From the NCBI RefSeq assembly GCF_014652575.1, contig NZ_BMZB01000006.1, forward strand, positions 1 through 64,000: a DNA stretch of 64,000 bases, in the 5' to 3' direction. The stretch comes from Asticcacaulis endophyticus. Lineage in GTDB: Bacteria > Pseudomonadota > Alphaproteobacteria > Caulobacterales > Caulobacteraceae. Made by a program: the position numbers and the translations under genes. Every line of letters begins with the position of its first letter. Within the stretch, counting starts at the first letter, position 1. This document shows positions 1-64,000 of the stretch, piece after piece. The notes beneath the pieces were generated by a model, which saw only the letters and a list, made by a program, of their open reading frames with translations, searched no databases and had not been told where the DNA came from.

Positions 1-437
1 TCTCCTTGCTTCCGTTTTATAACGAGCAAAGCGTCTACAATTCTAGGGGCACCTCATTGGCTCCTTTTGGTATAGACGGATTTGTTGCTCATGAAGACAT
101 TCACCCAACTTTAGAATGGCAAGCTGAAATAGAGCGCGCACTGCATACAATGGATGCGTTTGTAGCGATGCACACGCCGGGTTTTTCACAAAGTATTTGG
201 ACACAGCAGGAAATCGGGTTTGCCGTTGGAAAAGGAGTAAAAATAATCTCTCTGCGTATGGGAGAAGACCCGACGGGCTTTATTTCTAAGCATCAAGCTC
301 TTCCAAGAGGTAAAAAAACGGCAGACGAGATTGCTACGGAGATAAACCAATTACTCGGTGAAGATCGCCGCACAAATGAACGCCTTTCTAGGGCGCAAGC
401 GGAGCTTAGACTTTTAGAAGAGGAAATTCCGTTCTGA
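1..437 (+). CDS. TIR-domain protein, 5' end outside the window
   Basis: The frame is open to the left edge, so the gene starts upstream; about 144 residues are visible. The visible part matches the later two thirds of a bacterial TIR domain: FVAHEDIHP followed by W-x-x-EIERAL, then DAFVAMHTPGF-x-x-S-x-W-x-x-QEIGFA and a hydrophobic KIISLRM strand. In this family the Glu of the W-x-x-QE block is the NADase catalytic position, and it is present here. A short charged tail (ERLSRAQAELRLLEEE) ends the protein and may be a coiled coil. The DNA is more AT-rich than its neighbours. Bacterial TIR proteins are often NAD-depleting antiphage effectors, but the N-terminus and the partner genes are not visible, so the role is inferred only. 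Confidence 0.7.
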   Translation, partial: SLLPFYNEQSVYNSRGTSLAPFGIDGFVAHEDIHPTLEWQAEIERALHTMDAFVAMHTPGFSQSIWTQQEIGFAVGKGVKIISLRMGEDPTGFISKHQALPRGKKTADEIATEINQLLGEDRRTNERLSRAQAELRLLEEEIPF

Positions 438-461
438 CAAACCGCCTATTCGAGTTGGTGC

Positions 462-1286
462 CTAAGCCTCAAACCCCGTCGAGAGTGACAGGTCGCGCCA
501 TTGGTCGAGGTCTTTTTGGATCTCGGCCATTTCTTCTTCGGCATAACCAACAGCATCAGCCCCCAGCAGCAGATGCAGGGGCGGGGCTTTCATGCCGGCG
601 ATTTTGAGAACGGCGGCCGCGAGCTTTGCCGGATCACCCGGCTCATGGCCACCGTGGGCCGCAAGCGTGCGTTCAGCTTCGCGGGCCTTGCCGTCATAAT
701 CATCGATTTTGGAGGTGACGATATTGAGTGAACTTCCGGCAAAATTTGTGCGGAACCCACCCGGCGCGAGGTTGGTGACGCCGATGCCCAGTTCCTCAAC
801 CTCTTCGGCCAATGTCCGGCCCAGGCCTTCCATGGCGAATTTCGTCGCCCCATAGATGCCCGACCCGGCCCACGGCGCATAGCCGCTGACCGAGGTGACA
901 TTGATGATGTGGCCGGACCGGCGGGCGCGCATATAGGGTAGTGCCGCCTGAAGCACGCTGATCGCGCCAAACACATTGACATCAAAGCAGGTGCGGATTT
1001 CCTCCAGGCTGGCTTCTTCAACCGCCCCGATCAGACCAAAACCGGCATTGTTGACCAGAACCTCAATGCCGCCGGAGGCTTTTTCGGCGGCGGCCACGGC
1101 CGCATCTATGCTGGCGCGGTCGGTGACATCGGCGATCAGGCCTAATGTGTCACCGGGCAGGGCCTCAAATGCTTTAAGATCAGCCGCACTGCGCACCGTG
1201 CCCGCCACGAAATCGCCGCGCGCAAGGGCCGCTTTAGCAATCGCCAGTCCAAAGCCTTTGCTGACGCCGGTGATGAACCATTTCAT
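462..1286 (-). CDS. SDR-family NAD(P)-dependent oxidoreductase
   Basis: Classical short-chain dehydrogenase of about 274 residues. The cofactor motif TGVSKGFG lies at the N-terminus, NNAGFG in the middle, and the catalytic YGATK (Tyr and Lys) with an upstream Ser (VTSVSGYA). The overall pattern, including the LAPGGFRTNF region, resembles the oxidoreductase/retinol-dehydrogenase-like SDR group; the substrate cannot be named. The ATG at 1286 is preferred over the ATG 12 bases upstream because GAGG sits about 8 bases before it. The gene points left, away from the TonB receptor, and is not obviously in an operon. Confidence 0.85.
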   Translation of the reverse strand: MKWFITGVSKGFGLAIAKAALARGDFVAGTVRSAADLKAFEALPGDTLGLIADVTDRASIDAAVAAAEKASGGIEVLVNNAGFGLIGAVEEASLEEIRTCFDVNVFGAISVLQAALPYMRARRSGHIINVTSVSGYAPWAGSGIYGATKFAMEGLGRTLAEEVEELGIGVTNLAPGGFRTNFAGSSLNIVTSKIDDYDGKAREAERTLAAHGGHEPGDPAKLAAAVLKIAGMKAPPLHLLLGADAVGYAEEEMAEIQKDLDQWRDLSLSTGFEA

Positions 1287-1702
1287 AGTGTGCCTCATGG
1301 GAGTTGAGGACGCGTATTGCGCCTGTGAATTCGGGCGCGATCATCTGTATGCCGCAGGTTCTGGTCTTGATGGCTTGCGTCTGAATTGTTGTTCGGCGGC
1401 GCTATCGGCTTATGCCAAGGGGCCCGAAGACAGCGCTTGCCCCGTCAAATCTTGTCCCCACGCGCACGCAAGGGTACTGGTGGTGTATTGGCTATGTGGG
1501 AAAAATACATCGTTTAGCGCGCAGGCAGGGTGGCGGCGCAAGTTAGAGGGCGCAGGGGCTCAAGACGATGAACCTTGGAATGTGACAGATTTTTATCAAC
1601 GATCGGCTGGATCGGACACCTAACCTGAACGCGGCCTTCGCACCTCCCGGCGAATGCAGCATGGTAATAGAAGCTCAATTTTGACCAAGGGGATATGGCA
1701 AG
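1287..1702. other. Intergenic region between SDR gene and TonB receptor
   Basis: About 416 bases between two divergent genes. I see no convincing coding sequence. It must hold both promoters; the receptor has an AAGGGGA ribosome-binding site at about 1687-1693, roughly ten bases before its ATG. No strong palindrome or sigma-54 box was recognised. Confidence 0.5.
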
Positions 1703-4114
1703 ATGAACGGCAAGCGTACACAATTAAAATTCTATCTACTGGGGCTGACGGCCCTGAGTGGTATCATGTCGGCTCCGGCAATGGCTCAAGAAGCCGCTGC
1801 CACGGACGACACCGTGACCGAAGTGGTCGTCACCGGTGCCCGCGATCTGGCAGGCGTAAAGCAAAAGCGCTCAACCAGCAGCGTCTTCGGCATCGATAAG
1901 CCGCTGGTCGACACGCCACGCGCCGTGACCGAAATTTCGGATAAGCTGCTGTCGCGCTATTCGATCAAGAGCGTCTATGACTTTACCGCGGTGGCCGCAG
2001 GTACCTACACGGGTTCCTACTTCGGCGTTCCGGGCAGCCTGAACATCCGTGGCACCATGGCCGATAACTATTATAACGGCTTTCAGGGCCTGTCGAACTT
2101 TGCCAACTACCCGACGCCGGTTGATGCGACCTCATCGATTGAAATCGTACGCGGCCCGACCTCTCCGGTTTATGGTGCCGGTCAGGTTGGCGGCTTCATG
2201 AACTTTATCCCGAAGACGGGATATGGCGAAGGCACCAAGTACGTCAACGAATTGGGCGGCGATGCGTCGATCACCATCGGCTCTTATGGTGAAAAGGTTG
2301 TCACGGGCAACCTGTCGGTGCCGGTCGACTGGAAAGGCAACAGTGCCGGTCTGCACGTCTTTGCCAAGGTCGAAGATTCCGACAGCTTCTATAAGGGCAT
2401 GCATCCGTCGTCCGAAGTGGCCCAGATTGCCTTTGCCAGTGACCTCGGCTCAAAATGGTCGCTGGAAACCAGCTATCAGTTCATCCACTCTGATGGCTAT
2501 CTGAAAAACATCGGCTGGAACCGCGTCACGCAGGACCTGATCGACAACGGCAACTACATTTCTGGCGCGCCGATTGCCAAGATCAATGATGGCTCGACGC
2601 CGTTCATCACGGCGGGTCAGTTCTTTGGCACCGCCTTTGGATCGACACTGTTGTTTACCGCGCCCTCAATCGGCGTGACCCCGACACCGAACGATTTCAC
2701 CACCCTTGATCCGGCGACTGTTAAGCTGGTCAAGCTGTCGCCGCGCACCACCTTTATCGACGAAGGCGTTGACCTCAATGAGGCCATGACCCACACCCTG
2801 TATGCCGGTGTGTCACGTGTGTTCGAAAGCGGTGGCAAGCTGAAGTTTGAGGGCTTCCTCAACACGCTCGATTCAGAAAACTACCAAAGCTACGGCTTCG
2901 GCAGCAAGTACATGTCGACCTTGAGTGAGCAGCGCATCACCTATACCCAGGACTTCACGACCGGCCCGCTGGAGTGGAAGACGGTATCCGGTGTCAGCCA
3001 TCGCTTCACCCACGCCCACGTTCAGGGCAGCCTCAATGACTTTGTTATCTCCGAGGATCGCCGTGACCTGAGTGTCGGCGCCACCCCTGACGACCGCTTC
3101 AATAACCCGTTTGCGGCGGGCTATAGCTGGGCCACGGACGTCACCAGCAAGATCCATAACTATGGGGTCTTCATGCTGGGCGATGCGACCTGGGGGCCGG
3201 TCAGCCTGACCATCGGCGGTCGCTCGGACAAGTATGAGGTTGAGGCCAAAAACATCGGCACAGAAACCGCAGGTGTTCATCTGACCCGCGCTGACGACGA
3301 TACGGCTTACAGCTATAACGCGTCGCTGGCCTATAAGTTCGACTGGGCGACCTTCTACACCACCTATGCCCGCGCCAAGTCGCTGCAGGTCGATCAGGGC
3401 GGTGGTCTGGCCCCCAGCCTGATCCTCAACGGCGCTTATCTCGGCAATTCGCGTCTGCGTGAAGCCGGGGTCAAGACCTCGCAGTTCGGCGGACGTTTGT
3501 TTGCCGCTCTGGCCGTCTATGATCAGGATCGTTCTTACCTGAGCCAGCCACCGTCGGGCGTGCAGACCGTCAGCGCCCTGCGCACGCAAGGCATCGAAGC
3601 GGAACTGCGCTACCTGGTCACCGAAAGCTTTGGCATGACGGCGACCTTTACCAAGCAAAAGACCAAGATGCAGCCGACCGCCGGTGCTGGTTTCTTCGTC
3701 ACCGTGCCGTCCTGTCTGGCCGGCATTGAATGTACCGAAGGCTACGGCGGTTATGCGTTCTCCAATGCCAACTACTTCCCCGGTATGCAGGACGGCTATT
3801 ACCTGCACGCCACGCCGGAAACCAGCGGATCACTGTTTGCCACCTATGATAAGCGCGGCAAATGGGGTGTCACCGGCGGCGTAACCTATGCGTCGGAAAC
3901 CGGCGGCTTCCTGCCGGGCTCGATCGTCCTGCCGGAATATATGGTGGCTCGTGCCGGGGCCTATTACATCCACGGCCCGTACCGGTTTGATTTCAACGTC
4001 GATAACCTGTTTGATGAGGCATATTTTCTGGCCAATAGCGATACCGACGCCAATGCCAACGTCCTGCCAGGTATCGGTCGGACGATGCGCATAAAGCTCA
4101 GCCGGACGTTTTAA
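1703..4114 (+). CDS. TonB-dependent outer-membrane receptor
   Basis: 803 residues, full length for the family. The signal peptide ends near residue 28 (SAPAMA then Q). A TonB-box-like stretch (DTVTEVVVTGARD, about residues 35-47) is followed by the plug domain (about 60-180, with SLNIRG and EIVRGPTSPVYGAGQVGG) and a long beta-barrel that ends in the expected C-terminal Phe (KLSRTF). The protein imports a scarce ligand across the outer membrane using TonB/ExbBD energy. The plug resembles the siderophore/FhuA-like group, but Caulobacterales use many such receptors for plant-derived compounds, and the next gene is a secreted esterase, so an ester or carbohydrate ligand is equally possible. Confidence 0.92.
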   Translation: MNGKRTQLKFYLLGLTALSGIMSAPAMAQEAAATDDTVTEVVVTGARDLAGVKQKRSTSSVFGIDKPLVDTPRAVTEISDKLLSRYSIKSVYDFTAVAAGTYTGSYFGVPGSLNIRGTMADNYYNGFQGLSNFANYPTPVDATSSIEIVRGPTSPVYGAGQVGGFMNFIPKTGYGEGTKYVNELGGDASITIGSYGEKVVTGNLSVPVDWKGNSAGLHVFAKVEDSDSFYKGMHPSSEVAQIAFASDLGSKWSLETSYQFIHSDGYLKNIGWNRVTQDLIDNGNYISGAPIAKINDGSTPFITAGQFFGTAFGSTLLFTAPSIGVTPTPNDFTTLDPATVKLVKLSPRTTFIDEGVDLNEAMTHTLYAGVSRVFESGGKLKFEGFLNTLDSENYQSYGFGSKYMSTLSEQRITYTQDFTTGPLEWKTVSGVSHRFTHAHVQGSLNDFVISEDRRDLSVGATPDDRFNNPFAAGYSWATDVTSKIHNYGVFMLGDATWGPVSLTIGGRSDKYEVEAKNIGTETAGVHLTRADDDTAYSYNASLAYKFDWATFYTTYARAKSLQVDQGGGLAPSLILNGAYLGNSRLREAGVKTSQFGGRLFAALAVYDQDRSYLSQPPSGVQTVSALRTQGIEAELRYLVTESFGMTATFTKQKTKMQPTAGAGFFVTVPSCLAGIECTEGYGGYAFSNANYFPGMQDGYYLHATPETSGSLFATYDKRGKWGVTGGVTYASETGGFLPGSIVLPEYMVARAGAYYIHGPYRFDFNVDNLFDEAYFLANSDTDANANVLPGIGRTMRIKLSRTF

Positions 4115-4125
4115 GGTACGGTGAG

Positions 4126-4147
4126 GGCTGTTCCACCCCGAACAGCC
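4126..4147 (+). terminator. Hairpin after the TonB receptor
   Basis: GGCTGTTC (4126-4133) and GAACAGCC (4140-4147) form a perfect 8-bp stem with a six-base loop, 12 bases after the receptor stop codon. No T-run follows, so it may be an mRNA-stabilising or pausing hairpin rather than a complete terminator. Confidence 0.5.
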
Positions 4148-4167
4148 AGTGGTGTGTTGCGTAAAGA

Positions 4168-4212
4168 AACAGGTTCGGTTCCCTTTGGGGCCGGACCTGT
4201 TCCTGTGTTTTT
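4168..4212 (+). terminator. Rho-independent terminator or attenuator before the esterase
   Basis: AACAGGTTCGG (4168-4178) pairs with CCGGACCTGTT (4191-4201) over 11 bp with one G-T pair, and a T-run follows at about 4208-4212. The esterase ribosome-binding site AAGGAG begins at 4213, directly after the T-run, so this looks like a partial terminator between the receptor and esterase genes that sets their relative expression. Confidence 0.7.
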
Positions 4213-4224
4213 AAGGAGCGGAAG

Positions 4225-5721
4225 ATGCGTAAAGCGATGTTGATGTCGGCGGCCCTGATGGCCATTGCAGCACCTGCCGTTTGGGCGGGGCCAAAGGTTC
4301 AGGTTGACGCCGGGACGATTGAGGGTGTGAGTGCGGCGGGCATCGACCGCTATCTGGGCATCCCTTACGCCGCACCGCCAGTCGGTGAGTTACGTTGGCG
4401 CGCACCGCAAAGTCCGGCACCATGGTCAGGAACGCTTGAGGCCAGACAATATGGCCCTGATTGCGTGCAGATGGACATGGATAGCCCGCCGGGACCTGGG
4501 TTCGTCAATCCGGAATCCGAGGACTGTCTCTATCTTAACGTCTGGGCGCCGGAAAATGCGGCCAACAAAAAGTTGCCGGTCATGGTGTGGATCTATGGCG
4601 GGGCGTTCATCATGGGGGCGTCGTCCTACCCCAGCTATGACGGCACAGCCTTTGCCAAACAGGATGTCATCGTCGTGTCGATGAACTACCGCGTCGGGCG
4701 GTTTGGTTTCTTTGCCCATCCTGAGTTAAGTGTGCCGGGCGAAGCCACAGGCAACTTCGGCCTGATGGACCAGATTGCGGCGCTGAAATGGGTGCAGGCC
4801 AATATTGCGGCCTTTGGCGGCGACGCCAGTAATGTCACCATTTTCGGCGAGTCGGCGGGGGCATCCTCGGTCAACTTCCTGATGGCGTCACCGGCGGCGA
4901 AGGGCCTGTTCCATAAGGCCATCGCTCAATCGGGCGGCACCAATGCCTATGTCAAACCGCTGGATAAGGCCCATGCCGATGCGGTCGCCTGGGGCGAAAA
5001 GGTCGGGGCGAAATCCGCCGAGGATTTGCGCAAACTGCCTGCCGCCACCGTGCTGGGCGCGCCGGTTATTGCCCCTGAAACCGTCATTGCCGACGGCCAG
5101 ATCGTGGCAAAATCGACGCCGGAGGCATATCTTGCCGGTGAGATTGCCGATATCCCTTATCTGGTCGGGGCCAATGACTATGAGGAAAGCCTGATCAAAT
5201 GGCTGCCGGGGGCCGAGAAAAAGCTGATCGAAAGCCTTGGGCCAAAAGGCGAGGCGGTCGTGAAGCTTTATATGGCCGACGGCACATCGCGTGAGGTCGC
5301 TGAAAAGCGGGTGTGGGGCGAATATGCCATGACCTTGCCCGCCCGCTGGCGCGCAGAGCAGAGCGCGAAATCCGCGGGTAAGGTCTGGCTTTACCGCTTT
5401 TCCTATGTGCCGGAAACGCTGCGGGCGACCACGCTGGGGGCAGGCCATGAGAACGAGATCGAAATGGTCTTTGATATCCGTAACAGCCGCACGGCGCGCC
5501 ATGACTGGACGGCGGCGGATTTGAAAATGGCGTCGTCCATGAACCGCTATTGGGCCAATTTCGCCAAGACCGGTAATCCGAATGGAGACAGCCTGCCGCA
5601 ATGGCCCGCCTATACAGTTAAATCCCGCACTCTGATGCACTTTGGTAAGGACGGCATCGCGCCGGTCAAGGACTTCGCCAAGGCCCGCCTGGATGCGCTT
5701 GAGGCGGCGACAGCGAAGTAA
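4225..5721 (+). CDS. Secreted type-B carboxylesterase
   Basis: 498 residues, alpha/beta-hydrolase of the carboxylesterase/p-nitrobenzyl-esterase family. A signal peptide ends near residue 21 (PAVWA then G), so it acts in the periplasm or outside. The nucleophile elbow GESAGAS places the catalytic Ser at about residue 210; the acid lies in the NDYEES region and the His in GAGHENEIEMVFD. An oxyanion-hole motif (VWIYGGAF) is present. AAGGAG at 4213-4218 fixes the ATG start. It follows the TonB receptor on the same strand and probably hydrolyses an ester in the compound that the receptor takes up. Confidence 0.9.
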   Translation: MRKAMLMSAALMAIAAPAVWAGPKVQVDAGTIEGVSAAGIDRYLGIPYAAPPVGELRWRAPQSPAPWSGTLEARQYGPDCVQMDMDSPPGPGFVNPESEDCLYLNVWAPENAANKKLPVMVWIYGGAFIMGASSYPSYDGTAFAKQDVIVVSMNYRVGRFGFFAHPELSVPGEATGNFGLMDQIAALKWVQANIAAFGGDASNVTIFGESAGASSVNFLMASPAAKGLFHKAIAQSGGTNAYVKPLDKAHADAVAWGEKVGAKSAEDLRKLPAATVLGAPVIAPETVIADGQIVAKSTPEAYLAGEIADIPYLVGANDYEESLIKWLPGAEKKLIESLGPKGEAVVKLYMADGTSREVAEKRVWGEYAMTLPARWRAEQSAKSAGKVWLYRFSYVPETLRATTLGAGHENEIEMVFDIRNSRTARHDWTAADLKMASSMNRYWANFAKTGNPNGDSLPQWPAYTVKSRTLMHFGKDGIAPVKDFAKARLDALEAATAK

Positions 5722-5805
5722 GTCAAGGACTGAAACCGCGTTTTAGGCTGGCTCAGGTGTAAGCTTCATGTATTAATGATGTAGCTATGTCTGAGGGTTA
5801 CCAGC

Positions 5806-6357
5806 TTGAACATCTTAATTATGGTGCGTGGAGTTATACTCGCCGTGGCTTTTGTTACGGTTGCAGCTCAATCTCAAGCGACTGAGGCCAGTGAGAAAAG
5901 GCACGTCGTATCCTCGGCAACGCAGTTTGTTCGGTTATGGATGATCGAAGACTACCCGCCTGAAAAAATTGATAAGGCGGCGCTCCTTGAAGCCGCTTCT
6001 GATTTAAGGTTTAATTTTCCGCCTGAATATGAAGCTGTAGTAACTGAGGTAGGGCTTCTGAGCGCTACGGGAGACCTTCTTGAGGCGGCTATTCAAAAAG
6101 ATACCGACTTTCCGGTTGTCAGTGACTTTTTTAAGCCAGCAGATATCGTAAGCACCACAAAAAATTGGCAATCTATCGGCTTACCCAATGATTTAATTGC
6201 TTTTGCGAGCGATGATTTGGGCAATCTTTTCTGCTTTAAGCGGGATGGTCGATCAGGGGTGTGGTTTTACGATCACGATTTTGATGAAGTCTCAAAGGTA
6301 TCGGCCAGTTTTGGTGCATGGCTTGACACTCAGAACAAATTAAAAGACCCAAACTAG
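5806..6357 (+). CDS. Exported SUKH/SMI1-KNR4-like protein
   Basis: 183 residues. The C-terminal half has the SMI1/KNR4 (SUKH) pattern: FPPEYEAVV, then NDLIAFASDDLGNLFCF, VWFYDHD and a closing ASFGAWLD. SUKH proteins are often immunity proteins for contact or secreted nuclease toxins. Unusually, the N-terminus looks like a signal peptide (hydrophobic VILAVAFVTVAA then QSQA), which would send it to the periplasm. The TTG at 5806 is used because GAGGG lies eight bases upstream; an ATG at 5821 is the alternative and lacks such a site. The DNA is more AT-rich than the flanking genes, suggesting recent acquisition. No toxin gene is adjacent. Confidence 0.65.
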   Translation: MNILIMVRGVILAVAFVTVAAQSQATEASEKRHVVSSATQFVRLWMIEDYPPEKIDKAALLEAASDLRFNFPPEYEAVVTEVGLLSATGDLLEAAIQKDTDFPVVSDFFKPADIVSTTKNWQSIGLPNDLIAFASDDLGNLFCFKRDGRSGVWFYDHDFDEVSKVSASFGAWLDTQNKLKDPN

Positions 6358-6388
6358 ACTGATCGGGTATTTACAGAGAGGTAAGCTT

Positions 6389-7327
6389 TCAAACCGTCTC
6401 TGACAAAAACGCCTCGACCTCAGCGCGGGTTGGGGCGGAGTTGGCTGACGGGCGCGATACCGAAATAGCGGCGGCGGCGGACGCAAATTCCAGCGCGTCG
6501 ATCAGCGAGCGTCCCCCCGCCAGTTCGCAGGCCAGCGCGCCGTTAAACACATCACCGGCACCCGTGGCATCCACGGCCTCAACCCGAAACGCCGGCAGGC
6601 GGATCAATGTCCCCTCAATCAGGGCCGCGCAGCCATTTGACCCCAGCGTTGCCACCACCTGACCGGCTCCGGCCTTACTTAAGCTATGCAGAGCGGCGTG
6701 CAGGGTGGCGTCACCTAAGCCCTCTATGCCGGTCAGGCTTGACAGTTCAGTATCGTTGGGTGTGACCACATCGGCCAGCGGCATCAACGCCAACGCCGCC
6801 ATATCGACGGGGGCGGGATTAAGTATGGTCTTGACGCCATGTGCGCGGGCGATCTCCAGCGCCTTACGCACGGTCTCAAGCGGGATTTCAAGCTGCACCA
6901 CCACCACATCGGCCACGGCGATCAGGTGAGCGGCGGCGTCAATCATTTCCGGCGTGACGCAGGCATTGGCACCGGGGGCGACGGCAATCGTGTTCTGACC
7001 ATCAGTGGCGACGGTGATATGGGCCGTGCCGGTCGGCATTGCGGCCACGGTTTCGACATGCAGATCATTTACGCCATTGGCCTTGAGATAGGCGCGGGCC
7101 TGCTGACCGAAGGCATCGTCACCGACCGCGCCAACCATGCGTGTATCACAGCCAAGCCGCGCCATCGCCACCGCCTGATTGAGACCTTTACCGCCGATGA
7201 CGGTCGTAAAGCTTTTGCCCATCACGGTTTCATTGGCGCGCGGCAAGGCTTTGACCTCAACGATGAAGTCCGCATTGATCGAACCGACGACGACGATTTT
7301 TGGCGTGATTTTAGCAGGCGTAGACAT
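6389..7327 (-). CDS. rbsK: Ribokinase, PfkB family
   Basis: 312 residues, the normal length. It phosphorylates ribose with ATP to give ribose 5-phosphate. The N-terminal PfkB signature (GSINADFIVEV, GGKGLNQAVAMARLG) and the C-terminal DATGAGDVFNGALA block, which carries the catalytic Asp and the anion hole, are both intact. GGAGAG sits just upstream of the ATG. No ribose transporter is adjacent. An inverted repeat at 7358-7384 in its promoter region suggests local control. Confidence 0.9.
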   Translation of the reverse strand: MSTPAKITPKIVVVGSINADFIVEVKALPRANETVMGKSFTTVIGGKGLNQAVAMARLGCDTRMVGAVGDDAFGQQARAYLKANGVNDLHVETVAAMPTGTAHITVATDGQNTIAVAPGANACVTPEMIDAAAHLIAVADVVVVQLEIPLETVRKALEIARAHGVKTILNPAPVDMAALALMPLADVVTPNDTELSSLTGIEGLGDATLHAALHSLSKAGAGQVVATLGSNGCAALIEGTLIRLPAFRVEAVDATGAGDVFNGALACELAGGRSLIDALEFASAAAAISVSRPSANSAPTRAEVEAFLSETV

Positions 7328-7357
7328 GATACTCTCCGGAAACGGATTTCATGATAT

Positions 7358-7384
7358 GACAAGTCCACAAACGATGGTCTTGTC
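7358..7384. promoter_or_regulatory. Inverted repeat upstream of rbsK
   Basis: GACAAGTCC (7358-7366) and GGTCTTGTC (7376-7384) are inverted repeats matching at 8 of 9 positions with a nine-base spacer, about 30 bases upstream of the ribokinase start. This geometry suits a dimeric regulator. No regulator gene is next to it apart from the AraC-formamidase fusion. Confidence 0.4.
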
Positions 7385-7450
7385 TTGGGGCGCATGACCT
7401 CTTGTTACGGGATGAGGCCGCGCGTTCGCCATGTGGCATATTACCGCGAA

Positions 7451-9778
7451 CTACCCAGTGAAAATACCCTTGCGGATAATGGCGTGGGCACCCCAGTTGC
7501 CATTGACCATCTGCGTCACACCAAAATCGACCCCGACCGACAACAGCGATATGGCCTCATCTTCGCTCAGGCCCTTGGTGGTCATCAAAAACCGCCGCGC
7601 CTTGCGAAAGGCATCGCGCATGGCCCCTTCGATCGAGGCTTTTTTGTAGATTTCGCTCTGGGCCTTATCCCCCAGTTCGCGCAGGTAATTGGGCTGGGAA
7701 AAGCCCATGATCACCCATTCGTCCTTGGTTTCGATCAGCGGATAATCCAGATCGCGCAGCGGGTCGCGCTGGGTCGATTTGGGGTGCAGGACAATCTGGA
7801 TCAGAGCGGTCATCGAACACTCAATCGCGGTGCCGCATAGCTCAGAATCCCCCTGTGACGCATGAGGATCGCCCAGCGACAGCAGGGCCTCCGCCACATT
7901 GACGGGCAAAAATATCGATGCGCCGGGGCCTAAGCGCCAGTTGTCGATATTGCCGCCGAAATTGGCCGGGGGCACGGAATCGACCAGCCCTTCCTGAGCG
8001 GGGGCTACCGCCACAAACCCGAAATGCGGCCGCACCGGAATTTCGACATTGCGCAAAACGTCATAGTTTTTCTGAATGGTCGTATGATCAATCGGCACGC
8101 CCGGATAGTCGTAGCGGTCGTGTTTGGTGCCGTATGGGTCGATCTGCGGCGTGTAACGGAAATTATAGACGGCGTGGGCACAACACCGTTCATGGCTGGT
8201 TTCGACCTCATAGATGGTTACGACCTCGCGCGGTTTCGGCTCGGTTAGCAGGTCGTGGTAATGAAACCCCCAATAGGCGGCGACATTGCTGCCAAAGCTG
8301 CGGCCAGCAAATTTTGGGTTGGCCGACGGACGGGTCTTGATCTCCAGGAAGCGCACCTCAACCACGTCGCCGGGCTTGGCCCCCATGACCCCGATCGGGC
8401 CGGTGCAGATGTGTACGCCAAAGCCTTCGCCTGCCCCGCGGCCGACCGCAGAGCCATCCATCGGCCCGGCGCCACGCCGTTCAATTGCCTTACCTTCGGG
8501 TGTCCAGGCATAGACGCTTTCGGCCCCGGCATCGCCTTCGATCATGCGCTCATAATCATCGGCCGCATGGTGGGTCAGGGTTTCAATGGTCACATAGTCG
8601 CCGGACTGCACCCGAAGCGTGGGCTTAAGATTGCGACTGATATAGCCCCAGTGCACGGTCTCCGGTGAGGCGGGCAGGTAGTGGTGGCGCACGCCGGATT
8701 GCACCGGCAAAGGCGCGTCGTCGGCATCGGCCTCAGCGGTTAGGGTCTCATCGATCTCAAGCGGTTCGTCTTCGGCAAGGGGCGGTTTTTCCTGACGGGC
8801 GGTCGGGCGACCCCGGCGCGGGGCCTCACTATCTTCGTTCTCAAGCGGCGGCGATTTGCGGTACTCACGCGGGGAAACGCCGTACTGTTCACGAAAGGCT
8901 CGGCTGAAGGAGGCCGAGTCATTGAACCCCCACTGGAACAGAATATCGGAAATGGATTTCTGGGCATGGAGCGGGCTCAACAGGTCCATGCGGCAGCGCT
9001 CTAACCGGCGCAGTTTGACATAGTGTCCAAAGCTTTCATCAACCGTTTCAAACAATTTTTGCAGGTACCGCATGGAGATGCCATGCTCGGACGCCACCTG
9101 CTGCAGGTTCAGGTTCGGGTCGGACAGGTGCATTTCAATGGTCTGAAACACCCGCTCCAGCAACATGGCGCGCGCCCCCGCTGATCCGCCCAGTGACTTT
9201 GACGGCGCGCCTTCCATCAGGGCGGTCAGCAGAAATTCCGGCAGGCTCAGTTCAACCGGTCGCACCCGATCGGTATTCAGGTCGTTGATGGTATCGGCGA
9301 CTGAGCGCAGCATGCCTGATAATATCCGCCCCGCGCCGGTATCGCTGGCGATCAGGTTGATGCCGTCGGGCAAGGGGTTTCGTACCCGCAGCGCCAGATA
9401 AGGCTTGGGCACCTTGATCAGCAAAAAGCGATGATCGCGGTGGAAATCGAGGACAGCTTCGATATTGCCGTCGCCAAAGACGATATCGCCTTCGCGCACG
9501 CTCAGGTTATGGGTGCCGTGGCTGACCTTAAGGTCGCCTTCCAGCAGTTGCAGCAGCCAGATATGATCCGGTTGATCCTGCATGTCGATCTTGACGATCT
9601 GGGCGGTGGACGACACGCTGATGAAATCGACGCCCTGAGTGCTCTGGTAGCTCGACAGTTCGCCGTAGGCCGTGTCGGTGCTCAAGGCCTCCAGTTTCAG
9701 GGATTTACGCTGCAATGCAAAGCGCCACGAGTCCCAGCGTTGTTCTTTGGGGTAGGCATTGGTCGTAAAACGCAACAT
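7451..9778 (-). CDS. AraC-type regulator fused to acetamidase/formamidase
   Basis: A single frame of 775 residues (785 if an upstream TTG at 9808 is used) joins two normally separate proteins. Residues about 1-190 resemble the AraC-binding-like sensory domain (LEGDLKVSHG, REGDIVFGDG). Residues about 207-307 are a full AraC/XylS double helix-turn-helix (LNLQQVASEHGISMRYLQKLF and FNDSASFSRAFREQYGVSPREYR). An acidic, proline-rich linker (about 308-361) leads to a complete FmdA/AmdA amidase of about 410 residues: HWGYISRNLKP, a GVHICTGPIGVMGAKPGD core and the closing SVGVDFGVTQMVNG block. The amidase family releases ammonia from formamide or short amides. It may sense or act on its own substrate; the enzyme activity of the fused form is unproven. 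Confidence 0.85.
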   Translation of the reverse strand: MLRFTTNAYPKEQRWDSWRFALQRKSLKLEALSTDTAYGELSSYQSTQGVDFISVSSTAQIVKIDMQDQPDHIWLLQLLEGDLKVSHGTHNLSVREGDIVFGDGNIEAVLDFHRDHRFLLIKVPKPYLALRVRNPLPDGINLIASDTGAGRILSGMLRSVADTINDLNTDRVRPVELSLPEFLLTALMEGAPSKSLGGSAGARAMLLERVFQTIEMHLSDPNLNLQQVASEHGISMRYLQKLFETVDESFGHYVKLRRLERCRMDLLSPLHAQKSISDILFQWGFNDSASFSRAFREQYGVSPREYRKSPPLENEDSEAPRRGRPTARQEKPPLAEDEPLEIDETLTAEADADDAPLPVQSGVRHHYLPASPETVHWGYISRNLKPTLRVQSGDYVTIETLTHHAADDYERMIEGDAGAESVYAWTPEGKAIERRGAGPMDGSAVGRGAGEGFGVHICTGPIGVMGAKPGDVVEVRFLEIKTRPSANPKFAGRSFGSNVAAYWGFHYHDLLTEPKPREVVTIYEVETSHERCCAHAVYNFRYTPQIDPYGTKHDRYDYPGVPIDHTTIQKNYDVLRNVEIPVRPHFGFVAVAPAQEGLVDSVPPANFGGNIDNWRLGPGASIFLPVNVAEALLSLGDPHASQGDSELCGTAIECSMTALIQIVLHPKSTQRDPLRDLDYPLIETKDEWVIMGFSQPNYLRELGDKAQSEIYKKASIEGAMRDAFRKARRFLMTTKGLSEDEAISLLSVGVDFGVTQMVNGNWGAHAIIRKGIFTG

Positions 9779-10298
9779 GGGGCTATCCGGCAGTTTAGGT
9801 GAACGCAAGGGACAGGGTTTGCCTAAGATGGTTTCATCTTATGCACTGTAATATAATGATAATTTTTGAATTCACGGGCGGGGCGGCACCGGGGGCTCCC
9901 CTGCGTCACCTTGTCGCCTGTAGGGATATTGGCGGGCTAAACCCAAAATCTGTCAACGTCAGGTGTGGGTTTGTGCGCGTACAGACAAGAAAATGGGTAG
10001 CCGCAATAAAGCTAATCTCGCATACGCAAAAAAACGGTCACAATGGAACGCTGCCCGGTGCAAAACATCTGAGGGAAAACTACACCGGGTCCATTGTGAC
10101 CGGCCCAAGTTCGAGGGGAGGCGGGCACCTGAACCCTAAAACAGACAGGGCTTTCACGTCTTGATCGGTCGCGTCCTGAAACTTGGTGGCGGGTTAAGGG
10201 GCGGATATCTGTTCAAGATTATGTGCCTTTATCGACAAGTCACGCACCACGGGTCTCGCTATGGTGGCTCATAGAGTTTTTGCTTTGGGGTAGTGAGT
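9779..10298. other. Divergent promoter region between AraC-formamidase and VanB-like operon
   Basis: About 520 bases without a convincing gene. It holds the promoters for both directions and the nested palindrome at 10035-10102. The segment around 9880-9900 is GC-rich. The VanB-like gene has GGGG at 10287-10290 before its ATG. Confidence 0.5.
10035..10102. repeat. 68-bp nested palindrome, possible operator
   Basis: Outer arms CGGTCACAATGGA (10035-10047) and TCCATTGTGACCG (10090-10102) are perfect 13-bp inverted repeats. Inside them CCCGGTG (10054-10060) and CACCGGG (10083-10089) form a second perfect 7-bp pair around a 22-base loop. Only the left side has an extra six-base bulge. It lies about 200 bases upstream of the reductase operon and 250 bases upstream of the AraC fusion, so it could be an operator, a looping site or a small transposable remnant. 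Confidence 0.6.
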
Positions 10299-11273
10299 AT
10301 GTCAGAAACCCAGCTTCGGGTGCGCGTCCATGAACTGACTGAGGTTGGCCAGGGTGGCCAGGCCGGTTGTGTGCGCATCCTTGACCTGAGAGCTGAAGAA
10401 GGTTCGGATTTGCCGCCGTTTGAAGCGGGCGCTCACATCGATATCGTGGCGCGTGAAGGGCTGGTTCGGCAATATTCGTTGCTCAATGCGCCGTCGGAGT
10501 GTCATCGCTACGTGGTGGCCATTGCGCTGGATGCGACCAGCCGGGGCGGGTCAAAGCATTTTCATGACTGGGTTGAGCCTGACGATGTACTGACCATCAG
10601 TGCGCCGAGGTGCCATTTCCATCTGAATGAGGACAGCCCCTATACGGTGCTGATCGCCGGTGGGATCGGGGTGACGCCGGTGTGGTCGATGGCGCAGCGC
10701 CTGTTGGCATTGGGTAAGCCGTTTGAGTTTCATTACGGTGCCCGCGCCCGGTCTCAGGCGGCGCTGCTGACGGAAATTGAGGCGACGCTGGGTGCGGCAG
10801 GCGTACGCTTTGAGGCGCGATTTGAGGACAACGGCGGGGCCCGGCTTAATCTGACGGATATTTTCGAGGCCGCTCCGGAAGGCGCGCATTTCTACGCCTG
10901 CGGACCGTCAGGGATGCTGGATGCCTATATTGCGGCAGGTGAAGCCCGCGGGGTGGACTATGTTCACTATGAACGCTTCTCCGGTGTTGAAGAGGCTGCC
11001 ACCGAAGGCGGTTTTGAGGTCGAACTGGCCCGCACCGGCGGTTGTTATGAAGTGCCTTCGGGGCTGACCATTCTTGAGGCGCTGAAGGCCCATGGCATCA
11101 ATGTGCCGCATAGTTGCGCCGAAGGTATCTGCGGCGCTTGTGAATGTGGGGTCTTATCGGGTATCCCCGACCATCGCGACAGTGTGCTGACCGACGCGGA
11201 AAAAGCCGCCAACACGACTATGATGGTGTGCTGCTCCGGATCGCGCTCGCCCAAGCTCGTGCTTGACCTGTAA
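10299..11273 (+). CDS. VanB/PDR-type ferredoxin-NAD(P) reductase subunit
   Basis: About 324 residues. The FAD-binding region (RQYSLLNAP), the NAD-binding region (TVLIAGGIGVTPVWSMAQ) and a C-terminal plant-type 2Fe-2S ferredoxin domain (CAEGICGACECG followed by MVCCSGS, giving the four Cys ligands) appear in the order typical of phthalate dioxygenase reductase and vanillate O-demethylase reductase. It passes electrons from NAD(P)H to a Rieske oxygenase. No oxygenase gene is adjacent, so its partner must be elsewhere. The ATG at 10299 is favoured over GTG 10293 by spacing to GGGG. First gene of a three-gene operon. Confidence 0.85.
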   Translation: MSETQLRVRVHELTEVGQGGQAGCVRILDLRAEEGSDLPPFEAGAHIDIVAREGLVRQYSLLNAPSECHRYVVAIALDATSRGGSKHFHDWVEPDDVLTISAPRCHFHLNEDSPYTVLIAGGIGVTPVWSMAQRLLALGKPFEFHYGARARSQAALLTEIEATLGAAGVRFEARFEDNGGARLNLTDIFEAAPEGAHFYACGPSGMLDAYIAAGEARGVDYVHYERFSGVEEAATEGGFEVELARTGGCYEVPSGLTILEALKAHGINVPHSCAEGICGACECGVLSGIPDHRDSVLTDAEKAANTTMMVCCSGSRSPKLVLDL

Positions 11274-11285
11274 CCGGATAGACTG

Positions 11286-12278
11286 ATGATCAATAAACTC
11301 AAAAACGCCGCCAGGGTGATCGATCCGTTTATCGTGATCATGCTGGGGCTGGTGGTATTGGCCAGCGTCCTGCCGGTGCGTGGCCAGGCGGCGGTGGTGG
11401 CTGATATTGTCACCGATGCCGCGATTGTCCTGCTGTTTTTCCTGCACGGGGCCAAGCTGTCACGTGAGGCTATTGTGGCCGGATTTTCCAACTGGCGCGT
11501 CCACGGCGTGGTGCTGGCGACGACGTTTATTGTTTTTCCGCTGATAGGGCTTTTCATGCAGGTAAGCCTTTCCGGCATTATCGCGCCCATGATCCTGAGC
11601 GGGTTTTTGTTCCTCACCCTGCTGCCATCGACCGTGCAGTCGTCGATCGCCTTTACCGGCATAGCGCGCGGCAATGTCGCCGCCGCCGTATGCGCCGCCT
11701 CGCTGTCGAACGTGTTGGGGATATTCCTGACGCCGTTGATGGTCGGGCTGTTTATGGGGGCGACCTCTGGCGTATCGATGGCTGCGATTGAAAAGATCGC
11801 CCTGCAACTGCTGCTGCCGTTTGTGCTGGGCCATCTGGCGCGACCGTGGTTGGGCGGCTTTATCGCCAAGCATAAGACGCTGGTGGGACGGGTCGATCGC
11901 ACGTCTATCCTGCTGGTGGTCTATACGGCGTTTTCGGCTTCGGTCGTTGAGGGCCTGTGGTCGAAAGTCTCAGCCGTTGATCTGATCAGCGTCCTGATAT
12001 TGTGCGCCGTCGTCCTGACCGTTGTTTTGTGGGGGACGTGGTTTATCTCCGGCCGGTTAGGCTTTGCCCGTGAAGACCGGGTGGTCATCCTGTTTTGTGG
12101 CTCAAAGAAAAGTCTGGCGTCCGGCGTGCCCATGGCCTCGACCCTGTTTCCGGCAGCCATGCTGGGGCCAGTGATTTTGCCGCTGATGCTGTTTCACCAG
12201 ATTCAGTTGATCGTCTGCGCCTTTATTGCCCAAAAAATGAAATCACCAGACACTAAATCAGATACAGGGGACAATTGA
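11286..12278 (+). CDS. SBF-like (bile acid:sodium symporter family) transporter
   Basis: 330 residues with about ten hydrophobic segments, the length and layout of the SBF-like/YfeH group of the bile acid:sodium symporter superfamily (DPFIVIMLGLVVLASVLP at the N-terminus, VILFCGSKKSLASGVPMA near the C-terminus). It sits in the inner membrane and probably takes up an organic anion. Twelve bases separate it from the reductase gene and its stop is two bases before the next start, so the three genes are co-transcribed and the substrate is likely the compound handled by the flanking enzymes. Confidence 0.8.
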   Translation: MINKLKNAARVIDPFIVIMLGLVVLASVLPVRGQAAVVADIVTDAAIVLLFFLHGAKLSREAIVAGFSNWRVHGVVLATTFIVFPLIGLFMQVSLSGIIAPMILSGFLFLTLLPSTVQSSIAFTGIARGNVAAAVCAASLSNVLGIFLTPLMVGLFMGATSGVSMAAIEKIALQLLLPFVLGHLARPWLGGFIAKHKTLVGRVDRTSILLVVYTAFSASVVEGLWSKVSAVDLISVLILCAVVLTVVLWGTWFISGRLGFAREDRVVILFCGSKKSLASGVPMASTLFPAAMLGPVILPLMLFHQIQLIVCAFIAQKMKSPDTKSDTGDN

Positions 12279-12280
12279 CC

Positions 12281-13162
12281 ATGAAAATGCTATTCGCAGG
12301 CTTAGGCGCCATGGGCGGGCCGATGGCCGGACATCTGATCACGGCAGGTCATACGGTTGTGGGTTATAATCGATCCTTCGGACGGGCGCAGACCTGGAGC
12401 GAAAAATATGCGGCCCCTGTCTTTGAAGCCTTTGAAGACGCGGTTTTGGGCGTGGACGTGCTGGCCCTGTGTGTCGGCAATGACGATGATGTGCGCAATC
12501 TGGTGCTGCGCGCACTTGAGATCATGCCTGCGGGCAGTCTGATCATCGACCACACCACCACCTCTGCCCATCTGGCGCGTGAGATGGCGAGTGCTGCCGC
12601 CGGAAAAGGCATCGATTTTGTCGACGCGCCGGTATCAGGTGGTCAGACCGGGGCGGAAAACGGCCAGTTATCGGTAATGGCCGGCGGCACTGAGGCGGCC
12701 TATGCGCGGGCCTCAGAGGTGTTTAAATCCTATGCCCGCGCCATGATCCGCATCGGTGACGCCGGTGCCGGTCAGACCGCCAAGATGGCCAACCAGATCG
12801 CGCTGGCCGGAACCGTGGCCGCGGTGGCCGAAGCCCTGCATTTTACCAAATCAGCCGGTCTTGATGACGGGCTGGTGTTTGAGGCCATCTCCAAAGGGGC
12901 GGCCGGTTCGTGGCAGATGGAAAACCGCTGGAAAACCATGTCGGCGGGTGAATATGACTTCGGCTTTGCGGTGGAATGGATACGTAAGGATCTGGGCATC
13001 GCGCTGGATGAAAGCCGCCGCAATGGCGCCAACCTGCCCATGACCGCCCTGATTGATCAGTTCTACAGCGAAGTGACGGCCATGGGCGGGCGGCGGTGGG
13101 ATACGTCGTCTCTTCATAGCCGCCTTGAGGATCTTAGGCGCCGTCAGATGGTCCGGACATAG
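12281..13162 (+). CDS. 3-hydroxyisobutyrate dehydrogenase-like oxidoreductase
   Basis: 293 residues, beta-hydroxyacid dehydrogenase family (MmsB/GarR-like). The N-terminal Rossmann motif GLGAMGGPMAGHL, the substrate-binding DAPVSGGQTGAENGQL block and the catalytic Lys region (GAGQTAKMANQ) are intact. It oxidises or reduces a 3-hydroxy acid using NAD(P). AGGGG lies about ten bases before the ATG. The last gene of the operon with a VanB-like reductase and a transporter, suggesting catabolism of an aromatic or branched acid; the exact substrate is unknown. Confidence 0.85.
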   Translation: MKMLFAGLGAMGGPMAGHLITAGHTVVGYNRSFGRAQTWSEKYAAPVFEAFEDAVLGVDVLALCVGNDDDVRNLVLRALEIMPAGSLIIDHTTTSAHLAREMASAAAGKGIDFVDAPVSGGQTGAENGQLSVMAGGTEAAYARASEVFKSYARAMIRIGDAGAGQTAKMANQIALAGTVAAVAEALHFTKSAGLDDGLVFEAISKGAAGSWQMENRWKTMSAGEYDFGFAVEWIRKDLGIALDESRRNGANLPMTALIDQFYSEVTAMGGRRWDTSSLHSRLEDLRRRQMVRT

Positions 13163-13254
13163 CGGGAGCTGTGATCTCTTTGGCATTGACCGTAAGTTTT
13201 GCGCCGCACGGTGGAATGGCGCACATTGTCTTAAGTCAATTACCGCTATGTTAT

Positions 13255-13283
13255 AAAAAAGCGGGGCGGTGTTCAGCCGCCCC
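13255..13283 (-). terminator. Terminator of the aldehyde dehydrogenase gene
   Basis: GGGGCGG (13263-13269) and CCGCCCC (13277-13283) make a 7-bp GC stem; on the minus strand it is followed by a run of six T (13255-13260). It lies just after the dehydrogenase stop codon and also separates this gene from the convergent operon on the left. Confidence 0.8.
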
Positions 13284-13301
13284 ACTAAAGTTTGTCCAGT
13301 T

Positions 13302-14819
13302 CTAAAAGAATCCAAGCTTTCCGGGGGCATAGGAGACCAGCATGTTCTTGGTCTGCTGGTAGTGATCAAGCATCATCTTATGGGTTTCGCGCCCGATGCC
13401 GGATTGCTTATAGCCGCCAAAGGCTGCATGGGCCGGATAGGCGTGATAGCAGTTGGTCCACACGCGGCCCGCTTCGATGCCGCGACCGGCGCGGTAGGCG
13501 GTATTCATGTCGCGCGACCACACACCGGCTCCTAAGCCAAACACCGTGTCGTTGGCGATTTCAAGCGCATCATCGAGGGTCTTAAAGGTCGTGACCGACA
13601 CCACCGGGCCGAAGATTTCTTCCTGAAACACCCGCATCTTATTGTGGCCTTCAAAGATAGTCGGTTTCACGTAATAGCCGTCCTTAAGGTCACCTTTCAG
13701 GATATTGCGGTCGCCGCCGGTCAAAACCTTGGCACCTTCGGATTTACCAATTTCCATATAGCTCAGGATCTTATCGAGTTGTTCCTGTGAGGCCTGAGCG
13801 CCGATCATGGTGGTCGGGTTAAGCGGGTCGCCCTGAGAAATGGCTTCGACGCGCTTGATCGCCTTTTCCATGAAGCGGTCGTAGATCGATTCCTGAATGA
13901 GGGCGCGCGACGGGCAGGTGCAGACCTCGCCCTGATTGAGCGCAAAAAACGCGAACCCCTCAAGAGCCTTATCCAGAAAGGCATCGTCTTCGGCCATGAC
14001 ATCGGCAAAGAAGACGTTGGGCGATTTGCCGCCCAGCTCCAGTGTGATGTTGGTCACATTATCAGCGGCGGCGCGCATGATGGCCTTACCCACCGGGGTC
14101 GATCCCGTAAAGGCGATCTTGGCGATGCGCGGGCTGGCGGCCAGCGGGGCCCCGGCTTCAAGGCCCGTGCCATTGACGATGTTGAGTACGCCCGCAGGCA
14201 GCAAGTCGGCGATAAATTCCATGACCACAAGGATCGACGCCGGGGTCTGCTCGGCGGGTTTAAGGATCACGCAGTTACCGGCGGCAAGGGCAGGCGCCAG
14301 CTTCCACGCCGCCATCAGGATCGGGAAGTTCCACGGAATGATCTGCCCCACCACGCCCAGAGGTTCATGGAAATGATAGGCGACCATGTCATTGTCGATT
14401 TCGCCGATCGAGCCTTCTTGAGCGCGGATGCAGCCCGCGAAATAGCGGAAATGATCGACGGCCAGAGGAATATCCGCCGCCATGGTCTCACGCAGGGGTT
14501 TGCCATTGTCCCAGGTCTCAGCGGTGGCGATAGTTTCCAGATTTTGCTCAATCCGGTCAGCGATTTTCAGCAGGATGTTTGAGCGCTCGGTCACCGATGT
14601 GCGGCCCCAGGCGGCCTTGGCCCTGTGGGCGGCATCAAGGGCGGCGTCGATATCTGAGGCATCTGAGCGCGGCACTTCACACACCTTACGGCCCGTGACG
14701 GGCGACAGATTGTCCATATAGCGGCCCGACCTGGGCTCTACCCAGTCCCCGCCGATGAAATTGCCATAACGGGTCTTAAACGGTGAGGCCGCATGTATGG
14801 CACTGTCATGTTTTGTCAT
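13302..14819 (-). CDS. NAD-dependent aldehyde dehydrogenase
   Basis: 505 residues from the ATG at 14819 (AAGGA about eight bases upstream), the normal length. Family motifs: the IPWNFPILM segment, [12 protein letters not shown] for cofactor binding, the [10 protein letters not shown] block with the general-base Glu, and the catalytic Cys in [12 protein letters not shown]. The sequence style is that of the AldA/ExaC acetaldehyde or chloroacetaldehyde dehydrogenase group, which oxidises short aldehydes to acids. It is divergent from an AcoR-like regulator, the usual partner of this dehydrogenase group, and paired operators lie between the two genes. Confidence 0.92.
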
Positions 14820-14990
14820 GTGATTTATCCTTATGTTTCCGAAAGTTAATCCTGTCCCCACAGGCAAGGCTTTTTATGATTATTAGGCATAGGCTGCGCC
14901 CTGATCACGCCGACGGTCAACGGGAACGGGATCAACTTCCGGAGACTTCTGGGAAATGTGATGGACAAAAATGCGCGTTTGGGCGTAGCC

Positions 14991-15037
14991 TGTCGCAAAC
15001 GGCAACAGGCGATTTCAACCTGTTGCAGAATGCGACG
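14991..15037. promoter_or_regulatory. Two phased dyad operators TGTYGC-N5-GCRACA
   Basis: Site 1 is TGTCGC-N5-GCAACA at 14991-15007 and site 2 is TGTTGC-N5-GCGACG at 15021-15037, with centres 30 bp apart, close to three helical turns. The two sites are also arranged as a larger palindrome (GTCGCA, CAACAGG, CCTGTTG, TGCGAC) centred at 15014. They lie between the aldehyde dehydrogenase and its divergent Fis-type regulator, fitting cooperative binding by two dimers of that regulator. Confidence 0.65.
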
Positions 15038-15086
15038 GTCAGGCGTTATGGGCGGCGCATGGGTTGAAACAGGGAGTTGTCCTCAC

Positions 15087-16145
15087 ATGTCTGCGCCCAA
15101 TCCCGTGATGATCGAGCAGGCGCGCCGTGAGTTTTTTGACGGCAAAGGCCTGCCGGTAAATCAGGTTAGTCACGCCATCCTGCGCTCATGGATGCGCTGC
15201 ACCGACATGGGGCTGAATGCCCGCCGTGCGCCGCCCCATGAAGCCCCGACCTCACAGGAAGTCCGCGACCTGCATGACCGGCATGAAGCGCTGCGCCGTC
15301 TGTGCCGGGCTGAGCTTGATGCGCTTTATAACGAAGCGCGTGAGATGGCGGGGCTGGTTATCCTGACCAATGCGCAGGGCATCGTGCTGGATACGCTGGG
15401 CGATGCCGCCTTTGCTGACCGGGCGGCTCAGGTCACTTTGCGACCGGGCGTGCTGTGGTCCGAAGACGGCACTGGTACCAATGCCATCGGCACGGCTCTG
15501 GCCGAGCGGCGCGGGGTATCGGTATTTGGCGGCGAGCACTATTTCACCGACCATAAGGTGTTAAGCTGTGCGGCCACACCCATTATCGATCAGCGCGGGG
15601 CGATCATCGGGGTGCTGGATATGTCGGCGCCTGCGACCGACGCCAATACCCACATGCTGGGCATGGTGCGGCTGGCGGTCGAGCAGATCGAGCACCGCCT
15701 GTTCCGGGAAGGCTTTGACGGTTGCGAAACCGTGCGTTTTCAGACCGATCCGGGTCTTTTGGGCGTGGCGCGCGAAGGTATATTGGTGGTCAAGGACGGG
15801 GTGATCGTCGGCGCTAACCGGCGCGGCCTGTCGCTGATTGGCCACGGCTGGGATATTCTGGATGAGTTGCGCTTTGAGGACGTGTTTGCCCACGATGTCG
15901 AGCAGGCGGCCCGCGACGGGCACCTGACGGCGCAGGATGGCCGCGCCTTTGCCGCCCGTCTGGATACGGGGGCAGGGGGCATGCCCGCGTCGTTTGAAAC
16001 GGTATCGGGACAAAGTCTTGACGATATCGAACTGTCGACCATCCGCGCCGCTGTTGAGGCCTACAAAGGCAATATCAGCGCCGCCGCCCGCCATCTGGGC
16101 ATCCACCGCTCAACCATCTACCGGCGGCTTCAGGATAACGTTTAA
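15087..16145 (+). CDS. AcoR-like regulator without AAA+ domain (GAF + Fis HTH)
   Basis: 352 residues from the ATG at 15087 (AGGGAG upstream). The N-terminus has the AcoR family pattern ([15 protein letters not shown]), followed by a GAF-type sensory region ([50 protein letters not shown]). The C-terminus is a Fis-type helix-turn-helix ([21 protein letters not shown]). The central AAA+ sigma-54-activating ATPase of true AcoR proteins, with its GAFTGA and Walker motifs, is absent; the part between GAF and HTH is only a short PAS-like stretch. It therefore cannot open sigma-54 promoters and probably works as a classical activator or repressor of the divergent dehydrogenase. Its stop overlaps the convergent GH94 stop by three to four bases. 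Confidence 0.82.
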
Positions 16146-18487
16146 ATCACAACATTGACAGCATAGGTGTGGCCTGAGTCAATATTGATTATGACGGGCT
16201 CGGTCAGGGCCACGCCATCGCAGGTCACGCCCTTTACCTCACCGCGCCGGATGGTGACGTTAAAGGTCGCCCCGCGAAACTGACGGGTGACCTCAACCTC
16301 ATCCCAGTGGGCGGGCAGTTGCGGATTGAGGCGCAAGCCATCCTTGGTGCCGCTCAGGCCCAGCAAACCGTCAATAAGACTGTGATAGACCCAGGCCACC
16401 GTGCCGGTGTTAAACAACTGGCTGGAGCGACCTGCGGTACGCGGATGCTGACGGAACGCGCCGCGGTAATAGTTCGGAATAAACACCGGCATCTGCCCGC
16501 GTTGCAGGTAGTCAGCATCGTCCGGGCCAGTGATCATTTTGCGCAACAGTTCAAAGCCCTTATCGGCCTGACCGATCTGAAACAGACTGTAGATATAAAA
16601 TATCGCGGCGTGGTTATAGACCGCGCCGTTTTCGGCCGAGCCCATCCATTTCTGGGTCACGCGGCCGACATCATCACGCATTTTGGAGTAGGGCGGGCCG
16701 AGCATTTCCACGCCGAAGGGCGTTTCCAGTTGCGTCTCGACCGCCTGCATCATCAATGGTTGATTTTCGGGTGATGCGGCGCCGCTCAAGCATGCCCATG
16801 TCTGCGGGTTGAGATAGATGCGGCCTTCCGGGTCAGAGGCCACGCCAAACACCACATCATCATCGGTAATACCGCGCGCGTACCATTGCCCGTCCCACAG
16901 GTGGGTGTTGGCGGCGGCGTTCAGATCATCGACACCTTTGCGCATGACTGCGGCGGTGGACTCATCGCTCGCATCAGCGCAGATCTGCGCCCACAGTTTC
17001 AGAGCATAACCGCTGGCCAGGGTCAGCCAGCCGGACACGCCCTTGCCCTTATAGCCGACCATATTCATCGGGTCGCACCAGTCGCCTTGGGCGATGTAGC
17101 TCAGGCCGCGATGATCGCGCGCGGTCAGCAGCCAGTTCATGGCGGCGGTCATGCGGGCGCGAACCGTCAGGCTCAGGCCCGTGGCGGCATTGGTCACGAC
17201 CTGATCCAGCACAGCATAGTGGCCGGTTTCGCGCACATAGGCATCCAGCAGGATCGGCAACCAGACACAGTGGTCGGTATGCGGCACCTGATTGATATAT
17301 TTAAGCTCTGCGCCCTCAACCAGCAGCACCCCATCGGGCATAGAGCCGTTATCGTGCTGCTGCGACAGGGCGGTAATCAGCGCAATCCGCGCCGCATCGG
17401 GCCGGATATAGACCATGCCGAGCGCGTCCTGAAGGTAGTTGCGCGTCTGCGGGTCGGTGGTCAGGCGGTTGACATCGCCGTGGTAATAGACCTGCCGCGC
17501 CAGCCAGTGATTGACGAACTGATCAAAGTGCGCGTCCGGCGTTTTGATTTTGACGACCCCGGCCCCTGCGGCAATATAGGCCTGATAGTCGCGGCGGGCG
17601 GTATTGAACCCCTCCGCCGACAGGTAGCGGGCCTTGACCTCGGCGATTTCGGCGTCATCAAAGGCTGGCCCGAACAGAAAACGGTGGGTGGCCGATGCGC
17701 CTGCCGCCAGCGCCAGATCGAACTTCATGACCGCCGTCGGCGTCTCATAGATCGCGTCTTCGCTGGCCAATCCGTCGCGCAAACCATCCGGGTTATGCAG
17801 TCCGCCTTCGCCCTCAAAGGCTTCGCGGCGACATTCCCATCCGGCAGGGGCGCGCTCGCTCAGGAAAAAGGTCTTGTCCTTGAAGTCCTTGTTTTTGAAA
17901 TAGTCCGCGACCTTTTGGTAGGGCGTGACGCAAGTGGCAACAATGCCGTTTAGCCCGGCATCAAAGGTCGCAGATTGATTCATCCAGCTCATGTAACCGA
18001 TAGTGAAAAAAGGATAAAATCCGATTGTCCTCATCCGGTTTGTGAGGTTGGTGACCGTCACTTCCCACAGTTCGACCACATCCTCCACCGGCAGGTTAAG
18101 GGTGATATCGATCCGCACCCCCAGATGCTCGATGCGCCAGGTGATATCGTGGGCCGACAGGGTAAACTCAAATCTATCCGGCACCACGCGCACTGGCTCA
18201 TAGGGGGCGGAAAAGATCTCACCCGTTACCTCGTCCTTAAGGTAAAAGAACCGGCCCGGGTGGTGGGCGTAATAGGGCTGCTCCGGCTGCATGAAGGTCC
18301 TGGCTTCAAGGTTCGGGGCATAGGCGTATTTGGCCGGTTCCGGCTGCATGAACTGCGAGGTGGCAAAGCCGCGCGCGTTCATGTGCAGCATCATCTTGCG
18401 GTTCCACAAAAACCCGGACGCTCGCGGCAGGGCGATCGGTGAGGTCAGGGTGCAGGTTAGTCCATCATTGATTATCAGGTCAGTCAT
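16142..18487 (-). CDS. GH94 disaccharide phosphorylase
   Basis: 781 residues, glycoside hydrolase family 94 (former glycosyltransferase 36). The N-terminal beta-sandwich region and the (alpha/alpha)6 barrel are both visible, with [26 protein letters not shown] and the catalytic-acid block [11 protein letters not shown]94 enzymes split cellobiose, chitobiose, cellobionate or related beta-linked disaccharides with phosphate to give a sugar 1-phosphate; the exact substrate cannot be fixed by eye. No signal peptide, so it is cytoplasmic. It overlaps the upstream transporter gene by eight bases, so import and phosphorolysis are coupled. Confidence 0.85.
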
Positions 18488-19865
18488 GGGAACTTAATTT
18501 ACGCTCGGCTAGGTCAATCTGAATGGTGTCAAGGTCGTGTTTGGTCAGGCTGTAAAAGCCGGTGACGATGGCGGCAAACAGCGCCACGGCCCCCGGTGCC
18601 AGGGTCATCAGCATGACGATGCCCGATTGCGACGCGCCGGTCTGGGCCTGATTGGCGACATAGCCCAGCGCTGAAAACACAATCCCGATAACGAATGACG
18701 CCAGCGCCCCGCCCAGTTTTTGCGAAAACGTGGCGGCGGAAAAAGTCATGGCCGTGGCCCGCCTACCGGTTTTCCATTCGTTATAGTCGGCGGTGTCGGC
18801 ATACATCGAATAGGCCAGTGGCGATTTTGGCCCCAAGGTCAGGCCAATCAGGATTTGCAAGGCAAACAGCAGGCCGATCTGATCCTTGGGCACAAAATAA
18901 AACGCCACGCACAGCACGCCCACGATCGCCATCAGCACCATGAGAATATGCTTTTTATCGAAAAACCGGGTCAGGAGCGGCGTGCAGGCCGACCCCACCG
19001 CCAGCGCAATCCCGTAGACGGTCAGAAACGCGCCGGTCAGGTCAGGACGTTCAATATAATATTTCATATAATAGGCGGACGTGCTCATGCGCAGGGTGAT
19101 GGTCACCATGATGATCAGGGCCAAAAAGAACAGCACCACCCACGGCCCGTTCTGCGTCAGGTCGCGAATATCGCGTAAGGGCGAGGCGTTTGTTTCCTGC
19201 AAGGGCTCAACCCGCTCACGGGTGTTGAGAAACAGGTTGAGGAACAAAAGACCCGCGATAATGCCGTAGACCACCATGACCAGTTGCCAGCCGACGGTCT
19301 CATCACCGCCCCCGAATGTGGCCGACAGATATTTAACCAGCGGCGGGGTGAAATAGGTGACGATCGTCCCGCCTAAGAACCCGCCGATAAACCGGAACGA
19401 TATGATGGTTGAGCGTTGCTGCCCGTCCGGCGTCATCACCCCTGACAGGGCGTTATAGGGGATGTTGATGGCGGTATAGATGACCATCAGAAGGGTAAAG
19501 GTGGCATAGGCGTAGATGAGTTTGCCGCCTTCATCCAGATCGGGCGTTGTAAAGGTCAGAACGCCGGCGCCGATCATCGGGATGATCATCCATAAGATAT
19601 AGGGCCGGAACTTGCCCCATCGGGTCTTGGTGCGATCGGCGATAGCACCCATGATCGGATCGGTGATGGCGTCAACAATCTTGGTCGTCAGCAACATAGT
19701 ACCCGCGGCCGCGGCCGAAATACCGAACACGTCGGTATAGAAAATCATCAAAAACGCGGAAATCGTCGTCCAGTAAAAGTTAAAGCCGGTATCGCCAGCG
19801 CCGTAGCTGATTTTTTCAAACAGTCCGACTTTGGCGGGTGACCCTGTGTTTCCCATAGTGTTCAT
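18480..19865 (-). CDS. GPH-family sugar:cation symporter
   Basis: 461 residues with about twelve hydrophobic segments, glycoside-pentoside-hexuronide:cation symporter family (MelB/XynP-like). The N-terminus carries the family pattern ([16 protein letters not shown], and [22 protein letters not shown]). It imports a glycoside together with a cation. The downstream GH94 phosphorylase overlaps it, so the likely cargo is a beta-linked disaccharide. A LacI-type palindrome lies about 50 bases upstream of its start. Confidence 0.9.
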
Positions 19866-19913
19866 GTACCGCTTCCCTGATGTTTTTATGTGTTTAGGGA
19901 TTTGATAACAGGC

Positions 19914-19931
19914 AATGTTAGCGCTGTCATT
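19914..19931. promoter_or_regulatory. LacI-type operator for the GPH-GH94 operon
   Basis: The 18-base AATGTTAGCGCTGTCATT has AATG-N2-AGC and GCT-N2-CATT half-sites around a central CG, the classic layout for LacI/GalR-family repressors (compare TGxxAxCGxTxxCA). It is 48 bases upstream of the symporter ATG and overlaps the last codon of the gene at 19930. No LacI gene is in the window, so the repressor would be encoded elsewhere. Confidence 0.65.
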
Positions 19932-20340
19932 ACTCTTCGTCAGGCGGGGCGGGCTGATTTTTGGCGGCTTTGGTTTTGACCTTTTTACGGATTTCCTTAA
20001 GCTTCAGGCCCTGCATCAACGACAGGGTGCCCTCCATCGCGCCCTTATCTGGATCGGCAAAGGCGCGGCCATAGGTTTCGACGCGGCCCTTTACGCTATC
20101 GATAAAGTCGGCCTCCCATTCGGAAAGGTCGACGCCCTGTTCAGCGGCTTCGCGTTTGGCTTTATCCAGCAGACGGACGGTGGCCTTTTGCAGCGCTTTT
20201 TTCTGATCGGCGGGGGAGGGCAGTTTGGCCTGTAAGCCAGTTTGGGATTTCAGGCCTGTATTGGATTTCAAGGATGACTTCGCTTTAAGCGGTGTCTTCT
20301 GGCGCAGGCCCATGGATGGCGTCTTCGATTTAAACGCCAT
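19930..20340 (-). CDS. Hypothetical basic protein with KTPLK-like repeats
   Basis: About 136 residues from the ATG at 20340 (a TTG at 20352 is possible). The first 45 residues are a basic low-complexity stretch of short repeats (KTPLKAKSSLKS, NTGLKSQTGLQAK), probably disordered. The rest is a charged, helical region (KKALQKATVRLLDKAKREAAEQG) with LSLMQGLKLKEIRKKVK near the end. No known domain is recognised. It lies 90 bases after the gapR stop on the same strand, behind a terminator. Confidence 0.6.
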   Translation of the reverse strand: MAFKSKTPSMGLRQKTPLKAKSSLKSNTGLKSQTGLQAKLPSPADQKKALQKATVRLLDKAKREAAEQGVDLSEWEADFIDSVKGRVETYGRAFADPDKGAMEGTLSLMQGLKLKEIRKKVKTKAAKNQPAPPDEE

Positions 20341-20360
20341 GCTGTCGCTCAATCGTCATG

Positions 20361-20396
20361 AAAAAAGCCCGCATCGGTTAAGGATGGCGGGCTTTT
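20361..20396 (-). terminator. Terminator of the GapR-like gene
   Basis: AAAAGCCCGCATC (20363-20375) pairs with GATGGCGGGCTTTT (20383-20396) with a single bulged base, and the minus strand ends in a T-run. It follows the DUF2312 gene and precedes the small basic-protein gene. Confidence 0.8.
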
Positions 20397-20428
20397 GATC
20401 TAAAAATCAAGCCAGATCAGATTTAGCC

Positions 20429-20707
20429 CTAGATTTCGCCGATAGCCGACAGGTAAAGATCGAGCAGGGCTTCTTCTTCCATGCGCTTGGCCTTATCCTT
20501 TTTGCGCAGGGATACGACCTTACGAAGGATCTTGACATCGAAACCTTCGCCCTTGGCCTCGGCATAAACTTCCTTAAGGTCGCCAGCGATCACGGCCTTG
20601 TCTTCCTCAAGGCGCTCGATACGCTCGATGATCGTGCGCAAGCGGCCTTGCGCGGCGGCATTGATAACGTCGTCCGACGTGATGGAGTTGGCGGCGTCAT
20701 CGGCCAT
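20429..20707 (-). CDS. gapR: DUF2312 family protein, GapR-like nucleoid-associated protein
   Basis: 92 residues from [13 protein letters not shown] lies upstream of the ATG at 20707. The core ([49 protein letters not shown]) is the well-conserved DUF2312 pattern. In Caulobacter the member GapR is a small tetrameric, DNA-encircling protein that tracks overtwisted DNA ahead of replication and transcription and is required for growth and asymmetric division. Alphaproteobacteria may carry more than one DUF2312 protein, so orthology to GapR is likely but not certain. It has its own terminator and is probably monocistronic. Confidence 0.85.
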
Positions 20708-20814
20708 GGTGAAGATCCTTCTAAAATTCCCGTTAAACATACCGGAGCGATTCGCCCGCCTCAACGGTAAGAGCGGCTTTTAGCTGTGGATGAATTTGTG
20801 TGCGCGGGTATAAC

Positions 20815-20847
20815 AAAAAGCGCTTAAGGCTGGCCCTAAGCGCTTTT
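20815..20847 (-). terminator. Terminator of rpmJ
   Basis: AAAAGCGCTTA (20816-20826) and TAAGCGCTTTT (20837-20847) are perfect 11-bp inverted repeats with a ten-base loop. On the minus strand five T follow the stem. It lies 40 bases after the L36 stop codon. Confidence 0.85.
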
Positions 20848-20886
20848 AGAAATCTGCAAATCAGCCAGAGCCGATCTGACGCGAAA

Positions 20887-21012
20887 TTAGCCTTGCTTGG
20901 CTTTAAAACGCGGATCGGTCTTGTTGATGACAAAGACGACGCCCTTGCGGCGCACAATCTTGCAGTCCCGGTGGCGGGTTTTCAGAGACTTGAGCGAGCT
21001 ACGGACTTTCAT
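20887..21012 (-). CDS. rpmJ: 50S ribosomal protein L36
   Basis: 41 residues, starting [24 protein letters not shown] and ending [12 protein letters not shown], the usual alphaproteobacterial L36 form. This is the longer type that lacks the full zinc-binding Cys set (only one Cys is seen). The longer frame upstream of this Met has no family match. Single gene with its own terminator. Confidence 0.95.
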
Positions 21013-21300
21013 TGGTCCCAACCTGATTTCTATAAAAGCGTGAACGGATGCTGCCATGAATCCGACACCGCAGAAGGCGCGCAAAACCGCATAGCAGCGA
21101 TGAATGAGGGCGGGTAATTAGGCGAACTGTCTGATCAAGTCAACGTGATTCACAATGATTTCGCGCTCTAAACATCAAAATAATCACCGGCGATGCCGAT
21201 TTTGTTATGGCATGACCCGCCTTCTGCCACATTGCAGGCTTGGATTGTCATCATAATCTGAGATAGATTCAAGCTCATAACACACTTTACGGGAGTTCTC

Positions 21301-22632
21301 ATGGTGGGCCGCTATCTGACATTGGCGTTGTTTTTGACGGCCTGTTCTTCGGCGACCTCGATCCCGACGCCGATTGATCCGCCGTCACCAACGCCCGCAA
21401 AGCCTGATCCGCTGGTGACGGCTCCGGCGACCTCAAGCCCGTCGCCGACCGTGGGTAAGGTCGATTATCCGTCATTCTATCACTGGCGCGACGACTTTAT
21501 AAATCGGGCGGTGGCCAAGGGCTATGACCGCGCCTTTGTGACTGAGGCCCTCAGCACGACCGCGCCGTCGGAACGGGTGGTGGCGCTCGATACCAAGCAG
21601 CCGGAATTTTCCAAGCCCATCAGCGCCTATGTCAAGGGTGCGGTGACGACGCCGCGCTTTGAGGCCGCCCGCGCCAGGCTGGCGGCCACGCCCCATGTGC
21701 CGGAGATCGAGGCAACCTACGGTGTGCCCGCCGCCCTGCTGGGTGGCATCTGGACGATGGAAAGCGATCTGGGCCGTATTCAGGGCGATTTTGATGTCAT
21801 CAATGCCTATGCGACGCTGGCCTTTGATGGCCGCAGACGGGCTTGGGCCGAGACCCAGCTTCTGATGGCGCTCGATATCCTCAAAACCGGTAAGGTCGAT
21901 CGCGCGACCCTCAAAGGCTCATGGGCCGGGGCCATGGGCCAGACGCAGTTCCTGCCGGAAAACTATGTCAAGCTGGGCGTCGATGCCGACAAAGACGGCA
22001 AGGTCGATATCTGGACATCCGATCCCGATGCGCTGGGCTCTGCCGCTAATCTGCTGGCCAAGGCGGGCTGGAAGGCCGGTCAGGCGTGGGCGGTTGAGGT
22101 CATCCTGCCGGCGGGCTTTGACTATTATCTGTCGGAAACCGAAAGCCAGACGCCGGACTGGTGGGCCACCAAGGGGGTCGTGCGGGCTGATGGGGGGGCG
22201 TGGACCGACGGTGAAAAGCTGGAAAACGCCACGCTTATCCTGCCGTCAGGGGCAAATGGCCCGGCGTTTCTGGCCCTGCCCAACCATTTTGTGATCCGCA
22301 AATATAATAACTCGACCGCCTACGCGCTGGCGGTCGGGTTGCTGGGTGATGGTATCGCAGGCAAACCGGCGCTCAAAACCCCGTGGCCGGACGAGCAGCC
22401 TCTGTCGACCGCCCAACGGGTCAATACCCAAAAAGCGCTGCTCAAAGAAGGTTTCGATCCCGGTATTGCCGATGGCGTGATCGGTGTGGGCACGCGCAAG
22501 GCCCTGCGTGAATGGCAACGCGCCAATGGCAGGCCTGCGGATGGTTACTTGTCGGTGACCCTGGCCGATGAACTGTCGGCCAAGGTGACGAGCTATACCA
22601 TCCTTGGGCCGACCTCGACGCCGACGCCGTAG
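21301..22632 (+). CDS. Lytic murein transglycosylase B-like lipoprotein
   Basis: 443 residues. A lipoprotein signal peptide with lipobox LTAC places Cys at about residue 15. The SLT_2/MltB catalytic domain follows (GVPAALLGGIWTMESDLGR with the catalytic Glu, then GSWAGAMGQTQFLPENY), and a C-terminal peptidoglycan-binding domain (KEGFDPGIADGVIGVGTRKALREWQRANG) ends it. It cleaves peptidoglycan strands to 1,6-anhydromuropeptides at the outer membrane. GGGAG lies just before the ATG. Its stop codon directly abuts that of the convergent peptidase gene. Confidence 0.92.
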   Translation: MVGRYLTLALFLTACSSATSIPTPIDPPSPTPAKPDPLVTAPATSSPSPTVGKVDYPSFYHWRDDFINRAVAKGYDRAFVTEALSTTAPSERVVALDTKQPEFSKPISAYVKGAVTTPRFEAARARLAATPHVPEIEATYGVPAALLGGIWTMESDLGRIQGDFDVINAYATLAFDGRRRAWAETQLLMALDILKTGKVDRATLKGSWAGAMGQTQFLPENYVKLGVDADKDGKVDIWTSDPDALGSAANLLAKAGWKAGQAWAVEVILPAGFDYYLSETESQTPDWWATKGVVRADGGAWTDGEKLENATLILPSGANGPAFLALPNHFVIRKYNNSTAYALAVGLLGDGIAGKPALKTPWPDEQPLSTAQRVNTQKALLKEGFDPGIADGVIGVGTRKALREWQRANGRPADGYLSVTLADELSAKVTSYTILGPTSTPTP

Positions 22633-23757
22633 CTATTCCGTGGTTGAGGGGGCTTTTTTGTTGGTGGGGCAACCGGTCGCCGCGCACGCGCCTTTGTCGT
22701 TCCAATAGATCAGCCGCGCTACGGTATCGCCCGGATCGCGGCGCGGGTCGGTCGCCACCGACAACACCTGACCGTCACGAGGTGCTGTAATCTGTCCGAC
22801 CACATCACCGTAGGCATTGGTTATGGTCGCCACAGCGTCGCCAGCTTTTACGGTGTCGCCCAGCTTAACGGTCACATGGGCAAAGCCGCCACGCGGGGCT
22901 TTGACATTGAGGATTTCGTTGCCCAGAAATGGCTCAGGCCCGCTCAGGTTGGGCGCTCCCGCCACCATGCCCTGATCACGCATGACATTGATAATGCCCT
23001 TGACGCCGCGGGCGATCATGACCGGATCGAAGCTTTCGGCCACGCCAAGCTCAAGGGTCACGCTGGTGAAGCCATAGGCATTAAGCGTGTTTTCCACCGT
23101 GCCATCGATACCGGGGTCCATATTGATGACATCCGGCCGGATAAGATCGGCCAAATGCCGCGCGCCTGATGTTTCGGCAAAGACATACATGGGATAGCTG
23201 ATACCCGCCGATTGGGTATGCAGGTCGATGGAGATATCGACATTGCCCATAAACAGATTGGACCACAGTCGCGCGGCATAGATATTGGCAGCACCACCAT
23301 GTAGGTCGCCGGGCAGAATGCGGTTAAGGTTTTCTCCCCCCGATCCATGACCATTCGGCGTAAACTGCCGCGTCGAATGCAAAAGGCCAGGGGTGTTAAG
23401 GCCCGGCACCGCGATAATTGTACCGCTTAAGGTTTTTGGGTCAGTGTCCTTGATAATCTGCTGAACGACCGGGATGCCGTTAAGTTCATCGCCGTGGATG
23501 GCCGCGGTCAGCAACAGCTTAGGGCCGGGTTTGGCGCCCTTAATGACCACGACTGGCACATACCATCCCTGACCAATCGATTGATCGGAGACGCGGAAAT
23601 AAAGCTTTGTGACGCTGCTCGCTTTGAAATCAGCGCTATCGAGTTTATCAATGACCGCAAATCCATCCACCCGGTCGCCGGTATAGACGGTGGCGGCCAT
23701 TGCCGGTGCGAAGACACCGGACATGAGCAGGGTGATCAGGGGCAGGGCGCGCTTCAT
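22633..23757 (-). CDS. Exported succinylglutamate desuccinylase/aspartoacylase-like zinc hydrolase
   Basis: 374 residues from the ATG at 23757 (AAGGA upstream). A signal peptide ends near ...FAPAMAA. The AspA/AstE fold (M14-like) is visible: AAIHGDELNG supplies a zinc His and Glu, and SIDLHTQS the second His; TLELG near the end fits the general-base Glu. A C-terminal lipoyl/barrel-like part (LGDTVKAGDAVATITNAYGDVVGQITAPRDG) is typical for the exported group. It probably cleaves an amide in a periplasmic substrate that is not known. Confidence 0.8.
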   Translation of the reverse strand: MKRALPLITLLMSGVFAPAMAATVYTGDRVDGFAVIDKLDSADFKASSVTKLYFRVSDQSIGQGWYVPVVVIKGAKPGPKLLLTAAIHGDELNGIPVVQQIIKDTDPKTLSGTIIAVPGLNTPGLLHSTRQFTPNGHGSGGENLNRILPGDLHGGAANIYAARLWSNLFMGNVDISIDLHTQSAGISYPMYVFAETSGARHLADLIRPDVINMDPGIDGTVENTLNAYGFTSVTLELGVAESFDPVMIARGVKGIINVMRDQGMVAGAPNLSGPEPFLGNEILNVKAPRGGFAHVTVKLGDTVKAGDAVATITNAYGDVVGQITAPRDGQVLSVATDPRRDPGDTVARLIYWNDKGACAATGCPTNKKAPSTTE

Positions 23758-23938
23758 ATCCGGTTTCCTTGAATTAACGTCAGACGTCACCTTACCCGGA
23801 TCGCGGCGGTTTGCCAGCGGCACAGGTCATGATTTCTGCGCATCAAAAAGGTAAAAAAAGACGGTTAATCGAAACCGCCCCTTAAGGATTAGCCCTTAAC
23901 CTGATCCGAATCGTTTGTTCGGGTTGGTTGCGGGTCTC

Positions 23939-24808
23939 ATGTTTCAGATTATCGGTATCGTTGTTCTGTTTGCCACGGTGTTCGGCAGTTATATCTGGTC
24001 GGGCGGCTCGATGGCGCCGATCCTGCACTCCTTGGCCTACGAACTGACCGGGATTCTGGGGGCGGCCATCGGGGCGACCTTGATTGCCAACGACCTGCAT
24101 ACCTTAAAAAGCATGGGCGGCGGCATGGGTAAGGTGTTCAGCGGTCCGAAATGGAAGGCGTCAGATTACCGTGATCTGTTATCGCTGCTGTTCCTGCTGA
24201 CCAAGACCATGAAGTCCAAGGGTGTGATCGCGCTCGAAAGCCATATCGAAAAGCCGCATGATTCGACGATCTTCAATCGCTACCCAAAGATCATGAAGGA
24301 TCACTTCGCCACCGATTTTATCTGCGACACCCTGCGGATGATGACCATGAACCTCGAAGACCCGCATCAGGTCGAGGATGCCATGGAAAAGCAACTTGAA
24401 AAACACCACCACGAAGCGCTGCATCCGGCCCACGCTCTGCAATCCATGTCAGACGCCCTGCCGGCGTTGGGGATCGTCGTCGCCGTTCTGGGGGTTATTA
24501 AGACCATGGGCGCGATCACCGAGCCGCCGGAAGTTCTGGGCGGCATGATCGGCGGCGCGCTGGTCGGTACCTTCCTTGGCGTTATGCTGTCCTATGGTCT
24601 GGTCGGGCCGTTCGCCACACGCCTGAGTGGGATCGTTGAGGAAGAGGGCGCATTCTATAAGATCATCCAGTCGGTGCTGGTGGCTCACCTGCATGGCAAT
24701 GCCGCTCAGATTTCGGTCGAAATCGGCCGCGGCAGTGTGCCGTCAACCATGCAGCCGAGCTTCCTTGAAATGGAAGAAGCACTCAACACCATACCTGCCG
24801 AGGGGTAA
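23939..24808 (+). CDS. motA: Flagellar motor stator protein MotA
   Basis: 289 residues from the ATG at 23939 (MFQIIGIVVLFATVFGSYI). Four membrane segments: two at the N-terminus (about 1-20 and 25-45) and two near residues 160-215 (LPALGIVVAVLGVIKTMG and GGMIGGALVGTFLGVMLSYGLVGP), with the conserved Pro residues and the cytoplasmic charged loop between them. MotA with MotB forms the proton-driven stator of the flagellum. motB is not adjacent, as is common in Caulobacterales. Confidence 0.95.
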   Translation: MFQIIGIVVLFATVFGSYIWSGGSMAPILHSLAYELTGILGAAIGATLIANDLHTLKSMGGGMGKVFSGPKWKASDYRDLLSLLFLLTKTMKSKGVIALESHIEKPHDSTIFNRYPKIMKDHFATDFICDTLRMMTMNLEDPHQVEDAMEKQLEKHHHEALHPAHALQSMSDALPALGIVVAVLGVIKTMGAITEPPEVLGGMIGGALVGTFLGVMLSYGLVGPFATRLSGIVEEEGAFYKIIQSVLVAHLHGNAAQISVEIGRGSVPSTMQPSFLEMEEALNTIPAEG

Positions 24809-25130
24809 CGTCTCCCCTTTGATGTGAGCCTTGACGGTGAGGCGGCCTTGGGGCCATACTCAAACCGCATTATTTGACGTGATGCCGCTTTATTTTGAGC
24901 GGTATCAGCGTTTACGGTGTATGCCGTCTGGCTTATATGCGCCATTAACCTTTCATCATATTCGCCTGATTTGAGAAAATAATGGCGGCTTTATGGAATG
25001 CGATCACAAATTTGTGAAATACCCTCTTGCGAGACTCTGTCATTTTCGGTATGTCTTGAATCAGGGCCTAGGTAGTAACTTTAAGTTACGTCTCTGGCGC
25101 CTCTTAACGTTAAGATAAGGATCTGGATCC
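24809..25130. promoter_or_regulatory. Intergenic region with palindromes before the Ala/Glu lipoprotein
   Basis: 322 bases without a gene. GATGCCGCT (24881-24889) and AGCGGTATC (24898-24906) form a hairpin with one G-T pair, possibly ending motA transcription. Close to the next gene are two short perfect palindromes, TAACTT-T-AAGTTA (25076-25088) and CTTAACGTTAAG (25103-25114), followed by AAGGA before the ATG at 25131. They sit where promoter or leader elements are expected. Confidence 0.5.
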
Positions 25131-25361
25131 ATGACCTCCAAAATCGTTCGCTCGGCCCTGGTTGCCGCTGCTGCTGTTGCTGCTCTTTCGATCGCTGCTT
25201 GCTCGAAGCCTGCTGAAGCTCCTGTTGAAGAAGCTGCTGCTGAAGCTTCGGAAGCTGCTGAAGTTGCTACCGAAGCTGCTTCGGACGCTGCTGAAGCTGC
25301 CTCGGCTGCTGCCGACGCCGCTGCTGCTGCTCCGGCTGCTGAAGCTCCGGCTGCTCACTAA
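25131..25361 (+). CDS. Small Ala/Glu-rich lipoprotein
   Basis: 76 residues. The signal peptide ends in the lipobox SIAAC (Cys at about residue 24). The mature part is almost only Ala, Glu, Pro, Ser, Asp (repeats such as EAASDAAEAAS and EAPAA), likely an extended or helical acidic surface or periplasmic tail. Ala is encoded mainly by GCT, unlike the GCC/GCG use of nearby genes, which suggests codon selection for high expression or a repeat-expanded sequence. AAGGA precedes the ATG and a strong terminator follows. Function unknown; it may resemble small abundant envelope lipoproteins. Confidence 0.75.
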   Translation: MTSKIVRSALVAAAAVAALSIAACSKPAEAPVEEAAAEASEAAEVATEAASDAAEAASAAADAAAAAPAAEAPAAH

Positions 25362-25401
25362 TTAATCGGCCTCTTGGGCCATTGATTAGACAAGAATACG
25401 A

Positions 25402-25432
25402 AGGGTCGCCTACTATAGGGGCGGCCCTTTTT
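25402..25432 (+). terminator. Terminator after the small lipoprotein
   Basis: AGGGTCGCC (25402-25410) pairs with GGCGGCCCT (25420-25428) with one G-T pair, followed by a five-base T-run. It lies 20 bases before the mnmC start. Confidence 0.85.
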
Positions 25433-25451
25433 CTATTGGTAAACCGTAACC

Positions 25452-27173
25452 ATGCCCGATGCCCGCGATCTTAGAGTCCACGACCCGCAGCTTTATTTTG
25501 CTGAAGATGGCAATCCGCGTTCGGAACGGTTCGGAGATATCTATTACTCCCTGCAGGATGGCTTAAGTGAAACGCGCGCTGTATTCCTGAGCGGCTGTCA
25601 CATGCCGGACATCTGGGCGGACCGTCCGGCGTTTACGGTGGCCGAACTGGGCTTTGGCACGGGGCTGAATATCGCTGCCCTGTTGCAGATGTGGGCTGAG
25701 CATCGCCCTGGAAACAACCACCTGCACATTTTCAGCATCGAAGCCTTTTTGATGACCCGCGATGAGGCGGCGCGGGCGCTGAACGCATGGCCGGAACTGG
25801 CACCGTTTTCCGAGGTGATCCTGAACCAGTGGCCGAAATCGCGCCACGGCTTTCATATTATGGAGTTCCCGCAGTGGGGGGCGCGCCTGACGCTGGCCCT
25901 GACCGATGTGCGTGAGGCGCTGACCCAGTGGAATGGCAAAGCGGACGCGTGGTTTCTGGACGGATTTTCACCGGCGCTCAATCCCGATATGTGGGCCGAA
26001 GATGTGCTGGGCCTGATCGGGCAGCGCTCAAAGGCGGGAGCGCAGCTGGCGACCTTTACGGTGGCGGGCGCGGTGCGGCGCGGCCTGACCGAGGCGGGCT
26101 TTGCCGTTTCCAAACAGCCCGGTTTTGGCAAAAAGCGTGAGCGGCTGGAGGCGGTATTTGGTGGTGAGGCCCCGCCGTTACCGATCAAAATCCCGCGCAT
26201 ACTGGTGATGGGGGCCGGGATTGCCGGATGTTCGCTGTCTTGCGCTTTGTCATCTCTTGGGCTCGATCATGACCTGTGTGATCCTAACGGTCTGGGCGCG
26301 CAGGCGTCGGGCAATCGGGCGGCCTTGGTAACCCCGCGGCTGGATGCCGGCGGCGGGGCGGTGGCTCAGCTTTATGCCGACGCCCATGCCTATGCCACGA
26401 GCCTCTATCGGCGCTTAAGCCCGCAAGCCATCCTGGGTGACGGGGTATTGCAACGTGCCCAGACGGAACGCGACCGGACGCGGTTTGCGAAGGTTGCGAC
26501 CCAACCGTGCTTTGCCGGTGATGCCCTGCAACCCCATGACGACGGCCTGTTCATGGCGGAGGCATTGGCGGTTGAGCCTCTGGCGGTGCTGAGCGCCCTT
26601 ATCGGCGGGCGCATGATCCATGCCGCGCCGCCCCATGATATCGACAGCTATGACCATGTGTTCTGGGCGGTCGGTGCGGGCGTGTGGGATCAGGCCTTTG
26701 CCGCTGATCTCGATTTGCGGCCGGTGCGCGGTCAGGTCGAGGTGGCAACGGCTGAGGCCCAAATCTTAGCACAGGCTTGGGGCGGTTATGCCATTCCGGT
26801 GCCGGAGGGCGTATTGTTTGGCGCGACCCATGACCGCGAAGACCGCGGGGCGGATATTCGCGACACCGACCGGCTTAAAAACATCGACACCCTATCCAAA
26901 GCCCTGCCGGAACTGGCGGCGGGGATTGATCCGGCGCACTTGATCTCACGCGCCTCGGTGCGGGTCACGACGCGCGATCACTTACCGGCAGTTGGCACCG
27001 TATCGCCGGGTATTCATGTCCTGACCGGACTGGGGGGGCGGGCCTTTTGTCTGGCGCCGATACTTGCGCAGGATCTGGTGGCGCAGGTGTTTGATCTGCC
27101 GTCGCCGCTTATGGCATCGGCGCGACACCTCGTTCAAATTGAACGTGTTTTGACGGTTAAGGCTCCCATGTGA
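25452..27173 (+). CDS. mnmC: Bifunctional tRNA mnm5s2U34 biosynthesis protein MnmC
   Basis: 573 residues. The N-terminal MnmD methyltransferase half has the SAM motif ELGFGTGLN at about residues 65-73 and DAWFLDGFSPALNPDMW. The C-terminal half is an FAD-dependent DAO-type oxidoreductase with the dinucleotide motif VMGAGIAGCSLSCALSSLG near residue 252 and a closing TGLGGRAFCLAPILA. Together they convert cmnm5s2U to mnm5s2U at the wobble position of certain tRNAs. Somewhat shorter than the E. coli protein but both domains look complete. Confidence 0.93.
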   Translation: MPDARDLRVHDPQLYFAEDGNPRSERFGDIYYSLQDGLSETRAVFLSGCHMPDIWADRPAFTVAELGFGTGLNIAALLQMWAEHRPGNNHLHIFSIEAFLMTRDEAARALNAWPELAPFSEVILNQWPKSRHGFHIMEFPQWGARLTLALTDVREALTQWNGKADAWFLDGFSPALNPDMWAEDVLGLIGQRSKAGAQLATFTVAGAVRRGLTEAGFAVSKQPGFGKKRERLEAVFGGEAPPLPIKIPRILVMGAGIAGCSLSCALSSLGLDHDLCDPNGLGAQASGNRAALVTPRLDAGGGAVAQLYADAHAYATSLYRRLSPQAILGDGVLQRAQTERDRTRFAKVATQPCFAGDALQPHDDGLFMAEALAVEPLAVLSALIGGRMIHAAPPHDIDSYDHVFWAVGAGVWDQAFAADLDLRPVRGQVEVATAEAQILAQAWGGYAIPVPEGVLFGATHDREDRGADIRDTDRLKNIDTLSKALPELAAGIDPAHLISRASVRVTTRDHLPAVGTVSPGIHVLTGLGGRAFCLAPILAQDLVAQVFDLPSPLMASARHLVQIERVLTVKAPM

Positions 27174-27228
27174 CATGATTTCGCCGGAATCCGGGCGAAT
27201 GGTTCGCGTCTGGATGAGGGAGATCACA

Positions 27229-27714
27229 ATGCGTCACCGAAACGGTATAATCGCAGCGGCCATGGTATCGGGTTTAGGACTGGTTGTGGCCGGATGCGCC
27301 GCTAATCCGGAAACGGTCGCGCAGGCCCCCGACCCATCGGGCAAAGATGCTCAGTGCTTTTACGTAGATGATGTGCGCAGTTATTTTACCCCTAATGATG
27401 ATGTGATGGTGGTCGAAACCCATCGCAAGCAGAACTACGCCCTGACCATTGCGCCGGCCTGTATGGGGCTGGACAATGCCGGTCGGATCGGCCTGAGATC
27501 GCGTGGTGGCCTTAGCCGGGTGTGCGGGCCGTTCGATGCCGAAGTGCTCTATGCCGAGTTTGGTGATAACCGTCTGAAACGCTGCAACATTACCGATGTG
27601 CGTGCGGTCACTCAGGCCGAGTCAGATGTCCTGACCGGAGCGGATAAAGCCAAAAAACGCAAGGCTGACAAAAAGCTGGCCAAGGAAGCGGCGGCGACCG
27701 CCGAACCCAAATAA
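27229..27714 (+). CDS. DUF6491-like lipoprotein, first of three tandem paralogues
   Basis: About 161 residues from the ATG at 27229, with GAGGGAG upstream. The lipobox LVVAGC makes it a lipoprotein. The core has four spaced Cys: QCFYVDDVRS, APACMGLDN, RVCGPFDAEVLY and KRCNITDV. A Lys/Ala-rich tail (KKRKADKKLAKEAAA) ends it. The same order of motifs recurs in the next two genes, so it is one of a tandem paralogue set of secreted proteins; the Cys could pair as disulfides. Family name DUF6491 is from memory of the pattern; function unknown. Confidence 0.7.
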   Translation: MRHRNGIIAAAMVSGLGLVVAGCAANPETVAQAPDPSGKDAQCFYVDDVRSYFTPNDDVMVVETHRKQNYALTIAPACMGLDNAGRIGLRSRGGLSRVCGPFDAEVLYAEFGDNRLKRCNITDVRAVTQAESDVLTGADKAKKRKADKKLAKEAAATAEPK

Positions 27715-27738
27715 CCGCCAAATAACCTGGAGGATATG

Positions 27739-28155
27739 ATGATCAAAATCGCATCGAAAATGGCTCTGCTGGCGGTGGCAGGCGGTATCCTGTCCGCCCC
27801 GGCCTTTGCGGCGGCCCCCGTTGTGCAAAGCGTGAAACCGGACGCCCCAAGGCAGTGTTTTGACCTCAACAACATGCGCACCCGCATGGTGATTGAACCG
27901 GACAGCCTGCTGATCGAAGATGGGTTCGGCAAATATGTGCTGCTCAAACTGACCGCACCGTGCCGCAATATCGATGAACTGGATCGGATTGGCTTTGAGT
28001 TCAACGGCTCAACTCAAGTGTGCAGCCGCACGGATGTTAAAATCTTGCACTCCCGCAATACCGAAGCCCCTCTGCGCTGCCTGATTGACACCATGACGCC
28101 GCTGACCAAGGACGAAGCCAAGGTCTATATGACGCCCAAGCCTAAAGCCCAATAA
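27739..28155 (+). CDS. DUF6491-like exported protein, second paralogue
   Basis: 138 residues (the preceding ATG at 27736 is also possible; GGAGG at 27729-27733 fits 27739 better). A cleavable signal peptide ends near SAPAFAA. The four-Cys pattern is QCFDLNNMRT, APCRNIDELDRIGFEF, QVCSRTDVKIL and LRCLIDTMTPLT. It is closer to the third paralogue than to the first (shared RIGFEFNGSTQVC versus LLFEYRGSTQIC). It lies 24 bases after the first gene, so the three are probably one transcript. Confidence 0.75.
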   Translation: MIKIASKMALLAVAGGILSAPAFAAAPVVQSVKPDAPRQCFDLNNMRTRMVIEPDSLLIEDGFGKYVLLKLTAPCRNIDELDRIGFEFNGSTQVCSRTDVKILHSRNTEAPLRCLIDTMTPLTKDEAKVYMTPKPKAQ

Positions 28156-28167
28156 CGGAGAAATTCC

Positions 28168-28593
28168 ATGTCCCGCTTCATCCCTGTTGTGGCTGGTGTG
28201 CTGGTCGGTTCGGCCCTGATTGCTGGCCATGCGGCCCTTGCTCAGACCGAGGGCGCGCCCCAATCCGAAAAACCGGCCGAAAAACCCTTACGCCAGTGCG
28301 TCAGCGGCGGCAATCTGGATACGACTGTGATTGACGAAGACACCCTGCTGGTCGAAGATCGCGGACGTGGGGCTATGGTCATGACCGTCAGCGGCTGCCG
28401 GTTGAATAATTTTGATCCGCTGTTGTTTGAATATCGCGGCTCGACCCAGATTTGTAACCCTATCGACGTTCAGATGTCGGTGATCTATTCACCGGGGTTC
28501 AAATCGGCCTGTTTTGTAGACACGCTCAAACCGGTCAGCTTTGAAGAGGCCAAGGCCTTGAAAGACAGTTTGTCGAAGAAAAAGAAGAAGTAA
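28168..28593 (+). CDS. DUF6491-like exported protein, third paralogue
   Basis: 141 residues; GGAG precedes the ATG. Signal peptide ends near GHAALAQ. Core Cys pattern: RQCVSGGNLD, SGCRLNNFDPLLFEY, QICNPIDVQMS and KSACFVDTLKPVS, followed by a basic tail ending in KKKKK. Twelve bases separate it from the second paralogue. Periplasmic by prediction; role unknown. Confidence 0.75.
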   Translation: MSRFIPVVAGVLVGSALIAGHAALAQTEGAPQSEKPAEKPLRQCVSGGNLDTTVIDEDTLLVEDRGRGAMVMTVSGCRLNNFDPLLFEYRGSTQICNPIDVQMSVIYSPGFKSACFVDTLKPVSFEEAKALKDSLSKKKKK

Positions 28594-28600
28594 GGATTTG

Positions 28601-28626
28601 AGGGCCGGTTCACATGAACCGGCCCT
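28601..28626. terminator. Strong hairpin after the DUF6491-like genes
   Basis: AGGGCCGGTTCA (28601-28612) and TGAACCGGCCCT (28615-28626) are perfect 12-bp inverted repeats. It lies eight bases after the stop codon. There is no clear T-run, so termination may be rho-assisted, but the stem is very stable. Confidence 0.6.
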
Positions 28627-28630
28627 CACC

Positions 28631-28670
28631 CTGGATCATTATGATTTCTGGTAGAAACATAATGATCCAG
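28631..28670. repeat. Hairpin repeat, copy 1 (TTTCTGGTAGAAA core)
   Basis: CTGGATCATTATG (28631-28643) and CATAATGATCCAG (28658-28670) are perfect 13-bp arms; the loop holds a further TTTCT/AGAAA pair closed by GGT. The reverse complement of its core is ATGTTTCTACCAGAAATCAT, which matches copy 2 at 28738-28767 at 19 of 20 positions although the outer arms differ. Confidence 0.7.
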
Positions 28671-28737
28671 ATTTTGTTTATGTCCCTAGCCGGGCGGTGG
28701 CTCCGCCACCTTGGCCGCCGCCGCAATGGCGGCTTGA

Positions 28738-28767
28738 GCGGAATGTTTCCACCAGAAATCATTCCGC
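28738..28767. repeat. Hairpin repeat, copy 2 (inverted, different arms)
   Basis: GCGGAATG (28738-28745) and CATTCCGC (28760-28767) flank TTTC-CACCA-GAAA-T. The core ATGTTTCCACCAGAAATCAT equals copy 1 in the opposite orientation with one change, while the arms GCGGA/TCCGC replace GATCATT/AATGATC and keep pairing. Between the copies are two more GC hairpins, GGTGGC/GCCACC (28696-28710) and GCCGCC/GGCGGC (28717-28733). It ends two bases before the malate synthase stop codon. Confidence 0.7.
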
Positions 28768-28768
28768 T

Positions 28769-30364
28769 TTAATCCAGCAATCCATAGGCCGGAACGGTCA
28801 GAAAATCCCGGCAGGTGTCGGCCAGAGCCAGTTCGGTAAATAGCCGCACCGCCTCATCAAAGCGACCCTTGCCCCATGCATCCAGAGCCTGCATCTCATC
28901 TTCGATTAGCGCCAAAACCCGCTCACGAGTGACGAGGCTGCCGTCATCAAGGGAGACATGGTGCCTGATCCATTGCCAGACCTGAGTGCGTGAAATCTCA
29001 GCCGTGGCGGCATCTTCCATCAGGTTATAGAGCGGCACAGCGCCGCGACCTCTCAGCCACGCCTCAATATACTGGATGCCGACGCGGATATTTTCGCGCA
29101 GGCCCGCCTCGGTGCGCGACCCTTCATGCATCCGCAGCAGGTCAACCTGTGTGGTGGTCACGTCCTCACGCAACACATGAAGCTGGTTCGGCGTCGGCAT
29201 CAGCCGGTCAAAGACCTCCATCGCCACCGGCACCAGATCGGGGTGGGCGACCCAGGTGCCATCGTGACCATCACCAGCTTCGCGCTCCTTATCGGCGCGG
29301 ACGCGGGCAAAGGCGGCATCATTGGCGGCGGGATCGCCTTTCACCGGGATCTGCGCGGCCATACCGCCCATCGCAAAGGCCCCGCGCCGGTGGCAGGTCT
29401 TGATCAACTGGCGCGAATAGGCCCGAAGAAACGCAGTACCCATAACCATTTGGGAGCGGTCGGGCGTCACAAAGCTGGGGTGCTCCGCCAACGTCTTGAT
29501 GAAGCTGAAGATATAGTCCCAGCGCCCGCAGTTTAGCCCCGCCATATGATCGCGCAGTTCGTACAGGATTTCATCCATTTCAAAAGCGGCGGGCAGGGTC
29601 TCGATCAGCACCGTCGCCTTGATGGTGCCGTGGGGAATACCGAGCGTGCTTTGGGCGAACTCAAAGACCTCGTTCCACAGGCGGGCCTCCAGGTGGCTTT
29701 CCATCTTCGGCAGGTAAAAGTAGGGGCCTGAGCCGACAGCGATGGCAGCTTTGGCGCTGTGGAACATATAAAGCCCGAAATCGAACAGGGCGCCGGAGAC
29801 TGGTGCACCATCGACCTGAACGTGACGTTCCTCCAGCCGCCAGCCACGCGGCCGCACGATCAATGTCGCGGGCGTATCGCTGAGCCGGTAAGCCTTGCCC
29901 GATTGCGGATCATCGAACGACAGGGTGCCCGCCCAGCGGTCTTTCAGATTGATCTGGCCGTCGATGCAGTTGGAAAAGGTCGGGGAATTGGCGTCCTCAA
30001 AGTCGGCCATAAAGACCTTTGCGCCGGAATTGAGGGCGTTGATGATCATCTTGCGATCGACCGGGCCGGTGATTTCAACCCTCCGGTCGGTCAGGTCAGC
30101 GGGGATAGGCCCCACGCGCCAGTCGCCATCGCGAATGATTTGGGTTTCAATCAGAAAATCGGGCAGGGTGCCAGCGTCAAATGCCTTTTGCCGCTCAAGG
30201 CGGGCCGCCAGCAGCATCCGCCGCTTGGGCTCAAACCGGCGGTGCAGTTCGGCGATAAAGGCAAGCGCATCCGGCGTCAGGATTTCGGCCATGCGCCCGG
30301 TGATGGGGGTTATGACTTCGGCGGCGTGGGAGCGGGGATTGGGCATGTAGGAATCTGCGGGCAT
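28769..30364 (-). CDS. aceB: Malate synthase A
   Basis: 531 residues, the length of malate synthase A. It condenses glyoxylate with acetyl-CoA to malate in the glyoxylate shunt. Recognisable blocks: VEITGPVDRKMIINALNSGAK and FMADFEDANSPTF, VRPRGWR, and ATVLIETLPAAFEMDEILYELRDH, including the acidic residues for Mg. AAGGA precedes the ATG. It lies downstream of isocitrate lyase with a small gene between them. Confidence 0.93.
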   Translation of the reverse strand: MPADSYMPNPRSHAAEVITPITGRMAEILTPDALAFIAELHRRFEPKRRMLLAARLERQKAFDAGTLPDFLIETQIIRDGDWRVGPIPADLTDRRVEITGPVDRKMIINALNSGAKVFMADFEDANSPTFSNCIDGQINLKDRWAGTLSFDDPQSGKAYRLSDTPATLIVRPRGWRLEERHVQVDGAPVSGALFDFGLYMFHSAKAAIAVGSGPYFYLPKMESHLEARLWNEVFEFAQSTLGIPHGTIKATVLIETLPAAFEMDEILYELRDHMAGLNCGRWDYIFSFIKTLAEHPSFVTPDRSQMVMGTAFLRAYSRQLIKTCHRRGAFAMGGMAAQIPVKGDPAANDAAFARVRADKEREAGDGHDGTWVAHPDLVPVAMEVFDRLMPTPNQLHVLREDVTTTQVDLLRMHEGSRTEAGLRENIRVGIQYIEAWLRGRGAVPLYNLMEDAATAEISRTQVWQWIRHHVSLDDGSLVTRERVLALIEDEMQALDAWGKGRFDEAVRLFTELALADTCRDFLTVPAYGLLD

Positions 30365-30407
30365 GGGAAGATCCTTGGATTGTAGCCGGTTAGGTGATCT
30401 TAAGAAA

Positions 30408-30460
30408 CCCCACCACCACTCGCTTTGCTCGCGGTCCCCCTCCCCAGTAAACTGGGGGGG
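30408..30460. repeat. Intergenic palindromic repeat, GGGGAGG family
   Basis: The stretch CCCCACCACCACTCGC - TTTGCTCGCGGTCCCCCT - CCCCAGTAAACTGGGG resembles, in inverse orientation, the elements at 32557-32616, 39608-39656 and 43053-43127, with a CTCGC..GCGAG-like hairpin and a CCCCAG/CTGGGG hairpin. It lies in the gap between malate synthase and the small gene upstream. Confidence 0.55.
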
Positions 30461-30561
30461 TATGATTATCTGGGGGTATCAAAAGGTTGCCGCCTGCGCG
30501 GGGCTTTTGGGGGGTAGGGCGCAGGCGGCATATGGGCGCTTATGGTTTATTTGGGTGCGCC

Positions 30562-30786
30562 TTATTCGTATCCGTGAGCGGCCTCATTTATGACCAGCGT
30601 TGGCATCTGCGAGAAATCGACGGCCACGGGCTGACCATTGTGGGCAGGGCCTGCCTTAAGCTGGAACGTGCGGATGACATGTTCCATGCGGCGGCGGACT
30701 TCGTGGGTTGAGTCCGACATCGGATTAAGCTGCAACGGGGCCAGACAAAAATCGATGATGGCGTCGGGGCGGGTATAGGTATTCAT
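30562..30786 (-). CDS. Small hypothetical protein between aceA and aceB
   Basis: 74 residues from the ATG at 30786 (MNTYTRPDAIIDFCLAPLQLNP...), with a strong AAGGAG upstream. The sequence is mixed, with SDSTHEVRRRMEHVIRTFQLKAG in the middle and no membrane segment or signal. It starts 25 bases after the isocitrate lyase stop, so it belongs to the same transcript. No known family is recognised; its place suggests a role in or regulation of the glyoxylate shunt. Confidence 0.65.
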   Translation of the reverse strand: MNTYTRPDAIIDFCLAPLQLNPMSDSTHEVRRRMEHVIRTFQLKAGPAHNGQPVAVDFSQMPTLVINEAAHGYE

Positions 30787-30811
30787 GAGGGTTACTCCTT
30801 TGGTGGTGGAA

Positions 30812-32134
30812 TTACTCAGCCGCTTCAATAACTTTAGAAGCGCTACCGCTTCGCTGCTTGAGCGCGAACTGAGCCGTCTCAGTCGATTCTTTCATGGCCG
30901 TGGTCGATGACTGGCCATTGGTGATGGTCATGGCGACGGCATCGAAATAGCCGGTGCCGACTTCGCGCTGGTGGCGGGTGGCGGTGTAGCCGGTGGCTTC
31001 ATTGGCAAATTCACGCTGCTGAAGCTCAGAGTAGGCCGCCATGCCGCGGTCGCGATAACCGGACGCCAACTCAAACATGCCGTGGTTCAGGCTGTGGAAG
31101 CCCGCCAAGGTCACAAACTGGAACTTATAGCCCATAGCGCCCAGCTCACGCTGAAACTTGGCGATGGTCGCCTCATCCAGCTTGGCCTTCCAGTTAAAGG
31201 ACGGCGAGCAGTTATAGGCCAGAAGCTTGCCCGGATGGTGCTTATGAACCGCTTCGGCAAAGCGCTTTGCGTCCTCAAGGTCAGGGTGCGATGTCTCCCA
31301 CCACAGCAGGTCGGCATATTTAGCGTAAGACAGGCCGCGCGCGATGCAGTGATCAAGACCGGTGCCTTCCTTGAGCCGGAAAAAGCCCTCCGGCGTGCGG
31401 TTGTCGCGGTCGATGAACGGATGGTCGCGTTCATCGACATCGGAGGTGATCAGTTGCGCGGATTCCGCATCGGTACGGGCCACGGTAAGCGTGGGCACGC
31501 CCATGACATCGGCGGCCAGACGGGCGGCGATCAGGTTGCGCTCATGGGCCTGCGTCGGGATCAGAACCTTACCGCCGAGGTGGCCGCACTTCTTTTCTGA
31601 CGCCAGTTGGTCTTCAAAATGCACACCGGCAGCACCCGCTTCGATAAACGCCTTCATGATCTCGAACGAATTGAGTGGCCCGCCGAAACCGGCTTCGGCA
31701 TCGGCGATGATCGGCGCGAACCAGTCACGTTTGGCGCCCCCTTCAGCATGTTCGATCTGGTCGGCGCGTTGCAGGGTGCGGTTGATGCGGCGGCACAGTT
31801 CGGGGGCAGCATTGGCGGGATAGAGCGACTGATCAGGGTACATGGCGGACGCCGTATTGGCATCGGCCGCGACCTGCCAGCCGCTCAGGTAAATGGCTTT
31901 CAGACCGGCGCGAACCATCTGCATGGCCTGATTGCCGGTGACGGCACCGAGCGCATTGATATAGGGCTCATCGTGCAGCAGTTCCCACAGACGGTTGGCA
32001 CCGCGCTCAGCTAAGGTGTGCTCTACCGCGACCGAACCGCGCAGGCGCAGGGCCTCTTCGGGGCTGTAGGGGCGCACGATACCGTCAAACCGGCCTTTGG
32101 GGGCGCTGGGGACTAAATCCTGAAAAGTGGTCAT
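30812..32134 (-). CDS. aceA: Isocitrate lyase
   Basis: 440 residues. It splits isocitrate into glyoxylate and succinate, the first step of the glyoxylate shunt. The catalytic-loop motif [11 protein letters not shown] with the active-site Cys is intact, as are [12 protein letters not shown] (metal site) and [20 protein letters not shown]. The C-terminus lies 25 bases before a small gene and then malate synthase, on the same strand. GGATC precedes the ATG. Confidence 0.95.
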
Positions 32135-32191
32135 GTTTGTGATCCATTTTGGGGGAGGTGAGGGTGATTAAGGGCTTTGTTATTTCTATGG

Positions 32192-32398
32192 TCATGCGAA
32201 GCTGTGCGGCGGGGTGTCGGTCTCGATTTCGGTGGCGTCATCGACCGCCTGACGCCCCTGAGCGATGCGGTCGCGCAACGACAACAATTGCGATTGACGC
32301 TGAAAGCCGGTCAGGCACAGGCCGAACGACGACAGGTAGAGATTGACGAAATCCGCAGGCGAAATCATCAATTGTGTAACATCGTGAGAATTTGTCAT
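32192..32398 (-). CDS. Small hypothetical protein upstream of aceA
   Basis: 68 residues from the ATG at 32398 with CGGAGA about eight bases upstream. The sequence (ISPADFVNLYLSSFGLCLTGFQRQSQLLSLRDRIAQGRQA then an acidic tail) looks helical, somewhat like a phasin fragment, but the similarity is too weak to name. It lies 57 bases before the isocitrate lyase gene, in the same direction, so it is probably the first gene of the glyoxylate operon. Confidence 0.55.
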   Translation of the reverse strand: MTNSHDVTQLMISPADFVNLYLSSFGLCLTGFQRQSQLLSLRDRIAQGRQAVDDATEIETDTPPHSFA

Positions 32399-32526
32399 AA
32401 TCTGTCTCCGATCTAGCCTAAGCGTTTTTGCCTTGGCGATAAGCTGATTAAGCCGGTAGAGACTTGGGAAGTCGATATTTAGAGCCCTATCCAAACGGTA
32501 TTTAAGAAAATTGTAACCTTGAAAAT

Positions 32527-32553
32527 TTTGTAAATTTATGACAAAGTGACAAA
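32527..32553. promoter_or_regulatory. TTTGT/ACAAA sites between aceA operon and scfR
   Basis: TTTGTAAATTTATGACAAAG and the following TGACAAA hold TTTGT and two ACAAA motifs as inverted and direct repeats. It lies in the 324-base gap between the divergent glyoxylate operon and the ScfR gene. Related RamB regulators bind AT-rich TTTGCAAA-like sites, so this is the best candidate operator. The rest of the gap holds two repeat modules listed separately. Confidence 0.5.
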
Positions 32554-32556
32554 TCT

Positions 32557-32616
32557 TTCTCCTCCCTATCGAAAGATGGGGAGGTGGCATTGAGCGTAGC
32601 GAAATGACGGAGGGGG
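32557..32616. repeat. Intergenic palindromic repeat, GGGGAGG family
   Basis: TTCTCCTCCCTATCGA, then AGATGGGGAGGTGG, then GAGCGTAGCGA and ACGGAGGGGG. The outline TTCTCCTCCCTA - GGGGAGGTG - GAGC..GCGA - CGGAGGGG is shared with 39608-39656 and, inverted, with 43053-43127. It contains a CCTCCC/GGGAGG hairpin. Confidence 0.65.
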
Positions 32617-32673
32617 CGTCGCAGGCGCAGTGTTCCTGACGGCTACAAAGCTTGTCCTACGCTGAGTGTGTAG

Positions 32674-32714
32674 CCCCTCACCCCAACCCTCTCCCCGCAA
32701 GCAGGGAGAGGGAG
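32674..32714. repeat. CCCCTCACCC repeat module that provides the scfR ribosome-binding site
   Basis: CCCCTCACCCCAACCCTC followed by CCCCGC-AA-GCAGGGAGAGGGAG. The same module appears inverted at 39660-39701 (compare CCCCTCACCCAAGCCCTC, CCCCGC-GC-GCGGGGAGAGGGA on the minus strand). Its GGGAGAGGGAG end lies 8-10 bases before the scfR ATG and seems to serve as its Shine-Dalgarno sequence. Confidence 0.65.
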
Positions 32715-32722
32715 AGACATGA

Positions 32723-34141
32723 ATGTCCGAACTTGATCGCAAACTGTTCTTAGGCGGGCGCTTTAAGCGTCTGCGCGGTGATCTGGGCCTGACTCAGACC
32801 CAGATGGCGCAGGATCTGGGCGTATCGGCCTCATACCTCAACCATATTGAGCGCAACCAGCGGCCGGTGACGGCGCAGGTGCTGCTGAAGCTGGCCGCGA
32901 CCTATGATCTGGATATGCGCACCTTTACCTCGGAGGCCGATCCGGCGGGGGAGGCGCATCTGACGGAGGTTCTGGCCGATCCGATGTTTGCCGATCTTAA
33001 GGTGCCGCGCCGCGAAATCGCTGATCTTGTCGCCAATGCGCCGTCGGTGGCCGAGGCCTTGCTCAAGCTTTACCGGGCTTACGGCGAGCGCCGGGGGCTG
33101 GAAGCCCTTGAGCCCGGATCGGTCGCCAGCCTGAATGATCAGTCGCCGTCCGATTGGGTGCGTGACCAGATTCAGTCGCGCTTTAATTTCTTTCCGGAAC
33201 TGGACGAACTGGGCGAGGCGCTGTTCGATGAACTGGGCGGCGACAGCCACGCACTTGAGGCCCGCGCCGAACAGGCTTTGCGCACCGAATACGGCATCGA
33301 AGTGCGCTTTATGCCGACCGATATCATGCTGGTCTATCAGCGCCGCTACGATCCGCACCGTAAGCGGCTGATGCTGTCGGAAAGCTTAGGCGCGTCATCA
33401 CGGGTGTTTGCGGTGCTCTATCAGCTTGTCCTGCAACGGCACGGGCTGATGATCAATGATCTGGTGGAGCGTGCGCGCGCGCCGGATGCGGTGTCGGGGC
33501 GGCTCTATAAGGTGTCGCTGCTAAATTATCTTACGGCCGCGACCCTCATGCCTTACGTGCGGTTTCAGGCGCAGGCGGAAAGCTGCGGTTACGATCTCGA
33601 AATCTTACGCAGCCCGTTCGGCGTCAGTTTTGAGCAGGCGGCCCAGCGCCTGACCACGCTTTCCCGGCCCGGTCTACGCGGGGTGCCGTTTTTCCTGATG
33701 CGCATCGATCAGGCCGGCAATGTCTCCAAACGGTTTGCGGCGGGCAAGTTTCCGTTTTCACGCTTTGGCGGCGCCTGTCCGCGCTGGAACATCCATCAGG
33801 CGTTCCAGACGCCGGGCCGGATCATAACCCAGGTCATTGAGACGCCGGACAAGACCCGGTACTTCACCCTTTCGCGCACGATTGACCGGTCTTTGCGCGG
33901 CTGGGAAGGCGGTGTGTCGGGTGATCAGGCCATTGGCCTGGGGTGCGAGCTGAAATATGCCGAAAAGCTGATCTATGCCAAGGGGCTTGATCTGACCCAT
34001 CCTGCCGCGATTGAGGTCGGGCCGATGTGCCGCCTGTGTGAGCGGCCCTATTGCCGCGAACGCGCCGCCCCGCCGGTCACCCGCCCGCTCCAGATCGACG
34101 AGTGGATCAAGGGCGTCACGGCCTTTCCGTTTGCGACGTAA
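32723..34141 (+). CDS. ScfR/RamB-type XRE regulator of the glyoxylate shunt
   Basis: 472 residues. An N-terminal XRE helix-turn-helix (residues about 10-65, TQTQMAQDLGVSASYLNHIERNQRP) is followed by an ImmA/IrrE-like (DUF955) middle part (about 170-300, SRVFAVLYQLVLQRHGLMINDLV) and a DUF2083-like end with the Cys cluster PMCRLCERPYCRERAAP. This layout is that of the short-chain fatty acyl regulators (ScfR, RamB, MccR), which sense acyl-CoA and control isocitrate lyase or methylcitrate genes. Divergent placement next to the aceA operon strongly suggests that it regulates the shunt and itself. Its end overlaps the convergent TetR gene by 26 bases. Confidence 0.87.
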   Translation: MSELDRKLFLGGRFKRLRGDLGLTQTQMAQDLGVSASYLNHIERNQRPVTAQVLLKLAATYDLDMRTFTSEADPAGEAHLTEVLADPMFADLKVPRREIADLVANAPSVAEALLKLYRAYGERRGLEALEPGSVASLNDQSPSDWVRDQIQSRFNFFPELDELGEALFDELGGDSHALEARAEQALRTEYGIEVRFMPTDIMLVYQRRYDPHRKRLMLSESLGASSRVFAVLYQLVLQRHGLMINDLVERARAPDAVSGRLYKVSLLNYLTAATLMPYVRFQAQAESCGYDLEILRSPFGVSFEQAAQRLTTLSRPGLRGVPFFLMRIDQAGNVSKRFAAGKFPFSRFGGACPRWNIHQAFQTPGRIITQVIETPDKTRYFTLSRTIDRSLRGWEGGVSGDQAIGLGCELKYAEKLIYAKGLDLTHPAAIEVGPMCRLCERPYCRERAAPPVTRPLQIDEWIKGVTAFPFAT

Positions 34142-34919
34142 AGTTTAAAGACGCTCCCCCTGCATCAGGGGGAGTTCTGAGTAGTCCCAATACCATAGCC
34201 ATATGTGTCTGGCGCCATTTGGCGAGTTCATAGATATCCGGGTTGCCGGTCACCATGCGGGTGACGAACATCATGATAGCGGGGGCGCTTAAGATATCCT
34301 CGACCCCTTCAAGGTGGTGGTGGGCGTGTGGGTGAAACTCTCCGCGGGCGATACCGTGACGGATCAGGTCGTACACATAGGTCTTTTTCACGCCGACAAA
34401 GTTTTGAGTATAAAACTCAGCGATTTCCGGTACGCGACCGCATTCCGCCACAATAAGACGGAAAAACTCAATCGACTGCGGATCATTGACCAGTCGCTCA
34501 TAGAAAAAGTTATGCTGTTCGCGCAGTTGATCTTCGGCTGAGCGGTTCGGATCGACCGCAAACTCCAGCCGTTTTTGCAGCATGGGCTCAATAAAGGCGG
34601 TGGCCATCGCATAGAACAGGTCGATCTTGGCCGGATAATAGACGTATATAAGTGCCTTCGAGATACGGGCGCGCTTAGCGATATCTTCCAAGCGGGCAGC
34701 GGCATAGCCTTTTTGGGTAAACTCTTCAAAGGCCGCGGCCATGATCTGGGCCGGACGCTTTTCTTTGTTGGCCTGCCGGATGCCAGAAGATTTAAGATTG
34801 GCAGGTTTTAAGCGAAAGTGCTTACCCAAAGACTGGGTGACGGCTTCAAATGAGCAGACGCACTGATCCGGTAGCACGCTATCGGCGGTATGTTCTAAGG
34901 ATGCGGGTTTTCTTGACAA
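34116..34919 (-). CDS. TetR/AcrR-family repressor, likely of the RND pump
   Basis: 267 residues if the TTG at 34919 is the start; the first 45 residues are not typical and the true start is uncertain. The helix-turn-helix core is NKEKRPAQIMAAAFEEFTQKG and ISKALIYVYYPAKIDLFYAM; the remainder is a helical ligand domain. It is divergent from an RND efflux operon, and a perfect palindrome at 34938-34953 lies between. The C-terminal 20 residues are encoded by a palindromic repeat (34153-34178) and by the end of scfR, so they are probably an accidental extension. Confidence 0.85.
   Translation of the reverse strand: MSRKPASLEHTADSVLPDQCVCSFEAVTQSLGKHFRLKPANLKSSGIRQANKEKRPAQIMAAAFEEFTQKGYAAARLEDIAKRARISKALIYVYYPAKIDLFYAMATAFIEPMLQKRLEFAVDPNRSAEDQLREQHNFFYERLVNDPQSIEFFRLIVAECGRVPEIAEFYTQNFVGVKKTYVYDLIRHGIARGEFHPHAHHHLEGVEDILSAPAIMMFVTRMVTGNPDIYELAKWRQTHMAMVLGLLRTPPDAGGASLNFTSQTERP
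34153..34178. repeat. GCTCCCCCTG hairpin repeat inside the tetR 3' end
   Basis: CTCCCCCTG (34154-34162) and CAGGGGGAG (34166-34174) are a 9-bp stem with a three-base loop. The 26 bases match the right end of the composite element at 48431-48456 at all but one or two positions. Here the copy is read through by tetR, adding residues near LRTPPDAGGA. Confidence 0.7.
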
Positions 34920-34937
34920 TTTGTAATGCGAGTTTCG

Positions 34938-34953
34938 TTGACTTGTGAGTCAA
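34938..34953. promoter_or_regulatory. Palindrome TTGACT-N4-AGTCAA between tetR and the RND operon
   Basis: Perfect 6-bp inverted repeat (34938-34943 and 34948-34953). TTGACT is also a good -35 box on the plus strand, with TATATC at about 34960-34965 as a -10 box 16 bases further. A repressor bound here would block the pump promoter and, close to the tetR start, its own. Confidence 0.6.
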
Positions 34954-35001
34954 TGAATATATATCTCGTATCCAATAACACAAGTTTTTTGGGGCTATTC
35001 G

Positions 35002-36171
35002 ATGCGCTTAGGGCAATGGCTGCGGCATACTTCTAATTCTTCGCGCCCAGATTTACGATTAAGGTTGGGGGCAGTAGCCTTGCTGGCGGCGATATCCCTA
35101 TCAGCCTGCCATGAAAAGCCTAAGACCCCTGAGGCCAAGGACACCCATCTGGCGCTGGTTGAGGTCGCCACCGCCGGTGCGGCCACCGTGCCGGTTGTCA
35201 TCACCGGCTCCGGCACCGTCTCGGCCTGGCAGGAAGCGCCGGTCGGCGCTGAAACCGGCGGGCTTACCGCAGTGGCGCTATTGGTCGATGAAGGCCAGTA
35301 CGTTACTCAGGGCCAGCCTCTACTGAGGATGAACGATGCCGTCCTTCAGGCACAACTCAAACAGGCTCAGGCCCAGTTGATGAGCGCAAAGGCCCAGCAA
35401 GCTCAGGCCGAAAACGACTATCGCCGCTATAAGGAACTGGCCGATAAGGGCTTTATTTCGGCGTCCGGCCTTGATGCCAGGCTGGCCCAGCAGCAAACGG
35501 CGGCGGCGTCTGTGGCGACCGCTCAGGCCACGGTGCAGGAAGTCACCACCCGTCTGTCGCAAGCGACCGTGCGCGCGCCGGTATCAGGGTTGATCACCTC
35601 GCGCACCGCCGTGCAGGGCCAGATCGTGGGGGCGGGGGATGAACTATTCCGCATTGCCCGCGACAACCGCATTGAACTGAATATGGAAGTGGTCGAAACC
35701 GAACTGGCTATGCTTAAGGCCGGTATGCCGGCGACCGTGCGTGGCGAAAACTCCGGCCCGATTGCCGGTTCCGTGCGCATCGTCACCCCGATGGTGTCCA
35801 ACGAGACGCGTCTGGGCTATGCGCGGGTGTCTATACCTGCCGATGCGGGCTTAAAACCCGGCATGTTCGCGCGCGGTGAAGTCAATGTCGGCAATCAGCC
35901 GGTGGTGACCGTGCCGCAAAAAGCCGTGATCTATCAGGCTAATGTGCCCGCAACCTTCGTGGTCGGGCCCAATAACAAGGTCGCTTTGCGCAAGCTGAAA
36001 ACCGGTGAGCGTCTGGGCGATAATGTCGTCGTGACCGAAGGTGTGGCTGAGGGTGAACGGGTTGTGACCGCCGGTGCCGGCTTCCTGGTGGACGGTGACA
36101 CGGTGCGCATCAAGGGCCCACAAGTCGCGACCGAACAAAAAGCGGCTGCCGCTAAATCGGGGGCTAAATAA
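35002..36171 (+). CDS. RND efflux periplasmic adaptor (membrane fusion) lipoprotein
   Basis: 389 residues. Signal peptide with lipobox SLSAC (Cys at about residue 36). The HlyD/AcrA-type order follows: lipoyl half (VGAETGGLTAVALLVDEGQYV), a helical hairpin rich in Ala/Gln (QLKQAQAQLMSAKAQQAQAENDYRRYKELADKG), second lipoyl half, then the beta-barrel. It links the inner-membrane pump to the outer-membrane channel. Its stop TAA overlaps the pump ATG by one base. An outer-membrane channel gene is not present here. Confidence 0.92.
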   Translation: MRLGQWLRHTSNSSRPDLRLRLGAVALLAAISLSACHEKPKTPEAKDTHLALVEVATAGAATVPVVITGSGTVSAWQEAPVGAETGGLTAVALLVDEGQYVTQGQPLLRMNDAVLQAQLKQAQAQLMSAKAQQAQAENDYRRYKELADKGFISASGLDARLAQQQTAAASVATAQATVQEVTTRLSQATVRAPVSGLITSRTAVQGQIVGAGDELFRIARDNRIELNMEVVETELAMLKAGMPATVRGENSGPIAGSVRIVTPMVSNETRLGYARVSIPADAGLKPGMFARGEVNVGNQPVVTVPQKAVIYQANVPATFVVGPNNKVALRKLKTGERLGDNVVVTEGVAEGERVVTAGAGFLVDGDTVRIKGPQVATEQKAAAAKSGAK

Positions 36172-39100
36172 TGTCCGGTTCAAGTGAGTCGGGGCCCCGC
36201 CCATATAAAGATCGCGGGGGTATATCCTCCGCCTCGATCCGCAACCCGATACCGACGCTTGTCTTCTTTCTGGTGATGATCATAGCGGGCTGGGGCGCGT
36301 TTAACGCCCTGCGCATCAACAACTTCCCTGATGTTGACCTGCCGGTCGTCTCGGTCACCGTGCTGCAATCTGGGGCCGCGCCCGCCGAACTGGAAACGCA
36401 AGTTACCCGTATCATTGAGGACTCTGTGGCGGGGCTGGGTTCAGTCAAACATATCAATTCCTACGTCAATGATGGTGTCTCGACCACGGTCGTGCAGTTC
36501 CAGTTGGGCGTTGACCTTGAAAAATCAACCAATGACGTGCGCAATGCCGTCGCGGGTGTGCGCGCCAATCTGCCGTCCGATGTGCTCGACCCGATTGTCC
36601 GGCGCGAAGAAGCGTCGGGTGAGCCGCTGATCACCTATATCATCCGCGGCGACGGCATGAACCCTGAGCAGTTATCGTGGTTTGTTGATAACGATATCTC
36701 GAAAAAGGTTCTGGCCAAAAACGGCGTCTCAAAGGTCACGCGCGACGGCGGCGTTGACCGCGAAATCCGCATCGACCTTGATCCCGGTCTGCTGGCGGGG
36801 CAGGGGATCACCGCCTCCGAAGTCAGCCAGCAACTGCGCAATATCAACATCAACTTGCCCGGCGGGCGTCTTGAAGTCGGCGGGTCTGAGCAGTCGATCC
36901 GCACGCTCGGCAATGCCAATTCGGTCGAAATTCTGCGCGACACCCGCATCAACCTGAATAATGGCCAGTCGGTCCGTCTGGGCGATCTGGGGCAGGTCAG
37001 CGACACCTGGTCTGAGCCGCGCACCCGCGCCCGCTTCAATGGTCAGGAAGTGGTCGGCTTTGCCGTCTACCGCACCATTGGCTCCTCCGAAGTCGATGTC
37101 GCCAAGGGTATCCGCGAAGCGATAGATGAGATCAGAGTTGCTCACCCGGGTATTGTCCTCGAAGAGGTCACCGCCTCGGTCGACTGGGTCAATGAGAGCT
37201 ATATAGCGTCGATGGAGACACTGGCGATCGGCGCGCTTCTGGCGGTTCTGGTGGTGTGGCTGTTCCTGCGGGACTGGCGCGCGACGCTGATATCGGCGAC
37301 CGCCATGCCGCTGTCGCTGCTGCCGACGTTCTTTGTCATGTGGGTGATGAACGAAAGCTTCAATATTGTCTCGCTGCTGGCCCTGTCCCTGACCATTGGG
37401 ATTCTGGTCGATGACGCGATTGTGGAAATTGAAAATATCGTCCGCCATATCCGCGATGGCAAAAAGCCCTATCAGGCGGCTATCGAAGCTGCCGACGAAA
37501 TCGGTCTGGCGGTTGTGGCCACGACCGCGACCATTATTGCAGTGTTTGCACCCGTCGGTTTCATGCCGGGCATAGTGGGCCAGTTCTTTAAATCGTTTGC
37601 GGTCGCGGCCTGTGTGTCGGTGTTCTTCTCGCTGGTCGTGGCGCGGACGATTACCCCGCTGATGGGCGCCTATCTGATGCGCTCCGATCCGGGCAAGGAA
37701 CATCCCGATCCGTTCTGGATGAAGAACTATCTCAAGACCCTGAACTGGGGTTTGAGCGGGCATCTGCGCTTTATGACGACAAAATGGGCACTGAGAATAT
37801 TTGCCTTCCTTATTTTGGTTATTACAGCCTTACTGGTATGGGGCGGTCTGTTCGCCATGTTTGGCAAACCGTTCGATGTTAAGGGGCTGATATCCCCTGC
37901 AATTATTTGCCTTATTGGCGGAGGACTGTCGTTCTTAGCCTTCAAAAAAGCGGGCAATCTCCCACGCGGCGAAAAACTACGCACCCGTTGGGCCGTTTTG
38001 GCCATCGGTATCGGCTTCTTTATCGGCTCTATGGCCGTCGCAGGGCTGCTGCCGGGTGAGTTCATCCCCGTTGGCGATAATGGCCGCTCCTTCCTTAAGG
38101 TCGAACTGCCGCCCGGCTCGCGGCTTGATGAAACCGATAAGGTCGTCAATGACCTGATGGCCGAAATCAGCCAACGCGACGGCGTCAAATCCGTCTATGC
38201 GTCGGTTGATATCAATAGCGCTAACTTCACCATCAATCTGGTGCCGCGGCACGATCGTAACTTCTCGCAGCAGGACTTCGAGACTGATTTCAACCAGTTC
38301 GTCCTGCAATATCCCGGCATCCGCTCAACCTTCGGCCAGGAAGGCGGCGGGGGCGGCATCACCAGCTTTACCTTGGTGTCCGACGATCCGGTGGCGCTGG
38401 CCGAAGCCTCGCGTGAGCTTGAACGTCAGATGCGCGGTCTGCCTGAACTGACCAATGTGTCGTCGGCCGATAACCTGACGCGGCCGGAAATCATCGTGGT
38501 GCCAAAGCCTGATCAGGCGGCGTTGATGGGCGTGTCGGCCGCCGCGATCTCACAGGCCGCCCGCGTCGCGACCGTCGGTGACTTCGATCAGATTTTGGCG
38601 AAATACAATGTCGGCGACCGTCAAATCCCGATCCGCGTCCTGCTGAAAACTGACGCGCGTACCGATGTCGCCAACCTGAACGACCTTAAGGTGCCGACCA
38701 AATTCGGAACCTCCGTGCCGCTGGCGGCTGTGGCCGATATCACCTTTGCCGCAGGGCCGGTGCAGATCAACCGCACGGAGCGGTCAAGGTCTGCCACCAT
38801 CAAGGGCAATATCGCGGGCGGCATCGCTGCCGGTATCGCTCAGGACGCTGTACGGGCCCTGCCGGCCATGAAAAACCTGCCGCCGCAGGTGAAGGAAATC
38901 GTCACCGGTGAGCAGGAAGATCAGGCCGAAATGGCCACAGGCTTCATGATTGCCATCTCGACCGGCATCATGCTGATGTATGTGGTGCTGGTGCTTTTGT
39001 TCAAAAGCTTCACCCATCCGGTTACGATTTTGACCGCGTTGCCGCTGTCGTTTGGGGGTGCGTTCTTCCTGCTGCTGGTCACCGGTAAATCCATGTCTAT

Positions 39101-39506
39101 GCCGGCCTTGATCGGGTTGATCATGCTGACCGGGATTGCCGCCAAGAACTCGATCCTGCTGGTCGAATATGCCATTGAAGCCATCAAGCACGGCATGACC
39201 CGCCATGACGGCCTGATGGACGCGGCCCACAAACGGGCCCGTCCGATCCTGATGACCACGGTGGCGATGGGCGCAGGCATGTTGCCGATCGCAGTCGGCT
39301 GGGGCGCCGATGTCGCCTTCCGCTCACCCATGGCGATTGCGGTCATCGGCGGGTTGATTACCTCGACCCTGCTCAGTCTGTTGTTTGTGCCCGTCGCCTA
39401 TACCTTCATCGACGACATCAGCCAGTTCTTTGGCCGCCACACTAAAAAGTATTTTACCGCCGAAGGCAAAGAAGACGACGTGAAATCGCAATCTTTGGCC
39501 GATTAG
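36171..39506 (+). CDS. RND multidrug efflux pump permease
   Basis: 1111 residues, hydrophobe/amphiphile efflux (AcrB/MexB-like) family. The N-terminal membrane helix (NPIPTLVFFLVMIIAGWGAF), two large periplasmic loops and twelve membrane segments are in the usual order. The central helices hold SLTIGILVDDAIVEIENIVRH with the proton-relay Asp pair, and LIMLTGIAAKNSILLVEYAIE carries the Lys. About 90 residues around 540-630 form an extra loop and helix (KWALRIFAFLILVITALLV, LISPAIICLIGGG) that makes it slightly longer than AcrB. It exports drugs or metabolites, using the proton gradient. Confidence 0.93.
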   Translation: MSGSSESGPRPYKDRGGISSASIRNPIPTLVFFLVMIIAGWGAFNALRINNFPDVDLPVVSVTVLQSGAAPAELETQVTRIIEDSVAGLGSVKHINSYVNDGVSTTVVQFQLGVDLEKSTNDVRNAVAGVRANLPSDVLDPIVRREEASGEPLITYIIRGDGMNPEQLSWFVDNDISKKVLAKNGVSKVTRDGGVDREIRIDLDPGLLAGQGITASEVSQQLRNININLPGGRLEVGGSEQSIRTLGNANSVEILRDTRINLNNGQSVRLGDLGQVSDTWSEPRTRARFNGQEVVGFAVYRTIGSSEVDVAKGIREAIDEIRVAHPGIVLEEVTASVDWVNESYIASMETLAIGALLAVLVVWLFLRDWRATLISATAMPLSLLPTFFVMWVMNESFNIVSLLALSLTIGILVDDAIVEIENIVRHIRDGKKPYQAAIEAADEIGLAVVATTATIIAVFAPVGFMPGIVGQFFKSFAVAACVSVFFSLVVARTITPLMGAYLMRSDPGKEHPDPFWMKNYLKTLNWGLSGHLRFMTTKWALRIFAFLILVITALLVWGGLFAMFGKPFDVKGLISPAIICLIGGGLSFLAFKKAGNLPRGEKLRTRWAVLAIGIGFFIGSMAVAGLLPGEFIPVGDNGRSFLKVELPPGSRLDETDKVVNDLMAEISQRDGVKSVYASVDINSANFTINLVPRHDRNFSQQDFETDFNQFVLQYPGIRSTFGQEGGGGGITSFTLVSDDPVALAEASRELERQMRGLPELTNVSSADNLTRPEIIVVPKPDQAALMGVSAAAISQAARVATVGDFDQILAKYNVGDRQIPIRVLLKTDARTDVANLNDLKVPTKFGTSVPLAAVADITFAAGPVQINRTERSRSATIKGNIAGGIAAGIAQDAVRALPAMKNLPPQVKEIVTGEQEDQAEMATGFMIAISTGIMLMYVVLVLLFKSFTHPVTILTALPLSFGGAFFLLLVTGKSMSMPALIGLIMLTGIAAKNSILLVEYAIEAIKHGMTRHDGLMDAAHKRARPILMTTVAMGAGMLPIAVGWGADVAFRSPMAIAVIGGLITSTLLSLLFVPVAYTFIDDISQFFGRHTKKYFTAEGKEDDVKSQSLAD

Positions 39507-39522
39507 TGCGTCGCCGTTGCTA

Positions 39523-39543
39523 GGAGGTACTCAATGTACCTCC
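39523..39543. terminator. Hairpin after the RND operon
   Basis: GGAGGTAC (39523-39530) and GTACCTCC (39536-39543) form a perfect 8-bp stem with a five-base loop, 17 bases after the pump stop. No T-run follows; it may be a terminator or a repeat. Confidence 0.5.
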
Positions 39544-39607
39544 GTCGCTAGGCTCCTGCTACTCGCCTCAAATCTTGCGATTTCACAGCCGGTGGGCTGT
39601 ATAGTTT

Positions 39608-39656
39608 TTCTCCTCCCTACGCAGTGGGGAGGTGCCGAGCTTGCGAGGCGGAGGGG
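39608..39656. repeat. Intergenic palindromic repeat, GGGGAGG family
   Basis: TTCTCCTCCCTACGCAG then TGGGGAGGTGCCGAGC then TTGCGAGGCGGAGGGG. It shares its layout with 32557-32616 and contains CCTCCC/GGGGAGG and CGAGC..GCGAG-like pairs. It lies between the RND operon and the AT-rich HEPN-like gene. Confidence 0.65.
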
Positions 39657-39659
39657 TAA

Positions 39660-39701
39660 ATCCCTCTCCCCGCGCGCGGGGATGAGGGCTTGGGTGAGGG
39701 G
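39660..39701. repeat. CCCCTCACCC module, inverted copy
   Basis: On the minus strand it reads CCCCTCACCCAAGCCCTC followed by a CCCCGC/GCGGGG hairpin and GAGAGGGA, matching the module at 32674-32714. On this strand it directly follows the GGGGAGG-family element, so the two modules can occur side by side. Confidence 0.6.
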
Positions 39702-39719
39702 CAACCTAACGATCCGATG

Positions 39720-40583
39720 TTACGCGATTTCAGCCTTTTGACACAGATAGCTTATGAAACTTGCGCACGCGCCCAACATAAATTGGGCGTCGGCTTGATC
39801 ACATTTGTGGTTTTCATCAAGCAGCGCGTGGCGAATGCCTTTTTCGTCGCTAGTGTATGCGTAGATTTTTTCTAAACCTGTTTTTAGAGCAGGGTGAATG
39901 TAAATCTCTTTGGATTCTAATGCTTTCAATGCATCTTGAAGGGTAGCTTTGGGATTATCTGTAATCCTTTTGCATACTGACTCAACAGCATGAACGCTTT
40001 CGCGGATCGAATCGTTCCATTTTTGAGAATTATACTGTTCTGTGGCATTTACTAAATGCTTTAACGAGCCATCTATTTTATTTTCTAACAATATAGCATA
40101 AGTATTCTGTAAATTTTTTATTTCTGCGTCATTAATTGAAAAGTAAAATGTACTTTCTTCTCCCTCATACAGTATCCGCCACTGGGGATGAAGTTCAGAG
40201 AAGAAATATCGAATAGCTCCGCCACCAATCTCAGTTCCGACGGATCGAAGAAAATTTTCTATGAAGTCCATAAATTGGTAAAATGGGTCATTTAATATTA
40301 TACGTTCGGTTGTTTCGTATGCTACGGATTTTGTTACTTTATCGTGACGCATGCTGAATTTATTCATGCAATATTCTGTTATAAAGTTGTGGTATTTTGG
40401 GTCTATATAGTATTTATAATATCCTCCGGGTTGCATTTCTCGACCCAGTGCATGTGCATCATTTAAAAATTGCCATATTTTCAGGCGCAGTAAATTTGGG
40501 ATTTGGAGGGTAAGCTGGGTAGCGCTGCTTTTCCATGCCTCTGAGTGAAAGATAGTTCGCTGTCTTTGTATTCGCGCATCCAA
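39720..40583 (-). CDS. HEPN/AbiJ-like protein on AT-rich DNA
   Basis: 287 residues. The C-terminal half has the pattern of AbiJ-type abortive-infection proteins: W-NDSIRESVHAVESVCKRI, then LQDALKALESKEIYIHPALKTGLEKIYAYTSDEKGIRHALL and FMLGACASFISYL. The R-x3-H and IRHAL segments fit a HEPN ribonuclease or HEPN-like fold. The N-terminal half (NDAHALGREMQPGGYYKYY, NDPFYQFMDFIENF) looks like a separate sensor domain. The gene is far more AT-rich than both neighbours and uses AT-ending codons, so it was probably acquired; it stands alone between palindromic repeats. A defence role is inferred from the C-terminal pattern. Confidence 0.65.
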   Translation of the reverse strand: MDARIQRQRTIFHSEAWKSSATQLTLQIPNLLRLKIWQFLNDAHALGREMQPGGYYKYYIDPKYHNFITEYCMNKFSMRHDKVTKSVAYETTERIILNDPFYQFMDFIENFLRSVGTEIGGGAIRYFFSELHPQWRILYEGEESTFYFSINDAEIKNLQNTYAILLENKIDGSLKHLVNATEQYNSQKWNDSIRESVHAVESVCKRITDNPKATLQDALKALESKEIYIHPALKTGLEKIYAYTSDEKGIRHALLDENHKCDQADAQFMLGACASFISYLCQKAEIA

Positions 40584-40704
40584 AGTGCCCCATAGCTTTG
40601 CCTTTCGCAGAAGTTATCACAAATAATGGATTCGTGGTGGCTGCTTAAATTCGATAGATTACTTCCTATTTGACCGGAAGATTTTTTGTTCTATATATGT
40701 TCGC

Positions 40705-42039
40705 ATGTCCGATTTGTTTGAGGCCGCAGGTCTCGCCCCGAAATCACCGAACCTGACCCAGACCGACAGCGGCTATAAACCGTTGGCTGACCGGCTGCGG
40801 CCGCAGTCGATTGCCGAGGTGGTGGGGCAGGGGCATCTGGTCGGCCCGGACGGCCCCATCCGGCGCAGCGTTGATCGCGGGTTCTTGCCGTCACTGCTGC
40901 TGTGGGGCCCGCCGGGGGTGGGTAAGACGACCCTGGCGCGCTTGCTGGCGTCGTCCGCAGGCTATGAATTCCAGCAGATTTCCGCCGTCTTTTCCGGCGT
41001 GGCCGATCTGAAAAAAGCTTTCGAGGCCGCCCAGATGCAACGCAATATGGGCAAACGCGTCGTGCTGTTTGTCGATGAAATTCACCGCTTTAACCGCGCC
41101 CAGCAGGACAGTTTCTTACCCTATGTCGAGTCCGGCGTCGTCACCCTGATCGGGGCTACGACCGAAAATCCGTCATTTGAACTCAATGGCGCTCTCCTGT
41201 CGCGCTGTCAGGTGTTTGTGCTCAAACGGCTGGATGATGAGGCGATGGAAACGCTTATCGCCCGCGCCGAAGCCCATCTGGGGCGGTCCCTGCCGCTGGA
41301 ACCAGAGGCGCGCGAAACCCTGAAAGGGCTGGCCGACGGGGACGGACGCTATCTGCTGAGCCTGATTGAGACCATCGACCAGATGGGCTTTGACGTCGCC
41401 ATCACCTCTGAAGGCCTGCTCCAGCACCTGCAAAAGCGCCGGCCGAACTATGACAAGGACCGCGAAGGCCACTACAACCTGATCAGCGCCTTACATAAGT
41501 CGGTGCGCGGATCGGACCCGGATGCGGCGCTGTACTGGTTTGCGCGCATGTTGCAGGGGGGCGAAGACCCGCTCTATATCGCCCGCCGGATGCAGCGCAT
41601 GGCCTCCGAAGACATAGGTGCTGCCGACCCCATGTCGCTGATCATGACCAATGCCGCGCGTGAAACCTATGAAGTTTTAGGCTCCCCAGAAGGCGAACTG
41701 GCGATCGCGCAAGCCCTGGTTCACATGGCCTCGGCCCCCAAATCGAACGCGGTCTATGTGGCGTTTAAGGCCGCCGTGAAGGCTGCGCGCGACACCGGCG
41801 ACCTCGACCCGCCCGAAGTTATCCGCAATGCCCCGACCAAGCTGATGAAGGATTTAGGCTACGGCGAAGGCTATATCTACGACCCTGACGACCCCGATGG
41901 CTTTTCAGGCCAGAACTATTTCCCGAACGGTATGCCCCGCCCGAAATTCTACGATCCCAAAGGCGATGGCCACGAAGGCAAGGTCAAAGAACGCCTCGAC
42001 TACTGGGCGCAGTTGCGGGCATATAAGCAAAAGCGGTAA
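40705..42039 (+). CDS. rarA: Replication-associated recombination protein RarA
   Basis: 444 residues, AAA+ ATPase of the RarA/MgsA/WRNIP1 family. Walker A GPPGVGKTTLARLL, Walker B VLFVDEIHRF, sensor 1 LIGATTENPSFELNGALLSRC, and the C-terminal tetramerisation region (ASEDIGAADPMSL, AIAQALVHMASAPKSN). It acts at stalled replication forks. The start at 40705 places the usual N-terminal PLADRLRPQSIAEVVGQ in frame. Confidence 0.95.
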   Translation: MSDLFEAAGLAPKSPNLTQTDSGYKPLADRLRPQSIAEVVGQGHLVGPDGPIRRSVDRGFLPSLLLWGPPGVGKTTLARLLASSAGYEFQQISAVFSGVADLKKAFEAAQMQRNMGKRVVLFVDEIHRFNRAQQDSFLPYVESGVVTLIGATTENPSFELNGALLSRCQVFVLKRLDDEAMETLIARAEAHLGRSLPLEPEARETLKGLADGDGRYLLSLIETIDQMGFDVAITSEGLLQHLQKRRPNYDKDREGHYNLISALHKSVRGSDPDAALYWFARMLQGGEDPLYIARRMQRMASEDIGAADPMSLIMTNAARETYEVLGSPEGELAIAQALVHMASAPKSNAVYVAFKAAVKAARDTGDLDPPEVIRNAPTKLMKDLGYGEGYIYDPDDPDGFSGQNYFPNGMPRPKFYDPKGDGHEGKVKERLDYWAQLRAYKQKR

Positions 42040-42060
42040 TTTTTTAGGGGGGATTAAAGT

Positions 42061-42516
42061 ATGGGCAGTTTATCGATCTGGCATTTGCTGATTATCGTCA
42101 TTGTCAGCCTGCCAGCGTTTTTGCCGCTGGTTATTAAGCGTCCGGCAGGTAACCGCTTCGGTCCCCAGCCCGTGGGCATGAGCATGGGGGATGCCATCGG
42201 GGTTTGCCTGAAAAAGTATTTTGACTTTAACGGCCGCGCCTCGCGTTCAGAGTTCTGGTGGTTTTATCTCTTTAATGTGGTGTTCAATATTGCTTTGGCC
42301 GTGTTGGCCAGACTTACGGGCCTGGATGGTCTGATTTCCTTATCCTATGGCCTGATCATTCCCGGATTGGCCGTAGGGGCGCGTCGTCTGCATGACATCA
42401 ACCGCTCAGGCTGGTGGCAGTTGATCGGCTTTGGCTTCGGGTGGTTTGTTCTGGTCTATATGTTGGCGCAACCGCCGCAAAACGACATCGAAGAAAAGGC
42501 TGCGGTGTTTGATTAG
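42061..42516 (+). CDS. DUF805 membrane protein (first)
   Basis: 151 residues. A first membrane segment is followed by the DUF805 core: YFDFNGRASRSEFWWFYLFN, three membrane helices, and GARRLHDINRSGWWQLIGFG. GGGGGG precedes the ATG. DUF805 proteins are small inner-membrane proteins with no settled function. The next gene, 24 bases downstream, is a second copy, and a third lies at 47898. Confidence 0.85.
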   Translation: MGSLSIWHLLIIVIVSLPAFLPLVIKRPAGNRFGPQPVGMSMGDAIGVCLKKYFDFNGRASRSEFWWFYLFNVVFNIALAVLARLTGLDGLISLSYGLIIPGLAVGARRLHDINRSGWWQLIGFGFGWFVLVYMLAQPPQNDIEEKAAVFD

Positions 42517-42539
42517 GCTTTTACCGGGGGGAGGGTGAA

Positions 42540-43043
42540 ATGCTGGCCTTATTTTTGATTGTGTTTGTGGTGCTTCCTGTTGGCGGCGTAGCCTTCATCA
42601 TCTTTCTGTGCGCCCTACCGTTTCTTCGTAAATTGCAAAATACAGCCAACCGCTTCGGATCGCAGTCGCCAACGGTGACAATAGTTCAGGCGGGAACTTC
42701 AGGCTTTACGCGGGCGTTTGATTTTGCAGGCCGGTCAAACCGGCTGGATTTTTTCACATTTGCCATTGTTGTAGGCGTACTGTGCGGTCTTAGTCTGTGT
42801 GCTGTGGTAATTCTGGCCTATATGGCGCGGGAAAATCCGACATGGTGGTCTGCGGCGCCGCTGCTGCTTATCCCGTTGCTGGCCGTGCCAAGCCTTTCGG
42901 TCGCCGTGCGACGATTGCACGATGTCAACCGTAGCGGATGGTGGCTGCTCTTATTGCTGGTGTTTGGTTACTTCATTCTGCTCTACTGGTTTTTGCAAGC
43001 GTCGCAGACTGACGAGGTGGCTACAGGCGAGGTTTTTGCCTAA
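42540..43043 (+). CDS. DUF805 membrane protein (second)
   Basis: 167 residues, with an extra N-terminal membrane segment (IVFVVLPVGGVAFIIFLCALPF), then the DUF805 core FDFAGRSNRLDFFTFAIVVG and AVRRLHDVNRSGWWLLLLLVFGY. It is clearly related to the previous gene and probably arose by tandem duplication. Role unknown. Confidence 0.85.
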   Translation: MLALFLIVFVVLPVGGVAFIIFLCALPFLRKLQNTANRFGSQSPTVTIVQAGTSGFTRAFDFAGRSNRLDFFTFAIVVGVLCGLSLCAVVILAYMARENPTWWSAAPLLLIPLLAVPSLSVAVRRLHDVNRSGWWLLLLLVFGYFILLYWFLQASQTDEVATGEVFA

Positions 43044-43052
43044 GTGTGCTAT

Positions 43053-43127
43053 CCCCCTCCGTCTTTTGTCGCGTTGCTCCAAAATCCACCTCCCCATCTT
43101 CGCCAAGATGCTCGATAGGGAGGAGAA
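43053..43127. repeat. Intergenic palindromic repeat, GGGGAGG family (inverted)
   Basis: On the minus strand it reads TTCTCCTCCCTATCGAGC, ATCTTGGCGAAGAT, GGGGAGGTGGA, ...CAACGCGACAAAAGACGGAGGGGG. The ends match 32557-32616; the middle has an extra ATCTTGGCGAAGAT hairpin. It lies between the second DUF805 gene and the pseudouridine synthase. Confidence 0.65.
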
Positions 43128-43170
43128 GAGTGCCTTTGACCTTAACCCCCAACCCTGTTATTTCGCGGGC

Positions 43171-44046
43171 ATGACCCCGAAAAAGCAGGACAAGATCAGC
43201 CGTAAAAAGGCCTCGCGCCATTCGCCCCAGCATCAGGCCGCCATCGCGCGGCGTGAGGCGGGTGGTGGACGCAAACCCCAGACACCTAAAAACCTCAAAG
43301 CCATCGACCGGCCGATCGCGCTCAGTGAAGAGGCCGTGGCGCTGATCAAATCCATGCTGGTCTATGAAGACGCCGAGATTATGGGCTTCAACAAGATCTA
43401 TAACCTGTCGTCCCAGGGCGGGCGCGGGCCGGATTTTCACAATCTGGATGACCTGTTGTGGGCCTTTGCCAAGTCGAACGGTAAGAAGCCGCGCCTGATC
43501 CACCGGCTGGATCGCGATACGTCGGGCATTATTCTGGTGGCCAAAACCAAGCCCGCCGCCTCGTTTTTGGGCAAGGCGATGATCGCGCGCCAGTTTCACA
43601 AGACCTATCTGCTGGTGGTCTCAAACCCGCATAACCTGAAAGACCGGGGCGTGATTGATGTGCCGCTGCGGCGCGAAGACATCGGACGTGAGGCCTATTC
43701 GCGGGTGTGCGAAGCCGATCACCCTGACGCGCTGGAATCGCGCACCCACTATGAGGTGATCTCCTGCAACTCTGAGGCGGCTCTGGTGGTCGCCAAGCCG
43801 TACACGGGCCGGATGCATCAGATCCGAGTCCACATGGCTCATCTGGGCTGTCCGATTGCCGGTGATCCGCGTTACGGCGGCGCCTTAAGCCTGGGCGGGC
43901 GTTCGGTGAAGCGCCTTATGCTGCATGCGGCTCAGCTTGAGTTTCCGCATCCCGCAGGCGGTAAAAAGATGCTGTCTGCGCCCGTGCACGAAGACATTAT
44001 AGGGCTTTGCGCGGACCTGGAGCTTGATATGGGTATCTATACATAA
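43171..44046 (+). CDS. RluA-family pseudouridine synthase
   Basis: 291 residues from MTPKKQDKISRKK (ATG 43171; the frame extends upstream through the repeat but without family similarity). The catalytic motif HRLDRDTSGIILVAK contains the essential Asp, and RMHQIRVHMAHLGCPIAGDPRYGG is also typical. A basic N-terminal region (KKASRHSPQHQAAIARREAGGGRK) replaces the usual S4 domain. The RNA target (23S rRNA or tRNA) is not known. Confidence 0.88.
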   Translation: MTPKKQDKISRKKASRHSPQHQAAIARREAGGGRKPQTPKNLKAIDRPIALSEEAVALIKSMLVYEDAEIMGFNKIYNLSSQGGRGPDFHNLDDLLWAFAKSNGKKPRLIHRLDRDTSGIILVAKTKPAASFLGKAMIARQFHKTYLLVVSNPHNLKDRGVIDVPLRREDIGREAYSRVCEADHPDALESRTHYEVISCNSEAALVVAKPYTGRMHQIRVHMAHLGCPIAGDPRYGGALSLGGRSVKRLMLHAAQLEFPHPAGGKKMLSAPVHEDIIGLCADLELDMGIYT

Positions 44047-44226
44047 CAGTGGTCTCTATTTTGTTGTAAATTAAGACTTTGTTATCGAAAATTACATGGT
44101 TGACATATTTTAATAGTTAAGCGGGCTTATCCTTAACCGTATAGCCATTTTTGTTTACCGTATAAGTTTTGACTTTGTTAAAACCTGACGCCGTATTTTG
44201 ATTCCTGTGGCTGGGACAAGTGTGGT

Positions 44227-45933
44227 ATGATGGCTTTGGTGAATCTGTGGCAGCGCTTTGGCGCGAATAATCGTGGCAATGTAGCGATTATCGCGGCCCT
44301 TTCGGCCTTGCCTATACTGGCGGCGGTCGGGGCCGGGACCGATGCGGTCGGTATTATTCGCGCCAAATCAAAGCTTCAGGACGCTGCTGATACGGCCGCC
44401 ATTGCCGGGGCGCTGGTGGCGTCATCGGTGGAGTCAGCTCAGGAAGACGCCGCCGACGCAGCCTTTCAGAGCAATGTCGCCGCGGCGGGCAATCTGACCA
44501 ATGCCGAGGGTGAACTGTCGACCTCGACCCAGAACAACACGACCGTTAAGACCTATCTGGCCGAAGCGGACGTCAGCACTCTCTTTATGGGCATGCTGAA
44601 GGGCAGTGACGGCGGTTTGGTCCACATCACCGCCTCGGCCAATGCCGGGGTGACCATATCGGATTCCGAAATCGTCTTTGTGCTCGATAATACCGGCTCC
44701 ATGTCCAAGGACAGCCGGATGACCAATCTGAAATCGAGCGTCGATACGACTTTGGCCAGCCTTGTTGGCGGTGACGGGACTTCCGGCGGCACAAAGGTCG
44801 CGATCGTCCCGTTTGATACTCAGGTCAATATCAAGGGCGTGCCGGCCTCCAGCATTGAGTATGGTCAGGCAGAGATGATCACCTCCTGCTCGAACCTGTC
44901 CGATGGCCGGTGCAGTGCCCTGGTCACCACCCAGACAGCCCTGTGCGCCAGTACGTCGGATGTGTCGGCCTGTACAACCAACATGAAGACCTACACCTAT
45001 ACCTATAGCAGTAACGGCAAAACCTATATTAAGGTATTTGCCACGTCCTACTATTATAAATCAAATAATGGCGGATGCAGCGTTGGCTATAATTACTACA
45101 ATAGCTGTAATTATATGGTGGTGTCGCGCGAAGCGACCTATCAGGTGACCAGTTCGGCGGCGGGTTCGGCGTCCAATGTCGACACCAACTCGACCAAGTA
45201 TCCGCAGTCGGCCTATTACAACAAACCCAACAACAACTACAGCCTCTATTCCGGGACGGTAACGTCAACGGCGGCCAATACCGGCGGATATGGCTCAGGC
45301 TCGACGACCGATATCAAGAACAACGATACCGTCTCGGCCAACGCAGACCTGTTGGGGGTCGGCACGGTCAACTGGAACGGCTGCGTCATCGATCGCACCC
45401 AGCCCTATGATATCTCAGCCGACTCGCCCGACGGTACGACAGCGGCCAAGAACTATCCGGCCTCGAAATGCGCCACCAATGCGCTGCTGCCGGTCATGGG
45501 TCTGACGACCAACATCACTGAGGCCCGCGCCCATGTGCAAAAGATGTCGCCCGCCGGCAATACCAATGTCACCATCGGCGTGCAGTGGGGCATGGAAGTG
45601 CTCTCTCCCGGTTTGCCATTCAACACCGGCGTGGCCTTTGGTACGGAAAACATCAATAAATACATGATCGTCGTCACAGATGGTCAGAACACCCAGAACC
45701 GCTGGACCACCAAGAGCGCCGATATTGATGCGCGCACGCTTGAGGCCTGTAAGGCGGCGAAGGCCAAGGGCATCACCATCTTCACCGTGCGGGTGATGGA
45801 GGGTAATTCCAGCCTGCTGGAACAATGCGCCACGCGGCCGGATTATTACTACAACCTGTCCAACGCCAGTGAACTGAGCGGGGCTTTGGGATCGATCGTC
45901 AAGTCGATCAAGAAGATAAGGCTGACGAAGTAG
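44227..45933 (+). CDS. TadG-like pilus-assembly protein with vWA domain (first)
   Basis: 568 residues. The N-terminus has the TadE/TadG pattern (NNRGNVAIIAALSALPILAAVGAGTDAV, one membrane helix at about 18-45; SKLQDAADTAAIAGAL). A von Willebrand A domain begins near residue 157 with the metal site DNTGSMS and continues after an insertion to MIVVTDGQNTQNRW and FTVRVMEGNSSLLEQCA. The insertion (about 215-375) starts with four Cys spaced C-x7-C-x10-C-x8-C and is rich in Tyr, Ser, Thr and Asn (KTYTYTYSSNGKTYIKV). Such proteins are exported with the Flp/Tad pilus machinery. No other tad gene is adjacent. Confidence 0.82.
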   Translation: MMALVNLWQRFGANNRGNVAIIAALSALPILAAVGAGTDAVGIIRAKSKLQDAADTAAIAGALVASSVESAQEDAADAAFQSNVAAAGNLTNAEGELSTSTQNNTTVKTYLAEADVSTLFMGMLKGSDGGLVHITASANAGVTISDSEIVFVLDNTGSMSKDSRMTNLKSSVDTTLASLVGGDGTSGGTKVAIVPFDTQVNIKGVPASSIEYGQAEMITSCSNLSDGRCSALVTTQTALCASTSDVSACTTNMKTYTYTYSSNGKTYIKVFATSYYYKSNNGGCSVGYNYYNSCNYMVVSREATYQVTSSAAGSASNVDTNSTKYPQSAYYNKPNNNYSLYSGTVTSTAANTGGYGSGSTTDIKNNDTVSANADLLGVGTVNWNGCVIDRTQPYDISADSPDGTTAAKNYPASKCATNALLPVMGLTTNITEARAHVQKMSPAGNTNVTIGVQWGMEVLSPGLPFNTGVAFGTENINKYMIVVTDGQNTQNRWTTKSADIDARTLEACKAAKAKGITIFTVRVMEGNSSLLEQCATRPDYYYNLSNASELSGALGSIVKSIKKIRLTK

Positions 45934-46024
45934 GCCATCACATAACCCCGTTAGATCAAATTTTAAGCTTTATTCTTTAAGATCAAGGTCTGAACGATAG
46001 AATTCGTGGCGGGGTATTTCTAAA

Positions 46025-47836
46025 ATGCGAAAAAGCATCTTCTCCGGGCTGTGGCAGCGCCTGAACCCTTTCCGTGGTCATCAGGGCGGCAATGTCGCGG
46101 TGATCTTTGGGCTGTCGGCCATGACTCTGGTGGTGGCTGCAGGCGGTGGCACGGACGTGGTGCGCCAGATGGACGTGCGCTCACGTTTGCAGGATGCGGC
46201 CGATGCGGCGGTGCTGCGGGCGGTTATGTCGTCTAAAATGACCGACGAGCAGCGTGAGATCGCCGCCGATCAGGCCTTTATCAACAATTTCGGCTTTGAT
46301 AACGCGCAAAGGTATGATGCCGAAGGCACGGTCGGCACAGAGGTTGATGGCAACACAACCCATGTGACCTATGACGTCGAAGCCACGGTTGAGAACCTGT
46401 TCCTGCAGATGATCGGCATGGAAACCACGACCGTCACCGTGGTCGCCAAAGCCCAGTCGCAGATGCGCAAGTCCGAGATCGTTCTGGTGCTCGACTCGAC
46501 CGGGTCTATGTCGAAAGACGGTCGCATGACCAACTTGAAGTCGAGCGTGAAAAGCGTGCTCGACAGCCTGATGGAGGACGGTGAAAACGTCTCCGGCACT
46601 AAGGTGGCGGTCGTGCCGTTTGACACTCAGGTTAAGATCGATAAAGGCTCAGGCTATTCGTACATAAATTATGGTCAGGGCAGTGTTGGCCAGAGCTGCA
46701 CCGGCATCAGCGGGCGCACCTGCGATGTCGTCAAAGATGCTTTTAATAAGGTTTGCGGCAATGTTGCCGACAGCAGCTATTCAAGTTGCAAATCGGGGAT
46801 GACGCTGTGGTACCGAACCTATACTGACAGTTCATCGCCTCAGCGCACCTATTATGTTGCCATAGCAAAATCTAAAGTGGGCTCGACCCGCTATGAATAT
46901 AAGCGTGAGGACTATTCAACCACCTCACAAAAATGGGTCGATGGCAAAGAGAGCACCAGCGAAAATGGCTCATCGACGGGCACCAGCGGCTGGCAGAATG
47001 TAACCACATGGGTCACGCAGCAGTTTATTAATCCGTCCACGGCCACCAGTTATGCCACGTCGGGCTACACTAGTTTTGCAACCAGCAACATCAAATATAG
47101 CTTCAGCTACGGCGCCGGAGCCTATGGTGCCCGCACAAACATCCCGCGTGCCAAAAGCCAGTTCACCGATTCCAGTACGGCTAAACTCAAGGGCTACAGC
47201 ATTATAGACTGGCCGGATATTCCTGACGGTTCATCGAATTGGCCGGGATGCGTGATTGATCGTGAAAAAGATGGCGACTGGGATGTGTCTGCGGAATCAC
47301 CAGGTAGTGATGTCAAATCGCTCTATCCGGCTTGGACGTGTGCTAACGGCACCAAGCTGCTGGCGGTGCGGGCACTGGGTGAGGATATCGCCAATATCAA
47401 GACCTATGTTGATAAGCTTCAGCCTTCGGGGGCGACCAATGTCACCATCGGCGTTCAGTGGGGCGCAGAAATGCTCTCCCCCAGCGCGCCCTATACGGGT
47501 GGGGTACCATTCGGAGATGAAACCACTCAGAAATATATGATTTTGGTGACGGACGGTGAAAACACTGAAAACCGTTGGTGGTCGGTCTATACGGGCAGCA
47601 AATATAGCGCGGACGGGACAGCCCTGATCAATGCGCGCACGGAAAAGGCTTGTAAGGCCGCCCGCGATAAGGGGATCACCGTCTTTGTGGTGCGGGTGAT
47701 GGAGGGCGATTCATCACTATTGAAAAAATGCGCAAGCAAGGACGAATATTATTACGACCTGAGTTCGGCCTCAGAGTTAAATACGGCCTTGTCTAGCGTG
47801 TTTGAGGCGATCAAAAAGACGCGCTTAACTCAGTAG
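46025..47836 (+). CDS. TadG-like pilus-assembly protein with vWA domain (second)
   Basis: 603 residues, paralogue of the previous gene. The N-terminal TadE/G region (HQGGNVAVIFGLSAMTLVVAAGGGTDVV; SRLQDAADAAVLRAV) and the vWA domain (LVLDSTGSMSKDGRMTNLKSS; VTDGENTENRWW; VVRVMEGDSSLLKKCAS) align throughout. The insertion keeps the Cys pattern C-x7-C-x10-C-x10-C but the Ser/Thr/Tyr-rich part differs in sequence and length. Both end in a KK-x-RLT tail. The first half of the vWA domain is near-identical in pattern, so this is an old tandem duplication with fast-evolving inserts. Confidence 0.82.
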   Translation: MRKSIFSGLWQRLNPFRGHQGGNVAVIFGLSAMTLVVAAGGGTDVVRQMDVRSRLQDAADAAVLRAVMSSKMTDEQREIAADQAFINNFGFDNAQRYDAEGTVGTEVDGNTTHVTYDVEATVENLFLQMIGMETTTVTVVAKAQSQMRKSEIVLVLDSTGSMSKDGRMTNLKSSVKSVLDSLMEDGENVSGTKVAVVPFDTQVKIDKGSGYSYINYGQGSVGQSCTGISGRTCDVVKDAFNKVCGNVADSSYSSCKSGMTLWYRTYTDSSSPQRTYYVAIAKSKVGSTRYEYKREDYSTTSQKWVDGKESTSENGSSTGTSGWQNVTTWVTQQFINPSTATSYATSGYTSFATSNIKYSFSYGAGAYGARTNIPRAKSQFTDSSTAKLKGYSIIDWPDIPDGSSNWPGCVIDREKDGDWDVSAESPGSDVKSLYPAWTCANGTKLLAVRALGEDIANIKTYVDKLQPSGATNVTIGVQWGAEMLSPSAPYTGGVPFGDETTQKYMILVTDGENTENRWWSVYTGSKYSADGTALINARTEKACKAARDKGITVFVVRVMEGDSSLLKKCASKDEYYYDLSSASELNTALSSVFEAIKKTRLTQ

Positions 47837-47897
47837 CACTTTTGCCTTTAAGCAATATCGTGTAAGGCCTTCAATCTGTTGCGAACCGAGGCCCTGC

Positions 47898-48311
47898 ATG
47901 AACGCCAAGATTGACTGGAGCGAGCTGTTTTTCTCATCGACCGGACGAGGGCGTCAGATGCCCTTCGTCATCGCCGGTGTGATCCTGCTAATTGCGCTCG
48001 CCTTTTACGAGTCGGTGGTCACAGGCGGGCTTAAACTGCTGACCGGGTGGGTGGTCTATCCCGTTTTGTTTTTCTGCGGTGCCTGTGTGTTGTCGAAGCG
48101 CCTGCATGATCGCGGCCGGTCGGGCTGGTGGTCAGCGGTGATTCTGGTGGCCTTTGTGATGGTCTGGCCGCAGCCGGAAGGCTTTTTCGACTTTATCGGC
48201 GTGGCCGTTCTGGTGTGGGCGTTTGTCGATCTGACGCTTATGCCCGGTGAGCGCGGCATGAACCGCTATGGCCTGCCGATCAGGGTGACCACTGAGGAGC
48301 CGGTCACTTAG
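47898..48311 (+). CDS. DUF805-like membrane protein (third)
   Basis: 137 residues. The N-terminus (WSELFFSSTGRGRQMPFVIAGVILL) replaces the FxFxGRxSR motif, and SKRLHDRGRSGWWSAVIL is the DUF805 block; about four membrane segments. It lies 62 bases after the second TadG-like gene. Its stop codon is part of the repeat element 48309-48458. Confidence 0.78.
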   Translation: MNAKIDWSELFFSSTGRGRQMPFVIAGVILLIALAFYESVVTGGLKLLTGWVVYPVLFFCGACVLSKRLHDRGRSGWWSAVILVAFVMVWPQPEGFFDFIGVAVLVWAFVDLTLMPGERGMNRYGLPIRVTTEEPVT

Positions 48312-48458
48312 AACTCCCCCTCTTGGAGGGGGAGCTTTATTTCCGCAGATGCGGGAATAAAGAGGGGGTAAACTGCCCCCGCATAAAAACAAGTACCCCC
48401 TCTTATATTTATTGATCTCAATAAATATAAGCTCCCCCTGCAACAGGGGGAGTTCTTA
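48309..48458. repeat. 150-bp composite hairpin element between DUF805 and lipB
   Basis: Ends are inverted copies of one hairpin: GAACTCCCCCTCTTGGAGGG (48311 on) at the left and GCTCCCCCTGCAACAGGGGG (48431 on) at the right, each with a 9-bp stem. Inside are TTCCGCA/TGCGGGA, AGAGGGGGTA (48361-48370) with TACCCCCTCT (48394-48403), and TTATATTTATTGA (48403-48415) with TCAATAAATATAA (48418-48430), a perfect 13-bp pair. The element fills the space from the DUF805 stop codon to the lipB stop codon and contributes both. Confidence 0.7.
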
Positions 48459-49175
48459 AGCGGTCGGCCCAAAGGTCGCCTCGAAACTCTGGCGCAGGGC
48501 GTAATCAACCTCATCCATCGTCACCGGCAGTCCCAGATCCACCAGACTGGTCACCCCGTGCTCAGAAATCCCGCACGGCACGATGCCGCTGAAATGCGTC
48601 AGATCCGGTTCGACATTGATACTGATGCCGTGAAAGCTGACCCAGCGGCGCAATTTAATCCCAATCGCGGCAATCTTATCTTCGGGCGCTGGAATTACAC
48701 CCTTATCCCGTCGTTCAACCCACACGCCGACGCGACCGTCGCGGATGTGGCCCTCGACATTGAACCGCCACAAGGCATCAATCACCCAGGTCTCCAGCGC
48801 CTTCACAAACGCGCGGATATCCTTGGTGCGGCGATTGAGGTCGAGCATGACATAGATCACGCGCTGGCCGGGGCCGTGATAGGTAAATTGCCCGCCGCGC
48901 TCAGATTTGAACACCTCAAACCGCTCCGGCTCAATCAGGTCGGAAACCTTGGCCGATACCCCGGCCGTGTAAAGCGGCGGATGCTCCAGCAGCCAGATCA
49001 TTTCCGGCGCTTCGCCGCGCTGAATGGCGGCGACCCGCGCGTCCATAAACGCCACCGCGTCGGGGTAGGGGACGGGGACCGGGGCTACCACCCATTCGGG
49101 CAGGCTATGGTTCGCGTCCGTTAATAAAAAAGAAGGGGTTAACCTGTCATCAAGCATGTTCTGTAAATGTGGCAT
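48456..49175 (-). CDS. lipB: Lipoyl(octanoyl) transferase
   Basis: About 240 residues from the ATG at 49175 (49157 is the alternative; the longer upstream frame overlaps fliN and lacks similarity). It moves octanoyl from acyl carrier protein to lipoate-dependent enzymes. Motifs: [34 protein letters not shown], the catalytic Lys in [15 protein letters not shown], and the catalytic Cys in [15 protein letters not shown]. It is divergent from fliN. Confidence 0.94.
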
Positions 49176-49225
49176 CAGCGCCTTAAAAGCAAGGGCTTTG
49201 GCGTCAGAGTATTTTGGGGAAATTT

Positions 49226-49477
49226 GTGTCTCAGGTTGAATCGGTACCCGTCGAAATCTCGGTCCTTTTGGGCCGTAGCGTGCTTCCGATGCAGCAACTT
49301 CTGCGCATGGGCCGTGGGGCGGTGATTCCGCTCGATGCCCGTGAGCATGATGAAGTTTGGATTCTGGCCAATAATCATCCGGTGGCGCGCGGCGAAATCC
49401 AGATTTTCGAGGAAAAAATCTCAATCGTCGTCACCCGTCCGGCGGATGTTTACGACTTCATGGCTATCGGGAACTAA
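49226..49477 (+). CDS. fliN: Flagellar motor switch protein FliN (short form)
   Basis: 83 residues from a GTG at 49226 with GGGGA about seven bases upstream; a TTG at 49214 is possible. The whole protein is a SpoA (FliN/FliM C-terminal) domain: [31 protein letters not shown] and [31 protein letters not shown]. It forms the lower C-ring of the flagellar switch. FliN proteins are usually longer at the N-terminus; this one is little more than the SpoA fold. A second FliN elsewhere in the genome is possible. Confidence 0.82.
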
Positions 49478-49553
49478 AATATCTACACTAATTGCAATTC
49501 AGCGCTTCACAAACGCACCAAGGATTGCTATTCCCCGCGCCTCCAGTTTGTGC

Positions 49554-49638
49554 GCGGTCATGGCGGAATTGGTAGACGCGCAGCGTTGAGGTCGCTGTAT
49601 CGCAAGATGTGGAAGTTCGAGTCTTCTTGACCGCACCA
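49554..49638 (+). tRNA. tRNA-Leu (GAG)
   Basis: 85 bases including an encoded CCA. Acceptor arms GCGGTCA (49554-49560) and TGACCGC (49628-49634) pair perfectly; the anticodon stem CAGCG/CGCTG closes the loop TTGAGGT, giving anticodon GAG (Leu, CUC codons). The T-arm GGAAG-TTCGAGT-CTTCT is intact, and a variable arm of the class II type is present, as expected for Leu. Confidence 0.95.
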
Positions 49639-49647
49639 ACCGGATTT

Positions 49648-49677
49648 AAAAAAGCGCCCCTGACGGGCGCTTTTTTT
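49648..49677 (+). terminator. Terminator of tRNA-Leu
   Basis: AAAAAAGCGCCC (49648-49659) pairs with GGGCGCTTTTTT (49665-49676), loop five bases, with a seven-base T-run. It lies ten bases after the tRNA. Confidence 0.92.
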
Positions 49678-49791
49678 ATGCCTTAAGATATAACCTTTTG
49701 CGGTTGCATTTATTAGCTTTTCAGGCACATTGCCCGCCATCTATCAACAATCGTGCGGTCTGATTTGACGTGAAAGAGAAGGGGTGTTTCG

Positions 49792-51315
49792 ATGTCTCAA
49801 AAACCCGAAGCCCCCAATGTGCCTGCTGCCGCCGATACGGCTGATGATATCGACATCATCCGCGCCCGCATGATGGCCGCTGAGGCTGAGTTGCTTGAGC
49901 GCGACCACGATGACGACGACCGGCCCCAACTTAATACCCCCGAAGAGATCGAAGATTTCGCGCTTCAGGACGACTATGCCCTGAACCCGGAATATATCGA
50001 GCTGGTGGTTGACGCCGCCGATCGCGGCGATGGTATGCGCCTGCGTGAGTTGCTGGATGCGCTCCATCCGGCTGACGTGGCTGATCTTTTGGGGTTCTTA
50101 TCCGAAGACTATCGCGAGCAGGTCATTCCGTGGATTCCGGCCTCGGCCTTGGCAGAGGTTCTGCCGGAACTGGATGATGACATCCGCGAGGAGGTCATGG
50201 ACACCCTGCGGCCCGGCGATCTGGCCGAGGTGCTTCAGGAACTGGATTCCGACGATGCTGCCGCCGTGCTTGAAGACATGGGCGAGGCGCAGCAGCGCGA
50301 AGTTCTGGCCGCCATGACCGCCTCCGACCGTGAGGCCATGGTCACGACCCTAAGCTACGAAGAAGAAACCGCCGGCCGTCTGATGCAGCGCGAAGTGGTG
50401 GCGGCGCCCATCTTCTGGAGCGTCGGTGACACCATTGAGCACATGCGCGCGCACGGCGACGACCTGCCCGAATTGTTCTTTGATATCTATGTCATAGGCC
50501 CGACCCATAAGCCGGTAGGAGCCGTGCCAGTGTCGCTGCTGATGCGGTCGCGGCGGGAGGTCAGGCTCGAAGACCTGATGGAGCCGATCACCGAAATTCA
50601 GGTCGATATGGATCAGGAAGAGATCGCTTATATCTTCGGCAAATATCACCTGATTTCGGCGCCGGTGGTTGATGATGGCGGGCGTCTGGTCGGTCAGATC
50701 ACGGTCGATGACATCGTCAACATCATTCAGGAAGAAAGCCGCGAAGACATTCTGGCGCTGGCCGGTGTGTCGGACGAAGAGGGCCGAGGCTCGACCGTGT
50801 TTGAGGTCGTCAAATCGCGCCTGCCGTGGCTGGTGGTCAATCTGTTTACCGCCTTTCTGGCCTCCAGCCTGATTTCGGTGTTTTCCGATGAGATCGAAAA
50901 GCTGGTGGCGCTGGCGGTACTTATGCCGATTGTGGCATCCATCGGCGGCAATTCCGGCACGCAGGCCTTGACCGTGTCGGTGCGCGCCCTGTCGTCGCGC
51001 GAACTGACGACCACCAACGCCCTGCGCACCGTCTGGCGTGAGGTGCGGGTGGGCTGGATCAATGCCGGCGTCATTGCCCTGCTGCTGGGGCTTGGGGCCG
51101 GGGTCTGGCAACAGAGCTTTCTGTTGGGGGTGACGATCGCTCTGGCTATCATGATCAACATCACCGCGGCGTCGCTTGCGGGTACGCTGGTGCCGCTGAC
51201 CCTGTCGCGTCTGGACCGTGATCCGGCGGTGGCATCGCCCATTTTCGTGACCATGGTGACCGATTGCATCGGATTTTTTAGTTTCCTGGGGCTGGCGGGC
51301 ATAATTCTGTTGTAA
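49792..51315 (+). CDS. mgtE: Magnesium transporter MgtE
   Basis: 507 residues. The acidic N-terminal tail and MgtE_N superhelix (ALHPADVADLLGFLSEDYREQVI and DLAEVLQELDSDDAAAVLEDM) lead into a CBS pair (about 190-320, LMEPITEIQVDMDQEEIAYIF and GRLVGQITVDDIVNII) and a C-terminal membrane domain with five helices (MPIVASIGGNSGTQALTV is the conserved pore segment). It imports Mg2+ and is gated by cytosolic Mg2+. No leader riboswitch was recognised upstream. Confidence 0.94.
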   Translation: MSQKPEAPNVPAAADTADDIDIIRARMMAAEAELLERDHDDDDRPQLNTPEEIEDFALQDDYALNPEYIELVVDAADRGDGMRLRELLDALHPADVADLLGFLSEDYREQVIPWIPASALAEVLPELDDDIREEVMDTLRPGDLAEVLQELDSDDAAAVLEDMGEAQQREVLAAMTASDREAMVTTLSYEEETAGRLMQREVVAAPIFWSVGDTIEHMRAHGDDLPELFFDIYVIGPTHKPVGAVPVSLLMRSRREVRLEDLMEPITEIQVDMDQEEIAYIFGKYHLISAPVVDDGGRLVGQITVDDIVNIIQEESREDILALAGVSDEEGRGSTVFEVVKSRLPWLVVNLFTAFLASSLISVFSDEIEKLVALAVLMPIVASIGGNSGTQALTVSVRALSSRELTTTNALRTVWREVRVGWINAGVIALLLGLGAGVWQQSFLLGVTIALAIMINITAASLAGTLVPLTLSRLDRDPAVASPIFVTMVTDCIGFFSFLGLAGIILL

Positions 51316-51470
51316 AATTCAGCCGTTATGGCTGTTGTAGTGAGGAATTAACCAAGCTGCGCTAAGGTGGGGGCCGTAGCTATGATCGCCCCGAAGTCCT
51401 GATGTCGGCCTGGCTTTTGCTACAGGGGAGTAGCGATAGAATTATGTACCGTTTTGGGTCAGGATTTGAG

Positions 51471-53909
51471 ATGAGTGGGCGCCTGAAAATTTCCCGCGCC
51501 GGGGTCGAACTTATCAAGAGTTTCGAGGGCCTGCGTCAGGTGGCGGCGAAGCTGCCCGATGGGCGCTGGACGCTGGGTTATGGCCATACGTTTTCAGCCC
51601 GCGAAGGCGCGCGCGTCGGGCCTGAAGATGCCGATGCCCTGCTGCGCTTTGACCTGCTGCCGATTGTTGATGGTATCAACGGTCTGGTGCATCATCCGCT
51701 CAATCAGAACCAGTTCGATGCGCTTGTGTCATTTTGCTTCAATATCGGCATGGACAATTTCGCCCAATCGGTGGTGCTGAAACGCATCAACGAAGGCCGT
51801 CTGACCGAAGCGGCTCTGGCTATGGATAGCTGGAGTTCAGCCGAGTTCAACGGGCAGACCTATGTGCTGGCCCCGCTGATCCGCCGTCGTGCGGCTGAAA
51901 AAAGCCTGTTCCTGACCCCGACCGAAGATGAGGCGACCGCGCCGCAGCTTTCACCGGGTATGGTTGTGCGTCCGGCGGATGACCACCAACCGGTTTTGGC
52001 TCCCGTTCAAACGCCCGTCGCACCGCAGCCCCCAGTACCACAACTCTCAGTACCGCAGCCTGTAGCGTCTGCCGCGCCGGTACTGGATACGCCTTATGGT
52101 GCCCGCGCCGTTGATATTGTCCGTTATCCGCCCGCCTCGACGGTGGCGACCGGCGGCGAAGACGATGTCCCTATCATGAGCGAATCCGTTCAGGCCGCCC
52201 TGATGAAGGCGCAGGCTGAAGCGAAAATGCGTGACGATTTTGAACGTCTTGACGCCGTGCGCGCCGCCGATGACGCCCGTCGCGCTGAGGAGGCACGGCG
52301 TCTGGAAGAGGATGCCCGCCGCGCTAACGAAGACCGCTTACGCGAAGAAGCTATGCGTCAGGCGCAGGCTCTGGCTGCCGCCCGTGTGGCCGAGCAGACC
52401 CGTCTTGAGCAGGAGAGACAGGCTCAAGAGATGGCTAAGGAAGCTGCCCGCCAAGAGTTGATCCGTCAGGAAGCGGCCCGTCTTGACGCTGCCCGTCAGG
52501 AAGTCGCGCGTCTGGAGGCCGCAAAGGCTGACGCGGAACGTATTGAGCGCGATCGCCTGATCGAACAGGAACGCCAGCGTCTGGAGAGTGAGCGCCTCGA
52601 AGCGCAGCGCTTTGAAGCGGCGCGTCGTCTTGAGGCCCAGCGTCTGGAAGCCGAACGACTGGAGGCTATTCGCCAGGAGGCCGCCCGCGAGACTGCGCGT
52701 GCGGAAGCCGCCCGTGCCGAGGCTTTGCGCACCGAAATTGCCCGTCAGGAAACTGAGCGCCGCGAGGCCGAACGGGCCGAACAGGAACGTCTGGCGACGG
52801 AGGCGCGCGCGCAGGAAGTCGCCCGCCTTGAAGCCGCCCGTCTTGAAGCGTTCCGTCAGGAACAGGCCAGACTGGAACAAGAGCGGCTGGCTGAACAAGC
52901 CCGCTTAGAACAAACCCGCCTTGAGCAAGAGCGTTTGGAGCGTGAGGCACAGGCCGCGATTGCCGAGCAGCGCGAACGCGACGCCGAAGCCGCCCGTCTG
53001 AAAACCGAAGCCGATGCCCGTGCCCGCGAACAGGCGGCCGCAGAGGCGAGTGCCGCTGCGGCGGTGGTCGCCACCACAGCTACGCCATCCGCCGAAGAAC
53101 AACAACGCAAGGCCGAGGCCGCTGCGGCACTGATGCGGCTCTATTCGCCCTATGCGTCAGGACTGGGCCAGCCTCTGGCGGGTAAGCCCCTGCCGCAGGC
53201 GAAACCGGTGCCACCTGTGGCGGTAACCCCACGTCCTGAGCCTGCGCCGATCCCGGCCCCGGTTCAGGATATTGCACCGGCTCCGGCCGCCACCCTTCAG
53301 CCGGAGGAGGGGGTCAGGCCTGCGCCTGACCTGACCTTTCAAGATGAAGCTGAGCTGGTCGCCCGGCGCAATCCCTCCAGCGTCGCCCCACCAGTCTTAA
53401 TTGCGCAACCGCCGGTATCTCCGGCTGTGGCCGCCGCATCGGCCTCACCGGGCCTGCACTGGCGTGAGCAATTGAACCGTCCGGTGGCGGCCAGCGCTGA
53501 GGCGTCTTCTGCGGCAATGGCTCCCGTGACTGTGGTTGAAACCTTTGAAGAAGTCCCGGCCCCGGTCTATCGTACCCATGAGGTGACGGAGGAGGCTGCG
53601 GTCGACGACGATGAATGGCTGAGCGACGGTGGCCGGATCTCCATGAGCGTTGATGCCGATGTCGATAGTGATAAGTCGATCTGGAAGATGTTCGCCTCGA
53701 CCCTGGTATGGATCGGCACTTCGGTAGTGGGGCTGGCCGCCATCGGTGGAGCGACCGCCGCCTACTATAAGTCGACCAGTGATGTTGAGCTTCGCGACGG
53801 CACGACCGATTTCAACAGCTTGTCGATTATTCTGGCGGTCGCAGGCATGTTTATGGTGTGTATCTCGGTCTATCTGATCCTGAAACGCCTGGGCGGGTTG
53901 AAGGATTAG
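51471..53909 (+). CDS. spmX: SpmX-like polar muramidase-homologue with long coiled-coil domain
   Basis: 812 residues from the ATG at 51471 (AGGA upstream; frame extends to 51402). A GH24 lysozyme-like domain occupies about residues 5-150 (SRAGVELIKSFEGLRQ, RWTLGYGHTFS, NQNQFDALVSFCFNIG); the Glu of FEGLR is kept but the usual Asp spacing is altered. A Pro/Glu-rich stretch follows, then about 300 residues of Arg/Glu/Ala/Leu repeats (about 237-547, e.g. RLEAQRLEAERLEAIRQ) that read as a long coiled coil, a Pro-rich part and two C-terminal membrane helices (about 739-765 and 783-806). This order is that of Caulobacter SpmX, which marks the stalked pole, interacts with PopZ and the kinase DivJ, and in Asticcacaulis sets stalk position. 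The Caulobacter protein is near 430 residues, so this middle domain is greatly enlarged. Confidence 0.88.
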   Translation: MSGRLKISRAGVELIKSFEGLRQVAAKLPDGRWTLGYGHTFSAREGARVGPEDADALLRFDLLPIVDGINGLVHHPLNQNQFDALVSFCFNIGMDNFAQSVVLKRINEGRLTEAALAMDSWSSAEFNGQTYVLAPLIRRRAAEKSLFLTPTEDEATAPQLSPGMVVRPADDHQPVLAPVQTPVAPQPPVPQLSVPQPVASAAPVLDTPYGARAVDIVRYPPASTVATGGEDDVPIMSESVQAALMKAQAEAKMRDDFERLDAVRAADDARRAEEARRLEEDARRANEDRLREEAMRQAQALAAARVAEQTRLEQERQAQEMAKEAARQELIRQEAARLDAARQEVARLEAAKADAERIERDRLIEQERQRLESERLEAQRFEAARRLEAQRLEAERLEAIRQEAARETARAEAARAEALRTEIARQETERREAERAEQERLATEARAQEVARLEAARLEAFRQEQARLEQERLAEQARLEQTRLEQERLEREAQAAIAEQRERDAEAARLKTEADARAREQAAAEASAAAAVVATTATPSAEEQQRKAEAAAALMRLYSPYASGLGQPLAGKPLPQAKPVPPVAVTPRPEPAPIPAPVQDIAPAPAATLQPEEGVRPAPDLTFQDEAELVARRNPSSVAPPVLIAQPPVSPAVAAASASPGLHWREQLNRPVAASAEASSAAMAPVTVVETFEEVPAPVYRTHEVTEEAAVDDDEWLSDGGRISMSVDADVDSDKSIWKMFASTLVWIGTSVVGLAAIGGATAAYYKSTSDVELRDGTTDFNSLSIILAVAGMFMVCISVYLILKRLGGLKD

Positions 53910-53974
53910 CTTGCGCCGTGAGGGGCAAATCAGCTTATGGATGTGACTCAGTAAAGAGTTCCATTGAGCCTGAA

Positions 53975-54700
53975 ATGACCCGCCTTTATCACGACCTTTA
54001 TGAGCGCACCCTGACCGATCTGTGGCCCCATTTGCCGCAGGACATTGAGGGCGGGCGTATCGCAGATCTGGGCTGCCATGACGGGGTGATGAGCGATATT
54101 CTGGTCGCGACCTTTCCCAAATCAAGGGTCTACGGCTTTGGCCAGAGCCGTCAGGGCATGGACCGCGCCCGCTCGCTCAGCAAAGCCCCCTCCTGGGTGG
54201 AAATGGCGCCAAGCGGCTGGGCCAACGAATTGCGCCAGATTGCCCCCGGCGGGTTTGACCTTCTGATCAGCCATGGAGGTGCGGCGATGGGAGATAGCCT
54301 GACCGACATTTCCGGCAGGTTCCGGCCCCATATCAAGGCCGGAGGGCGGTTAATCATTCAGGTGCCGGTGACGCTCAATGGCTGGATGCAGGCGTTTTCA
54401 GGTGGCGTTGCGGGCGCGCAGAACGATCTTAAAACCTATGCACAACTGACGGAAATATTTCCAAAAACTGACTTTGACCTGAAGTTTTGGTCGAGCCGCT
54501 ATATGCAGGTGTTCGATGACCTGACCGATCTGGCCGAACTGGTGATGGCGCAGGCGGCACGGGTCAATGTGGCGCTGCTGGCCCCGACGGTTGAGGATAC
54601 CTATACCCGCCTGTCGGGGGATAACAACGTGTCCGCCACCGCCGATGGCCACGGCTGCGCGGGCCTTGAGCATGTGTTTCTGGTGGCGTGCCGCAGGTAG
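53975..54700 (+). CDS. Class I SAM-dependent methyltransferase
   Basis: 241 residues from the ATG at 53975. The Rossmann motif is IADLGCHDGVMSDIL, followed by VYGFGQSRQGMDRAR and FDLLISHGGAAMGDSL (post-I and motif II regions). The later part (GGRLIIQVPVTLNGWMQAF) is typical of small-molecule methyltransferases. The substrate is unknown. Its stop codon abuts the convergent patatin stop with no spacer. Confidence 0.7.
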   Translation: MTRLYHDLYERTLTDLWPHLPQDIEGGRIADLGCHDGVMSDILVATFPKSRVYGFGQSRQGMDRARSLSKAPSWVEMAPSGWANELRQIAPGGFDLLISHGGAAMGDSLTDISGRFRPHIKAGGRLIIQVPVTLNGWMQAFSGGVAGAQNDLKTYAQLTEIFPKTDFDLKFWSSRYMQVFDDLTDLAELVMAQAARVNVALLAPTVEDTYTRLSGDNNVSATADGHGCAGLEHVFLVACRR

Positions 54701-56596
54701 TTACTTCTTCGGCATGGGCTTGGCCTTTGGCGGCACAAACGGCGCGATCAGGTGATCATCGTCAGGTGTAAAGGCTGGTATATCCGGATGGACGCTAAGC
54801 CCGCGCTTTCTCATGCTGGTGACCGGCCCGTCGAGCTTAGACAGGGTATCGACCGTCGTCTGATAGCCGCTTTCGACCGCCAGATCATAGGCCTTCCAGT
54901 CGCGGATCTCGACCCCGCCCGGTTCAGGGATGATCAACAGATCGGTCGCGGCCCGGCTCTGGGCCAGATCAGCGGCGCTGGTTATGGTCGCTGAGCGCAT
55001 CATGATCGAGACGATCGGCGGGCCTTTGCGCCAGTCGCCGCGCCCGAACCAGGTTGGCAGACTTTTGGGCACCTTAATGTTGCGCGGATCGATGCCCTTG
55101 GCGCGGGTGACATCGACGCCGATGACCGTGCCCAGATGGGTATTGGCCATCAGCCGCGCCGGAAATGAGCGCATCACCGCCCCGTCAACCAGCACCTGAC
55201 CGTCTTCGATCACCGGCGGCATGATACCGGGCAGGGAGATTGAGGCCCGCAGGGCTTTGCGCAGTGATCCGGTCTTATGAAGCTTGATCGTCCCCGACGT
55301 CAGGTTGGACGACAGGCAGAAAAACGGGATCGGCATGTCCTCAATCAGAACCTCGCCAAAATGTTCCTCAAGGCGGGCATCGACCTTTTTCCCGGCGGTG
55401 AGGGCGATGAACGGGAACGAAATATCATCGAGCGGCGATGAGTCGACAAAGGCGGCACGAATCCGCCGGTCCATTTCTTCCTGCGACCACTCAAGGCCAG
55501 CGGTCGCGGCCAGTATCGCGCCCATCGATGAGCCGCCGACGAAATCAATCGGCACATGGGCGTCGCGCAAAGCCCACACGGCCCCCAGATGGGCAAAGGC
55601 GCGCGCCCCTCCGCCGGACAGCACAAGGCCGGTGCTGTGGCCGGTCACGATGCGGGCGATGCGGGCGGTGTCGGCCTGAGAACGGTCGCAGACATGGAAC
55701 CAGCGGGCGGGTTTGAGCGCGTCCAGCCATAGCTTGGTATGGCGGATACCCTTGGTGCGGGTGGCCTGATCGTGCTGGATGATCAGGTCGGGCGGGTGCT
55801 GCAAACCGGCGCTTAGGCTCAAACCCAGATCGGCACCGACGGCGGACAGATCGGGCGCCTCAACATGGCTTAGACCCGGTACGATCAGGAAGCTGTGGTC
55901 AACCTGACGGGCCGCCAGTTGCCGCCAGTTGGCTTCCGGTTTTTCGGCGACATAGAGCACATAATCGTGGGCGGCCTCAAGGGTTGAGAACTCTTCGGAG
56001 GTCGAGCCGTGAAAACCGGAATCCAGCACGCACACCGTATAGCCCATCGCCCGCACCGCCTCGGCAATGGTTTCGACATAGGCCAGCGCGGGGCGGTCGC
56101 AGACGGCGAAAAAGGCAAAGACATTGGGGTTGTGAAGTTGCTGAGACCCGCGGGTTTGCACCTCACGCGCGCGCAGGATCATCTTTTGCGCCAGGGCCAG
56201 CATGACTTCGGGCGATTTTGACGCCGCCTCAAAGAAGGCATCGCGCGGCAGGGCCAACAGATCGGTGTCGCGCAGGGCGATGACGGTGGAGGTGTGCTCG
56301 GTGCCCGCAATCAGCGACATCTCACCGGCCGGCTCACCCGGTTTGATCACCCCGATCAGGTTCAGTTCACCGTCGTCTTCGTTCTGGCGGAACACACCCA
56401 GACGGCCCGTGCGCACCAGATAGAGATGATCCGAATCATCGCCCGCACTAAACAGGCGCGACCCACCGGTCAGCGTGATCCAGCTTGCGGCCTCCAACGC
56501 GGTGGTCGCAAACAGTTTGGCCAGAGCGTCTTCTAACGACGGTAAAGGATTGGGCGCGTTGTCAGGGCCGTGGGCGGGCGTCTTTTTCTTACTCAT
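54701..56596 (-). CDS. Patatin-like phospholipase with cyclic-nucleotide-binding domain
   Basis: 631 residues, neuropathy-target-esterase type. A cNMP-binding domain lies at about 40-150 (LYLVRTGRLGVFRQ, GEPAGEMSLIAGTEHTSTVIALRDTDLLALP). After a middle region of about 170 residues comes the patatin domain: LVLSGGGARAFAHLGA (oxyanion hole), GGSSMGA with the nucleophile Ser, and VDGAVMRSFPARLM with the catalytic Asp. It should hydrolyse lysophospholipids at the membrane, possibly gated by a nucleotide. It stands alone on the minus strand. Confidence 0.88.
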   Translation of the reverse strand: MSKKKTPAHGPDNAPNPLPSLEDALAKLFATTALEAASWITLTGGSRLFSAGDDSDHLYLVRTGRLGVFRQNEDDGELNLIGVIKPGEPAGEMSLIAGTEHTSTVIALRDTDLLALPRDAFFEAASKSPEVMLALAQKMILRAREVQTRGSQQLHNPNVFAFFAVCDRPALAYVETIAEAVRAMGYTVCVLDSGFHGSTSEEFSTLEAAHDYVLYVAEKPEANWRQLAARQVDHSFLIVPGLSHVEAPDLSAVGADLGLSLSAGLQHPPDLIIQHDQATRTKGIRHTKLWLDALKPARWFHVCDRSQADTARIARIVTGHSTGLVLSGGGARAFAHLGAVWALRDAHVPIDFVGGSSMGAILAATAGLEWSQEEMDRRIRAAFVDSSPLDDISFPFIALTAGKKVDARLEEHFGEVLIEDMPIPFFCLSSNLTSGTIKLHKTGSLRKALRASISLPGIMPPVIEDGQVLVDGAVMRSFPARLMANTHLGTVIGVDVTRAKGIDPRNIKVPKSLPTWFGRGDWRKGPPIVSIMMRSATITSAADLAQSRAATDLLIIPEPGGVEIRDWKAYDLAVESGYQTTVDTLSKLDGPVTSMRKRGLSVHPDIPAFTPDDDHLIAPFVPPKAKPMPKK

Positions 56597-56719
56597 GAGA
56601 CTTCATATCCTGAACGCGGATCATATAAATACAGATTATGCCTTGTTTTGGTTAATAGAGAATAGGTGGCGGTTGCCTCTGGCGCGCGCAAGGCTCATAT
56701 GAAGCAAAAAGGAGCGTTT

Positions 56720-57139
56720 ATGGGCCAGGTTCATCTGATCAAGCTGTGTGTCGGGGTCGAGAGCGTCGAAGAGCTTATGGACTATGAAGCCCATCGCGGG
56801 CCGACCTATCCCGTCCATACCCGCCAGACGCCAAAACGGGCGGCGGAACTGCTGGACGGCGGCTCGCTCTATTGGGTCATTAAGGGTGTGATCCTGTGTC
56901 GGCGTGAGATTGTCGATATCGAAAGCTTTGAGGCCGCCGACAGTCCGACCGGCCTGCCGCTGTGCCATATCCATGTCTCATCCAAGCCGATCTTTACTGA
57001 GGCCATGCCGCGCCGTCCGTTTCAGGGCTGGCGCTATCTGCTGTCTAAGGACGCGCCGCGCGATATTCGCGATCCACGTGACGCCGGTGACCTGCCACCG
57101 GACATGGTGGCCGCACTCAAGGAAGCGGGCGCGTGGTAG
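56720..57139 (+). CDS. DUF1489 family protein
   Basis: 139 residues from MGQVHLIKLCVGVESVEEL; AAAAGGAG precedes the ATG. The pattern LIKLCVGV, RQTPKRAAELLDGGSLYWVIKGVILCRR and AMPRRPFQGWRYL matches DUF1489, a widespread alphaproteobacterial protein with no known role. It is soluble and probably cytoplasmic; the next gene starts 62 bases further on. Confidence 0.85.
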   Translation: MGQVHLIKLCVGVESVEELMDYEAHRGPTYPVHTRQTPKRAAELLDGGSLYWVIKGVILCRREIVDIESFEAADSPTGLPLCHIHVSSKPIFTEAMPRRPFQGWRYLLSKDAPRDIRDPRDAGDLPPDMVAALKEAGAW

Positions 57140-57201
57140 GAAAGCCTTAAGGCGAATCCGGTGTAGTGGGGGCCGTTACTGTTGAGTATGGAGGCGATGA
57201 T

Positions 57202-58374
57202 ATGTCGCTTAACGCCCTGAAAACCGCATCCTATCGCGATCTGATCAATGACGGGTTCGATGTCACCAACGCCCACGATCTCAAACGGGTCGATGACCTG
57301 CGACGGGCGCGTGTGGATCTGGATTATGCCGGAAGGCCGCTGATTCTGCTGGGGGCAGGGTCGATGATGGCGCGAGCTTTTGTGCAGTACTGCGTCGATC
57401 ATTTCAACGTCCGGGGCATTGTTGATAACGGGTTGAGCGGGCAGGAATTATGCGGTCAGCCGGTGATCGGCGATGAAACCTTAAGGGAGGTATTAGCCGT
57501 TTCGCCCGATGCCATCGGCATATTATGTTGCGGGTCCGAAGCGCCCATGCGCCATTTTCAGCGGGTCTGGGGCGACGGCGGCCAGCCGCTGCTGTTCTAT
57601 TTTGAGGTCATGACCACCTTCCCGAAAGGCTTTGACGGGGGTGTGCGCGTCAATGATTTACTGGCCTATGGCGACCTCGATATTCTGGCGTCCGTGCAGG
57701 CGTTTGGGCGCAAGATCCTGAGCGATCCCGAAAGCCGTAAGGTGCTGGATGCGCTGATGATTTACCGCCTGACCTGGGATGAGGCGGCACTTGAACCGGT
57801 GCGCCGACCGATCGAAGGTGTCTATTTCGACAACGAGCTGTGTGCCCCCAATGAGCGCGAAATCTTCGTCGACGGCGGGGCGTTTGACGGTGATACGGTG
57901 CGTCAGTTCATCGCCCGCACCGGGAGGCAATACCGCCATATCCATGCCTTTGAGCTCGACCCAATCAATGTTGATAGCTTACGGGCCAAGACGGCCGATG
58001 TGCGTGATATTAGTGTCCATGCCGCCGGTCTGTGGAGCCATGCCGACAGCATTGGGTTCGAGACGACCGGGGCTATGGGTAGTGCGATAAATCAGGCCTC
58101 AGAGGTGCGTTTGCCGGTTGATGCGCTCGATAATATGAACCTTGGTGAGATCACCTTTGTTAAGTTCGACATCGAAGGCGCCGAAGGCCCGGCTCTTGAC
58201 GGCATGACCCGCACGATTACCGACTATAAACCGAAAATGGCCTTAAGTGCCTATCACAAGGCGGATGATATTCCGGTGTTGGCGCAAAAGCTGCTCGATC
58301 TGCGGCCGGATTATCGGTTTGAACTGCGCCACTATTCGTCGATGATCTGGGAAACGGTGTTGTACGCCTCCTGA
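57202..58374 (+). CDS. FkbM-family methyltransferase with N-terminal Rossmann-like domain
   Basis: 390 residues from the ATG at 57202 (GGAGG upstream). The C-terminal part is a FkbM methyltransferase: FVDGGAFDGDTVRQF, HAFELDPINVD, and ITFVKFDIEGAEGPALDGM. Before it, residues about 45-175 form another nucleotide-binding-like fold (RPLILLGAGSMMARAFVQY, VRGIVDNGLSGQELCGQPVIGDE), similar to domains that precede FkbM in surface-polysaccharide clusters. It probably methylates a sugar or small metabolite. Confidence 0.8.
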   Translation: MSLNALKTASYRDLINDGFDVTNAHDLKRVDDLRRARVDLDYAGRPLILLGAGSMMARAFVQYCVDHFNVRGIVDNGLSGQELCGQPVIGDETLREVLAVSPDAIGILCCGSEAPMRHFQRVWGDGGQPLLFYFEVMTTFPKGFDGGVRVNDLLAYGDLDILASVQAFGRKILSDPESRKVLDALMIYRLTWDEAALEPVRRPIEGVYFDNELCAPNEREIFVDGGAFDGDTVRQFIARTGRQYRHIHAFELDPINVDSLRAKTADVRDISVHAAGLWSHADSIGFETTGAMGSAINQASEVRLPVDALDNMNLGEITFVKFDIEGAEGPALDGMTRTITDYKPKMALSAYHKADDIPVLAQKLLDLRPDYRFELRHYSSMIWETVLYAS

Positions 58375-58379
58375 ACTCG

Positions 58380-58400
58380 CCTCCCCATGGAATGGGGAGG
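58380..58400. terminator. Palindrome between the FkbM gene and panC
   Basis: CCTCCCCAT (58380-58388) and ATGGGGAGG (58392-58400) form a perfect 9-bp stem with a three-base loop, in the 33-base gap between two convergent genes. It resembles the GGGGAGG repeat core and may serve as a terminator for both directions. Confidence 0.6.
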
Positions 58401-58407
58401 CGTGAGG

Positions 58408-59283
58408 TCAAACCCCAATATTATCAATCAGCCGCGTTGTCCCAAGCCACGCCGCGGCCAGTATGCGCTGAGGTTCACCATCGACCGGATCGCCCAGCGT
58501 TTCGGCATGGCGCACGGCGATGTAGTCGACCTTAGCAAAACCGGCGGCGGTCAGATTACCGGTCGCCTCAGTTATAGCGGCTTCAACATCCAAACCGTCC
58601 ACAACGGCGGCCCGGACATGGCGCAGGGCATTATAGAGGGCTATAGCCTGCGCGCGGTCCTCTGGCTTGAGATAGGCATTGCGCGACGACAGCGCCAACC
58701 CATCCATTTCGCGCACGGTCGGCAACCCCACCACCTCAACCGGCATATCCAAATCACGCGCAAAAGCCTGCACCACCTTTAGCTGCTGATAATCCTTTTC
58801 GCCAAAGACGGCGACATCGGGCATGACCTGATTGAACAGCTTACAGACAACCGTGGCCACGCCGTCAAAGAATTGTGGGCGGAAATCGGTCTCCAGACCC
58901 TGCGCGGGGCCATCGACATGAACGCGGGTGACGAAATCCGCCGGGTACATAATCTCAGGTGTCGGCAGATAGACCAGATCACAGCCGACCTCAGCCAGCT
59001 TTGCGATATCTTCGACCTCCCGGCGGGGATAGCGCTCAAGGTCTTCGGTCGGGGCGAACTGCATCGGATTAACGAAGATCGACACCACCACCTTGTCGCT
59101 TACGGATTGGGCGTGCCTGACCAGCGCCAGATGCCCGTCATGCAGCGCGCCCATGGTTGGCACAAACCCGACCCGCAGGCCGTCGCGCTTCCAGGTCGTC
59201 ACAACGGTGCGCAGATCGGCAATAGTGCGGGCAGTCTTCGGGTTTTGCGGAAACACAGGATCTTGAACGACAGGGGCGGACAT
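58408..59283 (-). CDS. panC: Pantoate-beta-alanine ligase
   Basis: 291 residues. It joins pantoate and beta-alanine with ATP in pantothenate synthesis. The N-terminal FVPTMGALHDGHLALVRHA contains the HxGH nucleotide motif; FVNPMQF, FGEKDYQQLKVVQ and ALSSRNAYL are also intact. The first 20 residues form a short leader before the conserved core. Confidence 0.95.
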   Translation of the reverse strand: MSAPVVQDPVFPQNPKTARTIADLRTVVTTWKRDGLRVGFVPTMGALHDGHLALVRHAQSVSDKVVVSIFVNPMQFAPTEDLERYPRREVEDIAKLAEVGCDLVYLPTPEIMYPADFVTRVHVDGPAQGLETDFRPQFFDGVATVVCKLFNQVMPDVAVFGEKDYQQLKVVQAFARDLDMPVEVVGLPTVREMDGLALSSRNAYLKPEDRAQAIALYNALRHVRAAVVDGLDVEAAITEATGNLTAAGFAKVDYIAVRHAETLGDPVDGEPQRILAAAWLGTTRLIDNIGV

Positions 59284-59382
59284 AAGCTTACGTTAAACCT
59301 TTAAAGCAGGATGGGGATTAACCATCTCTGTTAAGTACATTTTCTAACCCCGTTTTAAAGGGCTATGAAGTAGAGTGGCGTT

Positions 59383-60168
59383 ATGGCGTATCTTCTCCCT
59401 CTTAGTAAAGATCTGGCCCCTCTGAGTAAAGGTCTGGTGCATAAGGCGTGGGTCGCAGGTGTTGCGACCTTGAGCCTTGGCGTAAGCGCGTGCGAAGGCC
59501 CTAAGCGCGACGGGCAGGATTTCCAGCGTCTGGCCGCTCAGATCCAGTCCATTCAGGTCGATGAGACCTCACCGGCACCGGCGGCGAAAACCGATCCGGC
59601 TGCGGCCCCTGTGCTGGCGCAGGCTGAGATAACAGGCCCGCGCGACGATAAGGCGATCAATGTTATTGTCGACACCGCCCGCGACATGGCGGTGGGCCAA
59701 GGCGGGCTGTTTACGCAATATAATAACCTTAAGGTTCAGATCGTTGACCCGCTGGAGCTGGATCGCAATCAGCCGCCCAAGGGCGTGGTGTTGTCTGAGG
59801 CCGAGCCTGAAGAGGCTTCCTCCGTTGAAAAGGTGGTGGCCCCGGCCATGGCCTTTGCGGACGCTAATCTATCGGCAGTTCTGACGGAACGCGAAGTCAA
59901 GCCGGCTTCCCAGACCGTCAACACTGGTCGTACCATCCAGATCGGGTCATTTTCCACCCGTCAGGGTGCGCAGGCGGCTTGGGATAAACTGACCACCGTC
60001 CACCCGGAAATCGCGCGCTTTAACCCGCAGATGCAGAATGTCCGCACCAATGGCGGCAAGGTTCTGGTGCGGCTCAAGGTCGGGCCGGTCTATACCGATG
60101 CCGAAGCGCAGGTTTTGTGCGCCAAGCTTGAGGTCAAGGATAGCTGGTGCACCCGCGCGGCGGGATAA
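59383..60168 (+). CDS. SPOR-domain lipoprotein
   Basis: 261 residues. After a charged start, the hydrophobic segment ends in the lipobox SLGVSAC (Cys at about residue 37). The C-terminus is a SPOR domain (about 185-258: TIQIGSFSTRQGAQAAWDKLTTVHPEI, GKVLVRLKVGPVYTDAEAQVLCAKL), which binds denuded septal glycan; the middle part is similar to RlpA-type double-psi-barrel proteins only weakly. It likely acts in the periplasm at division or growth sites. It is convergent with the kinase gene. Confidence 0.8.
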   Translation: MAYLLPLSKDLAPLSKGLVHKAWVAGVATLSLGVSACEGPKRDGQDFQRLAAQIQSIQVDETSPAPAAKTDPAAAPVLAQAEITGPRDDKAINVIVDTARDMAVGQGGLFTQYNNLKVQIVDPLELDRNQPPKGVVLSEAEPEEASSVEKVVAPAMAFADANLSAVLTEREVKPASQTVNTGRTIQIGSFSTRQGAQAAWDKLTTVHPEIARFNPQMQNVRTNGGKVLVRLKVGPVYTDAEAQVLCAKLEVKDSWCTRAAG

Positions 60169-60171
60169 GGT

Positions 60172-61791
60172 TCAGGCCCCAGCCGGTGACGGTTTTGCCC
60201 CCTGAATGTCACCCAGCAACTGCGTAAAGCGGTCCAGGCTGACGGGTTTGGTGACATGGTGATCAAATCCGGCTTCAAACGCGGTTTTGCGGTCGCGTTC
60301 CTGACCCCAGCCGGTCTGGGCAATGATGATGGTGTCTTTCAGCGCCGCGTGTTTGCGTAACTCACGACATACCTCATAGCCGTTCATGCCGGGCATACCG
60401 ATATCGAGCAGGATGACATCGGGCGGGGTCGCCTGTGCGGCGGCAATGGCGTCCCTGCCGTCATGGACCATGCGCGCCTGATGGCCGATCAGTTCCAGCA
60501 TCCAGCTTGTGGTCTGGGCAGATTCGCGGTTGTCATCGACCACAAGCACATCCAGCACCTGTCCGCCCGCCACCTGCGGGGCGGCGTCTTCGGTGACGAG
60601 GCCTTCGATATCGGTGACCGGCAGATGGACGGTAAAGGTCGAGCCCTGATTTTCACCGGCGCTTTCCGCCGTGATCGTACCGCCATGCATCTGCACCAGC
60701 CGGTGCGCGAGCGCGAGCCCAATGCCTAGGCCGCCCTGCGACAGATTAAGGTTGCGCTCGACCTGGGTGAACAACTCAAACACCTTGGGCAGCATATCGC
60801 GCTCAATCCCAAGCCCGGTATCGGCCACATGGATGCGGGCCTCATGGCCGTCACGCGTCAGGGTGAGGCGGATTTTACCGCCGTCAGGGGTATATTTAGC
60901 GGCATTGTTCAACAGGTTTGAGACCACCTGCGCCAGCCGGGTCAGGTCGCCATTTACCGGGATCGCCTCGTCCGGCATGTCCAGGCTAAATTCATGCCTG
61001 CCGGCATCGATGGCTGGGCGGCTGGTTTCCAGCGCGGCCTTGATCACATCCTGAAGGTCGATCCGTTCACGGCGCAGGTCGATCTTGCCCTGACTGACCC
61101 TTGAGACATCAAGCAGATCATCAATCAGCCGCACCAGATGGGTCATCTGGCGGTCCATCATGTCGCGCACATCCTCAGCAATCTTGGGGTTGGGCGACAT
61201 CTTGAGGATATGCAGGCCGTTGCGAATAGGCGCCAAAGGATTGCGCAGTTCGTGGGCGAGGGTGGCCAGAAACTCATCCTTGCGCCGATCGGCGTCTTTT
61301 AGGGCCTCAGCATATTTGCGGCTCTCATTGAGCAGGCGGACGTTTTCCTCGAACGCCGATTGCAGGGCGTCACGCTGAACCACAATGTGCTGCCTCTGGC
61401 GGTAAAGCTCGAAAAACACCTCGACCTTGGATTTGAGGACATCAGGTTCTAGAGGCTTTTGCAGAAAATCGACGGCACCGGCCTCATAGCCGCGGAACCG
61501 ACGGGTGTGATCTGCCGTGCCTGCGGTCAAAAACATGATCGGCACGCGCTTGGTGCGCTCAGAGCCGCGCATCATTTCGGCCAGTTCAAACCCGTCCATC
61601 TCTGGCATCTGCACGTCCAGCAGCGCCAGGGCAACCTCTTGCTTGAGCAAAATCTCCAGCGCTTCGGGGCCGGAGCGGGCTTTCAGCAGCACCAGACCGT
61701 CGCGCCGCAGCAGCGCCTCCAGAGACAACAGGTTCTCTTCGAGGTCATCGACCAGCAGAATATGAACGGGCGCTTTCAGTCTTTCAGGCAT
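60172..61791 (-). CDS. REC - histidine kinase - REC hybrid protein
   Basis: 539 residues, no membrane segment. Domain order: REC (about 8-125; LLDVQMPEMDGF with the phospho-Asp), a coiled linker, HisKA (FLATLAHELRNPLAPIR with the phospho-His), HATPase (LLNNAAKYTPDGG, DTGLGIE, GGLGIGLALA) and a second REC (DVILLDIGMPGMNGYE). It receives, makes and passes phosphate. It lies 44 bases downstream of cheB in the same operon, so it probably belongs to the same signalling chain. Confidence 0.92.
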   Translation of the reverse strand: MPERLKAPVHILLVDDLEENLLSLEALLRRDGLVLLKARSGPEALEILLKQEVALALLDVQMPEMDGFELAEMMRGSERTKRVPIMFLTAGTADHTRRFRGYEAGAVDFLQKPLEPDVLKSKVEVFFELYRQRQHIVVQRDALQSAFEENVRLLNESRKYAEALKDADRRKDEFLATLAHELRNPLAPIRNGLHILKMSPNPKIAEDVRDMMDRQMTHLVRLIDDLLDVSRVSQGKIDLRRERIDLQDVIKAALETSRPAIDAGRHEFSLDMPDEAIPVNGDLTRLAQVVSNLLNNAAKYTPDGGKIRLTLTRDGHEARIHVADTGLGIERDMLPKVFELFTQVERNLNLSQGGLGIGLALAHRLVQMHGGTITAESAGENQGSTFTVHLPVTDIEGLVTEDAAPQVAGGQVLDVLVVDDNRESAQTTSWMLELIGHQARMVHDGRDAIAAAQATPPDVILLDIGMPGMNGYEVCRELRKHAALKDTIIIAQTGWGQERDRKTAFEAGFDHHVTKPVSLDRFTQLLGDIQGAKPSPAGA

Positions 61792-61835
61792 ATAAGGTTC
61801 GGTCTCAGTTATGGAAATTCATAGTCAGGCAGGTG

Positions 61836-62414
61836 TCAGGCGGCGTTTTTCAATTCTAATAGAATGTCGTCCAAATCTAAAATCAATGCGGATGGGCAGG
61901 CCTCGATCGCCGCTTCGGGCATGGCGCGGGAAAAGGCGGTGGCGGGGGTCTGGATTAAGCCCTTACCGCCATAAGCCATCACCGCCTTAAGGCCCGCCGC
62001 CCCGTCATTATTGGCCCCGGTCAGTATAACACCAATCAGGCCGTCACCATAAGCATCCGCCGCCGTTTCAAACAGAACATCAATGGACGGACGCGAAAAC
62101 AGCACCGGCGCTTCGGACGACAGCGACAGTTCAAAACTGCGTTCCACCAGCAAATGATAGTCGGGCGGCGCGAAAAAGACGCATCCCCCCTCAATCGGGG
62201 TTTTGTCCTCGGCTTCGACCACGCGCACCTGTGATTTTTCCTCAAACAGGGGGGCGATCAGGCTGCGGCGGTGCGGCGGCACATGGATAACGACCATGAT
62301 CGGCAGGGGGTAGTCGGCGGGCAGGTGAGGCAGGATCGCCGACAGGGCTTTCAATCCCCCGGCCGACGCGCCGATGACCACGGCACGATAGGGTTTATGG
62401 GCGGGCTCAGGCAT
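61836..62414 (-). CDS. CheB-type methylesterase domain protein
   Basis: 192 residues, a bare CheB catalytic domain without receiver. The catalytic Ser is in VIGASAGGLKAL, the His in VVIHVPPHRRSL and the Asp in GANNDGAAGLKAV. Its ATG overlaps the cheR stop by one base (TGATG), so translation is coupled. No methyl-accepting receptor gene is in the window, so its target may be the large hybrid kinase. Confidence 0.9.
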   Translation of the reverse strand: MPEPAHKPYRAVVIGASAGGLKALSAILPHLPADYPLPIMVVIHVPPHRRSLIAPLFEEKSQVRVVEAEDKTPIEGGCVFFAPPDYHLLVERSFELSLSSEAPVLFSRPSIDVLFETAADAYGDGLIGVILTGANNDGAAGLKAVMAYGGKGLIQTPATAFSRAMPEAAIEACPSALILDLDDILLELKNAA

Positions 62415-63250
62415 CAGATACCCCCGCGCTTCTGATACAGACGTTCATCGCGCGAAAATTCAGTGAATTCATCGGCATGGGGCGAAAAGCGCAGGGTTTC
62501 CTTGGCCCCCAGCCCCAGAAAGCCATTGCGGGTCAGCGAGTCCTTGAACAGGCCGATGGCCCGGCCTTGCAGGTCGCGTGTAAAATAAATCAGCACATTG
62601 CGGCAGGACACAAACTGGGTTTCCGCAAACACCGCGTCGGTCACTAGAGAATGGTCTGAAAATACCGTGCGTTTGCGCAAAGATTTATCGAAGGTCGCCG
62701 CCCCATAGCCTGCCGTATAATAGTCCGACAGGGACGACTTGCCGCCCGACAGGCGGTGATTTTCGGTGAACAGCTTCATGCGTTCAAGGGCGTAGACGCC
62801 CATCTCAGCCTTGCGCAGGGCGTCGGCATTGATGTCGGTGGCATAAAACATGGTCCGTTCCTCAAGCCCTTCCTCACGGAACAGGATGGCGAAGGAATAA
62901 AGCTCCTCACCGCTGGAACAGCCCGCAATCCACACCTTGAGCGACGGATAGGTTTTAAGGTGCGGCACCACCTTTTCACGGATGGCCCGGAAATAGGCCG
63001 GGTCGCGAAACAACTCGGAGACCTGCACCGTCAGATACCCCAGCAACTCATCCATCATGCCGGATTCATTCAGCACCATATCCTGAAGCTGGGAGAAGGA
63101 GCGGCACCCGAACTGATCGCGGGCCTGGGTCAGGCGACGCTTGATCGACGCCAGAGCATAGTTCCTGAAATCATAGTGATATTTCAGGAAAATCGCCTCC
63201 AGCAGCAGGCGTAATTCTATGTCTTCGGTGCGGGCGATGGCGTTGGGCAT
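62414..63250 (-). CDS. CheR-type protein-glutamate methyltransferase
   Basis: 278 residues from MPNAIARTEDIELRLLL (ATG 63250; the upstream frame overlaps the hybrid kinase). CheR_N (YDFRNYALASIKRRL) is followed by the SAM-binding domain (VWIAGCSSGEELYSFAI, FYATDINADALRKAE, FVSCRNVLIYF). It transfers methyl groups from SAM to receptor glutamates. It is the second gene of the visible operon, 16 bases after the hybrid kinase. Confidence 0.92.
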   Translation of the reverse strand: MPNAIARTEDIELRLLLEAIFLKYHYDFRNYALASIKRRLTQARDQFGCRSFSQLQDMVLNESGMMDELLGYLTVQVSELFRDPAYFRAIREKVVPHLKTYPSLKVWIAGCSSGEELYSFAILFREEGLEERTMFYATDINADALRKAEMGVYALERMKLFTENHRLSGGKSSLSDYYTAGYGAATFDKSLRKRTVFSDHSLVTDAVFAETQFVSCRNVLIYFTRDLQGRAIGLFKDSLTRNGFLGLGAKETLRFSPHADEFTEFSRDERLYQKRGGI

Positions 63251-63266
63251 GGGACTATTTTTTATC

Positions 63267-64000
63267 CTATCTCGGCATCCACACGCGCACCAGTGAGACC
63301 AGTTTTTCGACATCCAGCGGCTTGGCCATATAGTCATTGGCTCCGGCGTCAATGCAGCGTTCCTGATCGTCCTTCATGGCCTTGGCGGTCAGCATGATCA
63401 CCGGCAGTTTGGCCCAATCCGGGTTTTTCCTGATTTCGCGCGTGGCGGTCAGGCCGTCCATTTCCGGCATCATCACATCCATCAGCACCAGATCCACGGC
63501 GGTCTGCGGGGATTCCTGCGCCTCGGTCAGGGCCTCCAGCGCCTCACGGCCATTGCGGGCAATCTGGACGATGGCCCCCAGCGGTTCAAAGATGTTGGTG
63601 ACGGCATAGACATTGCGCACATCGTCTTCGACCACCAGAATCCGGCGTCCTTCCAGCATGGCGTCGCGGTTCTTGGCCTTTTTGATCATCTTTTGCTGTT
63701 CGGGCGACAATTCTGAGACGACCTTATGCAGGAACAGGGTGACCTCATCCAGCAGACGCTCCGGCGACTTGGCGCCCTTGATGATGATCGACTTGGAATA
63801 GCGGCGCAGTTTCTGCTCATCGGCGCTCGACAACTCACGGCCGGTATAGACGATGACCGGCGGGAAGGAATAGGCGTCCTCATGGCTTAAGGTTTCCAGC
63901 AGCGAATAGCCGGACTGATCAGGCAGAGACAAATCCAGTACCATGCAGTCAAACGTCTCTTCTTTAAGCTTTTCAAGACATTCGGCTGCGGTGCCGACCG
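63267..64000 (-). CDS. Hybrid histidine kinase, C-terminal part with two receiver domains
   Basis: The frame is open to the right edge, so only the last 244 or so residues are seen. A first receiver part ends the visible N-terminus (CMVLDLSLPDQSGYSLLETL, VYTGRELSS), then a linker (ELSPEQQKMIKKAKNRDAML) and a full receiver domain (RILVVEDDVRNVYAV, LMDVMMPEMDGLTATREIR, VIMLTAKAM, NDYMAKPLD). This is the layout of large multi-receiver hybrid kinases with GAF or HAMP parts found beside CheR/CheB. Upstream domains cannot be stated. Confidence 0.85.
   Translation of the reverse strand, partial: VGTAAECLEKLKEETFDCMVLDLSLPDQSGYSLLETLSHEDAYSFPPVIVYTGRELSSADEQKLRRYSKSIIIKGAKSPERLLDEVTLFLHKVVSELSPEQQKMIKKAKNRDAMLEGRRILVVEDDVRNVYAVTNIFEPLGAIVQIARNGREALEALTEAQESPQTAVDLVLMDVMMPEMDGLTATREIRKNPDWAKLPVIMLTAKAMKDDQERCIDAGANDYMAKPLDVEKLVSLVRVWMPR

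Follow-up and report, generated by a model that had tools for sequence, protein, structure and literature searches.

The primary study of SpmX in Asticcacaulis biprosthecum and A. excentricus is reportedly that of Jiang et al. 2014, which later reviews cover (PMC4460556, PMC5047622). One review describes the intermediate region of SpmX as unstructured and more than 370 residues larger in Asticcacaulis, and states that the residues governing subpolar or bilateral positioning lie in this region or in the membrane domain (PMC4460556). Another account states that the expanded region appears responsible for the differing localisation in A. excentricus and A. biprosthecum (PMC5047622), and a meeting report names a specific C-terminal region as required (PMC4187693). 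In A. biprosthecum, BacA is brought to the stalk base by SpmX and in turn stabilises it; the two-hybrid interaction needs the C-terminal domain of BacA (PMC12364344). In Caulobacter, the SpmX head binds PopZ, oligomerisation needs the middle region, and a 19-residue predicted helix is mentioned (PMC5347347). The disordered region of Caulobacter SpmX forms condensates in vitro (PMC8849385).

The expansion of the middle region in Asticcacaulis is already published, and the gene described here is known in kind. The expanded region bears on how stalk synthesis is moved off the pole, a question of bacterial shape evolution. The present analysis of a 64,000-nucleotide stretch of A. endophyticus DNA (the window) moves the description of this region from a coiled coil or an unstructured segment to a predicted charged helix of pentads with an invariant motif beside it.

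Identity and architecture of the gene

The spmX orthologue of A. endophyticus lies at 51471-53909 on the forward strand of the window. An ATG at 51471 opens an ORF of 812 residues; the longest mechanical ORF begins at 51402, and the alignment of relatives begins at 51471. The top NCBIfam match is LysLocSpmX (NF051871; E 1.7e-63, 215 bits, best stretch residues 1-184), and the next family follows at 1e-27. With 215 bits for the whole protein, the equivalog cut-off of NF051871 (700 bits) is missed. It is also missed by SpmX of A. biprosthecum (221) and A. machinosus (209) and by L011 (207), L086 (258), and L091 (453), and is passed by two of the seven further proteins scanned, both from Caulobacter (725 and 750 bits). 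The model has a length of 430 positions, and the miss probably reflects its fit to the 430-residue short form. Orthology accordingly rests on head similarity, architecture, synteny, and the lost catalytic residue.

The top PDB match is 6h9d, at E 6.5e-76 when the whole protein is the query and at E 2.3e-78 in a second search. The structure record itself reads Lysozyme; we take it to be SpmX, presumably from A. excentricus. It shares 121 of 147 residues with the A. endophyticus head, and its muramidase is identical to L008 and L010 at 147/147 residues. Of 22 loci compared across Asticcacaulis, Caulobacter, Hyphomonas, and further relatives, 20 have mgtE upstream of spmX in the same orientation. 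It is nearby in 19 of them and 1.8 kb off in L016, and is not seen in L035 and L089. In the muramidase tree, the protein stands with A. machinosus inside the Asticcacaulis group (13/13 rows, support 100/100). Judged from these comparisons, the gene is SpmX of an Asticcacaulis species near A. machinosus. The sequence-only reading had called the protein SpmX-like, and NF051871, 6h9d, the upstream mgtE, and the paired membrane helices agree with it. Membership of another GH24 family, which would have spoken against that identity, is ruled out by the best NCBIfam and PDB matches.

The muramidase-like GH24 head comprises residues 1-150 (51471-51920, +). Its Phage_lysozyme domain is the only Pfam domain of the protein (residues 16-143, E 8.2e-33). 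The canonical GH24 catalytic spacing is E-8-D/C-5-T. Glu19 is retained, and Leu28 is found in 20 of the 20 proteins listed at what we take to be the catalytic Asp/Cys position; by this spacing, the catalytic Asp/Cys is lost. By analogy with the Caulobacter work, the head is presumably cytoplasmic, enzymatically inactive, and used in binding. It is followed by a first Pro-rich linker with 20% Pro (residues 151-234; 51921-52172, +). A second Pro-rich part with 17% Pro (residues 566-732; 53166-53666, +) carries the invariant residues W664, R665, Q667, and P671. The muramidase-like domain and Pro-rich part had both been recognised in the sequence-only reading, as had two C-terminal membrane helices, whose absence would have counted against it.

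These helices are present at residues 737-773 and 779-807 (53679-53891, +) in the AlphaFold prediction, and two hydrophobic segments, 740-758 and 786-804, pass the Kyte-Doolittle cut. The second segment alone passes in L002 and L015, and one segment alone in L018. The last residues are KRLGGLKD, and within them RLGGLKD does not vary among 16 aligned proteins.

SpmX of A. biprosthecum and A. excentricus has the same architecture as that of A. endophyticus. In A. biprosthecum (L007), the neighbouring mgtE, the charged block, and the motif are shared as well. Nine short Caulobacter proteins (L016, L018-L024, L046) are alike in their head (54-59% identical), Pro-rich middle, C-terminal membrane helices, and synteny. 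They differ in having only 411-429 residues and in lacking the charged block.

Charged block and invariant motif

The middle of A. endophyticus SpmX is occupied by a charged block, predicted to be helical, at residues 235-538 (52173-53084, +). It is a run of 304 residues without Pro or Gly, in line with the long Arg/Glu/Ala/Leu domain of about 300 residues first noticed there. Charged residues make up 44%, and the composition is 26% Ala, 18% Arg, 20% Glu, 9% Gln, and 8% Leu. The net charge is near neutral (NCPR -0.04), with more acidic Pro-rich flanks (NCPR -0.08). Two open frames overlap the block, at 52338-52898 (-, 186 aa) and 52588-52908 (+, 106 aa), and are likely by-products of its repetitive codons.

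The block occurs in 25 of 25 genomes of the genus, with Pro/Gly-free runs of 131-334 residues (G153 is cut by a contig end). In the first scan, these runs are 131-330 residues in the 15 other full-length Asticcacaulis proteins; L001 ends at a contig edge. Past residue 150, the longest such run in 22 non-Asticcacaulis proteins (L016, L018-L036, L046, L054) is 15-28 residues. In 12 additional family members, some cut by contig ends, the runs have 19-34 residues. No protein read from outside Asticcacaulis shows the charged helix. The earlier suggestion of a lineage-specific change holds at the level of the genus, not for A. endophyticus in particular, and the expansion as such had already been published.

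Apart from spmX itself, the A. endophyticus genome yields a single match at E 1e-3, a distant GH24 sequence that aligns with the head. Across 299 genomes of the order, two matches are found, both Asticcacaulis spmX, with seven candidates scored per genome listed. An origin shared with another gene finds no supporting match in either search. The distant GH24 match (L056; G000:C1:325586-325786) shows 37% identity over residues 69-136 (E 1.2e-5). Its open frame has 232 aa, and it is probably an ordinary endolysin, not a second SpmX.

Charges in the block follow a regular pattern, with an autocorrelation of +0.50 at lag 5 and a period of about 5 residues (z +11.3). The pattern is regular in 12 of the 12 SpmX tested, and z lies between +3.3 and +15.7 for the other 11. 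The main peak is at 5.2 residues in A. endophyticus and near 6 in L005, L008, L010, L011, and L012. Opposite charges at i+3 and i+4 exceed chance: Glu or Asp is followed by Arg or Lys at i+3 in 46 cases against 15 expected (Glu to Arg, z +10.4), and Arg by Glu at i+4 in 26 against 15 (z +3.7). The pair regarded as classic for single helices, Glu followed by Arg at i+4, stays at the chance level (15 observed, 14 expected, z +0.2). Standard detectors of charged single helices use a charge period of about 6-9 residues, and the peak of 5.2 falls outside this range.

AlphaFold, run on 16 Asticcacaulis sequences (mean pLDDT 58), predicts block helices at 238-417 and 428-529 with a break at 416-428. 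The 10-residue pLDDT means in these helices are mostly 75-91, except at the break and the ends. Parts of the muramidase head are below 50, probably because of the shallow alignment, and helices in sequences of this kind may be drawn from propensity alone. The mean helix-propensity cost is 0.27 in the block, compared with 0.39 for an SMC arm and 0.86 for the middle region of one Caulobacter SpmX.

Behind the block lies the motif RKAEAAAALMRLYSPY (residues 546-561; 53106-53153, +), inside a predicted short helix at 540-558 with pLDDT 61-69. It is identical in 16 of 16 aligned proteins and is flanked by poorly conserved stretches. In two overlapping collections, KAEAAAALMRLYSPY is exact in 39/39 rows, a count that leaves out L001 and L058, which end before the motif, and L057, which is A. 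endophyticus SpmX itself. The distance from the block start to the motif is 312 residues in A. endophyticus, 223 in A. biprosthecum, 310-331 in L008, L010, and L011, and 173-350 across species. This span argues against a strictly set length. Two groups of the tree were compared by sequence length: the distance is 235-350 in the group of A. endophyticus (5 rows, support 80/35), and the group of A. biprosthecum has 173-300 (8 rows, support 94/80).

The sister lineages g4, g8, and g10 join Asticcacaulis at 92/94 in the muramidase tree. SpmX of g4 (G025, L086) has 622 residues and that of g10 (G009, L088) has 648; both are also expanded, and the g8 protein is cut by a contig end. A long middle region is thus found outside Asticcacaulis too, and the sister genera represent another route to it. 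Their expansion consists of Pro/Glu/Ala repeats of the EPGAEAL or EAAEPGAEAL type, without the charged helix, and the longest Pro/Gly-free run is 21 residues. In L086, the repeats sit in a region predicted to be disordered, unlike the Asticcacaulis block: AlphaFold (10 sequences, mean pLDDT 44) places residues 141-556 below 50, with one 8-residue helix and none at the motif.

L086 keeps the motif-like AAAAVMSARLFSPYGGG, which the motif profile finds at 14.7 bits, the best decoy reaching 4.7. The same profile finds no Caulobacter, Hyphomonas, or g10 protein above decoys. By eye, the Asticcacaulis, g4, and Caulobacter/Hyphomonas motifs look like one series. Profiles of the Asticcacaulis and the Caulobacter/Hyphomonas motifs fail to recover one another above shuffled decoys, and L086 is not recovered by the Caulobacter/Hyphomonas profile either. 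An outgrowth of the short Caulobacter middle helix (AAAAVxARLxxILP) is therefore not supported by these profiles; the link that they do support is the one between Asticcacaulis and L086.

Readings of the middle region

The reading preferred here is that the first Pro-rich linker connects the head to a single, very long alpha helix that is exposed to solvent and stabilised by its charges. This helix would be built from pentads such as RLEAx and would extend over about 280-300 residues, or about 40-45 nm; the estimate comes from 282 predicted helical residues and an alpha-helix rise of 0.15 nm per residue. It would end near the invariant motif, with the second Pro-rich part and the two membrane helices following. 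As a rod or spacer, it could set the reach and geometry of the head relative to the motif and the membrane, and the motif may be where machinery of the stalk base, for instance the bactofilin BacA, docks. The bactofilin and PopZ homologues of the A. endophyticus genome and the recruitment of BacA by A. biprosthecum SpmX (PMC12364344) speak for this reading. Taken as a whole, this reading of rod and motif stands at an even balance of being right or wrong. It makes the rod, the charge order, and the 16-residue motif separately testable. The KER of CAF-1 is a single helix and resembles the block in having opposite charges 3-4 residues apart and no hydrophobic seam (PMC10335832). It differs in comprising 90 residues and binding DNA (PMC10335832), whereas the block has about 300 residues, a pentad period, and a high Ala content.

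The sequence-only reading had labelled the middle a coiled coil. Such a block would dimerise or oligomerise SpmX by heptad-type packing and scaffold the stalk base, and its richness in Arg, Glu, Ala, and Leu, its predicted helices, and the dependence of Caulobacter SpmX oligomerisation on the middle region (PMC5347347) fit this picture. The two arms of SMC, one coiled-coil protein of the same genome, served as the positive control. Their hydrophobic 3.5-residue period gives z of +7.2 and +4.0; z is -0.4 in the block and lies between -0.1 and -2.1 for 11 further SpmX. Neither a 3.5- nor an 11/3-residue hydrophobic period is found in the 12 SpmX, whether or not Ala is counted. Windows of 42 residues reach p <= 0.05 in 37 of 81 cases for SMC and in 3 of 363 for 11 SpmX; with Ala counted, the figures are 30/81 and 1/363. 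Hydrophobic residues make up 19-22% of the SMC arms and 13-18% of the SpmX blocks. Hydrophobics spaced by five residues would walk round a helix at 100 degrees per residue and therefore form no stripe. The block is helix-like and non-heptad in its pattern and probably not a heptad coiled coil, a candidate rejected here on hydrophobic periodicity relative to SMC; scaffolding by such packing is accordingly rated quite unlikely. A single alpha helix is a candidate state for it.

The region could also be a disordered polyampholyte that drives condensates, in the manner of the disordered region of Caulobacter SpmX with PopZ. The review that calls the region unstructured (PMC4460556) and the condensation of the Caulobacter region in vitro (PMC8849385) speak for this, as does the persistence of the acidic Pro-rich flanks. 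We find it rather unlikely for the block itself, which is free of Pro and Gly, composed of strong helix formers, and predicted as helices, in contrast to residues 141-556 of L086. The sequence-only reading had also suggested phase separation; in Caulobacter this belongs to the disordered region (PMC8849385), whereas the A. endophyticus block is close to neutral and predicted to be helical. A neutral low-complexity repeat, lengthening and shortening by slippage in GC-rich DNA and limited to a loose spacing of domains, would account for the variable distance between block start and motif and for two weak 15-base tandem arrays. Against it, all nine pairs compared have a block dN/dS under 0.3, with values of 0.05-0.26 (some dS saturated, pairs sharing sequences), the block is present in 25 of 25 genomes of the genus, and its charge pattern is regular in the 12 SpmX tested. 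The enrichment of 5-residue indels is also weak, at 15/39 in the block versus 6/47 in the Pro-rich parts (p 0.011), or 15/32 versus 6/19 among indels of at least 4 (p 0.38). Neutrality is thus judged hardly probable. By raw count over the nine pairs, 160 of 391 changed block residues keep their charge class, a point against the charge-stabilised helix.

An extension of the preferred rod reading, offered as a very improbable conjecture, is that the co-option of SpmX for stalk placement in Asticcacaulis went with the replacement or invasion of a disordered middle by a new, long, natural pentad helix. The helix would gauge the reach between a polar or membrane landmark and the docking motif, and its length and charge order would help to decide between a polar, subpolar, or bilateral stalk. 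If this were true, the helix would have about three times the length of the longest single helix given in PMC10335832.

Flanking elements and genome context

Caulobacter spmX is under TacA/sigma-54 control. In the window, a sigma-54-like -24/-12 element, CGGCCTGGCTTTTGC, is recognised by pattern at 51406-51420 (+), 65 nt 5' of the start codon. As a raw pattern count, such elements occur within 150 nt upstream of 24 of 27 spmX genes at variable distance; within that span they are absent in L005, L012, and L014.

On the 3' side, a methyltransferase-like ORF, below the Pfam cut-off, occupies 53858-54700 (+), and its start codon, GTG, lies within the last part of spmX. A. machinosus has a 79% match 3' of spmX, and matches of 24-26% occur in five Caulobacter loci. 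No match at E 1e-8 is found in seven other Asticcacaulis loci, of which L005 ends soon after spmX.

The A. endophyticus genome has one match to PF10691, which we take to be the PopZ family, and one bactofilin match. In Hyphomonas, a bactofilin acting together with an M23 endopeptidase is described (PMC10945521). The single bactofilin of A. endophyticus (L084) shares its locus with a 388-residue ORF that is M23 endopeptidase-like by eye.
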